Shown here in pieces: positions 1 through 64,000 of a stretch of 64,000 nt of DNA. The stretch is from IMG/VR virus record IMGVR_UViG_3300009506_000019, positions 102,062 through 166,061 of that record. The stretch is one strand, 5' to 3'. The position numbers and the translations under genes are program-made. The notes under the pieces were generated by a model, which saw only the letters and a program-made list of their open reading frames with translations, was not told the DNA's origin and searched no databases. How positions within the stretch are numbered: position 1 is the first letter of the stretch; every line of letters begins with the position of its first letter. This DNA is from a virus.

Positions 1-2644
1 GAGTTGTGTCATCGATAAGTATGGCTCCCTTTGCAAATTTTGCTTCAGGAGTCATCACAAATTCTCGAGGAGCGGAAGACTTGTCAATCCATCCAGATGG
101 GAGTTTTGGTTCTCCAATCACAATGTTTGCTTGGCTGGACACCAACGCCGGTTCTTCTGAAACAACTGTGTCTATGGTCAAGTCGCCAAATGTGTCTTCA
201 CTCCCAGACTCAATTGGTGGCACGCGTGTCTTTGGTATTACTTCATATGTTCCATTCAGAATATCATAGTTGCCCTTTATCGGGTCTTTGAGAGCCCAAA
301 TTTCATTACCACCACTTGGTGTTACACTTATTACTGTTGCAACTTCTCCAGAACTCCATGGAGTAACACGAATACTTGTAGTAACAGAATTTACAATAGA
401 AAATTGATGTAGTATCGCCGCTTTAACTCCAGACACATTTGGAAGTGTACCAATATTTAGCGGATCAACATAAATATCAATCCATTTATAACCATCAATA
501 GGAGCGCTGTAAAGACGAATATACCCACCACCACCGATTGAAACAAATGAACTCCATGTAGAAGAATACGGGGGTTTCCAACGAAGAAATGTTCCAGCCT
601 GCTGCCAATCAAATTCCATCTGATTAGTAAAATTTATTTCATCAGGAATGCTGGGATCTGTTGCTAATATATAGACATACCATAAGCTTGCAAATGGAAC
701 ATTTTTATGTGCTCGTTCCTGCACACCAGCTGAATTAGTACGATCGTATCGTATAAGTAATTGTTGAGACGACTCATTAACATCCAATACGGGATGTACA
801 CCTCTCATGCAACTCACATATTTATCACCTGATCCTGACAACACATTTAGCAATATGTGTGTGATCCCTCTTTTTAAAGTAAATGAACCGCTGAAATTTT
901 CAATGTATGCTTCATGTCCATATGATCCACCAATAGGATTTAACTCAAAATCAACTAATGTTCCAGTACCTAAATCATTACCTTGTCCTCTGCCGATAAT
1001 CACATCGAATGGAACATCAACAACACCATTTACGCTGTTGAAGCTTTCCATCGTACCATTCGTAACCACAACTTCTGTGTCATTTTCAGACACAGATGCC
1101 TGCAATAAGGCATATTTTTGGTCAAGGCCAAAGACATCCCTATGATGACTGAATGGGCCATCTAGCACTTGAACAGTTGATGGTCCATCTGCAATAAAAT
1201 CATTTTCAGAGTTGATTCTGAGCTTGGTGGTAGACAAGACAGTTTCAATTGGGCTTTGATACCTATTTTCTATGACGAATGTGTCGGTTGCTGTAGGTGG
1301 GGTGTCAAAGCCAACAAACACATCAATGTGGTCTGTCCCATTATCTGAATATAATCTGGAGACTCCACCTGGAGTGAAAGTAACTGGTGCTCCCAAAGCA
1401 CCATCGGTTGGAGACTGATACGATAGATTTCCAAAACCATCTGAGTTGATAGTGCCTGTTCCAGTGAGTATTGCTGGGTTTACATTTAATTCTGTATGAT
1501 CGCTTACGGATATTACTTCAAGATATCCGTCCAACGAACCACCGGGTTGACTCTGTACTCGCCTAAATTGTTCATAATGCAGACTATTTTTCATATATAG
1601 GTTCATAGAACCAGCAACCAAACCTACATCAAAATCAAACCATAACCTTGGGATGAAGATACCACGATTGTCTACATTGAGGTAGAGTCTGACCCCGGTA
1701 GCTGGAGTAAAACCTGTTGGAGCAAACAATGAATCGAAAAACGCCTTGGATCTTCCGGTAGGAATTACATACCTACCATCAACAGAAACTACCGGGCTAT
1801 CATAGAATCTTGGTGTATTAAGAAGTGGGACAAATTTAAGTATGTCCGGTGGAACCCAAACAAACCGTTTGAAGCGTTTGCTGTATGTGAGTGTTCCGGT
1901 TCCCGTGTTTGCATAGGCATCTGCTTCAACCAGCGTAACAAAATCACCAACGGAATTGATCTCTGTCACTAGGTCACTGCCATCCAAAGGACGGACAGCT
2001 TCTTGAAAATCGTTGTTTGGCAACCTATTGCGTCCGAGAATCCAACGTGGGGCGTTTATAGAACGCGAAAAGATAAGAGGGTTTACTTGTGTGATAGCCG
2101 CGACCACAGCACGTTTCCCAGACAATCTGCCACCGAATTGTCTGAACGCCTGACGCATGAATTGAAGAATCTCTCTATATGTCTCGAGATCAGCACCAAA
2201 TTCGTTAGGGGTAAGAAGCCGTACACCATGCGCCAAATCAATATCTGTAGAGCCAGCCTCAGCAAGCCTGAACGCCTTGAGTGTTGACTCAATGTAGTCA
2301 TCGATTACTTCTGCTTGTTCAGCAATGGCGGCATGCCACACGCTGAAATCTTTGGTTGTGACATACGCGGTGACTTTGTTTTCACTAGCTTCTTGATGTA
2401 ATTCTACTACCACATCTCCAAGAGGAAGATGTAGCTCGAAAATGGCGTTTCCATTCACATCGGTCGTAACAAACCCACTCTCAATGTCATTGACGAATAT
2501 TTGATAGGTTGTATTTGGATTATTGGTCAATAATCTGAGCTGGGTATTGCCACTTCTATAAGGTATTACGTTCCCAATTGCATCGTAAAATTGACCAGCT
2601 GGAACGTAAGAACCTAGGTCAGTATATCTGGTCTCAGTTGTCAT
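1..2644 (-). CDS. Large virion structural protein, C-terminus outside the window
   Basis: The frame is open from the ATG at 2644 to base 1 with no stop, giving at least 881 residues, so the gene continues past the left edge. Its ATG overlaps the stop of the preceding gene (ATGA). The composition is that of a phage fibre or tail-tip protein: beta-rich, Gly/Thr/Asn/Ser-rich, almost no Cys, many short hydrophobic strands. I recognise no catalytic motif. It ends a run of lectin-like and Ig-like genes downstream of the baseplate, so a tail fibre or receptor-contact role is inferred from context. Confident as a gene, not in the exact role. Confidence 0.8.
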   Translation of the reverse strand, partial: MTTETRYTDLGSYVPAGQFYDAIGNVIPYRSGNTQLRLLTNNPNTTYQIFVNDIESGFVTTDVNGNAIFELHLPLGDVVVELHQEASENKVTAYVTTKDFSVWHAAIAEQAEVIDDYIESTLKAFRLAEAGSTDIDLAHGVRLLTPNEFGADLETYREILQFMRQAFRQFGGRLSGKRAVVAAITQVNPLIFSRSINAPRWILGRNRLPNNDFQEAVRPLDGSDLVTEINSVGDFVTLVEADAYANTGTGTLTYSKRFKRFVWVPPDILKFVPLLNTPRFYDSPVVSVDGRYVIPTGRSKAFFDSLFAPTGFTPATGVRLYLNVDNRGIFIPRLWFDFDVGLVAGSMNLYMKNSLHYEQFRRVQSQPGGSLDGYLEVISVSDHTELNVNPAILTGTGTINSDGFGNLSYQSPTDGALGAPVTFTPGGVSRLYSDNGTDHIDVFVGFDTPPTATDTFVIENRYQSPIETVLSTTKLRINSENDFIADGPSTVQVLDGPFSHHRDVFGLDQKYALLQASVSENDTEVVVTNGTMESFNSVNGVVDVPFDVIIGRGQGNDLGTGTLVDFELNPIGGSYGHEAYIENFSGSFTLKRGITHILLNVLSGSGDKYVSCMRGVHPVLDVNESSQQLLIRYDRTNSAGVQERAHKNVPFASLWYVYILATDPSIPDEINFTNQMEFDWQQAGTFLRWKPPYSSTWSSFVSIGGGGYIRLYSAPIDGYKWIDIYVDPLNIGTLPNVSGVKAAILHQFSIVNSVTTSIRVTPWSSGEVATVISVTPSGGNEIWALKDPIKGNYDILNGTYEVIPKTRVPPIESGSEDTFGDLTIDTVVSEEPALVSSQANIVIGEPKLPSGWIDKSSAPREFVMTPEAKFAKGAILIDDTT

Positions 2645-3309
2645 GACTTATATATCTCTACTCTGTCAACGAAGGTGCTTTCTCCGGGAGTAATCAAACC
2701 GCCAATCCCAATTTTATCAGTTTGAGGGATACCACTTCTATTCTCTAGAATATTTGGGCTTACCTTCAACCAATCTGGAGTGGTTATCTGATGATAGTTT
2801 AGATCGTTGGTAAATACCTGTACAACAGCCCTTCCATCGGACTGCAAAAGAAAATCGAGTCTAATGTGAAACCATTTATATTGTCCATTGGTTCCACCAA
2901 GAAGCGGCTGCTCATATAACTTGGTAGATGTCCCATTTAGCAACCGATACAAATTCAATGTGTGATCGTCCAGAATGAGCAGTTGATATCCGTTGGGCGT
3001 GAATTGATCTATAATGTCACCAGAAACTGGTGTCACTGTAACATCATCATCCATGCGCAAGCCAATACCTGCCATATGCACCAGTGCATCTGTCTTTTTG
3101 ATAGAAAAGGCAGCTCGAATACTCAAATCCTGAATCAATGTGTATTGTTCACTGATGTACTTGAAAAACCAATGGCCACGATCACCACTAAAACTTCTGC
3201 AATACAAATCGTGAGCTAGCTGGTCATCAGGCACCGTAACGTTCTCTTGGCGACCATCAACGATGGTACCAGCACCAGATGTTAATTTTTCCCAATCAAG
3301 CTGTCCCAT
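2641..3309 (-). CDS. Lectin-like tail-tip protein, paralogue 3 of 3
   Basis: A 222-residue protein opening with a short M-x-x-x-x-W motif followed by a beta-rich body and ending in a D-R-V-E-I-Y strand. The two upstream genes share this plan (Trp near residue 6, alternating strands, terminal V-x-I strand), so the three look like diverged tandem copies. The pattern suggests a concanavalin/LamG-like beta-sandwich, as in phage carbohydrate-contact proteins; this is inferred from composition, not from a conserved site. It overlaps the next gene by 4 bases. Confidence 0.65.
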   Translation of the reverse strand: MGQLDWEKLTSGAGTIVDGRQENVTVPDDQLAHDLYCRSFSGDRGHWFFKYISEQYTLIQDLSIRAAFSIKKTDALVHMAGIGLRMDDDVTVTPVSGDIIDQFTPNGYQLLILDDHTLNLYRLLNGTSTKLYEQPLLGGTNGQYKWFHIRLDFLLQSDGRAVVQVFTNDLNYHQITTPDWLKVSPNILENRSGIPQTDKIGIGGLITPGESTFVDRVEIYKS

Positions 3310-3316
3310 ATCAATC

Positions 3317-4138
3317 TCACGGAGGAATAACTTCGTAGTTGGTTATAATTACGTCTTCAACTTCCATCTCCAAGAAATATGGTGATCCTCCATACCAGTT
3401 GGTAGATGTGCTGTCTGTTTGAAACCCAAAACCAGGATAGAACCCACTAGACAAATCAATGCCAACACCAAGTATTTCGGTATTGTAATCGTATGAACCA
3501 ATTTGCTCCCAATCAGACCAGCCAACACTACCAGGCGGTGTCATCTCTGTACCACCATTGTAGCGGATCATCATTCTAAAATCTTCGCTGCCTAGCACAA
3601 GATCATTGAGTAGGAAAACTACTTCAAATTGTCTCCACTGTGTGCCGCCTATTTTTGGAACACTCTCAAGAGAAGCAGATGGAGCATTGGCTTCACCACC
3701 AGCCACCGTAACTCCATTTGCAATCCTTCTTGTCCAAAGATCAAGACCAGTTGTGCCAAGATTGTTGTTGAACCCAACCATAATAAGATCGATGTCTGCG
3801 TCTGGTGTTGGTGTTCCTTGATAATATCCATCATCACCTATCAAAGCTGGACTAATAATTGCCCCAAACCTGAAGTTGTTTGGGTTAACCACACCACCAG
3901 CCATTGCCATTGAGATAGCACAATACTTTGTTGGTAGAACCGCGCTGCCTGGTCCCTTATAGAGTTGCCCCCAAATCTTTGGCACTGTTCCACCAGACGA
4001 CAACTCTGTATGTAGAATAGGATTACCACTGGCACCAGGCGGGAAAGATGACTGAGATGTTTCTTTGGCTACAAGTCGCAACCCATAGCCGCCGAAATCG
4101 GCACCATTTCTAAATTCTGTCCAGTTTGCCTGTGCCAT
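3317..4138 (-). CDS. Lectin-like tail-tip protein, paralogue 2 of 3
   Basis: A 273-residue beta-rich protein with Trp at residue 6 and a G-F-G-F-Q motif near the C-terminus, comparable to the W-G-F-G-I segment of its upstream neighbour. The start codon shares a base with the preceding stop (TAATG), so translation is probably coupled. No enzyme motif is visible. A jelly-roll or LamG-type sandwich presented on the tail tip is the likeliest reading; a minor baseplate decoration is the alternative. Confidence 0.65.
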   Translation of the reverse strand: MAQANWTEFRNGADFGGYGLRLVAKETSQSSFPPGASGNPILHTELSSGGTVPKIWGQLYKGPGSAVLPTKYCAISMAMAGGVVNPNNFRFGAIISPALIGDDGYYQGTPTPDADIDLIMVGFNNNLGTTGLDLWTRRIANGVTVAGGEANAPSASLESVPKIGGTQWRQFEVVFLLNDLVLGSEDFRMMIRYNGGTEMTPPGSVGWSDWEQIGSYDYNTEILGVGIDLSSGFYPGFGFQTDSTSTNWYGGSPYFLEMEVEDVIITNYEVIPP

Positions 4139-4854
4139 TAGTCAATCAACTCCTGCGTGATTGACACGCGATCCCAATAGTGCCCATTACTGATATACGC
4201 ACCAGAAGTTCTGGCCATAATGCCAAAACCCCAATACCCAGCATTGTACAAGACACCTGGGGAAGAATCTATATCTGTGAGCCCAAAATTTGTCCAACCA
4301 GGACTTCCTGGCAATGTGAGCTGAGTTCCATTGTTTCTTCGTGTGTATGTTTCTACATTTCCACCATTGTTGATCAAACGCATCTCGAATTGAGTATAGT
4401 AAGTTGAATAATCAACCACGTTGTAGATAAATGTTCCAGCAATCTTACTTGCAACACCATTTACTATTTTATACATCGCCCAATAGGCGTTGTTGTCTGT
4501 GGTGGCGTCCATTTCGACACCAGCCATATAGAAATTAAGATCATTTGGATCAGAAATTACACCATTCAGATTTATTTGTGATCGTAGGATAACTCCAGTC
4601 AAAAGTGGACCAGAGTAGTTGGAACGAATAGCTGCAGAGATTTGCCCTTCCAAAAGTGGAAATTCACCAATGTCAGGACCGTTATACATATATCCCATTA
4701 CTGGATTGGGAGAGCCTCCAGTCCAGGCTCCATAGGTGAGTTTCAATGCTGTAGTGTCTCCACCAGGGGACACTTCTGTTGCAGTCTGTACACCATTAAA
4801 AACCTGGTCTCCAGGAGCATTGTATTCGAAAAAATTCCAGTCAGCTTTTGCCAT
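4138..4854 (-). CDS. Lectin-like tail-tip protein, paralogue 1 of 3
   Basis: A 238-residue protein with the same architecture as the next two genes downstream: Trp at residue 6, mixed beta strands with Tyr/Asn/Gly loops, a W-G-F-G-I motif about 30 residues from the end and a terminal W-D-R-V-S-I strand. It lies 2 bases after the preceding stop, with start and stop contexts typical of a co-translated cluster. The function is inferred as host-surface contact; nothing catalytic is seen. Confidence 0.65.
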   Translation of the reverse strand: MAKADWNFFEYNAPGDQVFNGVQTATEVSPGGDTTALKLTYGAWTGGSPNPVMGYMYNGPDIGEFPLLEGQISAAIRSNYSGPLLTGVILRSQINLNGVISDPNDLNFYMAGVEMDATTDNNAYWAMYKIVNGVASKIAGTFIYNVVDYSTYYTQFEMRLINNGGNVETYTRRNNGTQLTLPGSPGWTNFGLTDIDSSPGVLYNAGYWGFGIMARTSGAYISNGHYWDRVSITQELID

Positions 4855-4856
4855 AA

Positions 4857-6944
4857 TTACTCCGTATTGAACGTTCTCAATCTGCAGTCGCCAGCACTAG
4901 TTGGACTCATCTGTCCAAAGAACGAGGTCGCGTCCAATCCATTATGGAATCTATGCCAAAGCTGTACCTTGGTTCCATTTGAACTATCACCAGGATTACC
5001 TACTTGCTCTCCAGCCAATGACCAACCATTAGACCAACCAAGAAGAATGGTATCATTGCGATAATATGCAGAAACTGTAGCCCATAGCTGTTGTTGTTGT
5101 CCATTTATTCCACTAGAAAGTACAACCACATCGCTGCCACTAAAGTATCCACCTCTGTTTACATCAAGCACGTTAACATCAGACAACAACCCGGTGTATT
5201 CCGCAACAAAGAACGCTGCATTGTAGTCACCAGCAGCCAAGTTTACCGTCAACGATGGTGTCACAGTACCATCTACATCATATCCAACCCAATACTCCAT
5301 GGAGCCGTCACGATTTCCAACCCAAGTTACGCCAGTTTGAACTATAGACGTAATAGCACGAATGATGGAAGATCCAGCCAGTATCAGAATGTTTCCTGGG
5401 GTTGGTGTAACACCGAAAGTTATGGGAATGGACGATGATCCACCAGCAATGTGAGAAGCTCCAACCGATTGAACCAACGACACTGGATGTGGTGGATACC
5501 AATCTGAGAAATCTTCAACATCTTTCACTGGAGTTGTTGGGTTGTCTCCAGTTCCGTATTCAAGATAGCTTGGGTCCAAATTCTCTTCGGGATAGATTCT
5601 GTTCTTGGTCCAACCATCTCCTGTAAGATCGTTCCAATAGACAGGTGGTTCTTCAAAGCCTTCCTCTACTGGATCATCTGACATCTTAGCGTAGTCTTTC
5701 CAACCACTCACAAATTCTTCATACGGAAAGACCGATGGTTCAAAATAAGATGGAAAGCCACTGAATTCCAAATTGTCCAATGGAATTTCGGCTACTGGCT
5801 CGAGTTCTTCTTCCAAGGCTGTAGACTCATACTTCTTTTTAACAATTGAGTCTACAATATCTAACTGTGCTGTGAGACTCTTACCAATTATGAACTCCTG
5901 TGGTGGCAGCACATAGGTAAATCTTTTTATGGCTTCTGCGTTTCCATGAATGCCAAGAATTTTCACTGGATACTGACCAACATTCGCTCCACCAGGAACA
6001 TTTTGAATTAACAAGTCCCTCAAAATTGGTGGACGTGATGGTGGCTTAATGAACATATCAGCAGAGTGCTGAGCTTCCGATGTTTTCTTTAGATATGTAT
6101 CTACTGATTGAAATACAGAACTAGCCCCAACCAGCAACGAGTCTGCTGTATGCTGCTTTGTACTGGTTTTTCGAAGCAAAGTGTCTGTGTCATGATCAAT
6201 CTCTGATACGAGCCGCACGAACGAATCAGTTGTGTGATTGTCTTCATATTGAAGAGAACCAGCAAAGGCAGCCATTACGGCCGTGTAATCAGCTGGATTT
6301 CCGACACCAGTTATACAATTCAGACCTTGTTCGTCTGTAATTTTATATGCTAAGTATCCATAGGCATTGCTCTCTATTGGATTTGCGCCAGTATCTTCTT
6401 GTCCCAGCCAGATAAACCCATTGGTTGGAGCAATTATTGGATCATTGTCTCTTTCATTCCATACGAAAAATGCAACCAACAACGAGGGTGGAATAGGCGT
6501 TGCGCCAATAGCAGTTGTGTCGAACGCATTATTAGTATCGCTCTTGGTTGCGGATGTTACAAATACATTAAGGTCATCCGTATTAAGACCACCAACGCTC
6601 ATACCCAGAGACACTATTCTGCTGTTTGCAGTGCCTGGATAGATGTCGATATCAAAATTTTGATTTCCACCAAAACCAGTGTTTTTGCTTGATACCCAAA
6701 CTTGCGTGTGTAATATACCACCACCAGCAACAGACCGAGAATGTTGAAACACTCTCGTCATGGTCATTTGATTGATTAAGGTGTCATGATGTACATCGAT
6801 ACTGGTAATTCCATACGGGACATAATCTTGAATGCCAACACAGATGATTGCTCTTTCACCAGTAGATACACTGAGACCATCCAAATTACTGTGAACAGCA
6901 CTATTATCATGCCTTTTGGCAAAATCGTGATAGGTTATGGTCAT
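4857..6944 (-). CDS. Modular virion protein with two phage beta-sandwich domains and an H-x-x-D heptad linker
   Basis: A 695-residue modular protein. Residues ~1-230 and ~490-695 each look like the same beta-sandwich type: a P-x-x-G-N/S-x-L-x-x strand, an aromatic W-V or W-L-G turn, a segment giving V-A-x-Y-x-G, and a closing strand. The gene at 27277-27957 is a single-domain relative. Residues ~237-300 form a linker in which H-x-x-D-x-x-L units recur (HTTDSFV, HDTDTLL, HTADSLL, HSADMFI), likely a coiled or trimerising stalk. The ATG at 6944 overlaps the previous stop (ATGA). Probably a fibre or tail-tip component. Confidence 0.7.
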   Translation of the reverse strand: MTITYHDFAKRHDNSAVHSNLDGLSVSTGERAIICVGIQDYVPYGITSIDVHHDTLINQMTMTRVFQHSRSVAGGGILHTQVWVSSKNTGFGGNQNFDIDIYPGTANSRIVSLGMSVGGLNTDDLNVFVTSATKSDTNNAFDTTAIGATPIPPSLLVAFFVWNERDNDPIIAPTNGFIWLGQEDTGANPIESNAYGYLAYKITDEQGLNCITGVGNPADYTAVMAAFAGSLQYEDNHTTDSFVRLVSEIDHDTDTLLRKTSTKQHTADSLLVGASSVFQSVDTYLKKTSEAQHSADMFIKPPSRPPILRDLLIQNVPGGANVGQYPVKILGIHGNAEAIKRFTYVLPPQEFIIGKSLTAQLDIVDSIVKKKYESTALEEELEPVAEIPLDNLEFSGFPSYFEPSVFPYEEFVSGWKDYAKMSDDPVEEGFEEPPVYWNDLTGDGWTKNRIYPEENLDPSYLEYGTGDNPTTPVKDVEDFSDWYPPHPVSLVQSVGASHIAGGSSSIPITFGVTPTPGNILILAGSSIIRAITSIVQTGVTWVGNRDGSMEYWVGYDVDGTVTPSLTVNLAAGDYNAAFFVAEYTGLLSDVNVLDVNRGGYFSGSDVVVLSSGINGQQQQLWATVSAYYRNDTILLGWSNGWSLAGEQVGNPGDSSNGTKVQLWHRFHNGLDATSFFGQMSPTSAGDCRLRTFNTE

Positions 6945-7315
6945 GGCAATTCAAAATCCCTGAGCTTTGGAGGATAGAACCATGGATGATCTTCTTTGAA
7001 ATCGCCAGCCGCCTCTATAAATCCATCCTCAAATACATATGACATGGATTGAACGATTTCATCACCAACTTTCATTCTCCATCCAACAATATGACAGGCT
7101 TTTTCTGGTCCTCCTACAGTCTTTTCCACTCTTCTCCTATACACTAATTTGCGTCTTTCGTCTAAGAACAACTTTAAGACGCAATCGCTATCTTTCATCA
7201 ACAAAAAGACTCGCACACGGTCTCTGTCAATGATGTCAGCAGACACAGGGGATCCATCTTCGTTGTATTTTCTCACAACAGTGCCGTCGTCGTATTCAGC
7301 AAGCCACCAGTACAT
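6941..7315 (-). CDS. Small hypothetical virion protein
   Basis: A 124-residue protein with an aromatic start (MYWWLAEY) and a charged core rich in Arg, Asp and Glu, unlike its Gly/Thr-rich neighbours. It overlaps the next gene by 4 bases and starts 1 base after the previous stop, so it belongs to the tail-tip operon. No known domain is recognised. It could be an adaptor or a chaperone for the adjacent fibre proteins. Confidence 0.6.
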   Translation of the reverse strand: MYWWLAEYDDGTVVRKYNEDGSPVSADIIDRDRVRVFLLMKDSDCVLKLFLDERRKLVYRRRVEKTVGGPEKACHIVGWRMKVGDEIVQSMSYVFEDGFIEAAGDFKEDHPWFYPPKLRDFELP

Positions 7316-7316
7316 A

Positions 7317-7847
7317 TCAAGTCTCGTCGTATCTCCAGGTCATGGTGATAGGCGTAACTGCGCCCGGACTTGCCGATGCCCCAACACCAAATTGGTAAAC
7401 CATGAAATCGCCAACAGGCCCGGTGCTGGTGGTTGAACCAGAAATGGAGAATGGACTACCAGACGTGTAGGGTGTCAAGTCAACTGGTGTTGCCCCGAGC
7501 GATGGATAGTTCGTGGTGTTCAACACGTCTCCGGTGTCCCCAACACTGCCAGTAGCTTCAACATAACTGCTAGCAGAGTAGCCTTTCAAAGTAAGGCCAG
7601 GGTCCAAAGCTCCACTCATGAACCAACGAATATTGTCCAGAGTGCCGCCCAATCCAGAAACCACCTCGAGTTGAGTAGATACCCAAAATGAGTATTTAGT
7701 TCCTGTGGTTGGAATGGCCACTGGATTGTTGGTCCCTGCGGTGGTGTGCGTATCCTCCGCGTTGGCACGGGTATTTATGCCCGTAATGTTCGATGCCGCG
7801 CCAGGCGACACCCCATTGAATCTATTTATGATTACGACAGCTGCCAT
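7317..7847 (-). CDS. Beta-rich virion protein, possible tail-tip decoration
   Basis: A 176-residue protein dominated by Gly, Ser, Thr, Ala and Val with no Cys and few charges, typical of small virion surface proteins. It ends in an aromatic strand (ITMTWRYDET). No motif of a known family is visible. It sits between a 944-residue Ig-like protein and the small 124-aa protein, with 8- and 1-base gaps. Confidence 0.6.
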   Translation of the reverse strand: MAAVVIINRFNGVSPGAASNITGINTRANAEDTHTTAGTNNPVAIPTTGTKYSFWVSTQLEVVSGLGGTLDNIRWFMSGALDPGLTLKGYSASSYVEATGSVGDTGDVLNTTNYPSLGATPVDLTPYTSGSPFSISGSTTSTGPVGDFMVYQFGVGASASPGAVTPITMTWRYDET

Positions 7848-7855
7848 GTTAGCTC

Positions 7856-10690
7856 CTACACGTTCACAATTGAATCCCCAATGACTACGACTGGCCTAAC
7901 TGTGAAGTTAGATATTTTGGTGTTAATGCTTCTGTCTGTAATGGTCTTGTTGTAGAATCGAAGGATTCCAGGACCATCTTTCAAAGATGTGTTGATTAGG
8001 TTCACACCATCAATGTAGATTTTTATTTGCTTGCCAGCTCTCAGCATTCTGATGGAGAATTGGCTTTTCTGGGTATTGATGAGCTTTTTGTTGATGGTAG
8101 GAATCCCACTGTTGGTGAGCAAGGCCCTAAAATAGGCCCTGTTCACAATGTCTGCTACCATTTCTATGGCGAGCACAACACCATTTGCTCGCATTTCCAT
8201 AGCAGCAAGAATTACTTCACTTTGTGGTGGGCTAGATACTATATTGGCATCCACCTCAAAATCAATTGATATGTCAGCGCCACTTGGCAGATCTCCACTA
8301 TAACTTCTGAGCATCCTGGCCATAGCAGACCCAATGCCAGTTGTTGATAGAGTAAGAATTCCACTTTTAACATTGATTCCAGCAGCGCCTGTTGATTCGT
8401 CATTTACACCATCATCAACAAACAACAATTCACTACCAGCACCGATATCGATATCGCTGGCAAATTCCACCTTAAATGTTTCACCACCAGACAACTCATC
8501 AGAGGTTGGTAGAATATTAGAAATCTGTGGAAATGGATAATATGCGTCTGGGTTCTCGTCCAGCAGCATCTTGCAACTTTTTATTACAATGGCTTTGTCA
8601 CCAGACACAATACTTCCTAATTCAATACTATCGACCGCAGCTGGAACAACAGAGGATGGGCCACCTGTTTGTTTTAATAGATATGGGTCCACAAAGTCTT
8701 CTTTGCCAGAATATAATCTGGCTACTAGATTGTCTTGTGTTCCCTTTATGGATAACCTGAAGAACAGGCTGTCTCCTTTAATGCTGGGTCTGAAGTCATA
8801 TGGTGGAGAATTCACAATGTCATCTAACCACACTTCATGTGTGGAAAAATCAACAGATACTGATGCCACTCCTTGTTCCCCACGTAATAATCTTAATACT
8901 TTTGTCTTCCCAACAACCGCTCCAGCAGACACCACAACATCGAAAAGAACACCAGTTTCGAAATCAAGACCGGCAGCATTCTTTCTGATAAAGCTAGTAC
9001 CAGCAGCGTTTGGAACGGTAGTCATTCCACCAACGCCAAACGTTGGTGTAGAACCTGTACCTGATGTCTGAATGGTAAAATCAGACGGCAAACTTGAAAG
9101 ATCAACTTCTTCCGTATACACTGCCGGGAAGATAAATTGGAAAGTTTGTGGTACGAAAGAATAGATGAATGCGTATGGTGTAGTTTCAAAGGTGTAATTC
9201 ACCTGAGGCATCGTTGTGCCTTGCAGGTCATTGTCGGCATCTATTCGAACAGCGATTACTTGACTAGTTTGAAGAGGATCTTCTGGTACAATGGTAACAT
9301 CATAACCACTGCCATCACCAATCGGCGCGACCACTGAACCAGGACCACTATATCCAGCCTGGAAAATACCACCAATAATAGCTGCCTCGTACCCACTTCC
9401 TTGATCGATGCTTACATCGATAGTTGCAACATCAACACCACCAATGGGATTCGACGCAACCCTAAACTTTATCTGTGTTCCTATGCCAACGTCTGTTTCC
9501 CCCGGCGCAGGATCTTGATTAGATACTGCTGGTTCTTCATATTCAAGATATGATTCATTATTGAACTCAAGCAAACAACATTCGCGAACAGTTGCCGCTT
9601 GTGCTAGAGATTGTGACCAAAGATTAGATAAAGTGCTAGAACTGGAACCTTGTCTTGCACCATGCATGATGGCGTCTGGAACACTAGAGATTCCAGGATT
9701 TTGTGTGGCTGGAGCAAACTTATTTCCAGGACCAAAACTGATAATAGTACCAGTGCCGCTTCTATATGTTTGAAGGTTCCACTGCTGAGCGTCATCCAAC
9801 GCATCACATGCAACACGAGCAAATATGGCATTCCAACCATACAAGTAAGGAGTTGTAATTTCGTTTACGGTATGAGTCGATGTGTCTGAATATACTGTGT
9901 TCAACACAGCCTGGTCATACTTATGGCCACCAAACGTATTCAAACGAACAATGAAAATGTTCGAATATCTATGATCCCACGCATTAGCACCAATAAACTC
10001 TGTTCTGATAGTGAGTGGGGTAGCTGCTGGTGCTGGTAGCACCCACAAACCGTTCATTGTGTAAGACAGATTCGGGTTAGCAGCACCATTATATACATCT
10101 CTCTGCATTTCACAGAGCTGTTGTGCGTTGGTCACATCATAGACACGCATTCCACCGTACGTGCCCTTTGTGCTTCCAGATGGGTTGTCAATTGCCCCAA
10201 AAGCAAAGACTGCATAGTCGCTCGTACCATCAGGCGTAAAGGTTATCGAAGCACCAGGATTATCTGTATATGTGTTGTTGAGATCAGCCTTTGGTGTGGA
10301 GTTTTCATTGAAGAAGTAATCGTAACCTTCAGCTAGATACTCCAGATCAATTGCAATGGCTCTAACGAAATTTGTTTGAGCATTGGTACCAGAATGCTCT
10401 CTTCCTACAATGCCAATATATGTATCTGAAACAGGAGTGAATATGCCCTGGCCATAGAAGTTGTGAGCGCTATCGTCATGTTGCCATCGTCCCTTAAATC
10501 TTGGATCTATGGCACCATCAACTTTCCAATCAATACTAAAATCAGTACCACCAAATCCGTAGGCGTGAGCATTCCATACGATGAAATATTTCTGACCCAA
10601 TACCAGTGTAGTGATGTTGATAGTTTGGTCGGAACTAGTCCAACCAATACTAGAAAGCGAACTGTATCTAAAATCGATTATGCCAGCCAT
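7856..10690 (-). CDS. Large multidomain virion protein with an Ig-like domain and a C-terminal lectin-like domain
   Basis: A 944-residue protein. Residues ~1-380 are beta-rich. Residues ~388-503 contain a bacterial Ig-like (SbsA/Big type) pattern: a Pro-rich lead-in, P-A-P-G-E-T-D-V-x-x-x-T-x-I-x-F, an 'I-I-G-G-I-F-Q' centre and a closing F-E-T-T. The next 106-aa gene is a stand-alone copy of the same domain. Residues ~735-944 look like a LamG/concanavalin-like sandwich. The start shares a base with the preceding stop (TAATG). The position after the baseplate J gene suggests a tail fibre or tip protein. Confidence 0.7.
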   Translation of the reverse strand: MAGIIDFRYSSLSSIGWTSSDQTINITTLVLGQKYFIVWNAHAYGFGGTDFSIDWKVDGAIDPRFKGRWQHDDSAHNFYGQGIFTPVSDTYIGIVGREHSGTNAQTNFVRAIAIDLEYLAEGYDYFFNENSTPKADLNNTYTDNPGASITFTPDGTSDYAVFAFGAIDNPSGSTKGTYGGMRVYDVTNAQQLCEMQRDVYNGAANPNLSYTMNGLWVLPAPAATPLTIRTEFIGANAWDHRYSNIFIVRLNTFGGHKYDQAVLNTVYSDTSTHTVNEITTPYLYGWNAIFARVACDALDDAQQWNLQTYRSGTGTIISFGPGNKFAPATQNPGISSVPDAIMHGARQGSSSSTLSNLWSQSLAQAATVRECCLLEFNNESYLEYEEPAVSNQDPAPGETDVGIGTQIKFRVASNPIGGVDVATIDVSIDQGSGYEAAIIGGIFQAGYSGPGSVVAPIGDGSGYDVTIVPEDPLQTSQVIAVRIDADNDLQGTTMPQVNYTFETTPYAFIYSFVPQTFQFIFPAVYTEEVDLSSLPSDFTIQTSGTGSTPTFGVGGMTTVPNAAGTSFIRKNAAGLDFETGVLFDVVVSAGAVVGKTKVLRLLRGEQGVASVSVDFSTHEVWLDDIVNSPPYDFRPSIKGDSLFFRLSIKGTQDNLVARLYSGKEDFVDPYLLKQTGGPSSVVPAAVDSIELGSIVSGDKAIVIKSCKMLLDENPDAYYPFPQISNILPTSDELSGGETFKVEFASDIDIGAGSELLFVDDGVNDESTGAAGINVKSGILTLSTTGIGSAMARMLRSYSGDLPSGADISIDFEVDANIVSSPPQSEVILAAMEMRANGVVLAIEMVADIVNRAYFRALLTNSGIPTINKKLINTQKSQFSIRMLRAGKQIKIYIDGVNLINTSLKDGPGILRFYNKTITDRSINTKISNFTVRPVVVIGDSIVNV

Positions 10691-11010
10691 TATACCAAGT
10701 CCACGTTTACACCCACTGTGATTCTTTGCCCTTGTGGGTATTCAGGTTCATCGGATGGCCTAATGATCACAACAGTGACATCTGATAAATCTTGAGCACC
10801 AGAATTGTCAATATACTCACCATCGAAACCATTCGAAAACACACCACCAATAATTGGCTCCTCTACCAAGACACCATTGTCAAGAATGACATTCAGGCTG
10901 CTCAAATCAAGAGAGCCCACAGTCTTGATCATTCTAAACACAACTTCTGCGTTCAGAGGAACGTTTATGTCTCCATCTCCGGGAGACACTGCTGAGAACA
11001 ATACAGACAT
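10690..11010 (-). CDS. Stand-alone Ig-like domain protein
   Basis: A 106-residue protein equivalent to the Ig-like domain inside the following 944-aa protein: both have an S-P-G-D/P-A-P-G-E opening, an 'x-V-x-F-R-x' strand, a 'P-I-I-G-G-V-F' or 'A-I-I-G-G-I-F' centre and a 'D-V-T-V/I-V' strand. Its start overlaps the baseplate J stop. It may cap or attach the larger fibre to the baseplate periphery. Homology to the neighbour is seen directly; the role is inferred. Confidence 0.65.
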   Translation of the reverse strand: MSVLFSAVSPGDGDINVPLNAEVVFRMIKTVGSLDLSSLNVILDNGVLVEEPIIGGVFSNGFDGEYIDNSGAQDLSDVTVVIIRPSDEPEYPQGQRITVGVNVDLV

Positions 11011-12416
11011 TACGCCACCAACGTTATATCACCAGAGGCGATTCTTGCAAATTCGTTTTTGTCAATTTCAATGTCGGCGTTTGCTGTTCCCCCAACCCTG
11101 TCAAGTACCTGGAAGACAAAGTTGTCAACACCAGATATATTTCGCACTACAGCTTGAATGTCGCTCTTTTCAACGGCTTCACCCAATCCAAGGCTGTTGA
11201 TGTAGTCAATGACAGCATCCACAACTGTTGACTGGATAGTAGTAAAGGAGAACCCAGGTAGAACTACCAACCTTGCTGTCAAGGTTGTATCTACCTGTGT
11301 GCCTGTTCTAATAAGCGGGTCTTGCCCACCAACATTTGTGTCCGCACTGTCCAATGCTGCTTGGATGTTTGCTACCAGAACATCTTGTTGATAGTCGATA
11401 TTGATTGAGCTTCCGATGGCAGGTGTGGTACCAGACGGCAAAAAGCGAATGCCGTCCTCTGCACGAACACTGTTGGCTACACCGGTTGTATCCTTCACGA
11501 ATTCATAATCTACCCCAAGGGTATATCCAGGAACATTTACTATATTCTGTACAGGTTGATTATCTAGCACAATAAGCTGACCAATACCTAGGAATTCAGC
11601 TTCATCAGATCTGGTCAGGTTCTGTGATCCAGTAATAAACACATCGATTGCGCCAGAGTCTTCACCAGATCTGGTAATCAAAGGATCACCAGCAAACACA
11701 ACCAACACATCACCAGCGTCTTGAAAACGACTCTTAATGAATAAACGCAAGCCATTTTGTACACCAAGCTGAGATCCCACAATAGAGATGGAATATCTCT
11801 CCAACAAGTCTGCGTTGGTCTCTCTATCAGTGACGATTGAAGATCTGCTTTTATTTTCCACCGAATCGAAGCCAGACAACGGACGAAGTGGTCTATTAAT
11901 CTTTCCAGGACCAACCTCACCAATCTTCCCGGAAGTGGTGGCTTGTACAGCCACTTCAAGCTCATACCGTTCTGTTTCGAGGTTGTAGTAAGAGGCAGCC
12001 GATGCCACAGGCATCGTTTTTGATTCTGTGGTTACAAACACAACAGTCTCACCAGTCTCTTCGTCTGGCGTGGTTGCGATCGGAAAGTTCTTCTGAACAG
12101 TAGTATCAATTTGAGGAGCAGTTGCTCTAGAAAATATAACTGTAGTGCTGGAACGACCGCCCTCGTTTCGAGTCAAAAACTCATTGTACACAAATGCTTC
12201 GACATCGATATCATCAAATTCTTCTTGTCCTTCTAATAGAATCAGCTGCGATACATTTCTGATTCTGTCATTCTGATTTTCAAGCACCAATGCGGTGGGT
12301 TGAACAACGATGTCCGGAATTGGGCCAATTTCAGTGTCATGACCCTCGTTTCGGTCTTGTATGCCAACATTCAGATCGTTAGCAAACTGATCCGCTGTAA
12401 TTTTTGGTACAGGCAT
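11010..12416 (-). CDS. Baseplate J-like protein (wedge component)
   Basis: A 468-residue protein with the layout of the baseplate J / T4 gp6-like family. The N-terminal part handles attachment. A middle segment has the typical A-x-x-x-G-x-x-G-N/E-V-G-P-G-x-I and 'T-D-R-E-T-N-A-D-L-L-E-R' loop, where the family usually carries 'G-x-D-x-E-S-D-x-x-x-R-x-R'. The C-terminus carries an 'A-V-I-D-Y-I-N-S-L-G-L-G-E-A-V-x-x-S-D-I-x-A-V' segment, a hallmark of this family. These proteins form the wedge ring of contractile-tail baseplates. It lies directly after a gp25-like gene, as in most myoviruses. Confidence 0.85.
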   Translation of the reverse strand: MPVPKITADQFANDLNVGIQDRNEGHDTEIGPIPDIVVQPTALVLENQNDRIRNVSQLILLEGQEEFDDIDVEAFVYNEFLTRNEGGRSSTTVIFSRATAPQIDTTVQKNFPIATTPDEETGETVVFVTTESKTMPVASAASYYNLETERYELEVAVQATTSGKIGEVGPGKINRPLRPLSGFDSVENKSRSSIVTDRETNADLLERYSISIVGSQLGVQNGLRLFIKSRFQDAGDVLVVFAGDPLITRSGEDSGAIDVFITGSQNLTRSDEAEFLGIGQLIVLDNQPVQNIVNVPGYTLGVDYEFVKDTTGVANSVRAEDGIRFLPSGTTPAIGSSINIDYQQDVLVANIQAALDSADTNVGGQDPLIRTGTQVDTTLTARLVVLPGFSFTTIQSTVVDAVIDYINSLGLGEAVEKSDIQAVVRNISGVDNFVFQVLDRVGGTANADIEIDKNEFARIASGDITLVA

Positions 12417-12419
12417 CGC

Positions 12420-12860
12420 TTACCCCACTACTCCCGATATTTCAGTGTTCCCTTTATCGGCAGTTCTAACACCAAGCCTAAAACGAAAATCGGTCTTATT
12501 ACCTTCTGGTATGATTTGCAATCTAGATATAGAATAAAATCGTTCGCTTCTTGGCCTGATGGCTGGTCTTTTGTTCTGCTGTTTCAGCATGAAAGAAAAC
12601 ATACCTCTTATTTGTCTGTTAATCAATATAGAAATAGTTGCACTGCCGAATTGAGGCACAGTGCCAACCAAGTTCTGAAGTGCAGCTGTGGTGCCATTAC
12701 GTACACGCTCGAGAGACAACCCACGTCTCAAATCTTGTAGTGTCTTCTCCCTCGATTTTGCCTTGTCCTCTTCGTTGACAGGATTCCCAATCAACTTTGG
12801 TCTACCATTGCTGGCATTCACGACCACATCACCATTTGATATTTTCAGTGTAGTGGCCAT
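12420..12860 (-). CDS. Baseplate wedge protein, gp25/W-like candidate
   Basis: I start this 146-residue protein at 12860 (MATTLKIS), which has a GGAGGT site 5 bases upstream; an upstream in-frame start at 12881 would overlap the preceding gene and lacks a site. The central segment (L-R-R-G-L-S-x-E-R-x-R-N, then V-P-Q-F-G-S, then I-x-x-Q-I-R-G-M) and the placement directly before baseplate J fit a small wedge protein of the gp25 family, but the family's E-P-R motif is not evident. The call rests mainly on order. Confidence 0.5.
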   Translation of the reverse strand: MATTLKISNGDVVVNASNGRPKLIGNPVNEEDKAKSREKTLQDLRRGLSLERVRNGTTAALQNLVGTVPQFGSATISILINRQIRGMFSFMLKQQNKRPAIRPRSERFYSISRLQIIPEGNKTDFRFRLGVRTADKGNTEISGVVG

Positions 12861-12862
12861 GA

Positions 12863-13315
12863 TCAACCTCCGGACAAACAAGCATCTATAATTGTAGAGA
12901 TGTTTGTAAACTGGTCAATTGCCGCGTTCAATTCGTTCACGATTGCATTCAATTCATCCCTATAACTGAGAAGTCGAGTCAACTCAAATAATAAATCATT
13001 GGTTGTGCTCAACGCAACATCAATCGATTGCTGTAGATTTAGATTAAAAAAGCCAAGATCAACACATTGACTGATTTGATTCAACGGGATCAGATATGCG
13101 GATTGTTTTACTTCTTCAACCACAGCATTCGCTGCTTGTTGGACCGCTTGAACCGGCAGAGCCAGAATATCATACTGAAGAAGCTGCGTCTGGAACACAA
13201 CAATTTGAGCTTCCAGAATAGCAACTTGACCATCTATCAGAGCTTGGATACTTCGCAGCGCAGAATCCGATAAGGAGCAAAGTATCTGTTTAACACATGG
13301 ATTCAGTTCTGCCAT
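12863..13315 (-). CDS. Helical baseplate-associated protein
   Basis: A 150-residue, almost wholly alpha-helical protein with long runs of Leu/Ile/Ala and Asn/Gln and three Cys (residues 7, 12 and 86). It has no membrane-length hydrophobic run. Helical bundles of this kind occur as small baseplate or hub-wedge connectors. It lies between the spike-region genes and the gp25-like gene, with a 2-base gap to the latter. No family recognised. Confidence 0.6.
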   Translation of the reverse strand: MAELNPCVKQILCSLSDSALRSIQALIDGQVAILEAQIVVFQTQLLQYDILALPVQAVQQAANAVVEEVKQSAYLIPLNQISQCVDLGFFNLNLQQSIDVALSTTNDLLFELTRLLSYRDELNAIVNELNAAIDQFTNISTIIDACLSGG

Positions 13316-13322
13316 AAGTCAC

Positions 13323-13823
13323 TCACGTGATTGGTACTGTGCCACCAACAGAAAGCACCCACAATCCACCTGTTGCGTTAGCTCCACCAAGAGCCGCTGC
13401 TGTTGCGGTAGCAGCCTGTGCTCTTGTTGTAGTGGGGAGTATGTTTGTTGGAAATACAGAAGGCAGAACCACAGCCGCAATAGTTGCTACGGCTGGTGGT
13501 GGTGTTGCAGAAGCTGCTCCAGCATACAAAGAAGCAGCTGCTGCTGAAATTCCCACCCACGCCTGCACAAAACCTGCTTGTAACTTTAACGGTCCTTGAG
13601 GGGGAGGAGGTGGCGGATCTCCACCAGGATCTGATAATCCAACCATTGCTGTCTTGATGGCCCCTTCAAGACCCTGAATAATACTATCTGTTCCAGGTAA
13701 TCGATCCATTCCAAGGAAAAAGGCAATCATCGCAGCAGCCCATGCATCAATGGCTTCTTGCTCAGTGCCATATTCACCGAGTAGAGGATCTTCAAGTTCT
13801 GTTATGGTACTAGCCATTGGCAT
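13323..13823 (-). CDS. Ala/Pro-rich baseplate or tail protein
   Basis: The gene is taken from the ATG at 13823 (MPMASTITE), just past the previous stop at 13828; the longer frame from 13946 begins with 41 residues that read the spike gene out of frame. The 166-residue protein has a helical N-terminal half (A-I-D-A-W-A-A-A-M), a run of six prolines, then an Ala-rich hydrophobic half ending in G-G-T-V-P-I-T. Similar low-complexity proteins lie beside spike genes in other myoviruses. The function is unknown; association with the spike is inferred from order. Confidence 0.6.
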   Translation of the reverse strand: MPMASTITELEDPLLGEYGTEQEAIDAWAAAMIAFFLGMDRLPGTDSIIQGLEGAIKTAMVGLSDPGGDPPPPPPQGPLKLQAGFVQAWVGISAAAASLYAGAASATPPPAVATIAAVVLPSVFPTNILPTTTRAQAATATAAALGGANATGGLWVLSVGGTVPIT

Positions 13824-13827
13824 TTTA

Positions 13828-14979
13828 CTATCCGTCCGGGATGTTGAGTTTTGTAGAATTAATAGCCGAATCCCAATCCGGCATCTGCACCAACACCGAT
13901 GGTGTTCCACTAGGACCAACACCAGTAGGATGAACATGTGTATCAAACGTATTCATCTTTGTTTGAAGTTGTCCCCACAAAGCCTGCAGATGATCCGCGA
14001 TGGCAACCGCAACCTCCGGTGCTCCTGTTAGAGAAATGTAGAATTGCCCAGACGCGCCATCGATATCAACACTTGTCTGGTCTGTCTTCCATTGAACATA
14101 GGTTGCTGGCTGAGACTGCTCTATGTTTACATTCCCAAGATTATCAATCAATAAACTGAATACTTCGAGAGCATCTGCGCCATCACCCAAGCTAATCTTG
14201 CCCCTGAGCGGAAAACCAGAAGGCCCAAGTTCTGGTATATTTGTGCTATCCAAGATGTCGCCAAAATGAATCTTGGCTCGAGATTGTACGCTTGGCGTAC
14301 CGGTCGGCAATGGGAAGTTAACATCAACTAAAAATTCTTTGTATATGCCACTGCTTGCGGGGGTTTCATCTTGATCCGTTGGTACTTTCTTTCGAAATAC
14401 GGTGCCAAACCGCATTTCAGCTGTCTCGGACGAATAGTGATACTCAGAAGCTTTGGATTCTAACCGATATGCTTGCTTATTGAGCTTAATAAACGCTTGG
14501 CCTCCGGAGAGATAGAGAGTTCCTTGATTTGATCCATGGATATATGCGTCACCACTCGATTTGAAGTCAAATTCACCAGGACGCAATTCCCTGAACACGG
14601 CAAACCCAGCAATCCCATCATCGGCAAATTTCTTGAGTTGCTGCCACCCCTCTTGCGGTAATTCTTCCCCACTGGCATTTATGTCGTATCCCATGATAAT
14701 GGGAGAGTCATCATTTCTGTAAGCAACATGCACGTTCTCCCCGCCAAAGGGCATATACCTGCCCCATGCAGATTGCCTTCCCTTACCAGAAAACCACAAT
14801 GGTGGCACGGTTATATTTCTAGTGCCATGCACCTCTAATGTGTTTACCTGGCCTTTTCCATTTGGTGGATCAATAGAGGCCAACTTCCCACGCACAATGC
14901 GTGACAAGTAGCGAGCGCCATCTCTGGTACCCATGTAACCAGTAGAATCTTCGCCTGGATATGAGTCTCTTCCTGCCAT
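13828..14979 (-). CDS. Baseplate central spike protein (gpV/gp5-like OB fold)
   Basis: A 383-residue protein. Residues ~20-100 read as the OB-fold of phage spikes: 'x-R-G-K-L-A-S-I-D-P-P', then 'G-x-V-N-T-L-E-V', then a hydrophobic strand ending P-P-L-W, 'G-E-N-V-H-V-A-Y' and 'S-P-I-I-M-G-Y'. The C-terminal half contains repeated short beta segments (S-G-D-A-Y-I-H-G, T-L-Y-L-S-G-G, A-F-I-K-L-N), typical of a trimeric beta-helical spike. It follows the hub gene with a TAATG junction. The role is membrane piercing at the tip of the tail tube. Confidence 0.8.
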   Translation of the reverse strand: MAGRDSYPGEDSTGYMGTRDGARYLSRIVRGKLASIDPPNGKGQVNTLEVHGTRNITVPPLWFSGKGRQSAWGRYMPFGGENVHVAYRNDDSPIIMGYDINASGEELPQEGWQQLKKFADDGIAGFAVFRELRPGEFDFKSSGDAYIHGSNQGTLYLSGGQAFIKLNKQAYRLESKASEYHYSSETAEMRFGTVFRKKVPTDQDETPASSGIYKEFLVDVNFPLPTGTPSVQSRAKIHFGDILDSTNIPELGPSGFPLRGKISLGDGADALEVFSLLIDNLGNVNIEQSQPATYVQWKTDQTSVDIDGASGQFYISLTGAPEVAVAIADHLQALWGQLQTKMNTFDTHVHPTGVGPSGTPSVLVQMPDWDSAINSTKLNIPDG

Positions 14980-17054
14980 TATCCCGCACTCGGAGTAGCT
15001 GTGTTGTTTCCAGAATCAGCATCCACCAGCTTAAACAACAACTTGTAGTTCAATGGTCTGCTTGGTAGTCCTCCAATCGTTGCGTACACAGGATTACCGC
15101 TTTTATCTAGTAATCCATCCCAACCACGAAGATAGCCTATATTAATGCGTGTGTCCACGCTGCCACCCATTCCCCACTTAATTGAATGTCTTAGTGAGGA
15201 TGTGGTTCCTATGCAATTGCGTTGAGTGATAAATATTGGTCTGTTCAACCACAAACCAAAATTTGGAAGTGCGTTGATACCCATATTTCTGGAATCTGCG
15301 TTCATCTTGTTCAGGGTTATATGAGCATATGCATGCGCTGCCTCTTTGGTGATAATGATACCTTTAGGATCTGTTTGCTCCAGCCTCAGGCCATACAATG
15401 GCACAAGATGTTTCAATGTTATGACAGCCCCAGACTGAAATTCTTTAGCTAGACCCAATTCAGCATAACCTTGTGCAATGTTGAAATGGCCAACTATTTG
15501 CGTTCTGACTTTTTCGTCAGTGATTTGCTTGCTAAAGTTTATTGTGTCGCGTTTGGTGATGACATACCTACTACCAAATGGCCCACGTGTGTCTGTTTCA
15601 TTCACCAAAGTGAATAGACGGCCATTGTCTATAGTTACAAGCTTGGCGCTTTCTTCCAGCGACCAGTCGTCTGGATCAAAATCATACAGAGGAAATTCAC
15701 AAATCAAATCTCCCTTGGGTGATTCATAAAATACAAATTCTATCCTCTCAATAGAGTCAAAGATTATACGAAGCCTACTTGAAAATTCTGTCTGCATCGC
15801 AGGATTTTTGAGTATATCCCTTAATGTCGCTTCTCTATTCACAGAAGGATGAAATGACGCTGGCAACAAAAGTAAAAGACGACCACCATCAACAGGAAAG
15901 TCTTGTGGATTTTCACCGATAATGGTTATTACTGAGGTTGGATCTGGTGTACCATCACCATACCTGACAACATCATTCATGTATGGAGTGCTGTCACCAT
16001 TTTCAATAATCATCTCCTCTATGTCTGTTATTTTGACTTCATGATCTATGAGCGATTGCCATTGAGATAGATCCTCAATTGGTGTTATGTTTATACCCTT
16101 GAGCGCGTCCTCAACTCCACCACTAGAGGTTGGACCGTATTCCAAAACAGCTGAACGTTTATAGCTGAAGTTCCCGACACCACCTATTGTGGCCTGCGCC
16201 ACAGCAGCACCAACGGGGCTATCCCTACGTAGGGAAAACTTGTCGTCATTTTCAGGATCGTTACCAAACACTATGAAGAACAGAAGTTCAGGCAACGTTA
16301 GATTTGCAAGACCAGAACTCCAGAATGTTCTGACCACAACGTCAAGTTCTTCTTGCTTGATAGCGTTGATGTCAATAATACCTGGGTTGAATGTAACACG
16401 AGCGTATCTAAATTGCTTGAGGGGGCCTTCTCCGCCAATAGTCAAGATTCTTTGATTGTTTTCATCGACATTATCATCGAAATTGCTAACAAAACCAGCA
16501 AACATATGATACCAGCGAGTTGGTACATATGGATCTCTGAAAAAGACACGTATCGGATCGTTTGGGTGAAATATTGGATCTTCAGCTTGGAATGGATACC
16601 TAAACGCATCTCCTATCAACGGATTGAGAGATGATTCCTGACCATCTACTTCTGGAGCTGCGACGTTTGGTACTCTTACTGTTATCTTTCTGCCAACAAC
16701 TGTTCGTTTTATTTCTGGTGTTATATATTGAACATTGTATAAAATCGCATCTTCGATATCTTGTTCATCAACATAGATTTCCGTTAGTTTGTCTGGGTCT
16801 TGTCCTGCCTCAACTAACTTACTTATCTTTCTTTGAAAGGCCAATTGAGTTACATCTGTGAATATAGTAGTAAGATCAGTTGTGGTGTAGACATATTTAT
16901 CGTCTGGATTTGCGAGTGTGATAGTGCATGTGTTTGGAGCACGACCTTTGTTCCAATCAACATCTACATCCAACACGTCTTCGGTAACATCAACACCGAA
17001 AATAAAAACCCGAAACGCCGGGAAGGCGTGTCTGACTTGTCCACGTGTTGTCAT
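14979..17054 (-). CDS. Baseplate hub protein (gp27/gpD-like)
   Basis: A 691-residue protein. The opening 'V-F-I-F-G-V-D-V-T-E-D-V-L-D-V-D-V' strand pair followed by 'P-N-T-C-T-I-T-L-A-N-P-D-D-K-Y' is characteristic of hub proteins of contractile tails, where the N-terminal domain mimics the tail-tube fold. The long middle region has mixed alpha/beta character. It is followed at once by the spike gene, the order expected for a hub-spike pair. It overlaps the preceding gene by 4 bases. Confidence 0.75.
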   Translation of the reverse strand: MTTRGQVRHAFPAFRVFIFGVDVTEDVLDVDVDWNKGRAPNTCTITLANPDDKYVYTTTDLTTIFTDVTQLAFQRKISKLVEAGQDPDKLTEIYVDEQDIEDAILYNVQYITPEIKRTVVGRKITVRVPNVAAPEVDGQESSLNPLIGDAFRYPFQAEDPIFHPNDPIRVFFRDPYVPTRWYHMFAGFVSNFDDNVDENNQRILTIGGEGPLKQFRYARVTFNPGIIDINAIKQEELDVVVRTFWSSGLANLTLPELLFFIVFGNDPENDDKFSLRRDSPVGAAVAQATIGGVGNFSYKRSAVLEYGPTSSGGVEDALKGINITPIEDLSQWQSLIDHEVKITDIEEMIIENGDSTPYMNDVVRYGDGTPDPTSVITIIGENPQDFPVDGGRLLLLLPASFHPSVNREATLRDILKNPAMQTEFSSRLRIIFDSIERIEFVFYESPKGDLICEFPLYDFDPDDWSLEESAKLVTIDNGRLFTLVNETDTRGPFGSRYVITKRDTINFSKQITDEKVRTQIVGHFNIAQGYAELGLAKEFQSGAVITLKHLVPLYGLRLEQTDPKGIIITKEAAHAYAHITLNKMNADSRNMGINALPNFGLWLNRPIFITQRNCIGTTSSLRHSIKWGMGGSVDTRINIGYLRGWDGLLDKSGNPVYATIGGLPSRPLNYKLLFKLVDADSGNNTATPSAG

Positions 17055-17815
17055 GTCTGCCCAGCTGTACGCCTTGTGTCAATGGTTAATTCTTGAATCT
17101 GTGTTGGGAGTTCTGACAGCGGCGGTACAACCTCCTGCACTGTGAACGACATCGAATAGTCGCGTGTGAACGGCTTGTCTGCATTCTCAGAAAATTCAAG
17201 TACATTACTGTAATGACCAATCAGATAGATTTGAACTGGTATACCAACAGACGCATACATAATCAAAAACTCATTGCGTGTGTTATCATCCAACAACATC
17301 GCTTCCCTGGTAAGCGCCCAAAGATTGTGCCAAATGAGTAACTTTCTGTTGGCTCCGGTGTTATATCCTCCCTGAGTAGAAAACAAACCACGATCGGTGG
17401 TTACGTCGCCTCTGATATCGAGATTTCCAGTGTTTCCTCTGAAGTCCAGAGTGAGGATATCGTTGTTCTCACCCTTTGAATTTGTAAAATGAAAGAATAC
17501 ACTACCTTCTTGTGTGTCTCGCTTGGTAATGCGTTTTGGCTGACGAAAGTTAATACTGTTGGGATTTACAGCCATCTCTATTGAGATGAGTTCTCCACCA
17601 GGAGCTGACAACGGATTGGTAGTAGACAAAAATTCAAGTGCACTGGCTGTATTTTCGGTTCCGGAAATTCTTGCAGATGGATCAATGCCTCCAGTACGCA
17701 ATCTCTTCAAAGAAGTAAATGTCATTGGAACACGGTTTGGGTCCGTGAACGATTTTCCGCCCTCACCAAATATTGTTTGACCGAGGGCAGATGTAAAATC
17801 AGGTATAAGCGTCAT
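17051..17815 (-). CDS. Baseplate/tail-tube initiator-type protein
   Basis: The start at 17815 (MTLIPDFT) shares a base with the tape-measure stop (TAATG); the longer frame from 17851 reads into the tape-measure gene. The 254-residue protein has a beta-rich middle ('E-M-A-V-N-P-N-S-I-N-F-R-Q-P-K-R-I-T-K-R') followed by 'L-L-I-W-H-N-L-W-A-L-T-R-E-A-M' and 'Y-S-M-S-F-T-V'. Genes between tape measure and hub in contractile phages usually encode the baseplate protein that nucleates the tube. That role is inferred from position; no catalytic motif is seen. Confidence 0.6.
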   Translation of the reverse strand: MTLIPDFTSALGQTIFGEGGKSFTDPNRVPMTFTSLKRLRTGGIDPSARISGTENTASALEFLSTTNPLSAPGGELISIEMAVNPNSINFRQPKRITKRDTQEGSVFFHFTNSKGENNDILTLDFRGNTGNLDIRGDVTTDRGLFSTQGGYNTGANRKLLIWHNLWALTREAMLLDDNTRNEFLIMYASVGIPVQIYLIGHYSNVLEFSENADKPFTRDYSMSFTVQEVVPPLSELPTQIQELTIDTRRTAGQT

Positions 17816-20025
17816 TACGGTGCCTCTGGTAAGCCCTTCTGGCCTTCCCAACCTAATATCTGGAAGACAACTTTGGCTTTGATTTTGCCCTTGCCAGGCA
17901 CATTCACCTCAGTCATCTGTTCTTCTCGTTGTTCAACATTTAACATCTGAGAACGCAACTTGTCGCCAACCATTCCCCCAATAACTTTATCTTGTTGTAG
18001 ACGTTGATATACAGCCTCTTCTCCCCTGCCGGTTTTTCCTTCTTCTTTCTTGTAAAGCTGCATGAGTTCTGTATATAAACCTTCTTGACGAAGAATCATG
18101 CTGTCATTATAGTTGCGTAATAGCACACCAATGGCGCTGGTCTTTCTTTCTCCAATGCGTGCCTTGCCTCTTCGCCCTATGTCTTCTAACTCACTTCTGG
18201 TTACTGTCTCTGTAATATCAGATCCAAATACACCAGTGTCCTCACCAGAAGAGAATTCATATGCTTCTCCACGCTTGATTTGATCTTCTCTTTGCTTGAT
18301 TCTTTTTAGTTTTTCGTCATATGATTCATACTTACCACCAGCACCTGTCATAAGGGTGCTGAGAATTCCCATTCTAGCGCCGCCCATAACTTCTTTGGCA
18401 CCGCCCATCATCATCTTGATAGCTCGAGTGCTCATTTCTGCTGATTGAGCTATCATCTCGCCTGAAGCTTTTTTGGCAGCCTCATCGCCAAACAAGCCCA
18501 TAGACAAATATTTTATGCCATATACGATCGATTGCAGTCCAGCGATGGTTGCGCCGAGAAGACCAGCACCAATCTTGGCTAGTCCATTTTGAATTTTTAA
18601 CAACGAGCGTTGGAACGATGATGTTTCAGCAGCTCGATCAACAAATGCCCTGTTGAATTCTTTTTGATGATTTTTTATTGCGCCTTGTATATCGTTGGTT
18701 TTAGCTGCTTCTTTGCCAACTTCCACAATGGCTTTAGATCCCTCAAAACCAAAGCCCATTTTTTCAAGGAAGAATCGTTGCTCCTCTACTGTTCTTCCAT
18801 TCTCTTGTGCAAGTTTGAGAAGCTCACGTACAGACTCCACAAACATACCGCCTTCTTCAGTGGTCTGTCCTCTACCACCAAATCCTTCGCGTAGAGCATA
18901 ATATGCCTCAAGGCCAGTTTTTGGCCCCCCACCACCAACACCACGAGCTGTCATCCTTTCGCCCAGAACAGCAGAAAGGCCGACACTCATACCCGCCAGA
19001 CCTTGAGTTACTTGACCAATAGCACGTTCTGCATATCCAGCCGCAAACTGCTGAGTAACACCAGGCATATTACGTTCGAGTAATTTTTGGAATCTGAGTT
19101 GAGCTTCTGCTACTTCTTCGATATCTACACGTTGTGTGCGTAGAGCCTGAGCAGATCTCATAATGGAACCAGTAAATGCAGCAACACTGGTACCAGAATC
19201 TCTTGCAGCCAAACCAATAGAAGCTATGATCCTAGTTGATTCTTGAGCATTTTGATTGAAATCTTTGACCAATTCCCCCATCTGACGAGCAGCTGTACCA
19301 GACGCCTGTTTGAACAAAGAATCAATTGCCATCGAGGCTTCTAAAATAGATCCTCGAGACCCTTTGATTGGTTCGGAAAACTTACCTTTTACTACACTTT
19401 CTATATCTATTCCGGCCTGCGCGAAAGCTGCCGCCGCACTTGCTGCTTCACCAGCAAGTCCTGTTGGCCCCTTGCCAAGCATTACGCCAAGACGACGAAC
19501 GTCCCGTGAAATGAGGGACATCTCTGCGCGGCCAGCCTGACCAGCTTGTTGAAAAACACGGCCAACAGTAGTACCCATGGCCCGGACTTCTTCTTCGCGC
19601 TTACCGCCCAGAACCATGAGCCCAATCAACCCACCAAATGGAAGCTCAGATAGGATAGAGCCCTTGAGCTTAGCCATGCTATTTTGGATGCCCATAAATT
19701 GTGCTTGTTGAGGGAGCATCTCTCCGATGATTCCCTTAACACCACGTTCGCGACGCATCTTTGCAACAGCTTCCTCATATGCCTGACCGATAGATTTGAC
19801 TTTCTTTGCAGTCTCTTCTGATGCTGTTGCTTGCTCTTTATTGATATCCTTGATGCCTTCGACCATACCAGCATACGCCTGCTTCATATAGTCTGATTTC
19901 TCAATGGTAGTGTCGTGCCACTGATCCATGAGGTCTACGGCATCTTCTAGGCTGGATGTGAATTCATCCAACCTATCTTTGAGATCACCAAGATCCAGAT
20001 CTACTTTGGCTTTTACATCAGGCAT
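17815..20025 (-). CDS. Tail tape measure protein
   Basis: About 736 residues, mostly long amphipathic helices with heptad spacing at the N-terminus (~1-110), Gly/Ala-rich hydrophobic stretches at ~125-150 and ~510-550 (I-G-A-G-L-L-G-A-T-I-A-G-L), and a charged helical C-terminus. This is the classical tape measure composition, and the position right after two frameshift-linked chaperone frames is diagnostic. I start at the ATG 20025; an in-frame TTG at 20037 is possible. At about 1.5 angstrom per residue it predicts a tail near 110 nm. It overlaps the chaperone frame by 8 bases. Confidence 0.85.
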   Translation of the reverse strand: MPDVKAKVDLDLGDLKDRLDEFTSSLEDAVDLMDQWHDTTIEKSDYMKQAYAGMVEGIKDINKEQATASEETAKKVKSIGQAYEEAVAKMRRERGVKGIIGEMLPQQAQFMGIQNSMAKLKGSILSELPFGGLIGLMVLGGKREEEVRAMGTTVGRVFQQAGQAGRAEMSLISRDVRRLGVMLGKGPTGLAGEAASAAAAFAQAGIDIESVVKGKFSEPIKGSRGSILEASMAIDSLFKQASGTAARQMGELVKDFNQNAQESTRIIASIGLAARDSGTSVAAFTGSIMRSAQALRTQRVDIEEVAEAQLRFQKLLERNMPGVTQQFAAGYAERAIGQVTQGLAGMSVGLSAVLGERMTARGVGGGGPKTGLEAYYALREGFGGRGQTTEEGGMFVESVRELLKLAQENGRTVEEQRFFLEKMGFGFEGSKAIVEVGKEAAKTNDIQGAIKNHQKEFNRAFVDRAAETSSFQRSLLKIQNGLAKIGAGLLGATIAGLQSIVYGIKYLSMGLFGDEAAKKASGEMIAQSAEMSTRAIKMMMGGAKEVMGGARMGILSTLMTGAGGKYESYDEKLKRIKQREDQIKRGEAYEFSSGEDTGVFGSDITETVTRSELEDIGRRGKARIGERKTSAIGVLLRNYNDSMILRQEGLYTELMQLYKKEEGKTGRGEEAVYQRLQQDKVIGGMVGDKLRSQMLNVEQREEQMTEVNVPGKGKIKAKVVFQILGWEGQKGLPEAP

Positions 20026-20635
20026 CGTCGGTATCAAACGTCACTTTCACGTCCCGTCGTGACTTGTGACGCTTTTTCTCCTCTTCAATTTGTTGCTCTA
20101 CCTCTTGCTTTGCTACTTGCCTTTCAAGTGCAGCCTGACGCTTTTTCTGCTGAATTTCTGCGCCATCAACACTATGATGAGCCGTTTCCTTCAACGGCTC
20201 CTCAATAATTTTAACTCCCAATCTACGAAGCTCTTGCTCTCTGCCAGGTGTAAACCATTCGTTCAGTTGCTGATCTAACTCCTCATCTACTTCAAACAGA
20301 GGAGCCATATCACCTAAATCTTCCCCCTTTGCGATGGCTTGAGACATTGCCTCAAATTCATCGTCATCCATAGCAGCCTGAACCTGCTGATCTGCATCCA
20401 TCTGCTCGAACATATAGCCAAGCACTTCCCTTCTTGCTGTCATGAGAGACAGTGGGACAATTCGTTCTTCTGTCTCACCGTCCTTTTTCGGTAGCATGTT
20501 CAAACCAAGTAAATTAACAAGGATGTTTTTGAGAGCCTTTAATACTTGGTTCGCTATCTCTGCTACCTCTTTCTCCTTTTCTTGTTCGCTCTCCCGCAGC
20601 AGCATGTATTCAAACAGCCACTGAGCGTTGGTCAT
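20018..20635 (-). CDS. Tail assembly chaperone, downstream (T-type) frame
   Basis: A 205-residue, highly charged helical protein (long E/K/Q coiled coil at ~155-200) in the -1 frame relative to the preceding gene. Its frame stays open upstream of its ATG as far as 20734, just past the slippery site at 20722-20728, with a stop at 20735-20737. It is therefore probably made mainly as the C-terminal part of a 398-residue fusion by -1 ribosomal frameshifting, like lambda gpGT. The independent ATG at 20635, with an upstream GGAAAG, could also give the free form. Binds and chaperones the tape measure. Confidence 0.8.
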   Translation of the reverse strand: MTNAQWLFEYMLLRESEQEKEKEVAEIANQVLKALKNILVNLLGLNMLPKKDGETEERIVPLSLMTARREVLGYMFEQMDADQQVQAAMDDDEFEAMSQAIAKGEDLGDMAPLFEVDEELDQQLNEWFTPGREQELRRLGVKIIEEPLKETAHHSVDGAEIQQKKRQAALERQVAKQEVEQQIEEEKKRHKSRRDVKVTFDTDDA

Positions 20636-20640
20636 CTTTC

Positions 20641-21213
20641 CTACATCTGGGTTGTTGACGAGGATTCCTTTTCGGGAGAGGACGTATCCTTTGATTCGCC
20701 ACCAGGAATCCCCGTCGAGGAATTTTTTAGGCCATCAATCGACTCCTTCCTCTGCCTACTGATTTTTTGATATTCAGCAGCCAGATCGTCGATGACCGGC
20801 ATTCCCAATTCACCCAACCACACATAAAGCTGGTTCATCTGCCAGGTACGTTGACCATACCGAGACATGGTGAATTGTTTCTTTGTGTCCTCGTCCATGC
20901 CATCCGGAAAATCAAATAACTCCTCAACTGGCACGCCATCAATGCTTTTGATAGCCGCAGCCAATCTTGATTTCCTATATGAGGAGATTGCCTGTGGGGT
21001 GGAATCGGTTTGCATGAAACCATCAGCCCACATTTCCTCATCGGAATTGATGGTGGTCATATGAAACTTGTGACCAGCAACCTCAGCAGTTGCCTCAAGC
21101 TCATGACCAGCAAGTTGTTTTTGAATGTCCAACAGCGCCGCATGTCGCTTTGCTATCGGTAGACTGGTAAGAACGATACCCTCGTCCTTCTCTTTCTTCT
21201 CTTCGTTAGCCAT
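20641..21213 (-). CDS. Tail assembly chaperone, upstream (G-type) frame
   Basis: A 190-residue protein from the ATG at 21213 (MANEEKK), with a perfect AAGGAGG 7 bases upstream; the further upstream start at 21228 lacks a site. Acidic N-terminus, central mixed region with 'F-D-F-P-D-G-M' and 'Q-M-N-Q-L-Y-V-W-L-G', and a Ser/Glu-rich tail. Its size, its position between tail tube and tape measure, and a heptameric slip site 27 codons before its stop identify it as the gpG-like partner of the downstream frame. Confidence 0.8.
   Translation of the reverse strand: MANEEKKEKDEGIVLTSLPIAKRHAALLDIQKQLAGHELEATAEVAGHKFHMTTINSDEEMWADGFMQTDSTPQAISSYRKSRLAAAIKSIDGVPVEELFDFPDGMDEDTKKQFTMSRYGQRTWQMNQLYVWLGELGMPVIDDLAAEYQKISRQRKESIDGLKNSSTGIPGGESKDTSSPEKESSSTTQM
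20722..20728 (-). promoter_or_regulatory. Programmed -1 frameshift slippery heptamer A_AAA_AAT
   Basis: On the minus strand the upstream chaperone frame reads CTA-AAA-AAT. The heptamer A_AAA_AAT fits the X_XXY_YYZ rule exactly in phase. After a one-base backward slip, translation continues TTC-CTC-GAC and stays open into the downstream chaperone frame. The downstream frame has a TGA at 20735-20737, so it opens only at the slip site. I did not resolve a pseudoknot; the region 3' of the site is GC-richer and could fold. Confidence 0.75.
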
Positions 21214-21259
21214 TATGGCCTCCTTCAAGTGAAGGGTAAAGTTACATCATACTACAGGC

Positions 21260-21832
21260 TCATGCCAGCCTCAACCTCCTCGTGAATTGTAGAGATGCTC
21301 TGGCTTTAATGATACGATCATCGTTGGCGGCAATGGTGATTCCCCAATCGGTAAACCAGACACCAACATAAATGTAGGCTCTGATTACGCCGAACGGATC
21401 TCTCCAAACCTCCCTTACATTGAATGGTCTGGTTTGACGTACTAAACTGACCAAATCATTCCCATCCACACTACCAGTTTCTTCTGGCGATGTACTACTA
21501 CCAATCACTGGCACACCAAAAGCTTCTCCCATGTGTGCCGTGTACATCTCATACCTGTCCACAGAAATTCTGTTGGTATTTTGAATTTGAGGAACCTGCT
21601 CAATAGGCTCACCAGTGCTGTTGGCCTGAACTTCAAAAAGTTGTTCGACGACTCTTGCCATGGATGGGGACCATGATTGAATTCGAGCAACTTTTATTCC
21701 CTGATCTGTTCTTATTGTGATGGAATGAGATGACGCTGTTTGCGTCATCGGCGGATTCGGAGCATAGCCACCAGTGTCTTGACTAGTTAGCCAATCACTT
21801 GCGTCCTTTATGAAAGTCTCAAATCCACCCAT
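21260..21832 (-). CDS. Tail tube protein paralogue C (most diverged)
   Basis: A 190-residue protein sharing the plan of the two preceding genes: 'S-H-S-I-T-I-R-T-D-x-x-I-K-V-A-R-I-Q-S-W-S-P-x-x-A-R-V-V', 'V-D-R-Y-E-M-Y', 'P-F-N-V-R-E-V-W' and 'D-D-R-I-I-K-A-R-A-S-L-Q-F-T-R-R', each a recognisable variant of the same strands in its siblings. It has an extra N-terminal ~30 residues (MGGFETFIKDASDWL). Being the most divergent and last, it may cap or initiate the tube, or form a distinct tube segment near the baseplate. Confidence 0.75.
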   Translation of the reverse strand: MGGFETFIKDASDWLTSQDTGGYAPNPPMTQTASSHSITIRTDQGIKVARIQSWSPSMARVVEQLFEVQANSTGEPIEQVPQIQNTNRISVDRYEMYTAHMGEAFGVPVIGSSTSPEETGSVDGNDLVSLVRQTRPFNVREVWRDPFGVIRAYIYVGVWFTDWGITIAANDDRIIKARASLQFTRRLRLA

Positions 21833-21834
21833 AA

Positions 21835-22419
21835 CTAAGTCAGTCTCAAACTAAAATCTAAGTTGACAGTATCACCAGCCAGACCAGTAACTTTCACCTT
21901 TTTGGTGTAGATGAGTGTGGCATTGACATTGACAATACGATTATCGTCGGCTCGTAATGTCCGGCCAAGATTAGAAAACCAACACCCACTATAAAGGAAT
22001 CGTTCTTCCTCAGTGAATGGGCTGTTGGTCCTGACAAACATTGGCCCTTCACGACCAGTAAGATTCTGAAAAATTCCAGGACCAGGAATGAATGTTGACT
22101 CCCCAGGAAGCTTCCAAACCTCCATCACATCAAAAGGCTGATTCTGCCTTGTGAGCATGGTAAGATCTGGTGTGTTGAAGGCTTGTTCCATCCTTCTGCT
22201 ATATGTATCAAAACGACTGATTGCTATTTGCAATCCAGTCATGTTCCCAGGCATATTTTCAACTGGATTGCCGGAATCATCAACACTAACTTCAAATATG
22301 GGTGTGACTGTCCTAGCTTGCGCAGGATTCCAACCGTTGATGAGCCCTACTGTGATTCCGTTAGCTTTTATGGTAAGGGCGTGGGAGGTGCGTACTCTCG
22401 TGATGGGTATACTGGCCAT
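21835..22419 (-). CDS. Tail tube protein paralogue B
   Basis: A 194-residue protein with 'R-T-S-H-A-L-T-I-K-A-N-G', 'G-L-I-N-G-W-N-P-A-Q-A-R-T-V-T-P-I-F-E-V', 'P-F-D-V-M-E-V-W', 'Y-S-G-C-W-F-S-N-L-G-R' and 'D-D-N-R-I-V-N-V-N-A-T'. All of these align with the preceding 157-aa gene, with a ~25-residue insertion around residues 108-140. It sits 2 bases from its downstream sibling. The fold expected is the beta-barrel tube protein of contractile tails. Confidence 0.8.
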   Translation of the reverse strand: MASIPITRVRTSHALTIKANGITVGLINGWNPAQARTVTPIFEVSVDDSGNPVENMPGNMTGLQIAISRFDTYSRRMEQAFNTPDLTMLTRQNQPFDVMEVWKLPGESTFIPGPGIFQNLTGREGPMFVRTNSPFTEEERFLYSGCWFSNLGRTLRADDNRIVNVNATLIYTKKVKVTGLAGDTVNLDFSLRLT

Positions 22420-22440
22420 GCACCATCCCTCAAACCCTTG

Positions 22441-22914
22441 TTAGGAAGCTTGCACCAATACGCGTTTCACGTACTCCAGTGTGGCATTGACGTTGACAAT
22501 TCGGTCACCATCAGACCGATAGTTGCGGCCGATGTTCGAGAACCAGCAGCCTTCGTACCGGATGACCTCTGTTCCTCCCCCAACAGCAGCACTGTCTGGG
22601 AAGATCCATCGTTCGATGACATCGAATGGTGCGTCTTGCAAAGACAACATCATGAGATCTGGTGTTCCAAACGCTGTCTCCATACGACCCTTGTACAGGT
22701 CGTACCGCTGGATAGCGATGGTTTGTCCCGTAACGTTGCCTGGCACCTTCTCGAGCGGATCGCCACTGGTCCGTGTCTTGATTTCATAGATTGGAGTGAT
22801 TGTCCGACTGATGGTCGGGTTCCATCCATTGATCAAGCCAATTGACTGCGAATTCGCCCTAATAGTCAGCGAATGTGAGGTGCGGACTAATGTTTGCGGC
22901 GGGTTTGTTGGCAT
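22441..22914 (-). CDS. Tail tube protein paralogue A (likely major tube protein)
   Basis: A 157-residue protein directly after the sheath gene, the standard sheath-tube order. Core motifs are 'R-T-S-H-S-L-T-I-R-A-N', 'G-L-I-N-G-W-N-P', 'P-F-D-V-I-E-R-W' and 'D-G-D-R-I-V-N-V-N-A-T-L-E-Y'. It is the most compact of the three copies and, like the sheath and capsid genes, is richer in G/C at codon third positions, as expected for a highly expressed protein. I infer that it builds most of the inner tube. Confidence 0.8.
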   Translation of the reverse strand: MPTNPPQTLVRTSHSLTIRANSQSIGLINGWNPTISRTITPIYEIKTRTSGDPLEKVPGNVTGQTIAIQRYDLYKGRMETAFGTPDLMMLSLQDAPFDVIERWIFPDSAAVGGGTEVIRYEGCWFSNIGRNYRSDGDRIVNVNATLEYVKRVLVQAS

Positions 22915-22943
22915 TTATCGCCTCCTCCAACTCACATCCAATC

Positions 22944-25403
22944 CTAGAAGAACGGGTTATCCACAGAGAACTCACCAAAGAATCGCAGCGCTGGGTAGCG
23001 CAGGAAGAAGAAGTACCGGAAGAAGAACTTGGTCGGATCGACCTTGCTCTGTTCTGCCTGGATGTCCTTCGACAGATCGATGTCTCGTGAGACCCCGTTG
23101 GCATCTCTGAATGGACCAATAGCACCGCTCTCAATCAAAGATGTGAGAACCGATGCAACAATCACCTTGATATCGAAAATGAAATCCGCGAGGTCGTCTG
23201 GAACGATACCGCGCAGATTCCGATCGATGGCCTTGTCCACTGCTCTCGTCACATTGTCTTTCTGTGACGACAGCGAGCGGTACATGAATTGCGGAAGCTT
23301 CCCGCCACCGTTCTCGGTGGAAACCGGGTCCAGAAGCTCGAGCCGACCACCCTTGTTGGTAACGACGCAGGTTCCATTGGACGCGAGCTGCGCACGTTCT
23401 GCCTTCAGGTAAGTCGGAAAGGTATCAACATCGAAACCGATGATCGTTTTTCCAGCCAACGAAATGGCTGGCGATGTGAAACTGGTATGCTTGGCTGCGA
23501 TGGCCACCCCCAACGCGTTGGAATCCAACGTGAGGGTTGTGGTTGTACCGTCTTCGTTGGTGATTTGACGTTGCACACCAGTTGGAGCCACCAAGAACAA
23601 ACGACCACGAGCTGGGCTGTCTGGACTCACCTGTAGAGTAACCGCAGCACGGTACACGAAAGTGTCAGGTGTGTCCTTATCGCCAACTTCTGTTCCGACT
23701 GGCATTCCAAACCAACCAGACCGGTAGTTCTTCTCCGTAACAGAGCTTTGATTCTCAACGTGAGTAAGAAGGTTGACCTGACTATTCAGTCGGGTATCAT
23801 CCATCACTACGTCTGTGATCAACGATGATTGCTCCAGACCATCGATGCCGTCTTTCATCTCGTTGACGGTCGGGAATCCGGGAGTGTTCAGATCGTTCAC
23901 CTGACATGTGATGAGTGAAGGAGCATCGTTGTCGAACGCAATCTGACCGAGCATCGACAAACGATTCTCTGCTGAAACTGGAGTCAGATCCTGAATCATC
24001 GAATCTTCTGAGAAGAATCGCTTCGGGACATCGTACTCATCAGACGGCCGGTCGTACTCATAGGTGGCAAAATAGTACGTGCCAACCATTGGTCTTTGAC
24101 CAGTGCCCATCAACACATATGTCAATTGAGTTGTGGCCAAACCAAAGATGATCGTGGTTGCATCATTCGCTGCCGGTTCAGCGATTTCCACAGAAGAAAT
24201 CCGGCCCTGTGATGGACTGGTCAACGCCACCTTTCCACCAACATCAGTGGCCACAGCCCGATATCTCGGACCATAGCCAGCCATAGTAGAAAGAACGGCA
24301 TTGATGTTGTTTGCAATTTCTGCAGCCGTAGCTGCAGCTGGCACGGCTGGATCAGCATAGCCTGGAGGCGGAGAGGCAAGACCATTCAGGTCGATATTCA
24401 CCGCTGCCTTGCCATCGAATGCCAGTCTCAAACTGTCATTGGTTGACAGATCAAAGGTCTCTGTGATCGCGCCAGTGAATGTTGCGGCAGAGTCAGGAGA
24501 CCAATCGATGTTTCCTGATGCCAACAAATAATCCACTGGCTCTGTGAAGCTTCGGACACCGGCAAAATAGCCAACACGTACGATGGATGTTGCTGTATTT
24601 TCAAAACTGTCGATGTCAGTGTCCAAAGCCACGTAGTCCACTTCGTACGAAGCATTGCTATCGTAGAAGGCGTCATCGACTTCGAGGATGGTTACCGCAC
24701 GTGCGGGAATGGTGAAACCAAGAGCAGCTGTTGCATCATTTGCAAATGGCTCGAGGATTTGAATATCAGACACTGGAGTTGAAAGCGGACTATCGAGTTG
24801 GATTCCAGTGGTTCCGTTGGAAGCAACCGTCGCATAGGCAGCACCATACCCAAGGGAAGACGCCGCAGCGAGACCAGCATTGATGCCAGCCGCAACTTCA
24901 TCAATCGTAGCTGCAGCACCAGCAGTGGTCAATGGTGTGGTGACTTCGATCAAAGACCCGGTGATTGTGACGGCAGTAGCGCCATCGGTGAAGGTCATGG
25001 TGACTTCTTGACCACCATCAAGCTTCAATCCGATTGCGTTGTTGGTTGTGAGATCGAATGGCCCAGCATCAGAACCGAGAAGGCTTGCTGCAAGATAGCT
25101 GACAGCACTATCTGGAAGATTGATGACCTGACCGTTCAGGGTTCTGCGAACGGTGGTGTTCGAGATTCTGCGATCACCAAAATTCACAAGCGTTGCTTCG
25201 TGGGGAATCGTTCCTGCCAGGGTGAGAGCTTCTTCGCTCACCTTGCCACGCTGCACGCTCTCATTGATGGATCGCTTCTTTCGATTTCCAGTCGCCACGA
25301 TGGAAAGAATGTCTGGTACGGTGGCAACTGAGATACCGGCAGGTACAATCACTTCACCAATGAGAACGCCGGGATCTGTATAACCTGAGACATTAAGGGC
25401 CAT
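22944..25403 (-). CDS. Contractile tail sheath protein
   Basis: An 819-residue protein. The start 'Y-T-D-P-G-V-L-I-G-E-V', a middle 'P-G-F-P-T-V-N-E-M' region and a C-terminal 'I-D-R-N-L-R-G-I-V-P' to 'F-F-F-R-Y-F-F-F-L-R-Y-P-A' end are typical of phage sheath proteins. It is longer than usual because two copies of a ~105-residue module are inserted at ~115-231 and ~316-422 (each with a D-L-T/S-T-N start, an 'A-E-I/D-E-V-A-x-x-I-N' helix, 'I-L-E-P/I-A-E-P-x-A-N-D-A-T' and a G-F/G-L end). These probably decorate the outside of the sheath. Codon usage is G/C-rich, as for abundant proteins. Confidence 0.9.
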   Translation of the reverse strand: MALNVSGYTDPGVLIGEVIVPAGISVATVPDILSIVATGNRKKRSINESVQRGKVSEEALTLAGTIPHEATLVNFGDRRISNTTVRRTLNGQVINLPDSAVSYLAASLLGSDAGPFDLTTNNAIGLKLDGGQEVTMTFTDGATAVTITGSLIEVTTPLTTAGAAATIDEVAAGINAGLAAASSLGYGAAYATVASNGTTGIQLDSPLSTPVSDIQILEPFANDATAALGFTIPARAVTILEVDDAFYDSNASYEVDYVALDTDIDSFENTATSIVRVGYFAGVRSFTEPVDYLLASGNIDWSPDSAATFTGAITETFDLSTNDSLRLAFDGKAAVNIDLNGLASPPPGYADPAVPAAATAAEIANNINAVLSTMAGYGPRYRAVATDVGGKVALTSPSQGRISSVEIAEPAANDATTIIFGLATTQLTYVLMGTGQRPMVGTYYFATYEYDRPSDEYDVPKRFFSEDSMIQDLTPVSAENRLSMLGQIAFDNDAPSLITCQVNDLNTPGFPTVNEMKDGIDGLEQSSLITDVVMDDTRLNSQVNLLTHVENQSSVTEKNYRSGWFGMPVGTEVGDKDTPDTFVYRAAVTLQVSPDSPARGRLFLVAPTGVQRQITNEDGTTTTLTLDSNALGVAIAAKHTSFTSPAISLAGKTIIGFDVDTFPTYLKAERAQLASNGTCVVTNKGGRLELLDPVSTENGGGKLPQFMYRSLSSQKDNVTRAVDKAIDRNLRGIVPDDLADFIFDIKVIVASVLTSLIESGAIGPFRDANGVSRDIDLSKDIQAEQSKVDPTKFFFRYFFFLRYPALRFFGEFSVDNPFF

Positions 25404-25418
25404 TTTAGCTGCCTCCGA

Positions 25419-26900
25419 CTAATTCTTCTCTGGTATGGTACCGTCGTACTGAACACCGTCTGCGTCAAGATAGAATGGAGTACCCCCGCTGGACACAACG
25501 GCTCTGTCGGTGTACCAAAGAGTTGTTACTGGAACGTTCAAGCGGTTCACGTAGAGCTTATCCCTTTCATCTCCACCTGGCCGAGGTACTTCACTTTCTC
25601 CTGCCATAGACGGATCCGGTTTAATAATCACCTGATACGTCTCGTTGGGAATACTAGGGTCGAAAATAGTTCTACCCAAGAACATATAATCTCTTTCATC
25701 CATATAGAACGTGAAAAATGACCAGACGAGATCCGCCAACTCTGTTCTTATGTTTTCATCCTCGGACACTACCTCTATAGCTATGTCCAAAGACATAGCT
25801 TGATGATATCTATTGAACGGGGTAGTAGCTGAATATTCTGATTTTTGTCCGGGGGAGAATCCTAGGGCAGCTGCGGCTGTACCAGGATCGCTCTCTTCAT
25901 CACCTATTTCAATGTCACCGCTCACACTGTTGCCCTGAGGTCCGGATACCGGACCACCATATGCAAGATTAATTCTGCCACCCTCACCAACAGACGCCCT
26001 TGCATACAGAGCCTGGAAATTGATCTCATCTACTACTTCTTGAGCAGTAGCTGCAGCGATATTTGAGAAGCGATGATCTCTGAAGAGCACTACAGAAGTG
26101 AGCCTCTCTTTTTGAGGTGTAATGGTTTGATAGATAAGTGTCTGGTTATCTTCCAAATTGAATGGCTCAATTTGAGAACCTTGTACAAAGGTTCTTGCGG
26201 AAACAGGTGCGACAAACTGACCACCGATGCCCATAGGCAGATTTCTACCTGTGGCGGCGAGCACTGCCACCAACGGCAAATTTTCATTTATGTCAGGCAT
26301 CTTTCGAATGATTTTTACTGCTGTCTCATATGAGCTTTCACTTCTCTTGAAAGAGAAATCGAATTTTTTGATGGTTGGTATTTCACGCAATCTACTATTG
26401 GTGATGCGATTTCTATCAAAGAACTTCTTCAGCTCTGTTACAAACGCATCCTTGGTGGTTTCGATGATTTGGCCAAAACGAGGAGGATCGGTACCGTCAT
26501 CTGGAATTGTGGGTTCTGGTCGTTTCTCCAGGTTGTCCACAATGAGTGAAGTAGATGCCACAGATGCAGGCGGCGAGACCAACGAAAAACTGTATCGTTG
26601 GGTCCTCGTACCAGCAGTCATACCAGCTATTGCGGTCCATGTCCACTCATCGTAGTAAGTACCTTGTGTCAGAGATAGAGGAGGCGTCCATTCAGCTTCA
26701 TATACGCCAGTGGAAACCTGAGTTGGTATAAGCACAGCCACAGGAGTGCCACCAGTCGGCACCGAATAAACGATAACACTCAGAATCTGATATGGATTAA
26801 ATAATTGAATGGAAGATGGGTTGATTCCACTTTCCGTAAACTCAATCCGAAGACGGACTGTCTGTCCTATGGTTCCGCCTCTAGACACTTCTTGGCTCAC
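25419..26900 (-). CDS. Sheath-proximal neck or tail-terminator protein with Ig-like N-terminus
   Basis: A 493-residue protein beginning at a GTG that overlaps the preceding gene by 20 bases; no nearer ATG exists. Residues ~10-90 form a beta domain ('G-Q-T-V-R-L-R-I-E-F', 'G-V-Y-E-A-E-W', 'Y-Y-D-E-W-T-W') related to the two N-terminal domains of the protein at 32424-34358. Residues ~246-350 are a third copy of the module inserted in the sheath. The C-terminal part ('L-D-I-A-I-E-V-V-S-E-D', 'L-V-W-S-F-F-T-F-Y-M', 'Y-Q-V-I-I-K') suggests a tail terminator or completion protein. Sharing the module supports contact with the sheath. Confidence 0.6.
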   Translation of the reverse strand: MSQEVSRGGTIGQTVRLRIEFTESGINPSSIQLFNPYQILSVIVYSVPTGGTPVAVLIPTQVSTGVYEAEWTPPLSLTQGTYYDEWTWTAIAGMTAGTRTQRYSFSLVSPPASVASTSLIVDNLEKRPEPTIPDDGTDPPRFGQIIETTKDAFVTELKKFFDRNRITNSRLREIPTIKKFDFSFKRSESSYETAVKIIRKMPDINENLPLVAVLAATGRNLPMGIGGQFVAPVSARTFVQGSQIEPFNLEDNQTLIYQTITPQKERLTSVVLFRDHRFSNIAAATAQEVVDEINFQALYARASVGEGGRINLAYGGPVSGPQGNSVSGDIEIGDEESDPGTAAAALGFSPGQKSEYSATTPFNRYHQAMSLDIAIEVVSEDENIRTELADLVWSFFTFYMDERDYMFLGRTIFDPSIPNETYQVIIKPDPSMAGESEVPRPGGDERDKLYVNRLNVPVTTLWYTDRAVVSSGGTPFYLDADGVQYDGTIPEKN

Positions 26901-27273
26901 TTTCGTAAATCTTCACATCGGACACAGCAGCAGGAACATCATTTACGATTGGATGTTCACCACCCCCATTTACTGCAATATCATTTCCAGCATCGGTCAA
27001 ATCCGAAGTAAAGAAGTAATGAATAAACCCACCTATTTTACCTGCTGTCGCAGCTGCGACAAGAATATATCCCCACAATCCACCAGCCAAGTGGGTTGAA
27101 GATATGGCGGTAGCGGTGCTAACCCATGCCGACCCGTTCCAATATTTGCCATTGTCTGTGTCTTGAGACTCCAAACGAATGACGATATTGAGAGATCCAC
27201 TGTCAACAGGATTGCCTGTAGTCTTATGATGAACTCTTGCTGATAAAAGTTTTGGTTGATTTGCATAAATCAT
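26881..27273 (-). CDS. Small beta-rich neck protein
   Basis: A 130-residue beta-rich protein with 'L-S-A-R-V-H-H-K-T-T-G-N-P-V' at the start and a hydrophobic 'G-G-L-W-G-Y-I-L-V-A-A-A-T-A' middle. The layout resembles the N-terminal beta domains found at 32424-34358 and 34358-34765, which also combine an opening strand, an x-W-x-S stretch and a G-L-W/G-L-Y-G-Y strand. It overlaps the next gene by 20 bases. A minor neck or collar component is the likely role. Confidence 0.6.
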   Translation of the reverse strand: MIYANQPKLLSARVHHKTTGNPVDSGSLNIVIRLESQDTDNGKYWNGSAWVSTATAISSTHLAGGLWGYILVAAATAGKIGGFIHYFFTSDLTDAGNDIAVNGGGEHPIVNDVPAAVSDVKIYESEPRSV

Positions 27274-27276
27274 AGC

Positions 27277-27957
27277 TTACCCCATCTTCTTCGGCAGAGC
27301 CGCTGCTAAAAATGCCTTGGACGATGGTGGTGCACCACCTTCGGCAAAGAATGTGGTCATGAAACCCAATGAGATATTTGCAGGACTTATCTGAAGTGTG
27401 GTATCATAATATGCAACCGCAGAAGCCACACGATTATAAAACCCCAATCTTCTAAATCCAGCTTGTAAAATTTGATTTACTTCAGTAAATCCATTGGTTG
27501 GATTTTCTTGTAATGAGCCACCAGTACAAGCTATAGTAGCTATGAGTAACTCACTTGGTTGAGAAATAGGAGAATCTGTGCTTACATGTACACTTGACGT
27601 GCCTGCCTGTGGACTACCAACCTGATCGATAATTGCTCCTGTTTGAACTAGGCCAGAATACTCAACCAAGATACCAGCCACATGTGCACTTCCATCCAAC
27701 ACTATGGTAGCAGTAATATCGGCACCTACCACATTTTGTGCCACCCACAAATCCAAAGAACTACCAAAAATAGTAACACCGTTAGCTTTTACCCATGTAG
27801 CGCCCGTTTGATTGATAGTTGTTACTTCAGCTCCCTCAGATCCAACAGCCATAAACAAGGCACTGCCATCTGTTGGGGCACTACCAAACGTCACATCCAA
27901 GCTGGTGTATGAATTGTCTGGTGACGCAGCCCAAGCGTCTTGTAGTCTAGTTACCAA
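27277..27957 (-). CDS. Phage beta-sandwich surface protein
   Basis: A 226-residue protein made of a single beta-sandwich: 'P-T-D-G-S-A-L-F-M-A-V', 'I-N-Q-T-G-A-T-W-V-K', 'L-D-L-W-V-A-Q-N-V', 'V-E-Y-S-G-L' and 'L-I-A-T-I-A-C'. The same strands recur in the C-terminal domain of the protein at 4857-6944. The first codon is TTG at 27957, supported by a GGAGGT site 5 bases upstream; it overlaps the previous gene by 11 bases. Such domains are found on phage fibres and capsid or neck surfaces. Confidence 0.7.
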   Translation of the reverse strand: MVTRLQDAWAASPDNSYTSLDVTFGSAPTDGSALFMAVGSEGAEVTTINQTGATWVKANGVTIFGSSLDLWVAQNVVGADITATIVLDGSAHVAGILVEYSGLVQTGAIIDQVGSPQAGTSSVHVSTDSPISQPSELLIATIACTGGSLQENPTNGFTEVNQILQAGFRRLGFYNRVASAVAYYDTTLQISPANISLGFMTTFFAEGGAPPSSKAFLAAALPKKMG

Positions 27958-28354
27958 GTAGAACCTCCTCTACTACTTTACCAGCTTCTGGAGATCCTAA
28001 CCAGTCTTGAATTGCTGTATCGATTATCTTCTGCAAGGTTTCTGCAACATCGTCAGGAAGATCCTGTCCCCCATACCAATGTGCATAGTCGTCTTGAAAC
28101 TTGGCCTCGAGCCTAAGTGGATCCACATTTAGGACCTCCACTTTAAGACCACGAGTGATAGCTTTGATAGCTTCAGCATCTGAACGCTCTCCAACCATCG
28201 CAGCCAATTCAACAGATCTATTGAAACCTCGAAGTATGAATTCTTGTGCTGATTGAGCTAACTTCTTTGACAACTCTTCATAGATCAATCTTTTCTGATC
28301 TTGGCTGAATGCCGTTAGCGCTTTTCCGCTTATTGTTAGCTGCATACCAGGCAT
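27947..28354 (-). CDS. Helical neck/tail-completion protein
   Basis: A 135-residue, largely helical, charged protein with 'L-T-I-S-G-K-A-L' at its start and 'D-D-Y-A-H-W-Y-G' in the middle. Its start shares a base with the preceding stop (TAATG). The size, helix-rich content and position between the connector-like gene and the tail module fit a head-tail joining or tail-completion protein. No signature is strong enough for a family name. Confidence 0.6.
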   Translation of the reverse strand: MPGMQLTISGKALTAFSQDQKRLIYEELSKKLAQSAQEFILRGFNRSVELAAMVGERSDAEAIKAITRGLKVEVLNVDPLRLEAKFQDDYAHWYGGQDLPDDVAETLQKIIDTAIQDWLGSPEAGKVVEEVLLGN

Positions 28355-29277
28355 TAAAATACCAACGCATTGTATACTTCTTCGGGCTGTGTTCTTCTTG
28401 GCTCGAATGATTGTTGTGTGAAATACCCACTTTCTCCACCAAATTCTTCATTAAACATCAATTTTGTAGTTACAAATCTAATGCCAGCATTCAAGCCGGT
28501 CACACGTTCGTAGAAAGAGTTTTCTCGAATTCTTGCCAACTGTGTATTCGCTGGAATGTTTGAGCAAAAATAATTGAGTGGCAGCGTCCAGAAACGTTCA
28601 CCAACATTCTCAACACGACCACCATATTGCATCAAAGCTGGAATTTCAGTCACATTCGGCCTAAGAATCAAGATATATGGCTTTTCTTTGTTTGCGTGTC
28701 TAATACGAATAATCTCGAATGATGGACTACGATCTGCAATAGTTGCTCTACTCAAGGACACACGCAGATAAATACCACCCAAACCTATTGGTTTCTTTCC
28801 AGCATCGTTGATTTCTTCGATAGGATAGAAATCAATACCGTTCACAGAGAATGACACGGTGACCAAATTGGTCTCAAAGATGTTTGGTGCAACAACATCG
28901 AATTCCCAATCCAAACCAAGAGGATTTGAAAATTGAAGGCGAGCTGATGTAACTGAACCTGATAGTTGGTTGTCAGCTAGCTCGACTCGATGTGGTTTGA
29001 TGTCTGTTGTAAGAACAACATTTACCAGTGTGTTTCCTGGAGAGATGGAAGCAAAATATAATGTCTCATGAAGGAATTTGATGTATCCAGGAATTAGCTT
29101 GGTACCATAACAACTGCTGCACGTGATATCTGGTCTTTCTGTGGTGTCTTTGACACACGAGCATTCTAATGAGTTGGGTGTGTCTTCTGTAACTTGAGTC
29201 CACAGATATGCACTCTTCCCACGACTTCGCAGCTTGTCTGCAAGCAATGCCTCGATCTTCTCAGGTATTTGCCCCAA
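28354..29277 (-). CDS. Head-tail connector-like protein with zinc knuckle
   Basis: A 307-residue protein. An early C-S-C-x(11)-C-S-S-C cluster (residues ~39-55) probably binds zinc. The rest is beta-rich with 'P-L-G-L-D-W-E-F' and 'L-P-L-N-Y-F-C-S-N-I-P'. There is no ATG near the N-terminus: the furthest usable start is TTG 29277, without a clear Shine-Dalgarno, and the next in-frame TTG lies inside I-E-A-L-L. Start uncertain. The neck location suggests a connector or adaptor. Confidence 0.65.
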   Translation of the reverse strand: MGQIPEKIEALLADKLRSRGKSAYLWTQVTEDTPNSLECSCVKDTTERPDITCSSCYGTKLIPGYIKFLHETLYFASISPGNTLVNVVLTTDIKPHRVELADNQLSGSVTSARLQFSNPLGLDWEFDVVAPNIFETNLVTVSFSVNGIDFYPIEEINDAGKKPIGLGGIYLRVSLSRATIADRSPSFEIIRIRHANKEKPYILILRPNVTEIPALMQYGGRVENVGERFWTLPLNYFCSNIPANTQLARIRENSFYERVTGLNAGIRFVTTKLMFNEEFGGESGYFTQQSFEPRRTQPEEVYNALVF

Positions 29278-29317
29278 TAACCAACAGCACTTGGGGCACC
29301 TGGGACCTTACAACTCA

Positions 29318-29539
29318 TCAGTTCAGTACCTTTGACCCACCACGCATGCTAACAGTCAAATAGCCAGCACCCAGAGCTGTGGCCACATCAGGAATCTTTC
29401 TGAACTCGAGAAGTGGCAATGTTGTTTCCACCATCTGTGATTTTCCTGGCAACACAGAGGTCGCAAGAGGGACCACATCGTAGCCAGTAAAATCAAGAGG
29501 CAGAGGGGTCGTATTCAAATTTCTCAGTAGTACCTTCAT
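29318..29539 (-). CDS. Small protein equal to a stand-alone docking domain
   Basis: A 73-residue protein starting M-K-V-L-L-R-N-L, with a short beta-rich pattern ('P-L-A-T-S-V-L-P-G-K-S') and a final 'G-Y-L-T-V-S' strand. Comparable N-termini occur in the fibre proteins at 29536-32421 and 43980-45911 and in the protein at 56619-57344, so this gene may be the isolated form of a shared docking or assembly domain. It overlaps the fibre gene by 4 bases. Confidence 0.6.
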   Translation of the reverse strand: MKVLLRNLNTTPLPLDFTGYDVVPLATSVLPGKSQMVETTLPLLEFRKIPDVATALGAGYLTVSMRGGSKVLN

Positions 29540-32421
29540 ACCTCAGTTATCCTTGAAATAGAATGAGTGTTGTTTCTGAAGATAATGATGAGGCGATATT
29601 CATCATTGTTGAATGCTGTCGAATCTGTGCCGAAACTCCAGCCAACCGTAGATCCAGTGGAAGTGCTATCGTTTCTCGCTCCCTTTGAGTTTGCTCTGCT
29701 GTCACCAAACCCGGTTCCGTTATCATCACCAATAGAACGCCCAAGGTCAAAGAACTTGCCTTCTACAGCAAGCTCGAGCAGAACATTCAAATCGCCTGTC
29801 CCATAGGGATCGATATCCGTATACGAGATTCCAGCTAAGGTCAACAGACCTACGGACGCTCCAACTTTGTCAATGAATCTTTGATATTCTTGGTCACCCG
29901 TAAATCCAGGATAGTCTGTCGAATCTGGGTACTGCAGTATTCCATTATGCCTTTGCTGGGCGTTTCCGTTGACAAGCGAGATAGCTGAATCAAAAGGCGT
30001 TGCCGTTCCTGAAGTAGTTCCTGAATCGAGGACAATACGTCTAGCTTCGTCGAGCAACTGGTCATCTTTACCTGTAGATACTGTACCATAAGTATTGATT
30101 GGAGCACCAAGAGCCGAAGCCGTTGATGTCGAAGACGTGTCAGGTTTTTGTAATGTGACTCCTAACGTTGGTGCCAAAGAATATTGGTTAGAAACATCCA
30201 ACGTGATGGTTCTGGACACCACAAATTGATCGGTTACGGCCGGAACAGTTGCTGGATTGTCGTACGATGTCGTATGTCCAGGAACAATCACCCTGCCGAC
30301 TTGGGTTGGATGATATGCCTTTTCGAAAATACCAGCAGCTGCGGTATATGCAATATCAATGGTGGTTCCAATTCCCCACGCTTCAATACCAGACAGCCAT
30401 TTTGATACCTTGGCGTTTACCACACCAGTTGGTGCTGAAGCAAATGATGGAGCTGGATGTGTGTCATCATAAAACAGCTCTGTCTCTGCTGACACACCAG
30501 ACTCTGAATGCTGCATCGCGATGTGACTTCTACCTTCAGCAGTAAGAGCAATACTGAATTGAGCGTTGGCTCTTTGAAATACCGCGTTGTGAGCTACCAG
30601 AGCTGTAATTGAGATTCTGCCAATTGTGCCAACACCATTCACACCGATGTCGTAAGACTCAGCTACAATACCGCCTTCTATCAAGCTGAGAATCCCAGCC
30701 GATGCTTGACCACCAACCACCGTGCCAGCTACAAATCTATCTGCTGGATCTGGAGAGGTCAGTGTGTAAGTTGGATCAATGATGTAGTTCAATATTGTTG
30801 TACCAGGAACCAGGGTACTCCACGCAGCCGATAACCCAGACGGGATTTTTGCGCTGTATTGAGTTGTTCCTGCCAAGACCAATAATTGACTGGACAATAG
30901 GCCAGGCGGTTGTGGAGGAGTGAAATGCTCAAACCAAGTCAGGAAAGATCGTAGCCAATAGCTGCCTTCCAGCTCAGCAAATGCAATTGTCCCGTCATCT
31001 TCTGATGCAGCGAGAAGAGTGGCTTCATCGGGAAAGATTTTTACACCACCACCACCAGTACCACCACCACCTGAATCAACAGCAACGCTACCGGTGTCCA
31101 AGAAGATATTGTCATCTATTGAACTAAATACATTACCACCAGCATCGTTGTATGTGCTATTGAGATATCCTTCAACAATATGGTCTGGAAGTGGGACGAT
31201 CAGCCCAGCAATAGTCTGACCAATCCACCCATGAGAACTTACCAAGGCGACAAGCGATGCCACACAATCATCAGCATCACATTCCCACAAGTTCACCTGT
31301 GACGCATGCCTGCCAAGAATACAGTAGCCATACCTATAATCTTGCGTTCCTATGAAAGTACCAGCAACACCACATTGGCGAAGCTTTACATCAAGTAATG
31401 AATATATCGAGAAAAATTCTACTTCTTGTCGCTCAACGCCGACGATGTAGCTACCAAAACCAATGTCACACAGAGATGAATAAAGATTCACCTCATCCAA
31501 TTGATTCATGAAGTGATAGACAGCATTGATCTGACTATTTCTTCCTTTGATTGGGCCTTTGCAATTCGTCAGCCCAACTTTTTTCGATTCAGTAATGACC
31601 AGATCAGTGAGATCACATCGATCCACTAATACTAAACCATCACAATGATTTACTTCTAGGTCCACGCTTGACACGCGGCTCATAATTTCGTATTCATCAC
31701 CGGGCTCTGGGACATTAAAGAAGAAGTCCAATTCAAGTGTGTCGCCAGTATTTCCCTTAATGAGTACGATCTCGCCCTCTGCTGGACCGTTCAACATGCG
31801 AAGAGCTTTGCCCAAGTGCTCGTCTGGAACAAAACTCTTGGATGTGTCTTGCAAAGAATTGAAAGTAGCTGCTGTTACAGCACCCTCATCATCGCCTTCT
31901 GTGGAGCCTATGATTCTAACCACACCATTTCGTGTGGCATCAAATAAGAACGAATATGCTTCGCTCAAAGGATCTACAATTGGAAACACATCGTTATTTG
32001 CAGTGGTGATTCCCTTGATCACACCAGAATAATTGCCTGGACCAAGGAAGATGTATACGACGAAATCGTTGATGTTTTTCGGTAGTTTGTCGAAAGCTGC
32101 CTGAAGCGTCTTGAATGGTGCGTTTCCTGTTGTCCCGAGATTTCTGTCTGTTCCTTGAATTTCATCAACAAAATACAGAATGTCATCAACAGCAGTTGGA
32201 AAACCAATAGCGCCTTGCTCTACATCGTCACGAATATCGGGATCTTGCAAAACATTATAGTCAATATGACGTTTGGAACAAAACGCTTCCAACTCCGTTA
32301 CGATTTTCTTTGTTACCAAGTCAACAGGAACACGAATAAATCTGCCCCTTCCAGCTCGCACAGAGCCAATTGTGGTTGACACTGGAAAATCGGTCCTATT
32401 TATGATCTCAATAACTGGCAT
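29536..32421 (-). CDS. Beta-helix fibre or collar protein
   Basis: A 961-residue fibre. Residues ~1-60 are a docking-type N-terminus. Residues ~85-420 read as a right-handed parallel beta-helix of the pectate-lyase type: the opening 'D-D-I-L-Y-F-V-D-E-I-Q-G-T-D-x-N-x-G-T' and 'P-F-K-T-L-Q-A-A-F-D' motif common in phage fibres and depolymerases, then short V-D/V-N/L-x rungs. A Gly-rich hinge near ~455 is followed by beta-rich domains. No catalytic residues can be assigned. The position among neck genes suggests a collar or whisker fibre rather than a tail-tip fibre. Confidence 0.75.
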   Translation of the reverse strand: MPVIEIINRTDFPVSTTIGSVRAGRGRFIRVPVDLVTKKIVTELEAFCSKRHIDYNVLQDPDIRDDVEQGAIGFPTAVDDILYFVDEIQGTDRNLGTTGNAPFKTLQAAFDKLPKNINDFVVYIFLGPGNYSGVIKGITTANNDVFPIVDPLSEAYSFLFDATRNGVVRIIGSTEGDDEGAVTAATFNSLQDTSKSFVPDEHLGKALRMLNGPAEGEIVLIKGNTGDTLELDFFFNVPEPGDEYEIMSRVSSVDLEVNHCDGLVLVDRCDLTDLVITESKKVGLTNCKGPIKGRNSQINAVYHFMNQLDEVNLYSSLCDIGFGSYIVGVERQEVEFFSIYSLLDVKLRQCGVAGTFIGTQDYRYGYCILGRHASQVNLWECDADDCVASLVALVSSHGWIGQTIAGLIVPLPDHIVEGYLNSTYNDAGGNVFSSIDDNIFLDTGSVAVDSGGGGTGGGGVKIFPDEATLLAASEDDGTIAFAELEGSYWLRSFLTWFEHFTPPQPPGLLSSQLLVLAGTTQYSAKIPSGLSAAWSTLVPGTTILNYIIDPTYTLTSPDPADRFVAGTVVGGQASAGILSLIEGGIVAESYDIGVNGVGTIGRISITALVAHNAVFQRANAQFSIALTAEGRSHIAMQHSESGVSAETELFYDDTHPAPSFASAPTGVVNAKVSKWLSGIEAWGIGTTIDIAYTAAAGIFEKAYHPTQVGRVIVPGHTTSYDNPATVPAVTDQFVVSRTITLDVSNQYSLAPTLGVTLQKPDTSSTSTASALGAPINTYGTVSTGKDDQLLDEARRIVLDSGTTSGTATPFDSAISLVNGNAQQRHNGILQYPDSTDYPGFTGDQEYQRFIDKVGASVGLLTLAGISYTDIDPYGTGDLNVLLELAVEGKFFDLGRSIGDDNGTGFGDSRANSKGARNDSTSTGSTVGWSFGTDSTAFNNDEYRLIIIFRNNTHSISRITEV

Positions 32422-32423
32422 CT

Positions 32424-34358
32424 TTACGCCTTGAAGAATACGTTACGGAACAATGACCCAGACGGAGCAGCGTCAATAAGTGCTGCCAGCCTGAAGTTCG
32501 GCCCTGCTTCGATGTGTAAACTACCAGAACTAACAAAGTTGAGTTTCAACATCGGGATCATCTTATCCAAACGTTGACTCAACCAATTCAAGTATTGTGC
32601 GAGTTGTGGCTGATGTTGAATAACAAAAGCATTGCCCTGGTCGCTCCAATTTGGAACATCAGTGTCCACCGCAAATAGCTCTTGACTCATAACACCCGCC
32701 ATGAGCGAAGCTTCTATAAGGGTGAACTCATAGGCACTAAATGGATAATTATCTAATGTGAATACGCCGGATGGTTGATACGCATTGATGATGTGAAGCC
32801 CATGTTCAAGATAGGTAGCCAATTGTCCATTGGTATACCCAAGAAAACATGGACTCTCCGGATCGTCTTTCACCAGTTTGAGAGCTTTGTCAATCTGAAG
32901 CCGCAGCTTCTGTAACAAAGCACAGATGCGATGCGTTATGACTTTGATGTTTTGACAAACAATCAACTCATCAGACGCATCAATGCCGCCACTAAGATTA
33001 GTAGCAGCAATGGGATCAACCACACCAAGTCCAGTATCTCCTGTCGGGATTTCTGCCGTGATGATTTCCGAGACATCCTCTTCATCCGTCGCAGCATCAA
33101 CGATATCTTGCGCCGTAGTAATAATCGTTGCGGCAGCATTGGTCCTCAAAGAGACAACGATTGCAGCGCCATCTCTTGTGATAGACAAAGGAGAATTTGG
33201 TGTGCCTGGATCAACGTATTCTACGGTTATGAAATCGCCTGGAGTTCCTTCAACCACAGCAGTCCACAAGACACTGCTGTTTGGATTCACTCCAGGACCT
33301 ATGGTAAGAGATGATTTCACACCAGCAACAGCGCTTGCACGCCATGTGAGGAGGTAATCAGCTCTTGTCTTGGTTTTGTTTTTCTTGGTTGCGTCTGTGC
33401 TGAGGTTATCCAATCCAAGAGGGAATTCAAATCGTCCAGCAGATGGGTTAATAATACGCGGCGGATTTGGATCTCTATCAACGATTGGCAGATAGGTGTC
33501 TGCCAAAAGCAATGAGCCGTTGAGGCAAGTTAATTCCATTGAAACTTTGGATGGATTTACTGCTTGTCCATTCTCATCTTTGAAGGTAATTCCAACCTTC
33601 TCTATGGAATTCAGCAGCACCAACTCTGCATCGGTTGGAGCGACATCGCTGTACAACATCTCGGACACACTGGCCGAGGCATTGTCACATGAAATTGATG
33701 ATTCACCAAGAGCTGATTGATCATAAACCTGCGTATCTTGGATGTGGTACTCTTCTGGATTTCCTGTTTGATTGGTAAAATACCACTTATCCAAGATGGT
33801 ACGCGGTGTAGAGATTGCGCTGGCTTGAACTCGATATTTACCTACACCAATTCTTGTGATTGATGTAATACTCTCAATGAGAGTTGAACCATTGTCCTCG
33901 AGGATATCAACTTGACGAACTTCTGCTGGATCAAACAAATCCCCTGTCTGATCGTCACGGAACTCAATGGTAAGCAGAATAGGACGAAGAATGACAGCAC
34001 TGTGGCGTGGAAGCGCATCAGAGCTTTCAGTTGCGGTGGATGCAGTTGGAGAAGGAGATACATTCGTGACTTCGGTAGATGTCTTAATAGCACCGCCGTC
34101 TTGAAGACGATATAGCCATCTATCCTGAATCATGCCGGATTCGGCAATGACTTGTGTGGTGACTTGATACTGACCTAGACCAATTCTGACGATAGACGTG
34201 CTTTGAATGGTCTCAATGATGGTTTGCCCATCAGCATACAGAATATCCACCTGTTCGAACGAATACGGATCAAACAGCTGGCCTGTATTGTCCTCTCGGA
34301 ATGTGATGGTAAGCTCTAATTGCTCACCAGCAACAGCGTTTGCTCTTGTAACCGCCAT
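32424..34358 (-). CDS. Multidomain neck/connector protein
   Basis: A 644-residue protein. Two related N-terminal beta domains (~5-95 and ~118-200) each contain 'L-x-L/I-T-I-E/T-F-R-x-D-x-T-G-x-L-F-D-P', 'V-D-I-L', 'I-E-S/T-I' and a W-Y/W-L strand, a tandem duplication. A third such domain may follow at ~250-330. The C-terminus is helical ('Y-P-F-S-A-Y-E-F-T-L-I-E-A-S-L', 'W-S-D-Q-G-N-A-F') and resembles structural proteins encoded near phage necks. TAATG junction with the preceding gene. Confidence 0.65.
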   Translation of the reverse strand: MAVTRANAVAGEQLELTITFREDNTGQLFDPYSFEQVDILYADGQTIIETIQSTSIVRIGLGQYQVTTQVIAESGMIQDRWLYRLQDGGAIKTSTEVTNVSPSPTASTATESSDALPRHSAVILRPILLTIEFRDDQTGDLFDPAEVRQVDILEDNGSTLIESITSITRIGVGKYRVQASAISTPRTILDKWYFTNQTGNPEEYHIQDTQVYDQSALGESSISCDNASASVSEMLYSDVAPTDAELVLLNSIEKVGITFKDENGQAVNPSKVSMELTCLNGSLLLADTYLPIVDRDPNPPRIINPSAGRFEFPLGLDNLSTDATKKNKTKTRADYLLTWRASAVAGVKSSLTIGPGVNPNSSVLWTAVVEGTPGDFITVEYVDPGTPNSPLSITRDGAAIVVSLRTNAAATIITTAQDIVDAATDEEDVSEIITAEIPTGDTGLGVVDPIAATNLSGGIDASDELIVCQNIKVITHRICALLQKLRLQIDKALKLVKDDPESPCFLGYTNGQLATYLEHGLHIINAYQPSGVFTLDNYPFSAYEFTLIEASLMAGVMSQELFAVDTDVPNWSDQGNAFVIQHQPQLAQYLNWLSQRLDKMIPMLKLNFVSSGSLHIEAGPNFRLAALIDAAPSGSLFRNVFFKA

Positions 34359-34765
34359 TACGAACCCTGCGTGTTAAAATCGCGAAGCTCTTTGGCAAAT
34401 TCTCTCACATCCCAGAGTGATCCACCGATTGGTGGTGCCCCAGCATTTGCAAACCGAAGTTGATATTTATCTCTCACAGGCTGTGGGGAAGCTGTTGGTT
34501 CTGGTCCCGGATCAACCAACGAATAACCATAAAGACCAGGAGCGGCAACTGCGCCAATTTCAGACATCGCGAGTGGTGTGGGAACTCCCAAGGTATCAAT
34601 AAAGGCAGCCCCATCGAAAAAGTAACCATCAGACACACGACGTATTTCTACAGTCGGAGACTGAGCGGTCACAGGAGCCCCTGTAGTCTCATTGATGATA
34701 GACAGCAGAATCTCAACAGTTGATTCGTATAGGTGCTTCTTTGTGTCAGCCACTACTTGGAGCAT
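34358..34765 (-). CDS. Small beta protein of the neck cluster
   Basis: A 135-residue protein from the ATG at 34765 (MLQVVADTK), which has an AGGTG site 6 bases upstream inside the end of the previous gene; a GTG at 34774 is the alternative. Sequence features: 'V-E-I-L-L-S-I-I-N-E-T-T-G-A-P-V' and 'P-G-L-Y-G-Y-S-L-V-D', parallel to the beta domains at 26881-27273. It may be a paralogue used at another level of the neck. Confidence 0.6.
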   Translation of the reverse strand: MLQVVADTKKHLYESTVEILLSIINETTGAPVTAQSPTVEIRRVSDGYFFDGAAFIDTLGVPTPLAMSEIGAVAAPGLYGYSLVDPGPEPTASPQPVRDKYQLRFANAGAPPIGGSLWDVREFAKELRDFNTQGS

Positions 34766-35111
34766 CTTGTTCACCTGCCATCTCTGGAGCGCCTAAAATA
34801 GACACGCTTCCAGTCTCAGCGTCAATATCCACCTGCTCTATGGTAACGCCGCATTGTCTCAACTTCGCGTCGAATCTTCCCTTCCAGATCTTCAGGTGAC
34901 CTTCTTGTTTCAACATCTCTCCCTTAGCCACCTTAATCTCGTTCTCGAAATTCTTGATCTTCTCTCCCTCCAGTGCCAACCGAAGCATGATGTTCTGCAA
35001 CTCTATGCGCTCTTGCTGATCGAGTTGCGGAATTTTCACCAGCTTTTTCTCCGGTTTCACTGGTTTTTTGCGGTTTCCCCTTCTTGCTTTCTTCTTGATA
35101 GCTGAGGCCAT
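34746..35111 (-). CDS. Small coiled-coil protein
   Basis: A 121-residue protein with a very basic N-terminus (K/R at 13 of the first 26 residues), a helical coiled-coil centre ('L-D-Q-Q-E-R-I-E-L-Q-N-I-M-L-R-L-A-L') and an acidic, beta-rich end with one Cys. It overlaps its neighbours on both sides (55 and 20 bases). The basic tail could contact DNA or an acidic membrane-protein tail; unknown function. Confidence 0.55.
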   Translation of the reverse strand: MASAIKKKARRGNRKKPVKPEKKLVKIPQLDQQERIELQNIMLRLALEGEKIKNFENEIKVAKGEMLKQEGHLKIWKGRFDAKLRQCGVTIEQVDIDAETGSVSILGAPEMAGEQDAPSSG

Positions 35112-35467
35112 AGCAAAGCTCCTGTGGCTAGCCCTCCTGGTATTGTTACATACCAGGGTAAATACAACACTTCCGTTGAAATAGTCACATTCAGGACTAT
35201 TGTTAGCACCCCTATACCAACCAAGACAAGATGCCTATACGGTACCCATTCTATCCACCGATTGGTACTCTTCCAAAAATGTATCCACCAGTGTCCGAGA
35301 ATGGTAGCTCCAACATATGGAGCAAACCACAATCCATCCAGGGATTCCCAATCACGCATGGCCGCACTGATGCTGTATCCCAAAAGTTCAATCACAACAT
35401 CAAACAAAACAATAGCCACAATGATCGCAATAATGGACCATTTGACTATCTTAATCAGCTTGTCCAT
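35057..35467 (-). CDS. Integral membrane protein, holin-like candidate
   Basis: A 136-residue membrane protein from the ATG at 35467, preceded by GAGGG. Hydrophobic segments lie at ~8-30 ('I-I-A-I-I-V-A-I-V-L-F'), ~45-65, and two more in the C-terminal half ('L-V-L-V-G-I-G-V-L-T-I-V-L' and 'P-G-G-L-A-T-G-A-L-L-W-P'), ending in a basic tail. It lies in a cluster of small membrane proteins within an otherwise structural operon. It could be a holin or antiholin, but no family signature is seen. Confidence 0.6.
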   Translation of the reverse strand: MDKLIKIVKWSIIAIIVAIVLFDVVIELLGYSISAAMRDWESLDGLWFAPYVGATILGHWWIHFWKSTNRWIEWVPYRHLVLVGIGVLTIVLNVTISTEVLYLPWYVTIPGGLATGALLWPQLSRRKQEGETAKNQ

Positions 35468-35612
35468 TTTTGCCCTCATTTATCTTTTCAATGGTAAGAT
35501 CTATGAGTTCTGACAGGTGTTTCTTGTCAGCATCAGAAATGTCTGGGTTGCTTCTGATATTTATGCCGATTCTTTCGACTAGCTTTTTTGCGTCTTCTAA
35601 TGAATTTGCCAT
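35451..35612 (-). CDS. Small helical protein (53 aa)
   Basis: A 53-residue frame from ATG 35612 to TAA 35451, with a GGAGAAG site 6 bases upstream. It fills the space between two membrane-type genes and overlaps the next start. The sequence is a charged helix (M-A-N-S-L-E-D-A-K-K-L-V-E-R, then D-A-D-K-K-H-L-S-E-L). Good start context and tight packing support a real gene; function unknown. Confidence 0.6.
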   Translation of the reverse strand: MANSLEDAKKLVERIGINIRSNPDISDADKKHLSELIDLTIEKINEGKNGQAD

Positions 35613-35613
35613 C

Positions 35614-36087
35614 TTACTTCTCCAGAGCTTGTGTTGCTAAATAAGTAGTGCCGAATACTACAGCCCCACCCACCATTAAACCATAAATGAAAGTCGCTTT
35701 GGGACTCTCATACCATGACAGCTCTGGCGGATTGAGATCCGGAAGATGCTTCATCGCTGTGTCAAACATGCTCCTATTGAGATTGGAAAGATCGAGATAT
35801 GATTGATTCGAAAGTTTATATGCATCAACCGCAGACTGCAGAGCTTTAATCTGCACGTCCTGATTGTCGATAATATCGAGAGATAACTTCAACTTGGTAG
35901 ACACCAAGTCAAGCAGAAGCTCGGCGTCTTCTTTTGGAAACCAAACGCCTTCCTGACCTTGATGTTTGAGTGGAACGGACTGAATGCCCTGAAGTTGCTT
36001 GCGGATTTCTTCTCGATTCAGCTTCTGTCCAAGGGCAGGAACACTAAATGTCGAGATGATTAAAACGATCAGAAATTTCATCGGCAT
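35614..36087 (-). CDS. Exported or membrane-anchored coiled-coil protein, spanin-like candidate
   Basis: Starting at 36087 or 36081 (M-P-M-K-F-L-I-V), it has a clear signal sequence ending V-P-A-L-G-Q, a charged helical middle with heptads ('L-S-L-D-I-I-D-N-Q-D-V-Q-I-K-A-L-Q-S-A-V') and a C-terminal hydrophobic segment ('A-T-F-I-Y-G-L-M-V-G-G-A-V-V-F-G'). The upstream in-frame start at 36162 would add a basic leader read from the overlapping gene. There is no lipobox, so it is not a standard outer-membrane spanin; the overlap with a one-TM coiled-coil gene still suggests a lysis pair. Confidence 0.55.
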   Translation of the reverse strand: MPMKFLIVLIISTFSVPALGQKLNREEIRKQLQGIQSVPLKHQGQEGVWFPKEDAELLLDLVSTKLKLSLDIIDNQDVQIKALQSAVDAYKLSNQSYLDLSNLNRSMFDTAMKHLPDLNPPELSWYESPKATFIYGLMVGGAVVFGTTYLATQALEK

Positions 36088-36382
36088 CCATCCCTTGGCT
36101 CTCGTATTTCTTTTGGAGATCGCCCTTTTGCTTCGAGATCGCCTCGCCAGTTTCCTTGGCAATCTTCTCAGCCTCCTCGGCCTTTATCTTACCGGCCTCA
36201 GCTTGAGCCTTGGCAGTGGCTGCCTTATCCTGCAAATCCTTGACTTTGTTCTGTACGAGTCTCTCCAAAAGTAGGGCCGTCACCCTTTTACGAAGCTTTT
36301 CGTTGGCTCCGACCAGCACCAATAGGACAATGAGCCCTACTGCTATCAAGCCGAAGACTACCCATCTGACGTACTTCTTCAC
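36044..36382 (-). CDS. One-TM coiled-coil protein (inner spanin-like)
   Basis: A 112-residue protein from GTG 36382, overlapping the previous stop (GTGA) and preceded by GAGGG. One N-terminal membrane helix ('W-V-V-F-G-L-I-A-V-G-L-I-V-L-L-V-L-V'), then a long E/K/A coiled coil (~30-95). The longer ATG frame from 36463 would lie inside the neighbouring gene. The topology is that of an inner-membrane spanin, and the next gene overlaps it, as spanin pairs often do. No endolysin is recognised nearby. Confidence 0.55.
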   Translation of the reverse strand: MKKYVRWVVFGLIAVGLIVLLVLVGANEKLRKRVTALLLERLVQNKVKDLQDKAATAKAQAEAGKIKAEEAEKIAKETGEAISKQKGDLQKKYESQGMDADEISDRFNHLDI

Positions 36383-36744
36383 TGACCCTCTTCTTCTTTT
36401 TGACCCCTGCCGTAGTAGGCACCTGCAGCCATATTCACACCCTGAAGACCCAATAGGCCCCACAGAGTATAAAGCATGGAATTTGGAATTGGGTCTGTGA
36501 CCGTAGCCGTTTCTGCCACTGCCTCAGGCTTGACTACCCACAGAATGATCATCACCACGAATAGTACCACACCCATGATGATTGATACCAACTTCTGTAG
36601 CTTCGTCAGCGATACGGCGAGATGCTTTTCGCCTTCAGCGTTGGTCTTGGTCGTCATGATCAAAGCGCCAAGCCACTTCCAAGCCTGGTGTTTGGTGGCA
36701 TCAGCAACTGCTGTCAACTTGCTTTCGGTCTTCTCTTCTGGCAT
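36379..36744 (-). CDS. Two-TM membrane protein, holin-like candidate
   Basis: Starts at ATG 36744 (TGATG overlap) with a strong AGGAGGT site. The 121-residue protein has a soluble N-terminus (~1-50), a membrane helix at ~53-72 ('I-I-M-G-V-V-L-F-V-V-M-I-I-L-W') and a second at ~90-112 ('L-Y-T-L-W-G-L-L-G-L-Q-G-V-N'), then a charged tail. Size and topology match many phage holins, but structural membrane proteins of virions look similar. Confidence 0.55.
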   Translation of the reverse strand: MPEEKTESKLTAVADATKHQAWKWLGALIMTTKTNAEGEKHLAVSLTKLQKLVSIIMGVVLFVVMIILWVVKPEAVAETATVTDPIPNSMLYTLWGLLGLQGVNMAAGAYYGRGQKEEEGQ

Positions 36745-37136
36745 CACGCACCTCCTGGATCGGCTGCAGCCATCTGATACACCGTGACATTCACCGGGTT
36801 TGCGCCATTATTGGTGATCAAGACATCTGATTTTGCAGCAAATGGCTCAAATACTGCCCCTTTTTCTTTGTGCATGCCACGAGTCGGTGGCCTAAACTCT
36901 TCTTGAGGAACTTGAAACACCTTGGTCATACCAGGAGCAGCAATGGCAGCAGCGCCACCATCATTTACTCCGGCAAAACGTGGCTGAGCGCTGACATTGA
37001 TGGTGCCAGCGCCCGCCACGTGTGCCCAGACTTGGTAGTGCCGGTATGGTGTACCGGACTCGAGCGTGGCCGTGGCTGATTCTCCATTGGCAAGTCGAAA
37101 CGTCTTGATGTTGCATAGATACTCAGTCAGGGCCAT
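36744..37136 (-). CDS. Small beta-rich virion protein, possible capsid decoration
   Basis: A 130-residue protein with a GAGGTGAG site. Beta-rich pattern: 'F-R-L-A-N-G-E-S-A-T-A-T-L', 'H-Y-Q-V-W-A-H-V-A-G-A-G-T-I-N-V', 'D-V-L-I-T-N-N-G-A-N-P-V-N-V-T-V-Y'. This resembles small beta-sandwich capsid cement or fibre-head proteins. It follows the PLMP-fused gene with an 8-base gap in the GC-richer capsid block, which suggests an abundant product. Confidence 0.6.
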   Translation of the reverse strand: MALTEYLCNIKTFRLANGESATATLESGTPYRHYQVWAHVAGAGTINVSAQPRFAGVNDGGAAAIAAPGMTKVFQVPQEEFRPPTRGMHKEKGAVFEPFAAKSDVLITNNGANPVNVTVYQMAAADPGGA

Positions 37137-37144
37137 AGCTCACC

Positions 37145-38086
37145 TCATCCTGCTGCTTCAGCAGCTTGTTCTTCGGCCTCTTCCTGCTCTTGGACGAGGC
37201 GTCCCATTTCCATCTTTGCCCACTTCTTCACGGTCTTGTAGTACCCGTGGGCTCGGATGTGCTCGTAGTCATCAATCTTGAGATTCGGAATTTCCTGCAG
37301 AGCTTCGAGAAGATCAGTCGCAGGCATGCGCTGGTTCTCTTCCAACTCCGCCTTCACCTGATTGCAGAGATGGAGTACACGAGGACTGATGACCTCATCC
37401 TCTGACACCAACTCGCTCGGAGCAACGCGCTGACGCTCGCCAAAGCGAGCGGCACCACCAGGGCCTGTTCCCTTTTCGATGACCTCGTGAATGGGCGCTG
37501 GTTTTTCATCGGTGACGTTTTCTCTCAACGTCTTGTCCGATGTGCGACGACGCTTTTCTTCAGCCATGTCGATCGCAGCGTCCACATCAGGATCTCCGTC
37601 TGCCGTCACCATGCCACGAGCCTTTGCTCGTTTGGCGTAGTACGCCTCATACTCCTCTTGAGAGAGAAGGTTGAGAACCGGAGGTCTGCGACTCAGCAAC
37701 TTCCGAAAGTCCATCGAATTCTTGATTGCGATGAACGGAATGTGCTGTGTCAGGTTGATGGGATCCCTGATGGATGGAATGGTGAACCCCTCGACGCGAC
37801 CCTCGCCCATGTTGAACTCGAGCGAAAGTTGAGCATTCGAGATGTTCTGCACGTAAACGTCCCGCTCCTCTCTGAAATACTCTGTGAAGTTTCTGACTGC
37901 CATGTTCTTTCTCCTGATCGAGGCTGCGGACTTTGGATGGAGAAGCTGGATGGCAAACGGGTCTTTGGAGAAGACTCGGGCTTTGCCTTCCTTGATATAC
38001 TTCCGCGCCAGTGCTGGCCTGGCATACTCCAAGAATCGCTTCTCGGAGTCTAACACCATTACTTCTGCGGAAGGCCGCTTCGCCAT
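37145..38086 (-). CDS. PLMP/RRXRR-like domain fused to a virion-type protein
   Basis: A 313-residue frame. Residues ~8-50 match the N-terminal PLMP/RRXRR domain of IscB/IsrB nucleases: an 'V-M-V-L-D' strand, an 'A-L-A-R-K' helix, then 'K-E-G-K-A-R-V' and 'P-F-A-I-Q-L'. The PLMP tetrad itself is replaced (F-L-E-Y). No RuvC 'D-x-G' motif follows; instead the frame runs into a virion-type protein from residue 62 (MAVRNFTEY), which has its own perfect AGGAGA site and could be made alone as 252 residues. The C-terminus is Glu/Ala-rich. In IscB this domain binds the omega RNA, and a structured RNA lies directly upstream here. Confidence 0.7.
   Translation of the reverse strand: MAKRPSAEVMVLDSEKRFLEYARPALARKYIKEGKARVFSKDPFAIQLLHPKSAASIRRKNMAVRNFTEYFREERDVYVQNISNAQLSLEFNMGEGRVEGFTIPSIRDPINLTQHIPFIAIKNSMDFRKLLSRRPPVLNLLSQEEYEAYYAKRAKARGMVTADGDPDVDAAIDMAEEKRRRTSDKTLRENVTDEKPAPIHEVIEKGTGPGGAARFGERQRVAPSELVSEDEVISPRVLHLCNQVKAELEENQRMPATDLLEALQEIPNLKIDDYEHIRAHGYYKTVKKWAKMEMGRLVQEQEEAEEQAAEAAG
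37903..37915 (-). promoter_or_regulatory. Internal ribosome binding site and ATG inside the PLMP-fused gene
   Basis: An AGGAGA at 37910-37915 lies 6 bases before an in-frame ATG (37901-37903), better than the site at the ORF's own start (GAGG 12 bases away). The virion-type domain is therefore probably translated independently of the PLMP-like extension. Confidence 0.6.
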
Positions 38087-38284
38087 ACACAGGCCGTTCC
38101 TCTTTGTTTGTGTCGCCGAAGCAACACGGGTCTTTCACCCACCTTGTCCTGCTCGCCCGGCTTATTCCGGACGAGGAGACAGTTTGTACCACCCCGAAGG
38201 GCAGCCTCTCTGCCGAAGCAGAGGTAAAACCCGGCAGAGCAGCGGTGGAACCACTCTGCCGGGTGTGAACTACCTCAGGCCGTA
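38087..38284 (-). ncRNA. Structured intergenic RNA, omega-RNA/HEARO-like candidate
   Basis: The minus strand between the capsid stop and the PLMP-like gene can fold into at least six hairpins. P1 (38229-38264) is an 11-bp stem. P2 (38208-38223) is CTCTGC-UUCG-GCAGAG. P3 (38189-38204) is a CUGCCC/GGGUGG stem on UUCG. P4 (~38147-38177) has stacked 4-bp stems around AAUAAG. P5 (38128-38140) is GGGU-GAAAG-ACCC. P6 (38110-38127) is a 7-bp stem on UUCG. Three cUUCGg tetraloops in 115 bases are far more than expected. Its position directly 5' of a PLMP-domain start is where IscB loci encode omega RNA. A plain 3'-UTR/terminator array is the alternative. Confidence 0.55.
38221..38264 (-). terminator. 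Rho-independent-type terminator after the major capsid gene (P1)
   Basis: An 11-bp stem (ACCCGGCAGAG / CTCTGCCGGGT) with a 14-nt loop, followed on the minus strand by UUUACC. It begins 20 bases past the capsid stop. The U-tract is short, so termination may be partial and allow transcription of the structured RNA behind it. Confidence 0.55.
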
Positions 38285-39586
38285 CTACTTGTGGCCCTTC
38301 GCAACCGCACGGGCGTTCGGGATACCGAAGCCGATGATCTGACCGAAAGCCCAGCCCTTGACCAGGCGACGGTGCGAGAACATGTTGAACGGCTCGGAGA
38401 ACAGCTCGACGCGGACGCCCATCTCACCGAGGTACTCAGAACCGGTGACCGCATAGAACGTACCCGCAGGCACGACCTCTTCGACACCGGTACCAGCTGC
38501 CGTGATGATCTGAGCATTGAGGATGTTGCCGATGTACCCCGCGAGGATCAACTCACGCTCGGTGACCGGATCCACGTTGGTGGACATCGTTTTGACAACA
38601 TCGGAAAGCTCGGCACGGTTGATGAGGAATTTCTCCACCATCAAGCGGTGACGCTCAACCTGGTAGCGAACGTCCTCGAAAGCCGAGATACCGAGAGTCG
38701 CGAAGATCGTCTCGGCGTTCACGGTGACGGCTGCGCGGTCAAGCAGCGAGAGACCACGCTTGTCCTCTTCCAGCTCGATCTCCTGACGGGCAGTGTCCTG
38801 AGCACGATCGAGGACATCGTAGTTCATCTGGTAGATGTCCTCGATATCCACGGTCGGGAAGGCCGTGACCTTGAACTCGGAAGGCTGGATGAAACGACCA
38901 TAGAGCCGAGACTCGATGGACTGACCATCCTGACCAACCACCCACGCGGTGGAACGAACGTCCTTCGCGATACGGAACAGCTCGCCCTGGGCGAGTGGCC
39001 GTACGCGGTAGACCTTGCGAGCCCACCCCTCGTAGTCGATGATGTCCTTGATCGGGAGCAACAGCTCCTGGCCGACGATGGCGAAGCCTTCACCGGTCGG
39101 ATCTTGCATCGCGGATGCGAGAACCTTGCGGCGATCCTCGGCGGGCATCTGGTTGGACGCCTCACGATAGAAGGTGCCTGGGGACGCCTTCTTCGTGACG
39201 GTGTTCAACAAGTAGGCGATCTGTTGCAACGCGTCCTTGTCATCGTACGCGTTGACCTGACCGGTCTTGTCGAACATGCGCTCCGACAGCTTGGTGTTGC
39301 CGACTGCCTGACGAATGCCGTCGCGGGTCACGTCGCCAGCGTAGGCGGTCGGGTTGAACTGACCGTCTTGGTCCCAGACCTGCTCTTGCTGACGATCAGT
39401 GAAATGTTGGCGGCTGTGTGCGGCCACACGTTCCTGGTCCACCTGATGCTGCTGGACGGCCTGCGGTGTGACCGAGTTGGCCATCATACGCCGCTGCTCT
39501 GGCGTTGGTTGAGCCGGAACCGGGACCTGCGGACGCGCCGCCGCTCCGGCTGCAGCAATACGTCGGTATGGATTCTGCACCTTCAT
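38285..39586 (-). CDS. Major capsid protein (HK97-fold)
   Basis: A 433-residue protein with an A/Q/P-rich N-terminal delta-like region (~1-60), then the capsid body: 'G-R-F-I-Q-P-S-E-F-K-V-T-A-F-P-T-V-D-I', a long E-loop and spine-helix segment, and a C-terminal 'G-V-R-V-E-L-F-S-E-P-F-N-M-F-S-H-R-R-L-V-K-G-W-A-F-G' strand typical of large-phage capsids. Its codon choice is G/C-rich and it has its own AGGAGA site, consistent with the most abundant virion protein. It is flanked by hairpins on both sides. Call based on order (portal, protease-scaffold, decoration, capsid) and sequence style. Confidence 0.8.
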   Translation of the reverse strand: MKVQNPYRRIAAAGAAARPQVPVPAQPTPEQRRMMANSVTPQAVQQHQVDQERVAAHSRQHFTDRQQEQVWDQDGQFNPTAYAGDVTRDGIRQAVGNTKLSERMFDKTGQVNAYDDKDALQQIAYLLNTVTKKASPGTFYREASNQMPAEDRRKVLASAMQDPTGEGFAIVGQELLLPIKDIIDYEGWARKVYRVRPLAQGELFRIAKDVRSTAWVVGQDGQSIESRLYGRFIQPSEFKVTAFPTVDIEDIYQMNYDVLDRAQDTARQEIELEEDKRGLSLLDRAAVTVNAETIFATLGISAFEDVRYQVERHRLMVEKFLINRAELSDVVKTMSTNVDPVTERELILAGYIGNILNAQIITAAGTGVEEVVPAGTFYAVTGSEYLGEMGVRVELFSEPFNMFSHRRLVKGWAFGQIIGFGIPNARAVAKGHK

Positions 39587-39632
39587 TGTTGGAATCTCCT
39601 TGTGAAAAGTCTCAAAGCTCTCAAAGGCAACG

Positions 39633-39662
39633 AGCGGCGAACCCGGTTAAGGGCTCGCCGCT
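39633..39662 (-). terminator. Strong hairpin between decoration-like and major capsid genes
   Basis: A 12-bp stem (AGCGGCGAGCCC / GGGTTCGCCGCT, one G-U pair) on a 6-nt loop, starting 14 bases after the stop at 39676, with an outer GGCAA/TTGCC pairing. The minus-strand run after it is CGTTGCCTTT, without a U-tract. It may work as an mRNA-stabilising or processing hairpin that keeps the capsid message separate, rather than as a full terminator. Confidence 0.5.
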
Positions 39663-39675
39663 GCCGGATTGCCTA

Positions 39676-40461
39676 TCAGGTCACAACGACAGGATCGCCA
39701 CCCATCCGGACACCGAGGAACGGATCGTCGGCAGACGGAACTTGGATGACATGACCCACGAAATCACCCTCACCAGCGTCGTTGGTGAAGAGACCTGCCA
39801 AAGCGGGAGTTGCCCCACCGCAGTACAGGTTCTTTCCAACGCCAGTCATCGTGTACGCACGCGAGGTGTCGTATTGCGATGTGAAGAGGATGGTCGCATC
39901 CGTGATGACTGTGATGCGGCTATCCGCGATGGTCACGTCATCGTTGCGGTTGAAGAAGTTTTGTCCCTGGAACTCGAGGTCCCTGGAACTCAACTCCCAG
40001 GTGTAGGTGACCCACACCGTGGTCGCAACCGGGATGCCGCCAGTGCCCACTTGTGTGACGGTACCGTTCACGGCCGAAACCGTGTAGTCCGTCGTCACCG
40101 TGTAGGCGGTGCCTGCCAGATTCGGCATGTCACGGATCTGGAGGTTGCTGACGTTGGCATGCTTCAGGTTGAACGTTGCATCGGCGGCTGGGAACGAGAT
40201 TGCCTCATCGACCTGAGCGGCCTTCAGAGACAGCGCCTTGTTCCACTTGGCCACGCCAAGAACGGGCTTGCTGACGCACGTGATGATTTCACCAGCATCG
40301 TCTTGTGAAACCAACATCCCTTGTTCAAAACTTGCGGCTTCTGCAGCCTTCCAGATGCCTGTGTCCTGCAGAATGACGCACCGACCGAGGTCCAGCCCAC
40401 GTGGGAAAATGTCCGACTGGAATGATCCCAGACGAGGGCTATCAAGTCCCACTGCACCCAT
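39676..40461 (-). CDS. Capsid decoration or vertex-type protein
   Basis: A 261-residue beta-rich protein with a strong AGGAGG site. N-terminal Gly/Asp/Ser-rich segment, then 'D-A-G-E-I-I-T-C-V', a central 'V-T-T-D-Y-T-V-S-A-V-N-G-T-V' strand and 'Y-T-M-T-G-V-G-K-N-L-Y-C-G'. It lies directly before the capsid gene between a terminator and a hairpin, with the G/C-rich codon use of abundant proteins. Decoration proteins often occupy this place between the scaffold/protease and capsid genes. Confidence 0.6.
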   Translation of the reverse strand: MGAVGLDSPRLGSFQSDIFPRGLDLGRCVILQDTGIWKAAEAASFEQGMLVSQDDAGEIITCVSKPVLGVAKWNKALSLKAAQVDEAISFPAADATFNLKHANVSNLQIRDMPNLAGTAYTVTTDYTVSAVNGTVTQVGTGGIPVATTVWVTYTWELSSRDLEFQGQNFFNRNDDVTIADSRITVITDATILFTSQYDTSRAYTMTGVGKNLYCGGATPALAGLFTNDAGEGDFVGHVIQVPSADDPFLGVRMGGDPVVVT

Positions 40462-40485
40462 TGTTTTTACCTCCTAGTTGCAGTT

Positions 40486-40507
40486 AAAAATGGGGCGGCA
40501 TAGCCCC
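40486..40507 (-). terminator. Rho-independent terminator after the protease-scaffold gene
   Basis: A 5-bp GC stem (GGGGC / GCCCC) with loop TATGCC, followed on the minus strand by ATTTTT. It lies 9 bases past the stop at 40517, upstream of the decoration gene. Confidence 0.6.
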
Positions 40508-40516
40508 CGTTAAAGT

Positions 40517-43207
40517 TCACGCTCCCAAGCTACTGCGGCTTGAAGCAACCTTTGTTGTCCCAACAGCCTTTCGAATCGCATCGCGCTTGTTGTCTCGCGG
40601 CGAGCCGTGGACCGAGGGCTCTGAGTCGCTTGATGTCAGCTGCAGATTGCCTGCCGCAGCTCGTTGACGAAGCTCATCGTTTTCACGAGAAGCAATGCGT
40701 GCAGACGGAACTGGTTGAGTCGGCGGTACGATCGCAATCATGTTCTTGAGGTCTGCTTCGATCTGCATGAGCGACTCATCGCTCATCTTCATCACCTCGC
40801 CGGTTCTCTCAATGAGACCGTCGATGTATGCTTCCCATGCTGGTTTGTCTGTGCCTTCAACCAACGGCTCGTTGATCGAAGCTTCGACCAGATTGACCGC
40901 CAAGGCATCGTCCATCGGCTCGTACTCATATCCACCACCAAGTGGACGTGGATTGAGCAAAGCTTCAGTCATCGCCTCTTTGATCGGAGAATGCTCGAGA
41001 TTCAAAGATTGACGACGAGCGACAATCTTCATGGCCCGCACAAAGCGATCGGTGAAGGTATCGAAGAATTGCTTCTTCTCCTTCTCAATCTCAGCGATCT
41101 TGGCCTCCAACCGCTTGTTATACAGAGCCTCGAGTCGAATAGCATGCTTGCGAGCATCGGCCGTATCGATCTCGGCCTTCTTGTCGTCCTTGTCGTCCTT
41201 CTTCTTGTCCTTCAGGTTCTCTGGGAACTTGCCCTTCGCAGCATGCTTCTCTTTGTGATCGAGCGTGACATCATCGAGCGTGCTCTTGTTCATGTTGAAT
41301 TCCTCACGCTCGTCACGTTGGTCCGTGTCGTGCATCTCGGTGACAGACAGATCGCTCGGATTGCGATCATGCTGCTCGTCTTCGAGATCGGTCTCTCGAC
41401 CTTCGAGAACATCAACACCCTTGTAGTCCTTGGTTTCGTGTCTCTCCTGTGCATCGGTCTCTTCACCGGCACCCGTGGCACTGGCTGGAGCACCAGGACG
41501 TGCCTCTTGAGTGTCTTGATCTGCTTGTTCCACCACGGAATTGGTGTTGATGCGGTCCTTGTTCAACATGTCGTCCATGTAATACTCGAGGACCTGAGCG
41601 AGGCGAGGACCAACGATGGCATTAGTGCGGCGAATGGTCCCACCCATACCGTGCTCGGCAATCATGGTGAGCACATCCTTGGCCAGCTCTTGCTTTTCCT
41701 TGCCAGCAACCTTGCTGTCGTTCGGAACCCTGGAGGGTTTTACGACAAACAACGTACCTTCTTTGTCGAAGATACGAACATTGCCAGCTTCCGTGATTTC
41801 TGCCTGCAGATGCTTGTATGAACCAGCAAAGCGAAGCATCGATGGACCTCCTGAATCTTTGGTTTTTCCGTTATTCGAGCCACGCTTCGGCGGAGGAGCA
41901 ACTCCCATAGCTTCAGGAGTAAGTTGCTGCCCCGGACCTGCAGGCGTGAGGCCCATTTCTTCCGGAGTAAGTTCTTCGATGGGGGTACCAAGAGCTGGAG
42001 CCTCTTCCAAAGGTTCTCCAGACTCGATCTCTACCCCACCACCTTCACCAACATTAATATTGACCGTAACACCAGGTTCCTCTTCACCTGGCATCTCAGG
42101 CGCTCGTGGAGGAACTGCTGGGGCTGCGGGTTCTTCGCCTGGTGCAGCTGGAGGAGGCGGTGCCACCTGCGCAGTCTTCTGGAGGCTGGCAAATTTCTCC
42201 TCGATAGACTGCTCCAGCTGCCTAACCTTCGCCTGAAGCATCAGAATCTCAGACTCATTGCGAAGCTGATCGTCCTTCTCTAGCTGCGCAACCTTGGCAG
42301 AAAGCTGGAGAATCTCATACTGCTCAGCTTTGACATCGGCCGGATCATGCACTCGACTATATTCGTCGAATACCACACCCTCACACCACTCAAATGCCTT
42401 CGCAACTCTTCGTGGTTTTGCGGCCGTTTTGTCTTTGCTGTCGTGACTGATAATAAATGCGATCGGATTGAAATCCGGCTCGCTGTCATCGTATTCTTTA
42501 CCCTTGTTGCGTGCGATGTGGTTGCAGAACTCGCTACGCGTGTAGGCTACCTTGCCGCACACATTGCATCTGGTGCGAATACAGGAGCAACCCATTGATC
42601 CATTCTTGAGAATAGCATTTTTGACGCCATTGGCAAATGCTGGATCTTTTTGAGTATCAATGGCGATGAGCAACTCAACGAATTCGTCTTTGACGACCTC
42701 ACCGCACTTGCGGCAATGAATACCTGTCTCCGGATCGCGGCCGTCTTCTGATGCTGTCTTATTGTGACAATTTGGGCACTCATCAAGAGGCGCTGAAGAA
42801 TCGTTGTAGTGTGCGTCAACGATAAAGCCTCTTGCGTTTTTCGGATTGTCAGCACGATGATTGATGTGATGAGGCTTGTTTTCGTAGGTACGATATACCT
42901 GCTTGCCGAGACGATGATCAAATCTCAACAACTCGTGCTTGTGAAATGCGTCTTTGTTCTCGTTCGGAACATTGGATGTGTTACCACGAATGGCTTCGAA
43001 GATGTAATCGCCTGGATTGGGAGAGATATCATACTCATCAGCCAACATTGCGAGCTTCTCTGCCAAGTCGATGGACTTACGACCACTGAGAAACTCACTT
43101 CGGCTCTCTCCTTCATAGGCGGCTGTGCGTGTGAAAGATTCACCCTCAGTCACCGCAACAGCAAGAGTCTCCACCGAGGCGATTTTCACAAAGCCCTTTT
43201 TCTTCAT
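40517..43207 (-). CDS. Capsid maturation protease fused to a scaffold-type domain
   Basis: An 896-residue protein. Residues ~85-290 match phage prohead proteases of the herpes-protease fold: a His-rich loop (H113/H114/H117), a zinc knuckle C144-x2-C147/C165-x2-C168, 'N-G-S-M-G-C' with Ser204 as the likely nucleophile, another CxxC (C214/C217) with C228/H230, and the 'F-E-W-C-E-G-V-V-F-D-E-Y-S-R-V-H-D-P-A-D' end that such proteases share. A coiled coil follows (~295-345), then a long Pro/Gly/Glu-rich linker and a helical C-terminus typical of scaffolds. ATGA junction with the 43-aa gene. Protease plus scaffold in one chain fits its place before the capsid genes. Confidence 0.75.
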   Translation of the reverse strand: MKKKGFVKIASVETLAVAVTEGESFTRTAAYEGESRSEFLSGRKSIDLAEKLAMLADEYDISPNPGDYIFEAIRGNTSNVPNENKDAFHKHELLRFDHRLGKQVYRTYENKPHHINHRADNPKNARGFIVDAHYNDSSAPLDECPNCHNKTASEDGRDPETGIHCRKCGEVVKDEFVELLIAIDTQKDPAFANGVKNAILKNGSMGCSCIRTRCNVCGKVAYTRSEFCNHIARNKGKEYDDSEPDFNPIAFIISHDSKDKTAAKPRRVAKAFEWCEGVVFDEYSRVHDPADVKAEQYEILQLSAKVAQLEKDDQLRNESEILMLQAKVRQLEQSIEEKFASLQKTAQVAPPPPAAPGEEPAAPAVPPRAPEMPGEEEPGVTVNINVGEGGGVEIESGEPLEEAPALGTPIEELTPEEMGLTPAGPGQQLTPEAMGVAPPPKRGSNNGKTKDSGGPSMLRFAGSYKHLQAEITEAGNVRIFDKEGTLFVVKPSRVPNDSKVAGKEKQELAKDVLTMIAEHGMGGTIRRTNAIVGPRLAQVLEYYMDDMLNKDRINTNSVVEQADQDTQEARPGAPASATGAGEETDAQERHETKDYKGVDVLEGRETDLEDEQHDRNPSDLSVTEMHDTDQRDEREEFNMNKSTLDDVTLDHKEKHAAKGKFPENLKDKKKDDKDDKKAEIDTADARKHAIRLEALYNKRLEAKIAEIEKEKKQFFDTFTDRFVRAMKIVARRQSLNLEHSPIKEAMTEALLNPRPLGGGYEYEPMDDALAVNLVEASINEPLVEGTDKPAWEAYIDGLIERTGEVMKMSDESLMQIEADLKNMIAIVPPTQPVPSARIASRENDELRQRAAAGNLQLTSSDSEPSVHGSPRDNKRDAIRKAVGTTKVASSRSSLGA

Positions 43208-43335
43208 TTCGATTTGTCGTCCTGTTGTGTTTTCGGAGGAGGATTATCTTTGGGCTTTGATTCAGCCTTCTTCCCTTTTTCCTTGGTGGGTTCTACCACA
43301 CCCAAAGTTGTTGTTCTGCCTGTCTTTTTAAACAT
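43204..43335 (-). CDS. Small Lys/Pro-rich protein (43 aa)
   Basis: A 43-residue frame from ATG 43335 to TGA 43204, overlapping the protease-scaffold start (ATGA). An AAGGGC site lies 6 bases upstream, but inside the 3' arm of a hairpin (see 43341-43373). Sequence: M-F-K-K-T-G-R-T-T-T-L-G-V-V, then a Lys/Glu/Pro-rich tail. It could be a leader or coupling peptide for the protease, or a small internal head protein. Confidence 0.5.
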   Translation of the reverse strand: MFKKTGRTTTLGVVEPTKEKGKKAESKPKDNPPPKTQQDDKSK

Positions 43336-43340
43336 ATTCG

Positions 43341-43373
43341 AGCCCTTACCGGACAATATTCCGATGTAAGGCT
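43341..43373 (-). promoter_or_regulatory. Shine-Dalgarno-sequestering hairpin upstream of the 43-aa gene
   Basis: On the minus strand AGCCTTAC pairs with GTAAGGGCT (one bulge) outside an inner CGGA/TCCG stem with a 6-nt AU-rich loop. The 3' arm contains the GUAAGGGC that serves as ribosome binding site for ATG 43335. Folding would hide it, suggesting temperature- or protein-controlled translation of the small gene and the coupled protease. Confidence 0.5.
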
Positions 43374-43406
43374 TTGCTAGTAATATTTAAGGTTTGTCAG
43401 AAGAAA

Positions 43407-43420
43407 TGTACGAACGTACA
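43407..43420 (-). promoter_or_regulatory. Palindrome TGTACGAACGTACA (operator-like)
   Basis: A perfect 14-bp inverted repeat with a central AA/TT, lying 6 bases past the preceding stop and about 70 bases upstream of the 43-aa gene, in the only AT-rich gap of this cluster. It could be a regulator site or the stem of a small terminator; no U-tract follows it. Confidence 0.35.
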
Positions 43421-43425
43421 ATTTA

Positions 43426-43980
43426 CTATCGAGGATCTACTATTGCGTCTACTTCGGCCTTTGAAGTAGCATTTCTTACCTGATCCTTTAAAGCTGTGCC
43501 GCTATCCACATGACCTTTATATGTTCCAACAGCAGTCATATAAAATAAATGTAAGTCATTTAAATCGGTAATATCATAATAGTCATTATCATCTTTAGTG
43601 TTCCATCTTACAGGATACGTAAGCATCGGATCGTCACGTACTTGGTGAATACCCATCATTTTTGCTTGTGCATGTTGACTAAGGCTGAATATCTTATTAG
43701 CATACTGGAAGCCGTTCTCGATAAGCTCATATGTCCGTGCATCAATGATCTTAAATTTCTGTTCCTTATGCGCTTCCAAGCTATCCGGACCAACGTGTGC
43801 GGCCACAATAGTATCAATGGTAGGCTTATCGTCTTTGTCCACGATGACAGTGCAGGTTTGATTATTGTCAGAACATCCAGCGCTAAGAACAATAAAATCG
43901 GCAGCTTTCAATTCTTCTGTGAACTTCACAATATCGACGCCACCATTGAAGGTGCCAACATCATAAGTGAATTCTGGCAT
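43426..43980 (-). CDS. Fibre-associated protein with DUF4376-like C-terminus
   Basis: A 184-residue protein. The C-terminal ~80 residues ('I-D-A-R-T-Y-E-L-I-E-N-G-F-x-Y', then 'F-S-L-S-Q-H-A-Q-A-K', 'D-L-N-D-L-H-L-F-Y', 'G-T-A-L-K-D-Q-V-R-N-A-T') resemble the DUF4376 region found in phage tail-fibre tips and chaperones. It starts in the stop codon of the His-repeat fibre (TAATG), so the two are probably co-assembled. The N-terminal half is of unknown fold. Confidence 0.6.
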   Translation of the reverse strand: MPEFTYDVGTFNGGVDIVKFTEELKAADFIVLSAGCSDNNQTCTVIVDKDDKPTIDTIVAAHVGPDSLEAHKEQKFKIIDARTYELIENGFQYANKIFSLSQHAQAKMMGIHQVRDDPMLTYPVRWNTKDDNDYYDITDLNDLHLFYMTAVGTYKGHVDSGTALKDQVRNATSKAEVDAIVDPR

Positions 43981-45911
43981 TATCCTACCCTCGTAAGATT
44001 AAGGGTTCTTTGGGTAGCAGACCCTGTACCACCAGTTACGCGCCAACGAATTTCAATAGCTTGACCATCAGCAACGGTGACACGACAATTAGTGCTTGTT
44101 GGAATATATACATCAAGATTAATTCTGTTGAAGAATCTTTCAGTATGAGCTACTTGTACCCCAGCAACATAAACAGACAAGTACGTTGTGGTACCATTTG
44201 TATTGTTTTCTAACGTGGTGCTGAACTCTACTTCATATTCACCAGCACCAGGTGTGATACTCATACCAGCCATAAGAGTATCAGTCGTTGATGTAGTTGT
44301 GGTAGTGGCTGTAGCTGATGCCTCATTACCAGGAACATTCACTTCATGGGAGTGATCAGAACGAGCCAGAGTCGTTGCCGTACCTTCGGCATTTACTGTG
44401 TTTGTACCAACGGTAGATGCTACCGCAGTTGAGATGTCGTGTTTGTGATCCTCTCGAGCTGGTGTTGTTGATGTGCCAGCAGCTGCAGCTGCCTTTGTTA
44501 CATTAACGGGAGCAGCTGGTGTACCCATCGCATGAATATGATCTGATCTTGCAAGGGTAGTGGCCGTACCCTCGGCTGCTACTGCAGCTATCTGAGTGGT
44601 CCCTGGAGTACCAGTAGATACATCATGCTTGTGATCGGATCTAGAAAATGTTGTTGCTGTACCAGGAGCATTGGCTGCTTTGGTTACATTTACTGGTGTA
44701 GCAACTGGTACACCATGTACGTGATCTGATCTAGCCATGCCAGCGGCTGTGCCCTCAGCAGCAGTCGCACCAGCACTCAAATCAAGCGGTGTGCCTTTGG
44801 TGATTGCATGAGTATGATCAGAACGAGCGAGAGAAGCGGCTGTTCCTTCTTGATTAGTCGTATTAGCAGATAATGTTGATGCAACTGCTGTGGTTACATC
44901 ATGCTTGTGATCGGAACGAGCAAGAGAGGTGGCTATACCTTCAGAATTTGCTGATTTAGTAACATTTACAGGAACAGCGGTATCAACATCATGTTTGTGG
45001 TCTGCTCTTGCTGGTGTCGTCGATGTTCCAGCAGAAGCTGGACTCTTATTTACATTTAACGGAGCCCCAGGTGTTGGAAGGGCAAATTCATGCCTGTGAT
45101 CAGAACGAGCAAGAGAGGTAGATGTCCCCTCAGCAGCGGTATCGCCTATTGATATGGCACCAGGTATACCAGTATCTACATCATGCTTGTGATCACCACG
45201 AGATGCCTGTGCGAATGTTCCAGCAGATGCTACACTTTTATTAACATTCAAAGGTGGATCATCTTCAAATGGTCCAACCACATTGGTGCCGACTAAATTA
45301 GTGCCAGCACGTATTAACACCTGTCCATCGTTCACGGAACCAATAGGTAGTCTTTGTCCCCCACTTTCATGAACGGCAACAACATTTGGATTTGGATATG
45401 TGCCCCCAAGATCTCCACCAGCAGCTCCAGTAGGAACACGAGCATTTGTATTTCTTGGATCAGCATTGGTTACATATCGATTGGTGTCAGATGGTACACC
45501 ACTGGTACCAGCCAATGCATCTTTTTGATCTGGTGATGGAACACTTGATGTAGCAGCGCCGCTATCCTTGATGATGAGACCACTAGGTCCATCAAATGCT
45601 GCCAGGTTATCTGCCGTGGCACCACCACCAGGACCAATAACACTGCCAGCTCCAGGAGCGATAGATGTTCCACGATATCGAATCTTGCCCTCTGCCTGAT
45701 CCAAGGTGTAATCACCTGGCAGAGAACCAACTAAACTAACAAATTCTTCATCAATGACTTTGCTATTAACAAGATCCTGAATCTCTTCACGATATATGTC
45801 GTATTGTTCTGGTGTGATGTCTACTGTCACATCACCATTGATGCCCAGACGTGGAAGTGGACCAGGAAGAGAAACTGGAGCGGCTTGTAGATTTCTATAT
45901 CTTACCTTCAT
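43980..45911 (-). CDS. His-repeat fibre protein (ten D-H-x-H repeats)
   Basis: A 643-residue protein from ATG 45911 (AGGAGAG site; ATGA overlap with the portal stop). The N-terminal ~60 residues (M-K-V-R-Y-R-N-L) match the docking-type N-termini of other proteins here. After a Gly-rich linker and a G-G-D-L-G-G-T-Y-P-N-P motif come ten ~31-residue repeats with consensus 'A-x-x-G-T-x-T-x-x-A-R-S-D-H-x-H'. Paired His residues could bind metal along a trimeric rod. A ~95-residue C-terminal beta domain follows. Its place inside the head module suggests a head or portal-vertex fibre. Confidence 0.75.
   Translation of the reverse strand: MKVRYRNLQAAPVSLPGPLPRLGINGDVTVDITPEQYDIYREEIQDLVNSKVIDEEFVSLVGSLPGDYTLDQAEGKIRYRGTSIAPGAGSVIGPGGGATADNLAAFDGPSGLIIKDSGAATSSVPSPDQKDALAGTSGVPSDTNRYVTNADPRNTNARVPTGAAGGDLGGTYPNPNVVAVHESGGQRLPIGSVNDGQVLIRAGTNLVGTNVVGPFEDDPPLNVNKSVASAGTFAQASRGDHKHDVDTGIPGAISIGDTAAEGTSTSLARSDHRHEFALPTPGAPLNVNKSPASAGTSTTPARADHKHDVDTAVPVNVTKSANSEGIATSLARSDHKHDVTTAVASTLSANTTNQEGTAASLARSDHTHAITKGTPLDLSAGATAAEGTAAGMARSDHVHGVPVATPVNVTKAANAPGTATTFSRSDHKHDVSTGTPGTTQIAAVAAEGTATTLARSDHIHAMGTPAAPVNVTKAAAAAGTSTTPAREDHKHDISTAVASTVGTNTVNAEGTATTLARSDHSHEVNVPGNEASATATTTTTSTTDTLMAGMSITPGAGEYEVEFSTTLENNTNGTTTYLSVYVAGVQVAHTERFFNRINLDVYIPTSTNCRVTVADGQAIEIRWRVTGGTGSATQRTLNLTRVG
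44320..45250 (-). repeat. Ten tandem ~93-bp repeats coding for D-H-x-H units
   Basis: Divergent tandem units, each coding for a ~28-32-residue D-H-x-H block. Related units are separated by others (for example K-A-A-A-A-A-G-T-S and K-A-A-N-A-P-G-T-A), suggesting unequal exchange during expansion. Coding, not CRISPR: no constant spacers. Confidence 0.8.
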
Positions 45912-48259
45912 GACTGCTCTCCTGGCATTATACCACTGACATCGCCGCTCCAAGCTCTGTCATCATTACCATGTCCAACGACGAGTGATCTTGGGTCGCC
46001 AGTCCTTACCACCTCTGGCTCTTGACCATCCAACATATGGGATAATCTATCCATTGCTTCTTCATCATTGATGGACCCCATACCATCGCTGAGATTGTTT
46101 TCTACCTCCTTCAATCTCACTATCTCACCACTCGCCATGTCTCTGAGAATTCCCTCAGAGTCCAAGATTTTACGTAATTGTCTTGCATCAGCTGATGGAT
46201 AGCCTTCTGCTTCCAAATGCTCTTCAATAATCTCGAGGAGCTGCCAAGGATCTCCAGAATTTACTGCCCTTCTGAATTCTGGGCCATCCATATCTGCCCA
46301 AAGCGGAGAATCAGTGTGTCCTTCTCTAATGAGGTTGCAAAGCTCGGTAATTTCAGAGGCACCCCAATTTCCGAATCGTCCTTTGTGATCCCACAACACG
46401 GAACCTGTATCTTTTGTGGCTGGATCTCTCTTCCCAGATGGTCCAGTGCCACCACCGTCGCCTTCTTTATCTGCAGCAGCTGCACCACCACCCATAGGAG
46501 CATTGGGTGTTGTACCACCACCGCCAGGAGTAGGAAGCCCACCTGGAGGCGCACCACCAGGAGCACCAGTAGGCTTAGGCCCACCCGGCATTGGCGGTAA
46601 TTTTCCGCCACCAGCTGGAGCACCTGGGCCACCAGCCAGCTGGTCTGGTGAAATATACTGATTGAGTTCCTGCTCGTAATGTTGCTCTTCCTTGATCTTG
46701 TTGACTTCTTCTTCGAATTTTCTCCCAACAGCCGCATACTTTGTCGTCTTGGAGAAACGAATTCCCATCTGCTCCAAGGTACTCATAGCTGTAACAAGCT
46801 CGCTGTCGATATTGTGATCGAGCCGTTTTTCCCATTCCAGCTTCGGAACAATCCATCGATTTTCCAGCTCTAATTCCCGATTGGAACGTTTTACACGATA
46901 ACGGAAATTGAGTTCTTTCTTGTCCCGTTTGATCCAACCATTGATCTTGGCAATTGGCAGAAAGAATTTTGGTATCAACCATGTGTTCACAAAGAAATTG
47001 CGGATTGACTTCATTCTTTGCAAGAACACAGACAATCCGGTGATAGACGACGCGTATGTTACTTCACCATGAAGGAAGCTTTTGCTGATGCCCATTGCGA
47101 TGAGCTTGATGCGCTCAATCACTTCATGATGTTGGCTGATATTCATAATACGATCGGTAGTACCGACCATTTCGAATTGAATACCATAGTGATAGACGAG
47201 CCATGCGTTGACGTCCAACTCAGCTTGAGCCAATAATTGCAAAAGCCGTTTTTCGTGCTCTTGAGAGGGAATCCAACCAGTCTGTGGATTACCAAGTTTG
47301 GCAACCTTAATAGGACCCGCATGGCGTCGAGCTGTTGCAATACTTGCATTGTAAATCGCGTCTTCATACATCAAAATCCGCCACATGCGACTAATAATGG
47401 ATGTTCCACGCGTGTCATATGGATGCATACGACGTGGAATAAAGGTCATGTTGATTGGACTGAGTGGAATATTTTGACGAGCAATGAGTCTTGAAATCAA
47501 CTCTGGCGGCATCTGCTCGCGCACCTGACGCAACAAATGATTACTCGAAGTCAGAACAGCACGCAATCTATCGTCAGGAATGAATTCAACGATAGGCTCC
47601 ATCTTGATGAATGGAGCGTCAATAACTTCTAGCTGATCTGGATTATGAAGAGCAATATATGTCCAGATTCCCTTCACATCATCAAAGAAACAATGGGGTA
47701 CACACTCACCGATAACCATGAATTCTTTGACCATGTACTCAAGAATTCTGAGTACCTGTGTCTCACGACACATGGTTTCGAAGGCTTCTTTGATTTCGCC
47801 AGTTACGCCTTCACCAGATAACTGAAAATCCGACCATGGCATGGTCGAATACATATCGAGACAGTTACCGATGACTGGATCAAGCTTATAGAAAAGCCGC
47901 CAATAACGATTAGCAAGAATACGATGAACCGGATACTGCTGACGATCTGGAGACTCGAATTCTGGTTGATAAGGACGCTGCGGCGTAATCATCGTGCCGC
48001 CACCGCCACCACGAAATCCAGGGAACGTCACACCAGTAGGGCAATTGGCTTGTTTTTGCATTGGGGACAACTCTGCCCCCTCTGGCAACAATCCAGCAAA
48101 GAATTGCCTTGAAGCTGTTCCATGCGTGCCTGACATACCAGGAACAAATTGCTCAAACCGATCACGAAGTTGTTCTATGGTATTCGGTGTAAGCCCATGA
48201 GGCATTTCTTGGGCGGCTTGTTTTCTGGCATCGCCATATGTACTTCCTTTGATTATCAT
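45908..48259 (-). CDS. Portal protein
   Basis: A 783-residue protein: head-portal character with 'Y-R-L/W-F-Y-K-L-D-P-V-I-G-N-C-L-D-M-Y' early, 'C-F-F-D-D-V-K-G-I-W-T-Y' and 'L-H-N-P-D-Q-L', a crown-like 'I-I-S-R-M-W-R-I-L-M-Y-E-D-A-I' and 'L-A-Q-A-E-L-D-V-N-A-W'. A Gly/Pro-rich linker (~560-640) precedes an acidic C-terminus. The arrangement terminase, fusion protein, portal and then head genes is standard, and the C-terminal extension is longer than usual. Forms the dodecameric DNA gate at one vertex. Confidence 0.85.
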   Translation of the reverse strand: MIIKGSTYGDARKQAAQEMPHGLTPNTIEQLRDRFEQFVPGMSGTHGTASRQFFAGLLPEGAELSPMQKQANCPTGVTFPGFRGGGGGTMITPQRPYQPEFESPDRQQYPVHRILANRYWRLFYKLDPVIGNCLDMYSTMPWSDFQLSGEGVTGEIKEAFETMCRETQVLRILEYMVKEFMVIGECVPHCFFDDVKGIWTYIALHNPDQLEVIDAPFIKMEPIVEFIPDDRLRAVLTSSNHLLRQVREQMPPELISRLIARQNIPLSPINMTFIPRRMHPYDTRGTSIISRMWRILMYEDAIYNASIATARRHAGPIKVAKLGNPQTGWIPSQEHEKRLLQLLAQAELDVNAWLVYHYGIQFEMVGTTDRIMNISQHHEVIERIKLIAMGISKSFLHGEVTYASSITGLSVFLQRMKSIRNFFVNTWLIPKFFLPIAKINGWIKRDKKELNFRYRVKRSNRELELENRWIVPKLEWEKRLDHNIDSELVTAMSTLEQMGIRFSKTTKYAAVGRKFEEEVNKIKEEQHYEQELNQYISPDQLAGGPGAPAGGGKLPPMPGGPKPTGAPGGAPPGGLPTPGGGGTTPNAPMGGGAAAADKEGDGGGTGPSGKRDPATKDTGSVLWDHKGRFGNWGASEITELCNLIREGHTDSPLWADMDGPEFRRAVNSGDPWQLLEIIEEHLEAEGYPSADARQLRKILDSEGILRDMASGEIVRLKEVENNLSDGMGSINDEEAMDRLSHMLDGQEPEVVRTGDPRSLVVGHGNDDRAWSGDVSGIMPGEQS

Positions 48260-48281
48260 CTCAAGTCCGCCTTTTATTTAG

Positions 48282-50075
48282 TCAATCACAACGATCTTTT
48301 TCGTTCAATGCATTTCGGTATGTGGCTTCTTCCTTTTCTTCTGGTCTGGGAATATCTCTGTTTTCTCGATCTTCTGTGCCATCTGTGTACTCGTTTTCAA
48401 AAATGTCATCTTCAGGAAACCACGTCTTGGTAGCTACCTTATAGGAGATAGCTTTGATGGTTTCATCACCTAAAGTTTCTTCAACTTCTTCTGGGTTGTA
48501 ATCTGGATAACCAAGCTCCGGTCGTCTTCCAAGAAGCTGTTCAATTTGTTCTTTGAGTTTTTTGTCTCTCAACATTGCTCGAACAAGTTGATCTATCATA
48601 TCAACGTATTCTGCATTTGGCTCCACATGTTGTAGAATAAGCTTTGCAAGTGGTGTGATATTCGCCTTTTCGATGGCTTCCATCGCAATTTCTGAATATC
48701 CAGCTACTTTCAAGATCATAGCCTTCTTTTCTTCAGAAGGCGTCTGATCTTCTTGTCCGCGTCGATCTTCTGGTTCACCATACAATGCATTGCGAAGTCG
48801 TTCTACGGGCACCTCACGAATATCGCCAAGCATATAGCTAGGCATATGCTTAAGATAAATATCGGCAGCTTCTCCCGCAGACTCAACTCCGAGGACGATT
48901 TTGTCCTCGTCGTACTCCCCTTCTTCGGTGAGCTGCTCAATAATGAATGCCACAGGCGAAGCACTTTCTCTATCAGCCAAGTAGATGTCGAGTTCTTCGC
49001 CATCGTTACCCTCCACTCCTCGGGCATAACCGTAGTCGGCCTTCATGTGGGTAACGTATGTATCAGCTCCTTCATACGAACGGATGGAGCCATTAGGCCA
49101 CTCGACATCGATGTCGATACCTTGGAAGTTTACGGTGTCCTTTACTGGATCATTTGCCTTTTTCTCGAGTTTGTCACGTACGGTGTCGAGTACAGCATCC
49201 CAATCGTCATCGAACACGATATTACGATCATCGATGTACATGTGGGCTGGTGGTTTCTTCCCAACATACACGTCTGTGAATGGGATGTCATTTTCTACAA
49301 GAATGTTCTCTATGTCAAAGAGAAGAGAATCCTCTTGTTCTTTGGTTTTGGCAAAATACATCCTAGCTGTATACACAGATACTCGTGCACCGCCATCAAT
49401 CATCTCATACATAGCTTCGCGAACACCAGGTTTTGGTGCTCCGAATAGATTCTTACCATCTTCCTCGTACACATCGCCTGGTGGAGTGTCGAGAATGGTA
49501 CCATCCAGATCTACAGCTATCCAGATTTGTTTCGGTCCTTTATTGGGATCGATTTCTTCTTCCGCAACCCTGGAACTATGTAGAACGATGTCGTATTTCT
49601 CTCCGGCATCTTCGTATCTTGGGTTGAGCGGCCCGGTTCCTTGGGCGTATGGCTCGTAGGTTGGCTGCTCAAGTGGGTCAACATCATCATCATTTTGATT
49701 TTCGCCTAACTTCAGATCGGCGTCTTCGAAACTGTTCTCATCAGAGTAAGACTCGTCCCATCGGCCGTGCTGAGTGTCTTTTTGCTGTACTTTACCTTTT
49801 TCTCTTTCGGTTGTTAATTGTGTAAGTTCCTCCCCAATCTCAGCTTGTCTTGGCCTTTTGAATTGATCGAACTCTGGACCAGTATTGGTTTCGTCTTGAA
49901 TTTCTCCAGCAGGAAATTCTCTGGTATAATGTTCTTGAACACCCTCCTGCCCGCCGACATCACCTTCAGTTTCTTTGTCTACTACATTAACAGCAGCAAG
50001 CTTGTCAAGACTGCGACGAAGTTCACAAAGTTCCAATCGATTTGGATACAGTCTCTTCAGTTTACCTGCTACCAT
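48282..50075 (-). CDS. HAD phosphatase / pyrophosphatase-like fusion protein
   Basis: A 597-residue protein. Residues ~1-180 are acidic and low-complexity. Residues ~183-305 form a HAD-like domain: motif I 'D-L-D-G-T' (189-193), motif II Thr236 in 'V-Y-T-A-R', Lys273 and motif IV D282-D283. Residues ~315-431 match the phage inorganic-pyrophosphatase-like (InPase) domain: 'A-D-Y-G-Y-A-R-G', 'G-E-E-L-D-I-Y-L', 'Y-D-E-D-K-I-V-L-G'. The remainder is charged and helical. Such domains occur as parts of phage polyvalent or structural proteins. It overlaps terL by 7 bases, so it probably acts in or with the packaging complex or is packaged in the virion. Confidence 0.75.
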   Translation of the reverse strand: MVAGKLKRLYPNRLELCELRRSLDKLAAVNVVDKETEGDVGGQEGVQEHYTREFPAGEIQDETNTGPEFDQFKRPRQAEIGEELTQLTTEREKGKVQQKDTQHGRWDESYSDENSFEDADLKLGENQNDDDVDPLEQPTYEPYAQGTGPLNPRYEDAGEKYDIVLHSSRVAEEEIDPNKGPKQIWIAVDLDGTILDTPPGDVYEEDGKNLFGAPKPGVREAMYEMIDGGARVSVYTARMYFAKTKEQEDSLLFDIENILVENDIPFTDVYVGKKPPAHMYIDDRNIVFDDDWDAVLDTVRDKLEKKANDPVKDTVNFQGIDIDVEWPNGSIRSYEGADTYVTHMKADYGYARGVEGNDGEELDIYLADRESASPVAFIIEQLTEEGEYDEDKIVLGVESAGEAADIYLKHMPSYMLGDIREVPVERLRNALYGEPEDRRGQEDQTPSEEKKAMILKVAGYSEIAMEAIEKANITPLAKLILQHVEPNAEYVDMIDQLVRAMLRDKKLKEQIEQLLGRRPELGYPDYNPEEVEETLGDETIKAISYKVATKTWFPEDDIFENEYTDGTEDRENRDIPRPEEKEEATYRNALNEKDRCD

Positions 50076-52102
50076 CTTCTCATGCCCCCTATACCAGCTT
50101 TAGTAGGGCTGAATAATCTACCCATCTGTCCCATTTGAAATTGCTGGCCACCAATTTCTTCACGCTTCAGACGAGCTTCGCGAGATCGCAATTTAGCACC
50201 AGTAGGCATGATTTGGGAATCCTGACACAAATGGTGAAGATGTACTAATACGACCGCAACGTCGTCAGAATTCCAGCCTCTGCGCTTACCTTTTTGTGGG
50301 TTGTATACTTTTTTGTCGTCAATAGAACGCTCAAGACGTTCCAACTCATAGATACCAACGGCAGCAGGCGATTTGAATGGTGGATCAAGCTCGTCATCTT
50401 CTTGTTCTTTCGGAAGAAGACGAACTCTACCCATCATGCTGTCTGCTACAAAGTTTACAAAATGTTCCGGCTTGATAGACTTCTGTTCAGCCATCACGCC
50501 CGTGTTGCGAATTTGCTGAATAAGTGTAACACTGTTCCAACGGTCAAACTCTACCTTTGCGATCTTTTGACGCTGTTTTTGAGTTTTTATGATATCTACA
50601 CATGCATCAAACCATACTTCCATATCCTCGCTTGGAAGAATACGCATCACCCAATCTACTACGGTGATGTATTCCATTGACAAGTCTTCTAGCTGCTTAA
50701 TCTCAAGATGACCACACGCTCCAGCAAAAGAGTCAAAATTTTGCCCAGCATCAAATACTACAAATCGTGATGCGTCCCTACGTAGGGCACAGTCTGTCAT
50801 CATGGCCTTATGATATCTTTGACCAGTCTTATCAATAAAGGGCATTACCTCTATAACGGCTGTAGGAGCAAGCTCTATATCAATCACTCGCTCTTCAAAT
50901 TTTTCAGGATCAGTGACCAATGGATTTGCAGCTAGAGGAGGCCGTGCGCCAAAATCACGTTCCGTGCCCACAGGATCTTTTTCATACGCCTCGTCGTAAT
51001 ATTCACGCTTCTCTTCAGGATTGAATTCCCAAGTAGCGTAATGAAATGAATACATCTTTTTGATGTTGGTGGACTTATATAAAAGGTCCATACCTTTATC
51101 TTCTACCGAAATTGGAGAAGAGATAGAGGCAATCAAACCTAACCAATTAACGAGCCCATGGTTGTTCACAGCAGATCGTACAGTACGAAGAGAGTTCTCC
51201 ATAACGCGGTAAGCTTCATCAGCACCAAGAGAAGATTCTGTCTGTTTGAAACGACAAAGCTCATCTACGAATGACGCAATACGAGTACGACCGGCGAGAC
51301 CACCAGAGTTAGAGTTCTTTGAATTGAACTTTACATACATATGACCATTTTCAATTTCACGAATGGTCTCTTTATATACCCACTTCTCCATCCCCTCTGG
51401 AGTATCTTGATTTCGTTGTTCTCGTTTCACCCATTTGACATACCTTCTAAACCAGGGTGATTCAATACGAAAGCTCTTATAATAAGCCCAAATCGTATCG
51501 TTTGACTGTACTTCCGTGGACGCAATAAAAGTTACTTCGAATGGCTGCTTCGGCAAAACACCAAAATAATTAGCAAGTTTACATCCTGGTTGATTCAACG
51601 CGATATTAATAAGGCGATGTTCTACGTACGCTCCAATCATGCCAACAGTCGCGGTCTTTCCTGACCGCATGCCAACAATACCATGCAACTGATTGTAGCG
51701 TGCTAGCAAACCATCTTGTAAAAATTCTGTTCTGGTTGTTCCACACTTTGGGCAAATATCATCATTGTACTTTGGCGACCATACAAGAAGATTTTCTGAT
51801 TCTAGATATTCTCTGCCTTTATCCCAACAGTCGATAGCATCTGGACTTATTGGGTTACAGATCGGACAGCGATACTGAAACAAATCCCTCAGCACCTGAT
51901 ACTGCCGCTTGTGTTTGAAAACAGACGGAATATTCAGGTACTGAGGGGAGTGAACAAATTCAATAATGTTTGGGGCAGGAATAGCCAGATAATCTTTTTC
52001 GGGGTCGTGTTTCTCCTGCTGTTGATCAATAAGTACAGAAGATACTATGGCCCCTATAGAAGATTTGATGTCCGCTGATCCGCCTCCGTCAAACACACTC
52101 AA
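50069..52102 (-). CDS. terL: Terminase large subunit with zinc ribbon
   Basis: A 677-residue protein. Walker A 'G-M-R-S-G-K-T' at 144-150, Walker B-like 'I-A-S-F-V-D-E' ending at D280-E281, and an RNase-H-like nuclease domain with 'V-V-F-D-A-G' (D451), 'V-E-F-D-R-W-N-S' (D520) and 'W-N-S-D-D-V-A' (D613/D614). A CPIC...CPKC zinc ribbon (C79, C82, C117, C120) lies before the ATPase, as in some large-phage terminases. ATGA overlap with the preceding gene. Packages concatemeric DNA through the portal encoded two genes on. Confidence 0.9.
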   Translation of the reverse strand: MSVFDGGGSADIKSSIGAIVSSVLIDQQQEKHDPEKDYLAIPAPNIIEFVHSPQYLNIPSVFKHKRQYQVLRDLFQYRCPICNPISPDAIDCWDKGREYLESENLLVWSPKYNDDICPKCGTTRTEFLQDGLLARYNQLHGIVGMRSGKTATVGMIGAYVEHRLINIALNQPGCKLANYFGVLPKQPFEVTFIASTEVQSNDTIWAYYKSFRIESPWFRRYVKWVKREQRNQDTPEGMEKWVYKETIREIENGHMYVKFNSKNSNSGGLAGRTRIASFVDELCRFKQTESSLGADEAYRVMENSLRTVRSAVNNHGLVNWLGLIASISSPISVEDKGMDLLYKSTNIKKMYSFHYATWEFNPEEKREYYDEAYEKDPVGTERDFGARPPLAANPLVTDPEKFEERVIDIELAPTAVIEVMPFIDKTGQRYHKAMMTDCALRRDASRFVVFDAGQNFDSFAGACGHLEIKQLEDLSMEYITVVDWVMRILPSEDMEVWFDACVDIIKTQKQRQKIAKVEFDRWNSVTLIQQIRNTGVMAEQKSIKPEHFVNFVADSMMGRVRLLPKEQEDDELDPPFKSPAAVGIYELERLERSIDDKKVYNPQKGKRRGWNSDDVAVVLVHLHHLCQDSQIMPTGAKLRSREARLKREEIGGQQFQMGQMGRLFSPTKAGIGGMRRW

Positions 52103-52488
52103 CCTTGTACTGCCCTTGCTACTCCAGGTGCCATTGCGTTCGCCAACCCAGGAGGCACCGAAGAAGCTGCAGAAATGCCAGAACGAGCGGCTCTGATTTG
52201 AGTCCAGAACTTCTCGTGCGTGTTCACCAATTGAGGATCGACAACCCTATGTCTGCCAATCCATTGAAACTCCCATGTGTCTATGGTAAACGTGTGCATG
52301 ATTGGAGCAAGATTCAGCATGATTTGTTGTTGCTCTTGGGTTTGAGTGGGCAGCACACGCTCTTGAATGGTCAATACCTTTTTCAATACGACAGTGCGAT
52401 TTTCGACTGACTCCTCTTGTACAATACCAAGATAGAAGCGTCCACCTCTGTCCTGGTACATGTACAAATCCTTCTTCTCCTCTGACAT
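52099..52488 (-). CDS. Small beta-rich protein upstream of the terminase
   Basis: A 129-residue protein preceded by TAGGAGAG. A beta-rich N-terminus ('M-Y-Q-D-R-G-G-R-F-Y-L-G-I-V-Q-E') is followed by a helical, Ala/Gly-rich tail ('S-G-I-S-A-A-S-S-V-P-P-G-L-A-N'). Coupled to terL by a 4-base overlap. It could be a packaging accessory or small terminase; the family is not recognised. Confidence 0.55.
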   Translation of the reverse strand: MSEEKKDLYMYQDRGGRFYLGIVQEESVENRTVVLKKVLTIQERVLPTQTQEQQQIMLNLAPIMHTFTIDTWEFQWIGRHRVVDPQLVNTHEKFWTQIRAARSGISAASSVPPGLANAMAPGVARAVQG

Positions 52489-52502
52489 TTTTCTCTCCTA
52501 TA

Positions 52503-52533
52503 CCCGCGAAATGCGGGACTCCCCAAATGGGGG
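52503..52533 (-). other. Tandem hairpins between two packaging genes
   Basis: Two perfect small hairpins on the minus strand, CCCC-ATTT-GGGG (~52521-52532) and CCCGC-ATTTC-GCGGG (52503-52517), lie between the stop at 52541 and the ribosome site of the 129-aa gene. No U-run follows. They may insulate or stabilise the downstream message. Confidence 0.35.
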
Positions 52534-52540
52534 TAAGTTA

Positions 52541-53992
52541 CTACTTGAGGGTAACCAAAGCCTCGGCAGCATGCTCTGGGTATCGACGGCTGATAGCTTC
52601 TTTGATATCAACGTCTTGATAACCCTCACGCAACATGGCCTTCACTTCGTTTTGAACTTGCTCAACGGTAGCTGCACGTTTGGACCATGAGACGTATTCC
52701 ACGTCATCAACGGGAAGAGCATCGGTCTTCAAAAAAGCTGACCACCCCTCTTCATTCAGCTTCTGAGCTACTGCTTCGCTACCGGCGTCCTTGCTCCACG
52801 GATGCCACCCACCATCCATATACATGTAGGCCATGCCATCAAGATAGTTGGTTTCACCCTCTTCATATGGATCTGGAACCTCCAAACTACCGCTTGCTCC
52901 AATCATGAATTCACCACCAACGTTGACAAGGTATGTCTCATCAACGAACTGTGGATTGTTCATCTGAGCTGCTTTGATGAGCTTTGCGCCGCTACGCAAG
53001 AATCGTTTCGGCACCATGGTAGAAAGACACATCGCAGGGAAATTCACCTGCAGCATCTTGCCTTCACCACACGAGTCCTTGAGAACCTTGCCACGCTCTC
53101 CACTCGGCACGATCAAATGACCGCCACCACGTTCTCGAGCTTGAATGTCCTCTATGAGAACAACATCAGCACCGATTCCAAAGAGCTTGTCACGGCAACG
53201 TTCTGCTGGGTCTAGAATCTCATCCTGGACATCATGATCCCAAAGCTCAGGGCGTTCAGCCGGAACATCAATGTTGGTGCGCTTGCGTGGCTCTCCTGCC
53301 TTCTTGTCCATGGCGATCCATGCATTAAATTTCGGATCATCCGTGTTATCCTTTGATGCGTGATTCTCGGCTGTTTTCTCATATTGACGGCGGAAGTTGT
53401 AGGGATTTCGAGCACCAGGACTGAACATGTGTTCGTGGTTGGTGATGGGCTCACGCGCACCTTCGCCCTGAGATGGCACACCTTCCAAAGGTGGAGAAAA
53501 CATCGGACGAATGCTGGTCTCTTTCTGTAAAGAACCACGTTTCACCAGGTCATCGAGAGCCGGTCCACACATGACATAGGGAGCATTGTCATAAAAGAAC
53601 ACGGCTGGCTCAACAAGCTGCTTGTTTCTCACGATGACCGGCACATCAATGTGAGCCCTATGACCCATCAACGTGCCCAATGTCACCCCTACCTTGATCA
53701 CGCCATCTTCAATCACACCATGCTGATCAACAGAATCACGGACCATTCCTTGATACTGAAGCTTTGGTCTGACTGGTAAAGCAAAACTGCCGAGTAGGGA
53801 TGATACCAACTCGATAGCCTTCACATGTGCACGACGTGTAGAATCGAGTTTTGTGCCCTTCTCTCCTCGACTCAGATCAAACATCAGGTCTGCCGTGCGA
53901 GGCGAAGTACCGTGCAATGCACCACGGATCTGGGCTTTGGTTGCTTCTCTTTTGGCTCGAAGCCCCTTCTTTGCATCTTCAAACAGACCCAT
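52541..53992 (-). CDS. Conserved-type virion or packaging protein, unknown
   Basis: Start chosen at ATG 53992 (MGLFEDAKK), with a GGGAGAAG site right after the preceding stop; a start at 54031 would overlap that gene with no site. The 483-residue protein is mixed alpha/beta: a basic N-terminal helix, a hydrophobic beta domain ('V-I-K-V-G-V-T-L-G-T-L-M'), a charged middle with 'D-K-K-A-G-E-P-R-K-R-T-N-I-D', and a helical tail. No signature recognised. It lies among packaging and head proteins, so a virion or packaging role is inferred. Confidence 0.6.
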   Translation of the reverse strand: MGLFEDAKKGLRAKREATKAQIRGALHGTSPRTADLMFDLSRGEKGTKLDSTRRAHVKAIELVSSLLGSFALPVRPKLQYQGMVRDSVDQHGVIEDGVIKVGVTLGTLMGHRAHIDVPVIVRNKQLVEPAVFFYDNAPYVMCGPALDDLVKRGSLQKETSIRPMFSPPLEGVPSQGEGAREPITNHEHMFSPGARNPYNFRRQYEKTAENHASKDNTDDPKFNAWIAMDKKAGEPRKRTNIDVPAERPELWDHDVQDEILDPAERCRDKLFGIGADVVLIEDIQARERGGGHLIVPSGERGKVLKDSCGEGKMLQVNFPAMCLSTMVPKRFLRSGAKLIKAAQMNNPQFVDETYLVNVGGEFMIGASGSLEVPDPYEEGETNYLDGMAYMYMDGGWHPWSKDAGSEAVAQKLNEEGWSAFLKTDALPVDDVEYVSWSKRAATVEQVQNEVKAMLREGYQDVDIKEAISRRYPEHAAEALVTLK

Positions 53993-54002
53993 TTTCTTCT
54001 CC

Positions 54003-55808
54003 CTACTTATACAGCAATAAATCGCTGTCAAAGATCTCGTAATCCGTAATCCTGCCAGCAGTCACCAATGTGTCTCCCAGCATAGTTTTGTACTCGTCTG
54101 TGAACATCGTCTTTCGCAACTTGGATTCATCCTTGGGATCAAATCCAAGAGAGTCAATCCACTTCGAGATAGTTTCATCATTCACAATTGCTATTTTAGC
54201 ATAGCCGGGATCACCTTCATATTCCTCACCACTATCGTACTCATTCCACTCGGGACTATAGTTGTCATACAGCGTCAATGACCCATTTGCAAGCTTCACC
54301 AAATCTACCCCAGCCAACTCATTATCTGGGCTAGGGGACTTGATTGTTACTTGGGCTATCGATGCAGATGGTCGTACAGCAACCGGCCAGTCTTCATTGA
54401 TATACTTTGGATCATAACCAATCTGACGTTTCCAATGTTTTCCGTAATTTCCACCACCATCAGCAGAACCTCCAGGTCCTGGAGCATTTGCTGTGTCAAA
54501 TGGATCTACGTGTCCTGGGTCGCCATCACCAAACGGGTTCTCAGTGTCAGGCAAGGTGTTATGACGAAACCTGGACTCTGGATTACGATTGTCAATTTCC
54601 CCAGGTTGTCTCTTGTCTGTGCTATCTGGTTGACGATGTTCCTGTGCAGACTTCAAAAATGGGAAAGTAGCGAGCATTCGCTGTTCCCATTCATTTGGTT
54701 GTTCTTCCTCGGCTGTAGTTATAGTTCGAAGAGTGTCATATGAAGTGGCAACACCCTCTTTTTCAGAATTGATTCTAGCCTTTTGTGGCGCAGACCACGA
54801 TCTGTTAATATCTCTTTCGATTTCGCTCAGCGCTCGTTTTTTACCTGTCAGCGGTGTAGATAAACAGCTGCCCACAGTCACCTTGTTATCTTCACACCAC
54901 CCTGCATTTACCTCGATAACATCAGTGCAGATTGCAGACCAGGATCCCATTTGTCGTGGCTGAACATTAGCAATTATTTTTACAACCTTGCTGTTGTCAA
55001 CAAACAGGATATCAATGGGAAATCTCACATCTCCCATATGAAAGGTTGCAGATCTTTTAGCCGTAAATGGAAACCACAACCCCCTGTCGTCAGGCAGATA
55101 GTCATATGCTTGAAGACCACTGGCTTGTTGCTGTGGAGTGGCTGCTACGTCACAATAAAGCTCTGTCTTCCCAAAAGCCACTTTTGCGTTTGCACGTTCT
55201 GGACGTACCCAACGAGATGCAGATAATCCTTTCATAGGCTGCATGTTCATCATCATTTGTTGCTGGGTACGCATCTGCTGATCTTGGAGTGAGCGGGTTT
55301 GCTCCATTTCCTGTTGAGCAAGATTTTTGTCTGTCTGTTCCTGCAGATTTTCTTCATCAGCTTGATCTATACGCTCCAATTCTTCAAACTGATCGCCAGC
55401 AGGTTCATTTGGATTCTTTTGAGCCACCAATGTTTGAAGATCATTGATCTTTTGTTGTAGGGTCTGCACTTGTTTTCTGGTAAAATCTAATTCCTTTTTA
55501 CGCATTTCGTTCTGTTTGGCCTCGTCATCTGATGGAGATACATCTTCCACGGGAGGTGTAACAGCTGGATTGTTTTGTGGATTTTCTGATTGAACGGGTA
55601 CAGGAACCGGCACCATTTGTGATACTTTTTGCATATTTTGGGATGTAGCGGCCACGGTCTGCCCCACTTGATTTTCGTCAATGGATGAGGTAATTTCTAC
55701 AATATATCCGTGAAAGCCAGCACGTTCTTTTCTGCCTACAACCTTCCCTTCTCGTCCATCGCCCAGGCGAACTTTATCGCCTTTTGAAAAAGTAGGTTGC
55801 TCGTTCAT
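54003..55808 (-). CDS. Coiled-coil protein with DUF192 domain
   Basis: A 601-residue protein. An SH3/KOW-like segment at ~8-40 ('K-G-D-K-V-R-L-G-D-G-R-E-G-K-V-V-G'), a Q/E/M-rich coiled coil at ~98-190, then a DUF192 domain at ~210-315 ('G-L-Q-A-Y-D', 'W-F-P-F', 'H-M-G-D-V-R-F-P-I-D-I-L-F-V-D', 'V-I-E-V-N-A-G-W-C', 'V-G-S-C'). DUF192 proteins are usually small, often periplasmic proteins; in phage virions it is rare. The C-terminal ~280 residues are charged with an acidic patch. Role unknown; perhaps a virion-carried effector. Confidence 0.65.
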   Translation of the reverse strand: MNEQPTFSKGDKVRLGDGREGKVVGRKERAGFHGYIVEITSSIDENQVGQTVAATSQNMQKVSQMVPVPVPVQSENPQNNPAVTPPVEDVSPSDDEAKQNEMRKKELDFTRKQVQTLQQKINDLQTLVAQKNPNEPAGDQFEELERIDQADEENLQEQTDKNLAQQEMEQTRSLQDQQMRTQQQMMMNMQPMKGLSASRWVRPERANAKVAFGKTELYCDVAATPQQQASGLQAYDYLPDDRGLWFPFTAKRSATFHMGDVRFPIDILFVDNSKVVKIIANVQPRQMGSWSAICTDVIEVNAGWCEDNKVTVGSCLSTPLTGKKRALSEIERDINRSWSAPQKARINSEKEGVATSYDTLRTITTAEEEQPNEWEQRMLATFPFLKSAQEHRQPDSTDKRQPGEIDNRNPESRFRHNTLPDTENPFGDGDPGHVDPFDTANAPGPGGSADGGGNYGKHWKRQIGYDPKYINEDWPVAVRPSASIAQVTIKSPSPDNELAGVDLVKLANGSLTLYDNYSPEWNEYDSGEEYEGDPGYAKIAIVNDETISKWIDSLGFDPKDESKLRKTMFTDEYKTMLGDTLVTAGRITDYEIFDSDLLLYK

Positions 55809-55819
55809 GACTCATGTTA

Positions 55820-56617
55820 CTAGTTGGGCAGTTTGAACTCTTTCTTGGTGAGGTCCATTGCCGCACCAGCCTCTTCCACGAATAGCATCGCAACTCTTTG
55901 GGTAGCGATGCCCTCGAATGCTTCTACAACTTCATCGCTCACGTTTTGCCTTCTCATGATTGATGCAAATGCATCAAACTCACTCTTGAGTTTACCGATA
56001 AGGTTTTTCGTGAACGCTTCAATAATGAATTTTGCAGCTACAGCAATCAACTTGTCGCCTTGCCGCATCTTGGATATTTCAGCCAAGATAGACTTCTGCG
56101 TGTTGATCATCGATACGTAAGTCTGAATCTTGTTTTGAGACCACGCCTCGCCTCCGTTGGGGACACCAACTTTCAGCGAAGAATCATATTCGTAAATTTT
56201 GTTGCGAATCTCGCTGAAATGAGCATAGAGCTTACAAAGCTCGTCATACTCATCAAAATTTTCTTTGTTGATTCCAGCGAGAATCCTCTCGTCTACAAGA
56301 GGATTTCCAATTTTTGGAACCCATTCTTCTCTGGCCGCATGGATCTCGGCCAAAGTTTGCAGTGGGGCATGGCTTTCAAAGTGTCGCCATACAGACTTCT
56401 TCATAGGAGGCTTAAATTGGTCTGATAGCCCCAACTTCGCAATGTACTCTTTAGTATTGCTGGAGATAGTACCGTATGGTGTCCCCTGCATAGCCTGGTC
56501 ACGCACAAACTTGTACAAGTCGTATTCACGACTATCGGCTACTCCCTTCGACCACTGACACAATTTGCATTGTGGTTCGAAACGAGGAGCCTGAACGCTA
56601 TCAGGGTCCTTCGCCAT
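55820..56617 (-). CDS. Possible small terminase subunit
   Basis: A 265-residue, mostly helical protein with 'C-K-L-C' (residues ~17-20) and 'W-R-H-F-E-S-H' (~81-87), a plausible zinc-binding N-terminal DNA-binding region, followed by helical oligomerisation segments ('S-M-I-N-T-Q-K-S-I-L-A-E-I-S-K-M', 'I-I-E-A-F-T-K-N-L-I-G-K-L'). Its size, helical plan and position ahead of terL fit TerS, but no helix-turn-helix signature is clear. Confidence 0.45.
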   Translation of the reverse strand: MAKDPDSVQAPRFEPQCKLCQWSKGVADSREYDLYKFVRDQAMQGTPYGTISSNTKEYIAKLGLSDQFKPPMKKSVWRHFESHAPLQTLAEIHAAREEWVPKIGNPLVDERILAGINKENFDEYDELCKLYAHFSEIRNKIYEYDSSLKVGVPNGGEAWSQNKIQTYVSMINTQKSILAEISKMRQGDKLIAVAAKFIIEAFTKNLIGKLKSEFDAFASIMRRQNVSDEVVEAFEGIATQRVAMLFVEEAGAAMDLTKKEFKLPN

Positions 56618-56618
56618 G

Positions 56619-57344
56619 TTACTTCACCAGCTTTTTGGCCTGCTTCTGAATGTCTTTTGCCTTCGACCCAACGACCTCAGACAGCTTGTCCAGATCCGCC
56701 TCTGCAATGCTGGCATAGGTAGTGAAACCAGACTCATAGAGCTTCTGCTCCACGGCTTCACCAACACCTTTGATCTCGGTGAGATTATCTGGCGTTGCTT
56801 CCTTACCTTCATCGTTGAGAAGGCCAGTGTCGGTCTCTTCAACTGGCTCTTCAGCCGGTGGCTCTTCAGCCGGTGGCTCTTCAGCCGGTGGCTCTTCAGC
56901 CGGTGATGGATTGGCTTCGCCAGCTGCCTCTGCCTCATGCTGGTCCACTGCTGCCAACACTGCGCCCTGGCCCATGTCCGGGCTGGTTACATCCTCACGT
57001 GGCTTCGGAACAGGAGGAGACTTCTTGTCCTCCTCTGTAACAGCCCTTTCGATACCGAAGAGCTTCTCCATGTCCACTGGCTTGCCGTCGTCATCGCACA
57101 CATAGGTATGCAACAAATTGGGCTTGAGCAACCGGAGAGAATCACGACTGAACTTCACAGACTCGTGAGCCTTTTCGACGGAGCCGCCAAAATGAGGAAG
57201 AATGTCCACAGACTGACCACGTGGAATGCTCAGAGCAACCACAGGACCAGGACGATGAAGATTCTTCCTGTTGTACGACGGATTTGGAGAATGCAGATTA
57301 ACCTGCAAACCCCCAGGCCCGACATTGACCAACATGTACTTCAT
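56619..57344 (-). CDS. Helix-hairpin-helix protein with A-E-E-P-P repeat linker
   Basis: A 241-residue protein. A docking-type N-terminus (M-K-Y-M-L-V-N-V-G) is shared with the fibre genes. A linker of four A-E-E-P-P units from 15-bp repeats (residues ~148-170) precedes a helix-hairpin-helix at ~186-226 ('L-T-E-I-K-G-V-G-E-A-V-E-Q-K-L'), as in DNA-binding HhH domains of ligases and 5-3 exonucleases. It overlaps none of its neighbours. Perhaps links DNA to the packaging or head complex. Confidence 0.65.
   Translation of the reverse strand: MKYMLVNVGPGGLQVNLHSPNPSYNRKNLHRPGPVVALSIPRGQSVDILPHFGGSVEKAHESVKFSRDSLRLLKPNLLHTYVCDDDGKPVDMEKLFGIERAVTEEDKKSPPVPKPREDVTSPDMGQGAVLAAVDQHEAEAAGEANPSPAEEPPAEEPPAEEPPAEEPVEETDTGLLNDEGKEATPDNLTEIKGVGEAVEQKLYESGFTTYASIAEADLDKLSEVVGSKAKDIQKQAKKLVK
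56848..56910 (-). repeat. 15-bp tandem repeat (A-E-E-P-P linker)
   Basis: At least three perfect 15-bp units (tcagccggtggctct on the plus strand) plus degenerate flanking copies. In frame, so copy number would only change linker length. Confidence 0.8.
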
Positions 57345-57355
57345 TTGATGCCTCC

Positions 57356-60300
57356 TTAGCGGATTCCAGACAGTGGAATGGGTTCATCCACATCGCCGTT
57401 ATAGCCAAGTGTCGGCACGCCACGGGTCTCACTGCAGCGCACCTTGATCTGAGCCACACCGGCATCTTTGTCAAATTCCATGATTCGGACGCGACCCATT
57501 ACACCAAAGTCATGGAATTCCTTGGTGCTCTCGAGTCCCTTCACGTACGAAATCAATGATTGTTGAATGTTTTGATCACTCATGTCAACCATGACATCCG
57601 GATCCCAAGACACATCCATGTAGATGTATCCGTTGTCCGACGACGAAGTAGTCGAATACATACGCGTGATCTTGAAACGTGTTCTCAACCGCGATGGCTG
57701 CGTACGATGATCCTTGTGATCGTAATCCTTCTTGTCGTCTTTGCCCGGAGCGTTGTGAGTAACTGGTCCTGGCGCTGCATCAGATTGTCTTCTCATGGAT
57801 GCATACTCCATCTGAAAGCCCTGTGGCAAAGTCGAAGTCCCAATTGGGACTTGTGATGTATCTACCTGCTGCTGAGGCTTCTTCTTTTGTTGTAGTTGAC
57901 GGATATCAATCGGTTGCTTCTTCTGTTGTTGTGGTGGAAGCTCAACCTGCAGTTGCTCCTGCATTTCCTCTGCTGGTGGCGGAGGAGGAGTAGCCTTTGG
58001 CTTTGCCTTCGGCTTGGGTTGTGGCTTTGTCTTCGGCTTGGACTTCGCAGGTGCTGGTGGCGGCGGAGCTTGTACCACTGGCGGCGCAGCAGGTGCTTTT
58101 GGTGGAGTAGGCTCTTCGCTTACAACCTCGAAATCACCCTGCTGAAGCTCTATCTCTTCTGGCCCACCTTCAGTAGGACCCTCACCACGCTCTGGTTTTG
58201 GCTTTCCTTTGTTGCGAAGCTCTTTTTGCTTCTTGCGCCAATCCTTTGTCTCTTGCTCGAGTCCCTTGAATTTTTGACTTTGCCACCGCTTTTGATATTG
58301 GTTTATGATTTTCTTCATCTGCTTGAGAGCCCTTGGTGACTCTCTAAGAGCATAAACCAAAGCGTAACCCTGACCACGTGGTGTAAGTGTCTTTTCCTTG
58401 ACCTTATCTACCAAGAAGTTGGGATTCTTTCGCAAAAAGTCAAATATCAATGAATGCACAGCCGAATAGACCTGTGGATCTTCCTCGGCCGCAGACAAGG
58501 CCCATTGTGCCACATTCAGGATGTTCTTGAGTTCTGCTGGGCTGGCCTTCGCTGGTTGCTGCTTTCCAAAACCAAACAACGCTTCAACGTCGCCATCTGC
58601 TTCGATACCAGCATCGGCGCGTTTGTGGACAATATCATCCAGAATGACACCAGCGATTGTCATATCATCGATGAAATCAATGTCGGCAGGAATTCCTCTA
58701 TCTATACATGTCTTGATAGACATGTGTTTGAACATCTCAACCTGACCAAGACGTTCTTTTGCCTTCTCTTTGCTATCATAGCAACCACCGGACCACTTCG
58801 GGTTGCCTTTGCTTTTGACGCAATATTTGCCACCCTCTTCTTTGATATAGCCAGCGTAATCAGACGCGATTTTCTTGTATCGCTCAGCTTCTTTGTTGGA
58901 AGCTTCCTTCTTTTCTGGCTCCTCTGCTGGCTCCTCCTTTTTAGGAGCTGATTCTTGTGGTGATGGGCCTGTGCCATCATGTGTACGACGTGGAATATCG
59001 CGCACAAGGGCCTCACCATACCACTTGTCATTGTAAACACCGCTACCAAAGTAGTTAGTCCAGTAGTCCTTGGTCATCTGGTCTACTTGAGCGGTCTTTT
59101 TCTTGTGTGTCTTGCGTGGGATATCCCGCGTGAACATCTTGCCGTAGTCTTTGAAATAACCAGACCAATATTCTTTGGCCTTTGGATCAACGGCAAGCTT
59201 CACCAAACGAGCATCGTATGCTGCTTGTGCTTCAGCACTGTAACCACCAAATTCACTGAGAACATCATCGGCTGCCATCAAACAGGCATCGTAGTCAGCA
59301 AGCTTCGCGATTTCACGATCAGCTGAGAAATTGAATCCGTACTCTTGCACAGACTCAGGACCAATCGGTGTGTTCAACATGACCATAGGCAGATTGCCCT
59401 GGTCATCGACCTGCACAAATCCATGTACAGGTTGCATGTCTGGTCCCTTATTGGACTCGTTGAACAACTGACCGCTTCTTGAGATATACATGTGGCTCAA
59501 GTCATCATTCTCATCCTTTGCCTGAAGGATGAAAGGAACTCGAACCACTCGATTCTCTGGATCGCCAGCCATCTCCACACTCTTCTGTGGGACAGCGTAA
59601 AAATCAGGATTGCTATCATTGAAACGAGCAAGGACCCACCGCGCTGCACGCACGAGATCTCTATACTCATCACCGCTACCAGGATCGCCAACTTGTGCCT
59701 CGTATGGCATGCCAAAGACAGTAGGGCCAATATCATCAAAAGTGACTATGCTGGCCTCCATCTTCTTCAATTTCTGATAGTATTTTTGGTCTTCGGTGAG
59801 ATGGTCCATCGCGATCTCACGCGCAAGCGATGGATCATCGGTATGCTCCATTTCGACATTTATTCCCTCTTCTAATGCAAAGGGACAAAAATCGTCTGGA
59901 GTTTTGTCGTCAGCGAGACCACCAGGAAGTTGATCCTTGTATTCTTCACCAGATTTGTCAGGTGTTTTTACAATATGATGAGTGCCTTCTGGCAAAGCAT
60001 CTGGATTGTCCAGATACTCACCAGGATCGGTACCTACCTCAGATTCACCGCCAGACATATTCTGAATAAATTGGTGTTCTGCAAAATCACGATAATCTTT
60101 AGGTACCTCATCTTGAACAGCAACAACACCAGTGCCTTCTACTGGTTCACCAGAAAGAGGCCGACCACGATTCAATTGGTCGCCACCCTGTGGCTTGTCG
60201 TCTTCCATGGCTACGATTTCGAAGATGAGACCGATTTCTCTATTCTCACCATCTACTGCATCAACCAGACGCCAATCTGGATAATGATCCGCAGCCCATT

Positions 60301-60781
60301 TGATCAGATCATCGTCTGTTGGACGACGTTCTTTGTATGCAACGCGAGCACAGCAACGATTCATCATCTCGATTGCTGGTTTGCTCACCAATTCGATTGT
60401 CGGCATTGTGTGCCGACGCATTGCTTCCTTGATCTTGTCTGACTCAGGAGTTACCGCAGCTAGTTTTCCCTCAGGAACAAGATACGATTCTCCAGCAGAG
60501 ATCTCAACGATGTAATCGCGACCGCTCTTTGAAGCCACACGACCACGATATTCAGTTCCATCAGGTGCGCGAAACTCCACCAACGTACCAGACGGATACT
60601 TGTCATCTTCTGACGAAGGGTTGTCAACCAGACTACCAAGAGTCCTTTTGATACTCCAGGAGTCCTTGTTGGCGATGCCAGTCAGGTCAGCCGGGTTGAA
60701 CTTCTTCTGATTGAATACATTTCCGGCGTCCTGATTCCCCAGGGTTTGCCGGATAAATCTGTCATCATTGATGACCGGCAT
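57356..60781 (-). CDS. Very large multidomain virion-associated protein
   Basis: A 1141-residue protein. An SH3/KOW-like segment at ~60-105, a DUF5661-like motif at ~296-345 ('F-A-L-E-E-G-I-N-V-E-M-E-H-T', 'L-A-R-E-I-A-M-D-H-L'), and a duplicated unit at ~545-650 ('Y-W-S-G-Y-F-K-D-Y' and 'Y-W-T-N-Y-F', each followed by 'R-D-I-P-R-K/R-T-H'). A Lys/Gly-rich 'Y-C-V-K-S-K-G-N-P' region follows, then a Pro/Gln-rich linker (~905-1000) and a conserved-looking C-terminal beta domain. It lies first in the cluster with another giant gene. Possibly an internal virion or injected protein, as in jumbo phages. Confidence 0.65.
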   Translation of the reverse strand: MPVINDDRFIRQTLGNQDAGNVFNQKKFNPADLTGIANKDSWSIKRTLGSLVDNPSSEDDKYPSGTLVEFRAPDGTEYRGRVASKSGRDYIVEISAGESYLVPEGKLAAVTPESDKIKEAMRRHTMPTIELVSKPAIEMMNRCCARVAYKERRPTDDDLIKWAADHYPDWRLVDAVDGENREIGLIFEIVAMEDDKPQGGDQLNRGRPLSGEPVEGTGVVAVQDEVPKDYRDFAEHQFIQNMSGGESEVGTDPGEYLDNPDALPEGTHHIVKTPDKSGEEYKDQLPGGLADDKTPDDFCPFALEEGINVEMEHTDDPSLAREIAMDHLTEDQKYYQKLKKMEASIVTFDDIGPTVFGMPYEAQVGDPGSGDEYRDLVRAARWVLARFNDSNPDFYAVPQKSVEMAGDPENRVVRVPFILQAKDENDDLSHMYISRSGQLFNESNKGPDMQPVHGFVQVDDQGNLPMVMLNTPIGPESVQEYGFNFSADREIAKLADYDACLMAADDVLSEFGGYSAEAQAAYDARLVKLAVDPKAKEYWSGYFKDYGKMFTRDIPRKTHKKKTAQVDQMTKDYWTNYFGSGVYNDKWYGEALVRDIPRRTHDGTGPSPQESAPKKEEPAEEPEKKEASNKEAERYKKIASDYAGYIKEEGGKYCVKSKGNPKWSGGCYDSKEKAKERLGQVEMFKHMSIKTCIDRGIPADIDFIDDMTIAGVILDDIVHKRADAGIEADGDVEALFGFGKQQPAKASPAELKNILNVAQWALSAAEEDPQVYSAVHSLIFDFLRKNPNFLVDKVKEKTLTPRGQGYALVYALRESPRALKQMKKIINQYQKRWQSQKFKGLEQETKDWRKKQKELRNKGKPKPERGEGPTEGGPEEIELQQGDFEVVSEEPTPPKAPAAPPVVQAPPPPAPAKSKPKTKPQPKPKAKPKATPPPPPAEEMQEQLQVELPPQQQKKQPIDIRQLQQKKKPQQQVDTSQVPIGTSTLPQGFQMEYASMRRQSDAAPGPVTHNAPGKDDKKDYDHKDHRTQPSRLRTRFKITRMYSTTSSSDNGYIYMDVSWDPDVMVDMSDQNIQQSLISYVKGLESTKEFHDFGVMGRVRIMEFDKDAGVAQIKVRCSETRGVPTLGYNGDVDEPIPLSGIR

Positions 60782-60792
60782 GTGGCAACCCC

Positions 60793-63700
60793 TTATTTCG
60801 ATTGCATGGACTGTGGAGCAGCCTTGCTTCTCGAGTCAAAATCCTTCATCAACTTACCCATCTCGGTTTCAGAATCGGAACCGAGACCTGTCTCTGGGAG
60901 AGAAACACCCTGTTGATCCGTGGCTGGATGTTGAGCCTTCGGCTTCCCAGCACCGAAATCACCAGGATCTTTGTTGTCAGAGTCTGCTTCAGTGCTGGTG
61001 TCAGCAAATGTTCCTTGCGGCTTCACCTGTGTCTTCGGCTTGCCAGGGGTCTTGATGTCTCCCTTGGTCTCGGAATCGGGACCAAGAACGCCGCTGCCTG
61101 TTCCAACAGAAACCGCATCAGGCTGCTGCATGTTGACATTGGTGCTTGGAAGATCTCCAGCACCCTTGACCATACCGATCTTGATTTGATCGAGGCCAAT
61201 ACCGAAAACCGTAGCAGCTACCTGCATCACGGTTTCTGGATCATAGCCATCACCGTAATCTTTCATGAACTGAGTGACAGCCTCGGTTACGCTGTTGCCT
61301 TGCGCTTGGTAGTGCATCATGGCAGCTTGGATCATCTGATGATCCGCGTATCCGATTTCTTCACCTGGCTCACCAATGTCAGGCACATCAGCAGCGGGAG
61401 GCATCGGGCCTTCTTCTGCTGGTGGCATCTCACCAGGTAGCTCTGCCAAATCCAACGGAGGCTCGCCCTGTCCCATCATGTCTCCGCTGGGAGCTGCTGG
61501 AGGTGCACCCATATCCTGAGCGATGGGTTGGAATCCAGCCTCAACCATGAAGTCCCAGATACCAGCCATCTTCTCATCGTCTGGTGAGATGGCATAGGCT
61601 TCAGCTCTGCAGCCTTCTGCCCCCATCGAGTCAGCACCCAGCATTTCTGCTGCCTTGGCGAATTTCTCACCAAACTCTTCTTGCAGTGGAAGTGGTGTGA
61701 ACGCAACGAGAGTTGTTTCTTCTCGTGCAGCACCGGATTTAAATGCAGCCTCGATCACACTGGCTGGCAGGACACACTGACAGTCATTGCAGCCAAGGTC
61801 CGTTGCGACTTTGGGCATCTCGAAGCTGTTGATGTTCCCGCAACCAGGACACGGAAGCCGCACACCTTCACGAACGTAGAACATCGGAGCTGGCGTTCCA
61901 GCAACCTTTTCTGTGCCGATGAGGTACATGAACTCGGAAATGGCAGAGTCCATATCAAACAGTTGATACTGCTTGTACCCCTGCTTGGTATCGAGTTGAA
62001 TGATGTTGCCCTGTTCTGTGCTGGCAATGTGCAACGAGAAATCTCTGAATTTCACAGGTTGCCCATCAACAAGCTTCTGTTCTACTGTTTCCGCTGAAAA
62101 ACCACGCTCAGCGGCACGCTCGAATGGATCGGTTGAAGCTTCCTTCTCTTCCTTCTTCTCGCCACCTTCTTCCTTCTTTTTCTTGATGTTCTCCAAGAAC
62201 TCAGGCGGCATATCACCAGCTTGCTTGATAGCAGCTTCGACAGTGTGCTTCAGCTCGTCCAAAGATCCGAGCCACCATGGTGGAGTCTGAGTTTGTTCGG
62301 CCAGCTTCTCGAGCGTGATCTTCGCTGCCATCTCAGAAAAGACAGGGTAATGATCCTGTCCATCATCGACCAACGGATGATCGGCCTTGAGCACAAATGC
62401 CTTCAGAACCTTTAAGCCGTCACCTGGCTTGTGATTCACAGCTGCAGGCTGCTGTTGATTGATCTCTGGCTCGAACTCAGGTTGGGATTTGCCCTTCCCC
62501 TTGCCCTTGCTTTTGGCAGCGGTTCTGCTGGCTGTTGCAGGAACCAACGACGGTTCTTGCTGTGCCATCTCTGGAACAGGAGAGGGAGCTTGTTGAGGAG
62601 ACTGCATCATCTCTTCGTCCGTTTCCTGCATCATGCTCTTGTACATGATCTTCTTGAGCTTGTTTGCGGCTCCTGGATCGGCCTGCAGACCATAGGCAAG
62701 AAGCTCACCATACTGCTTGGAGCCAGCCTGTGGCATCTGCATTTGTTGTGAATTGGCAAAGCTCTGCACGACCTTGTTTGCCAACTGCATGACCTGAGGA
62801 TTGTTCATCTCAGACATGACATCATTGGCAAGCTCGAGCATGTTTTCCGCAGACCATGGCTGACCATACGGTGTTTGGGCTGTCTTCTCGGACGGACACT
62901 CGCTGGCGGCACATTCTTCAGCAGATTCCTTGTCACCACCAGGCTTATATCCCTTGCCCTTCATCCACCACGCAAGAGCCCATGGATTGTCGATGTCCTT
63001 TTCCTTCTTCAGCTCTTTGACGGTGGGTTCCCATCCTGGAGGAGCGACGGCTTCCTTGGGAATGCCGTTTCCGGTTTCTGCTGCCCATCTGAACATTGCT
63101 TCTTGCTCTTGCAAGCAAGCCTGCATTGGCAGCACGCCAGTCCCATCGATTCCCAGCCCTGCCTTCTCTGAATCGCTGGCGGATTCAACATCCGCGTCAG
63201 CTTCCACATCAGGAGGAGCTTCTTGTGCTTCTCGTTGCAGACGATTCATAACACGCTCAGCTGCAACACCAACGTGTGCTCGACGAGCAGTACCAATGCT
63301 GGTATCGTCCTGAATCATCTGTTGTCCTGCATCAGAGGCAGCGGTCTTGCGAGCAACCAGCTCACGAATGAACGTACGTGCCCTGATACAATGGATGTCA
63401 TCACGATGGAGACCATGACGAATGATGGCGGTGTCGTAGTCCTCCTGAGAATCGATCTCGGCGGCGATTCTCGCAAGCTTTGCGACTGGCAGATTGTTGA
63501 ATGCCACCTTCGGCACCACTGCATCCACTACCTTGCCAACAAATGATCGCGGGCTTTGTGACTGATAGTGATCGCGGAGTCTGGTCAGGGCTCCGGCAGA
63601 GATAGTGCCCAGAGGTTCTTCATGCCAGAGACGTTCGAGATGGGTCGCGAAGCGCCTCAGACCGATATCCTGTTGATCTTTCTTTGCTGCCTGTTTGACA

Positions 63701-63972
63701 GCATTGAACACATCAAAGCGCATAGCAATAGGTGTGTCGTCTGGAAGCACGCGCTCACCGATGATTTGCAACAACTTCTGCTTTGCTGCTTCGAGAATCG
63801 GAAGCGAAGAAGCGAGCTGATGTCGCTCTTGAGCAGTAGCGGTTTCCCGCTCCTGAGCTGCATGGCGTTCCAGCAGCCAAGATGCGTTTTGGGCCAAAGG
63901 CCCATTCGGAGCGACGCGATCGTACTGAATCTGGCCGTTGCTCAAGCTCTTCAGTGCTTTACGAGTTTGCAT
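60793..63972 (-). CDS. Very large virion-associated protein with zinc ribbon
   Basis: A 1059-residue protein with a GGAGATGG site. The N-terminal ~250 residues are helical; a 'D-I-D-N-P-W-A-L-A-W-W-M-K-G-K-G-Y' segment at ~326-342 is common in large-phage proteins. Low-complexity Q/P/M-rich stretches occupy ~400-510. A C708-x2-C711/C728-x2-C731 zinc ribbon follows 'V-R-L-P-C', then a Pro/Gly/Ala-rich acidic region and an 'A-T-V-F-G-I-G-L-D' helix. It may be carried in the virion or organise the head. No enzyme motif seen. Confidence 0.65.
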   Translation of the reverse strand: MQTRKALKSLSNGQIQYDRVAPNGPLAQNASWLLERHAAQERETATAQERHQLASSLPILEAAKQKLLQIIGERVLPDDTPIAMRFDVFNAVKQAAKKDQQDIGLRRFATHLERLWHEEPLGTISAGALTRLRDHYQSQSPRSFVGKVVDAVVPKVAFNNLPVAKLARIAAEIDSQEDYDTAIIRHGLHRDDIHCIRARTFIRELVARKTAASDAGQQMIQDDTSIGTARRAHVGVAAERVMNRLQREAQEAPPDVEADADVESASDSEKAGLGIDGTGVLPMQACLQEQEAMFRWAAETGNGIPKEAVAPPGWEPTVKELKKEKDIDNPWALAWWMKGKGYKPGGDKESAEECAASECPSEKTAQTPYGQPWSAENMLELANDVMSEMNNPQVMQLANKVVQSFANSQQMQMPQAGSKQYGELLAYGLQADPGAANKLKKIMYKSMMQETDEEMMQSPQQAPSPVPEMAQQEPSLVPATASRTAAKSKGKGKGKSQPEFEPEINQQQPAAVNHKPGDGLKVLKAFVLKADHPLVDDGQDHYPVFSEMAAKITLEKLAEQTQTPPWWLGSLDELKHTVEAAIKQAGDMPPEFLENIKKKKEEGGEKKEEKEASTDPFERAAERGFSAETVEQKLVDGQPVKFRDFSLHIASTEQGNIIQLDTKQGYKQYQLFDMDSAISEFMYLIGTEKVAGTPAPMFYVREGVRLPCPGCGNINSFEMPKVATDLGCNDCQCVLPASVIEAAFKSGAAREETTLVAFTPLPLQEEFGEKFAKAAEMLGADSMGAEGCRAEAYAISPDDEKMAGIWDFMVEAGFQPIAQDMGAPPAAPSGDMMGQGEPPLDLAELPGEMPPAEEGPMPPAADVPDIGEPGEEIGYADHQMIQAAMMHYQAQGNSVTEAVTQFMKDYGDGYDPETVMQVAATVFGIGLDQIKIGMVKGAGDLPSTNVNMQQPDAVSVGTGSGVLGPDSETKGDIKTPGKPKTQVKPQGTFADTSTEADSDNKDPGDFGAGKPKAQHPATDQQGVSLPETGLGSDSETEMGKLMKDFDSRSKAAPQSMQSK

Positions 63973-64000
63973 GACCCATCTCCATCATTGCCGAGAATTT

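What the first reader, a model, noticed from the sequence alone, without database searches (positions are those of the whole stretch)
37904..38284. PLMP/RRXRR domain without nuclease next to an omega-RNA-like structured RNA
Seen: the first ~50 residues of the gene at 38086 follow the N-terminal IscB pattern (K-E-G-K-A-R-V ... P-F-A-I-Q-L), and the 198 bases upstream on the same strand can fold into at least six hairpins, three with cUUCGg loops. Known: in IscB/IsrB loci the PLMP domain contacts the omega (HEARO) RNA, which is encoded just 5' of the gene. Inference: a phage-domesticated PLMP-RNA pair lacking RuvC and HNH, fused to a virion-type protein directly after the capsid gene. It could package an RNA, regulate capsid expression, or be the relic of an IscB insertion.
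Basis: partly seen in the sequence, partly recalled or inferred. Interest (0 to 1): 0.9.

Follow-up and report, generated by a model that had tools for sequence, protein, structure and literature searches.

The report
Nuclease-free IscB-type RNA-binding leader, phages
In a group of large uncultivated phages, the small RNA-gripping domain of the RNA-guided nuclease IscB, together with the tandem RNA hairpins it grips, has been kept without any nuclease and fused to a protein next to the capsid gene, probably as a switch that controls production of phage late proteins.

Summary
Residues 9-56 of the 313-aa protein (37145-38086, minus) are an IscB/IsrB PLMP domain by three methods: Pfam RRXRR above its cut-off, profile-profile (98%), and fold (nine best PDB hits are IscB/IsrB). 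No RuvC or HNH is present. The fusion is conserved in about 30 divergent phage loci, under purifying selection. The upstream RNA is real: 29 of 40 pairs have compensatory changes. It is not a whole omega RNA (no HEARO match, no guide). It does carry the omega RNA's 3'-terminal tandem hairpins, AC-[C..G hairpin]-AG-[hairpin], which published structures show PLMP gripping at the Shine-Dalgarno. A covariance model built from IscB loci alone ranks phage leaders first in 96 kb. A near-universal second in-frame start with its own Shine-Dalgarno lies at the domain junction, so one gene should make a long (PLMP) and a short form. Most likely this is an autogenous translational switch. The same hairpin recurs before two other late genes, suggesting a small regulon. 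RNA binding and regulation are inferred, not shown; the function of the C-terminal part is unknown.

The parts
37145..38086 (-). PLMP-fusion gene, 313 aa, ATG at 38086
   Evidence: ORF; conserved in about 30 loci; no nuclease domain
37919..38062 (-). PLMP (RRXRR N-terminal) domain, residues 9-56, strand-strand-helix-strand-strand
   Evidence: Pfam, hhalign 98.2% to IscB, AlphaFold2 model and Foldseek to 9 IscB/IsrB chains then IF3 N-domain
37145..37903 (-). C-terminal part from internal ATG (Met62), 252 aa; virion-neighbourhood protein of unknown function
   Evidence: internal ATG 37903; PLMP-less homologue L016 begins here; Foldseek to 203-246 aa uncharacterised proteins of PaBG, Motura and others; phrog_17686 in 12 of 29 members
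37911..37915 (-). internal Shine-Dalgarno AGGAG, 7 nt before ATG 37903; the stretch encodes I-R-R-K-N
   Evidence: sequence and relatives
38087..38284 (-). structured leader RNA between the capsid gene and the PLMP start
   Evidence: fold z -5.67; covariation
38229..38264 (-). first hairpin, 15 bp, terminator-like, loop with CCACC (38248-38244) complementary to GGTGG 38143-38139
   Evidence: pairing of the two 5-mers is a suggestion only
38204..38227 (-). omega-RNA-type terminal hairpin 1: TTAC-[CTCTGC TTCG GCAGAG]-AGGC
   Evidence: motif; IscB-trained model R1 hit, 14.3 bits, E 0.53
38188..38205 (-). tandem hairpin 2: GCTGCCC TTCG GGGTGGT
38145..38181 (-). long hairpin TGTCTCC..GGACA (class-1 leaders only)
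   Evidence: covarying, 7 of 9 pairs with double changes
38110..38140 (-). two further hairpins: GGGTGAAAGACCC (38140-38128) and GTGTTGCTTCGGCGACAC (38127-38110)
   Evidence: the second has double changes in all 7 pairs, the first does not vary
38099..38102 (-). GAGG, likely Shine-Dalgarno of the long form, 12 nt before ATG 38086
38285..39586 (-). major capsid gene (context)
   Evidence: phrog_2522 E 4e-57
52509..52536 (-). same hairpin type (TTAC-[CCCC..GGGG]-AG plus a second hairpin) before the 129-aa gene 52099-52488 next to the terminase gene
   Evidence: (5 of 6 homologues)
21218..21239 (-). same hairpin type before the 190-aa gene 20641-21213
   Evidence: 5 of 10 homologues

Best explanation
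A PLMP domain plus the tandem 3'-terminal hairpins of an IscB-type omega RNA form a nuclease-free RNA-protein module in these phages. The long form of the protein (PLMP plus C-terminal part) most likely binds the tandem hairpins in its own mRNA leader, as IscB/IsrB PLMP domains bind theirs next to the Shine-Dalgarno. This would lower translation of the long form when enough protein is present. The short form (from Met62, with its own Shine-Dalgarno) would be made independently as the assembly protein. The same hairpins before two other late genes suggest that the long form may also act in trans. Shown here: domain homology, RNA conservation, the shared hairpin motif, the conserved second start and selection. 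Inferred: binding, the sign of regulation, production of two forms, action in trans, and descent from an IscB-like element.
For: PLMP homology: Pfam, hhalign 98.2%, 38% identity over 48 columns, Foldseek ranks 1-9 all IscB/IsrB. Hairpin: strict motif 16 in 31 leaders (5 kb) against 3 in 531 kb elsewhere; relaxed motif in 27 of 31 leaders. Dinucleotide AC before hairpin-AG: IscB 40/50, leaders 28/43, background 4.7%. Tandem second hairpin: IscB 34/60 (5.4 expected), leaders 21/28 (5.6 expected). Model R1, built from IscB only, gives leader hairpins as its top 6 hits and 11 of 20 in 95.8 kb; best is L072, E 0.0019; in another 93 kb ranks 1 and 2. Published structures: PLMP contacts tandem hairpins SL7/SL8 carrying the Shine-Dalgarno, and the authors propose expression control (PMC9581776); the terminal hairpins are recognised by the PLMP domain (PMC9640706). 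In distant relatives (L001, L025, L028, L031, L032, L066) the hairpin's AG lies 6-12 nt before the start, as in IscB. The leader stays with the PLMP gene when genes are inserted after the capsid (L007, L011, L012). PLMP-less L016 lacks the hairpin. Internal start with Shine-Dalgarno. Selection.
Against: No binding or expression data. In the window's class of leader the hairpins lie over 100 nt upstream of the start (102-122 nt in seven class-1 relatives), so repression would need folding of the whole leader, not direct Shine-Dalgarno occlusion. Hairpins ending in AGG are favoured by any Shine-Dalgarno, and R1's two best hits in the window itself are at other gene starts. The motif was defined after seeing both sets; R1 only partly removes this bias. 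The hairpin motif is absent by my criteria in 4 of 31 leaders. Only one PLMP-less relative serves as negative control.
Confidence: 0.55

Rival explanations
1. Trans-acting regulator: the PLMP form is chiefly a regulator of several late mRNAs that carry AC-hairpin-AG leaders, and its own leader is only one target; with its IF3-like fold it might also favour phage mRNAs at the ribosome.
For: Same hairpin before the 129-aa gene in 5 of 6 and the 190-aa gene in 5 of 10 relatives with differing stems; 15 of 76 gene-leader hairpin-AGs in 8 PLMP phages are AC-preceded, 0 of 10 in controls; IF3 N-domain follows IscB in Foldseek.
Against: The number of controls is small; enrichment varies between genomes (G011, G012 low); some sites sit on Shine-Dalgarnos and could be conserved for that alone.
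Confidence: 0.2
2. Evolutionary relic: an IscB/IshB-type element inserted in the post-capsid hot spot, decayed, and left PLMP and hairpins without function.
For: The post-capsid site holds homing-endonuclease-like ORFs in several relatives (L003, L012, L013, L018, L022, L028).
Against: Purifying selection on PLMP about as strong as on the rest, covarying RNA, frame kept in about 30 loci with capsid identity down to 52%.
Confidence: 0.05
3. Packaging or tethering: the PLMP form carries the leader RNA (or the mRNA) into assembling heads, for example as an assembly timer or an injected RNA.
For: Capsid-adjacent gene, RNA-binding domain fused to a virion-neighbourhood protein.
Against: No sign of a separate RNA or of a packaging role; the second start makes a form without PLMP; hairpins also stand before unrelated late genes.
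Confidence: 0.06
4. The shared hairpin is convergent: a general Shine-Dalgarno hairpin of late genes, and PLMP in the fusion binds something else (a protein contact, as with RuvC in IscB).
For: AGG in the motif is Shine-Dalgarno-like; PLMP also contacts RuvC/TI in IsrB (PMC9581776).
Against: In class-1 and most class-2 leaders the hairpin is 28-122 nt from the start and is not its Shine-Dalgarno; the AC prefix and tandem second hairpin are not explained; whole-leader covariation.
Confidence: 0.14

Closest known systems
IscB / omega RNA (HEARO) system, e.g. OgeuIscB
   Same: PLMP domain homologous; terminal tandem hairpins AC-hp-AG-hp directly 5' of the PLMP start
   Different: No RuvC, bridge helix, HNH, WED/TI; no guide, adaptor or nexus RNA recognised; PLMP fused to a 252-aa phage protein; internal second start
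IsrB (PLMP plus RuvC nickase)
   Same: PLMP contacts 3' hairpins and Shine-Dalgarno; control of its own expression was proposed by the authors (PMC9581776)
   Different: Nuclease absent here; regulation may be the whole function
T4 gp32 and ribosomal-protein-type autogenous translational repressors
   Same: Protein proposed to bind a structured leader of its own mRNA (gp32: PMC535899)
   Different: Different RNA-binding domain and RNA; here with a nested second start
TldR, phage nuclease-dead TnpB repressors
   Same: Phage domestication of an OMEGA component for regulation (PMC13418256)
   Different: TldR is RNA-guided and acts on transcription; no guide or RuvC fold here
Translation initiation factor IF3 N-terminal domain
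   Same: Similar fold of PLMP (PMC9581776)
   Different: No evidence here of a function in initiation

Membership tests
IscB/IsrB PLMP domain (Pfam RRXRR, N-terminal part) | PLMP domain by curated profile | tested here: met
   32.5 bits against 25; hhalign 98.2%
IscB/IsrB PLMP domain (Pfam RRXRR, N-terminal part) | literal PLMP tetrapeptide | tested here: not met
   FLEY in the window; LLPT, VSPC or LSYT in relatives
IscB / IsrB / IshB nuclease | RuvC and/or HNH domain | tested here: not met
   no hits; profile match stops at position 48 of 174
omega RNA (HEARO, RF02033) | match to the Rfam covariance model | tested here: not met
   positive controls score 96-129 bits
omega RNA (HEARO, RF02033) | 3'-terminal tandem hairpins next to the PLMP start | tested here: met
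omega RNA (HEARO, RF02033) | variable 5' guide adjoining a mobile-element end | tested here: inconclusive
   no guide-like segment or element end recognised by inspection
Autogenous translational regulator | conserved structured leader in the protein's own mRNA | tested here: met
Autogenous translational regulator | protein binds leader and changes translation | not testable with these tools
   needs binding and reporter assays

The most novel reading that the evidence does not exclude
PLMP and its tandem hairpins are a self-standing, mobile RNA-regulatory module older than or separable from RNA-guided cutting: in these phages it works as a trans-acting translation regulator of a late-gene regulon, and in IscB it already controls iscB expression, with start codon and Shine-Dalgarno held in or beside the two hairpins.
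Probability: 0.25. Interest if true: 0.9.

Novelty: new variant of a known kind. Interest (0 to 1): 0.78.

Why it matters
PLMP is a little understood part of IscB, which belongs to the ancestor line of Cas9, and it was lost in Cas9. A natural nuclease-free PLMP-hairpin pair gives a minimal system in which to test what PLMP binds and whether OMEGA proteins control their own translation, and it shows an OMEGA part turned into a phage gene-control element. I found no report of it in the held literature.

Tried and rejected
Full HEARO match in the window, the own genome and relatives: none. A weak RAGATH-10 hit on the other strand (15.9 bits, cut-off 41.2) is chance. Resemblance of GAGGAACGG to the remembered OgeuIscB omega RNA 3' end: dropped as Shine-Dalgarno-like. 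No other PLMP gene in the own record that could use the RNA. PaBG and Yoloswag genes after the capsid are not sequence relatives of the C-terminal part; phage G gp28 was read only by eye and looks like an endonuclease. Genome-wide motif without an intergenic filter is diluted by chance hairpins. A PLMP-only scan could not be run: alignment too variable. Single-protein scans of viral contigs found few or no relatives. Sigma-70 promoter-like sites on this strand: none in 36500-40600.

Full report
WHAT WAS CHECKED. The window is G000:C1:102062-166061 of a 166-kb virus record. The 313-aa gene lies at 37145-38086 minus, directly after the capsid gene 38285-39586 (phrog_2522, E 4e-57), with 198 nt between them.

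THE PROTEIN. Residues 9-56 match Pfam RRXRR positions 1-48 of 174 at 32.5 bits, cut-off 25. That stretch is the PLMP domain; the RuvC part of the profile is not matched. In 30 related proteins 24 match at E<=0.01. A profile of 15 phage PLMP domains aligns to IscB with 98.2% probability and 38% identity over 48 columns. The AlphaFold2 model (mean pLDDT 82) has strand-strand-helix-strand-strand at 9-48. Its nine best PDB matches are all IscB or IsrB, followed, among weak hits, by IF3 N-domains, which is what the IsrB authors reported for PLMP (PMC9581776). Some relatives are close to the literal motif (L060 GKPVSPCSPARAR, L023 FLLPTTPAKAR).

THE FUSION IS CONSERVED. Scans with the capsid and with the protein alignment gave about 30 loci with the fusion, many of them directly after the capsid. 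Capsid identity goes down to 52%. One relative, L016, has the C-terminal part alone, starting MTQAINFTEYF, and lacks the hairpin. L061, L062 and L073 carry two PLMP-like units in tandem (by eye). dN/dS in PLMP is about 0.06-0.31 in six pairs, about as low as in the rest of the gene.

A SECOND START. At the junction nearly every relative has an in-frame ATG preceded by a Shine-Dalgarno, for example AGGAGAAAGAAC-ATG in the window (Met62) and CCAGGGAGGACAAA-ATG in L069. L026, L029, L031 and L066 were not clear in this scan, and in L004 the scan chose another codon. The first start is often weak (GTG, TTG). I infer two products.

THE RNA. The 198 nt fold with z -5.67. On nine leaders of the window's class, 40 pairs: 93.5% of cells pair, 29 pairs have changes on both sides, 72 such cells against 25.0 +/- 4.4 in shuffles, and the score falls from 0.61 to 0.09-0.15 when partners are slid. 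The structure was derived from the same alignment, so the slide control leans in its favour; the shuffle control does not keep relatedness. The leader stays with the PLMP gene where another gene has entered after the capsid (L007, L011, L012).

RELATION TO OMEGA RNA. No Rfam match in window or relatives, whereas five of seven iscB loci used as controls match HEARO at 96-129 bits. From 160 IscB loci I read the sequence between the HEARO end and the iscB start. In many it is UUACC-hairpin-GAG, often followed by a second hairpin. The leaders of the PLMP phages have the same element. Strict motif T[TA]AC-[C..G, at least 4 bp]-AG: 16 in 31 leaders against 3 in 531 kb elsewhere in the same loci; relaxed prefix: 27 of 31 leaders. 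The dinucleotide before such hairpins is AC in 40/50 IscB, 28/43 leader and 4.7% of background cases. A second hairpin follows in 34/60 IscB and 21/28 leaders, about 5.5 expected in each. As the motif was described after seeing both sets, I built covariance model R1 from 29 IscB hairpins only. In 95.8 kb of 13 phage loci its top six hits and 11 of 20 are the leaders (best E 0.0019). In 93 kb of ten others ranks 1 and 2 and 5 of 14 are leaders. In the window itself the leader is rank 3, E 0.53, after two other gene starts, so single hits are weak and the case rests on the set.

MECHANISM. In IsrB, PLMP contacts tandem hairpins SL7/SL8 near the omega RNA 3' end; the terminal hairpin holds the Shine-Dalgarno of isrB and the authors suggest expression control (PMC9581776). 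In IscB the terminal hairpins are recognised by PLMP (PMC9640706). The phages keep these two partners and drop the rest. In distant relatives (L001, L025, L028, L031, L032, L066) the AG lies 6-12 nt from the start, the IscB layout; in class 2 (L053, L057, L063, L069, L070, L074) a second hairpin intervenes and the distance is 35-39 nt; in the window's class further covarying hairpins bring it to over 100 nt. I infer autogenous control of the long form and independent initiation of the short form. Binding, sign and two products are untested.

POSSIBLE REGULON. Strict hairpins also stand before the 129-aa gene next to the terminase gene (5 of 6 relatives) and before a 190-aa gene (5 of 10), with different stems. 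In eight PLMP phages 15 of 76 gene-leader hairpin-AGs are AC-preceded, none of 10 in four control sets (G014, T4, phiKZ, Nodularia phage). This is suggestive only.

ORIGIN. Several relatives have homing-endonuclease-like ORFs at the same post-capsid place, so capture from an inserted IscB-like element is plausible, but direction of descent was not tested; 50 residues give little signal.

ERRORS MET.

Noticed in passing
L101, L114, L118, L125, L163 and others, last 40 nt before iscB: In many iscB loci the second terminal hairpin contains the iscB start codon and the first abuts the Shine-Dalgarno: possibly a built-in translational switch in IscB itself.
   Followed up: partly
window 52509-52536 and 21218-21239, minus: IscB-type terminal hairpins before two other late genes, conserved in several relatives.
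   Followed up: partly
L061:3785-5026, L062:3761-5005, L073: Two PLMP-like units in tandem at the N-terminus of the fusion.
   Followed up: no
L003, L012, L013, L018, L022, L028; L315:4467-5399 (phage G gp28): Homing-endonuclease-like ORFs directly after the capsid gene: a recurrent insertion hot spot.
   Followed up: partly
window 38248-38244 and 38143-38139: CCACC loop and GGTGG of class-1 leaders could pair as a pseudoknot; L012 lacks the loop segment and keeps only part of the second.
   Followed up: no
window 35132-35161, minus: Another strict hairpin inside the end of ORF 35057-35479, 21 nt before the start of ORF 34746-35111; a similar one in G004; may be coding conservation.
   Followed up: no
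KX853510.1 (L001) 5992-7131: The fusion gene of Virus Rctr197k is deposited only as a misc_feature 'similar to hypothetical protein'.
   Followed up: no
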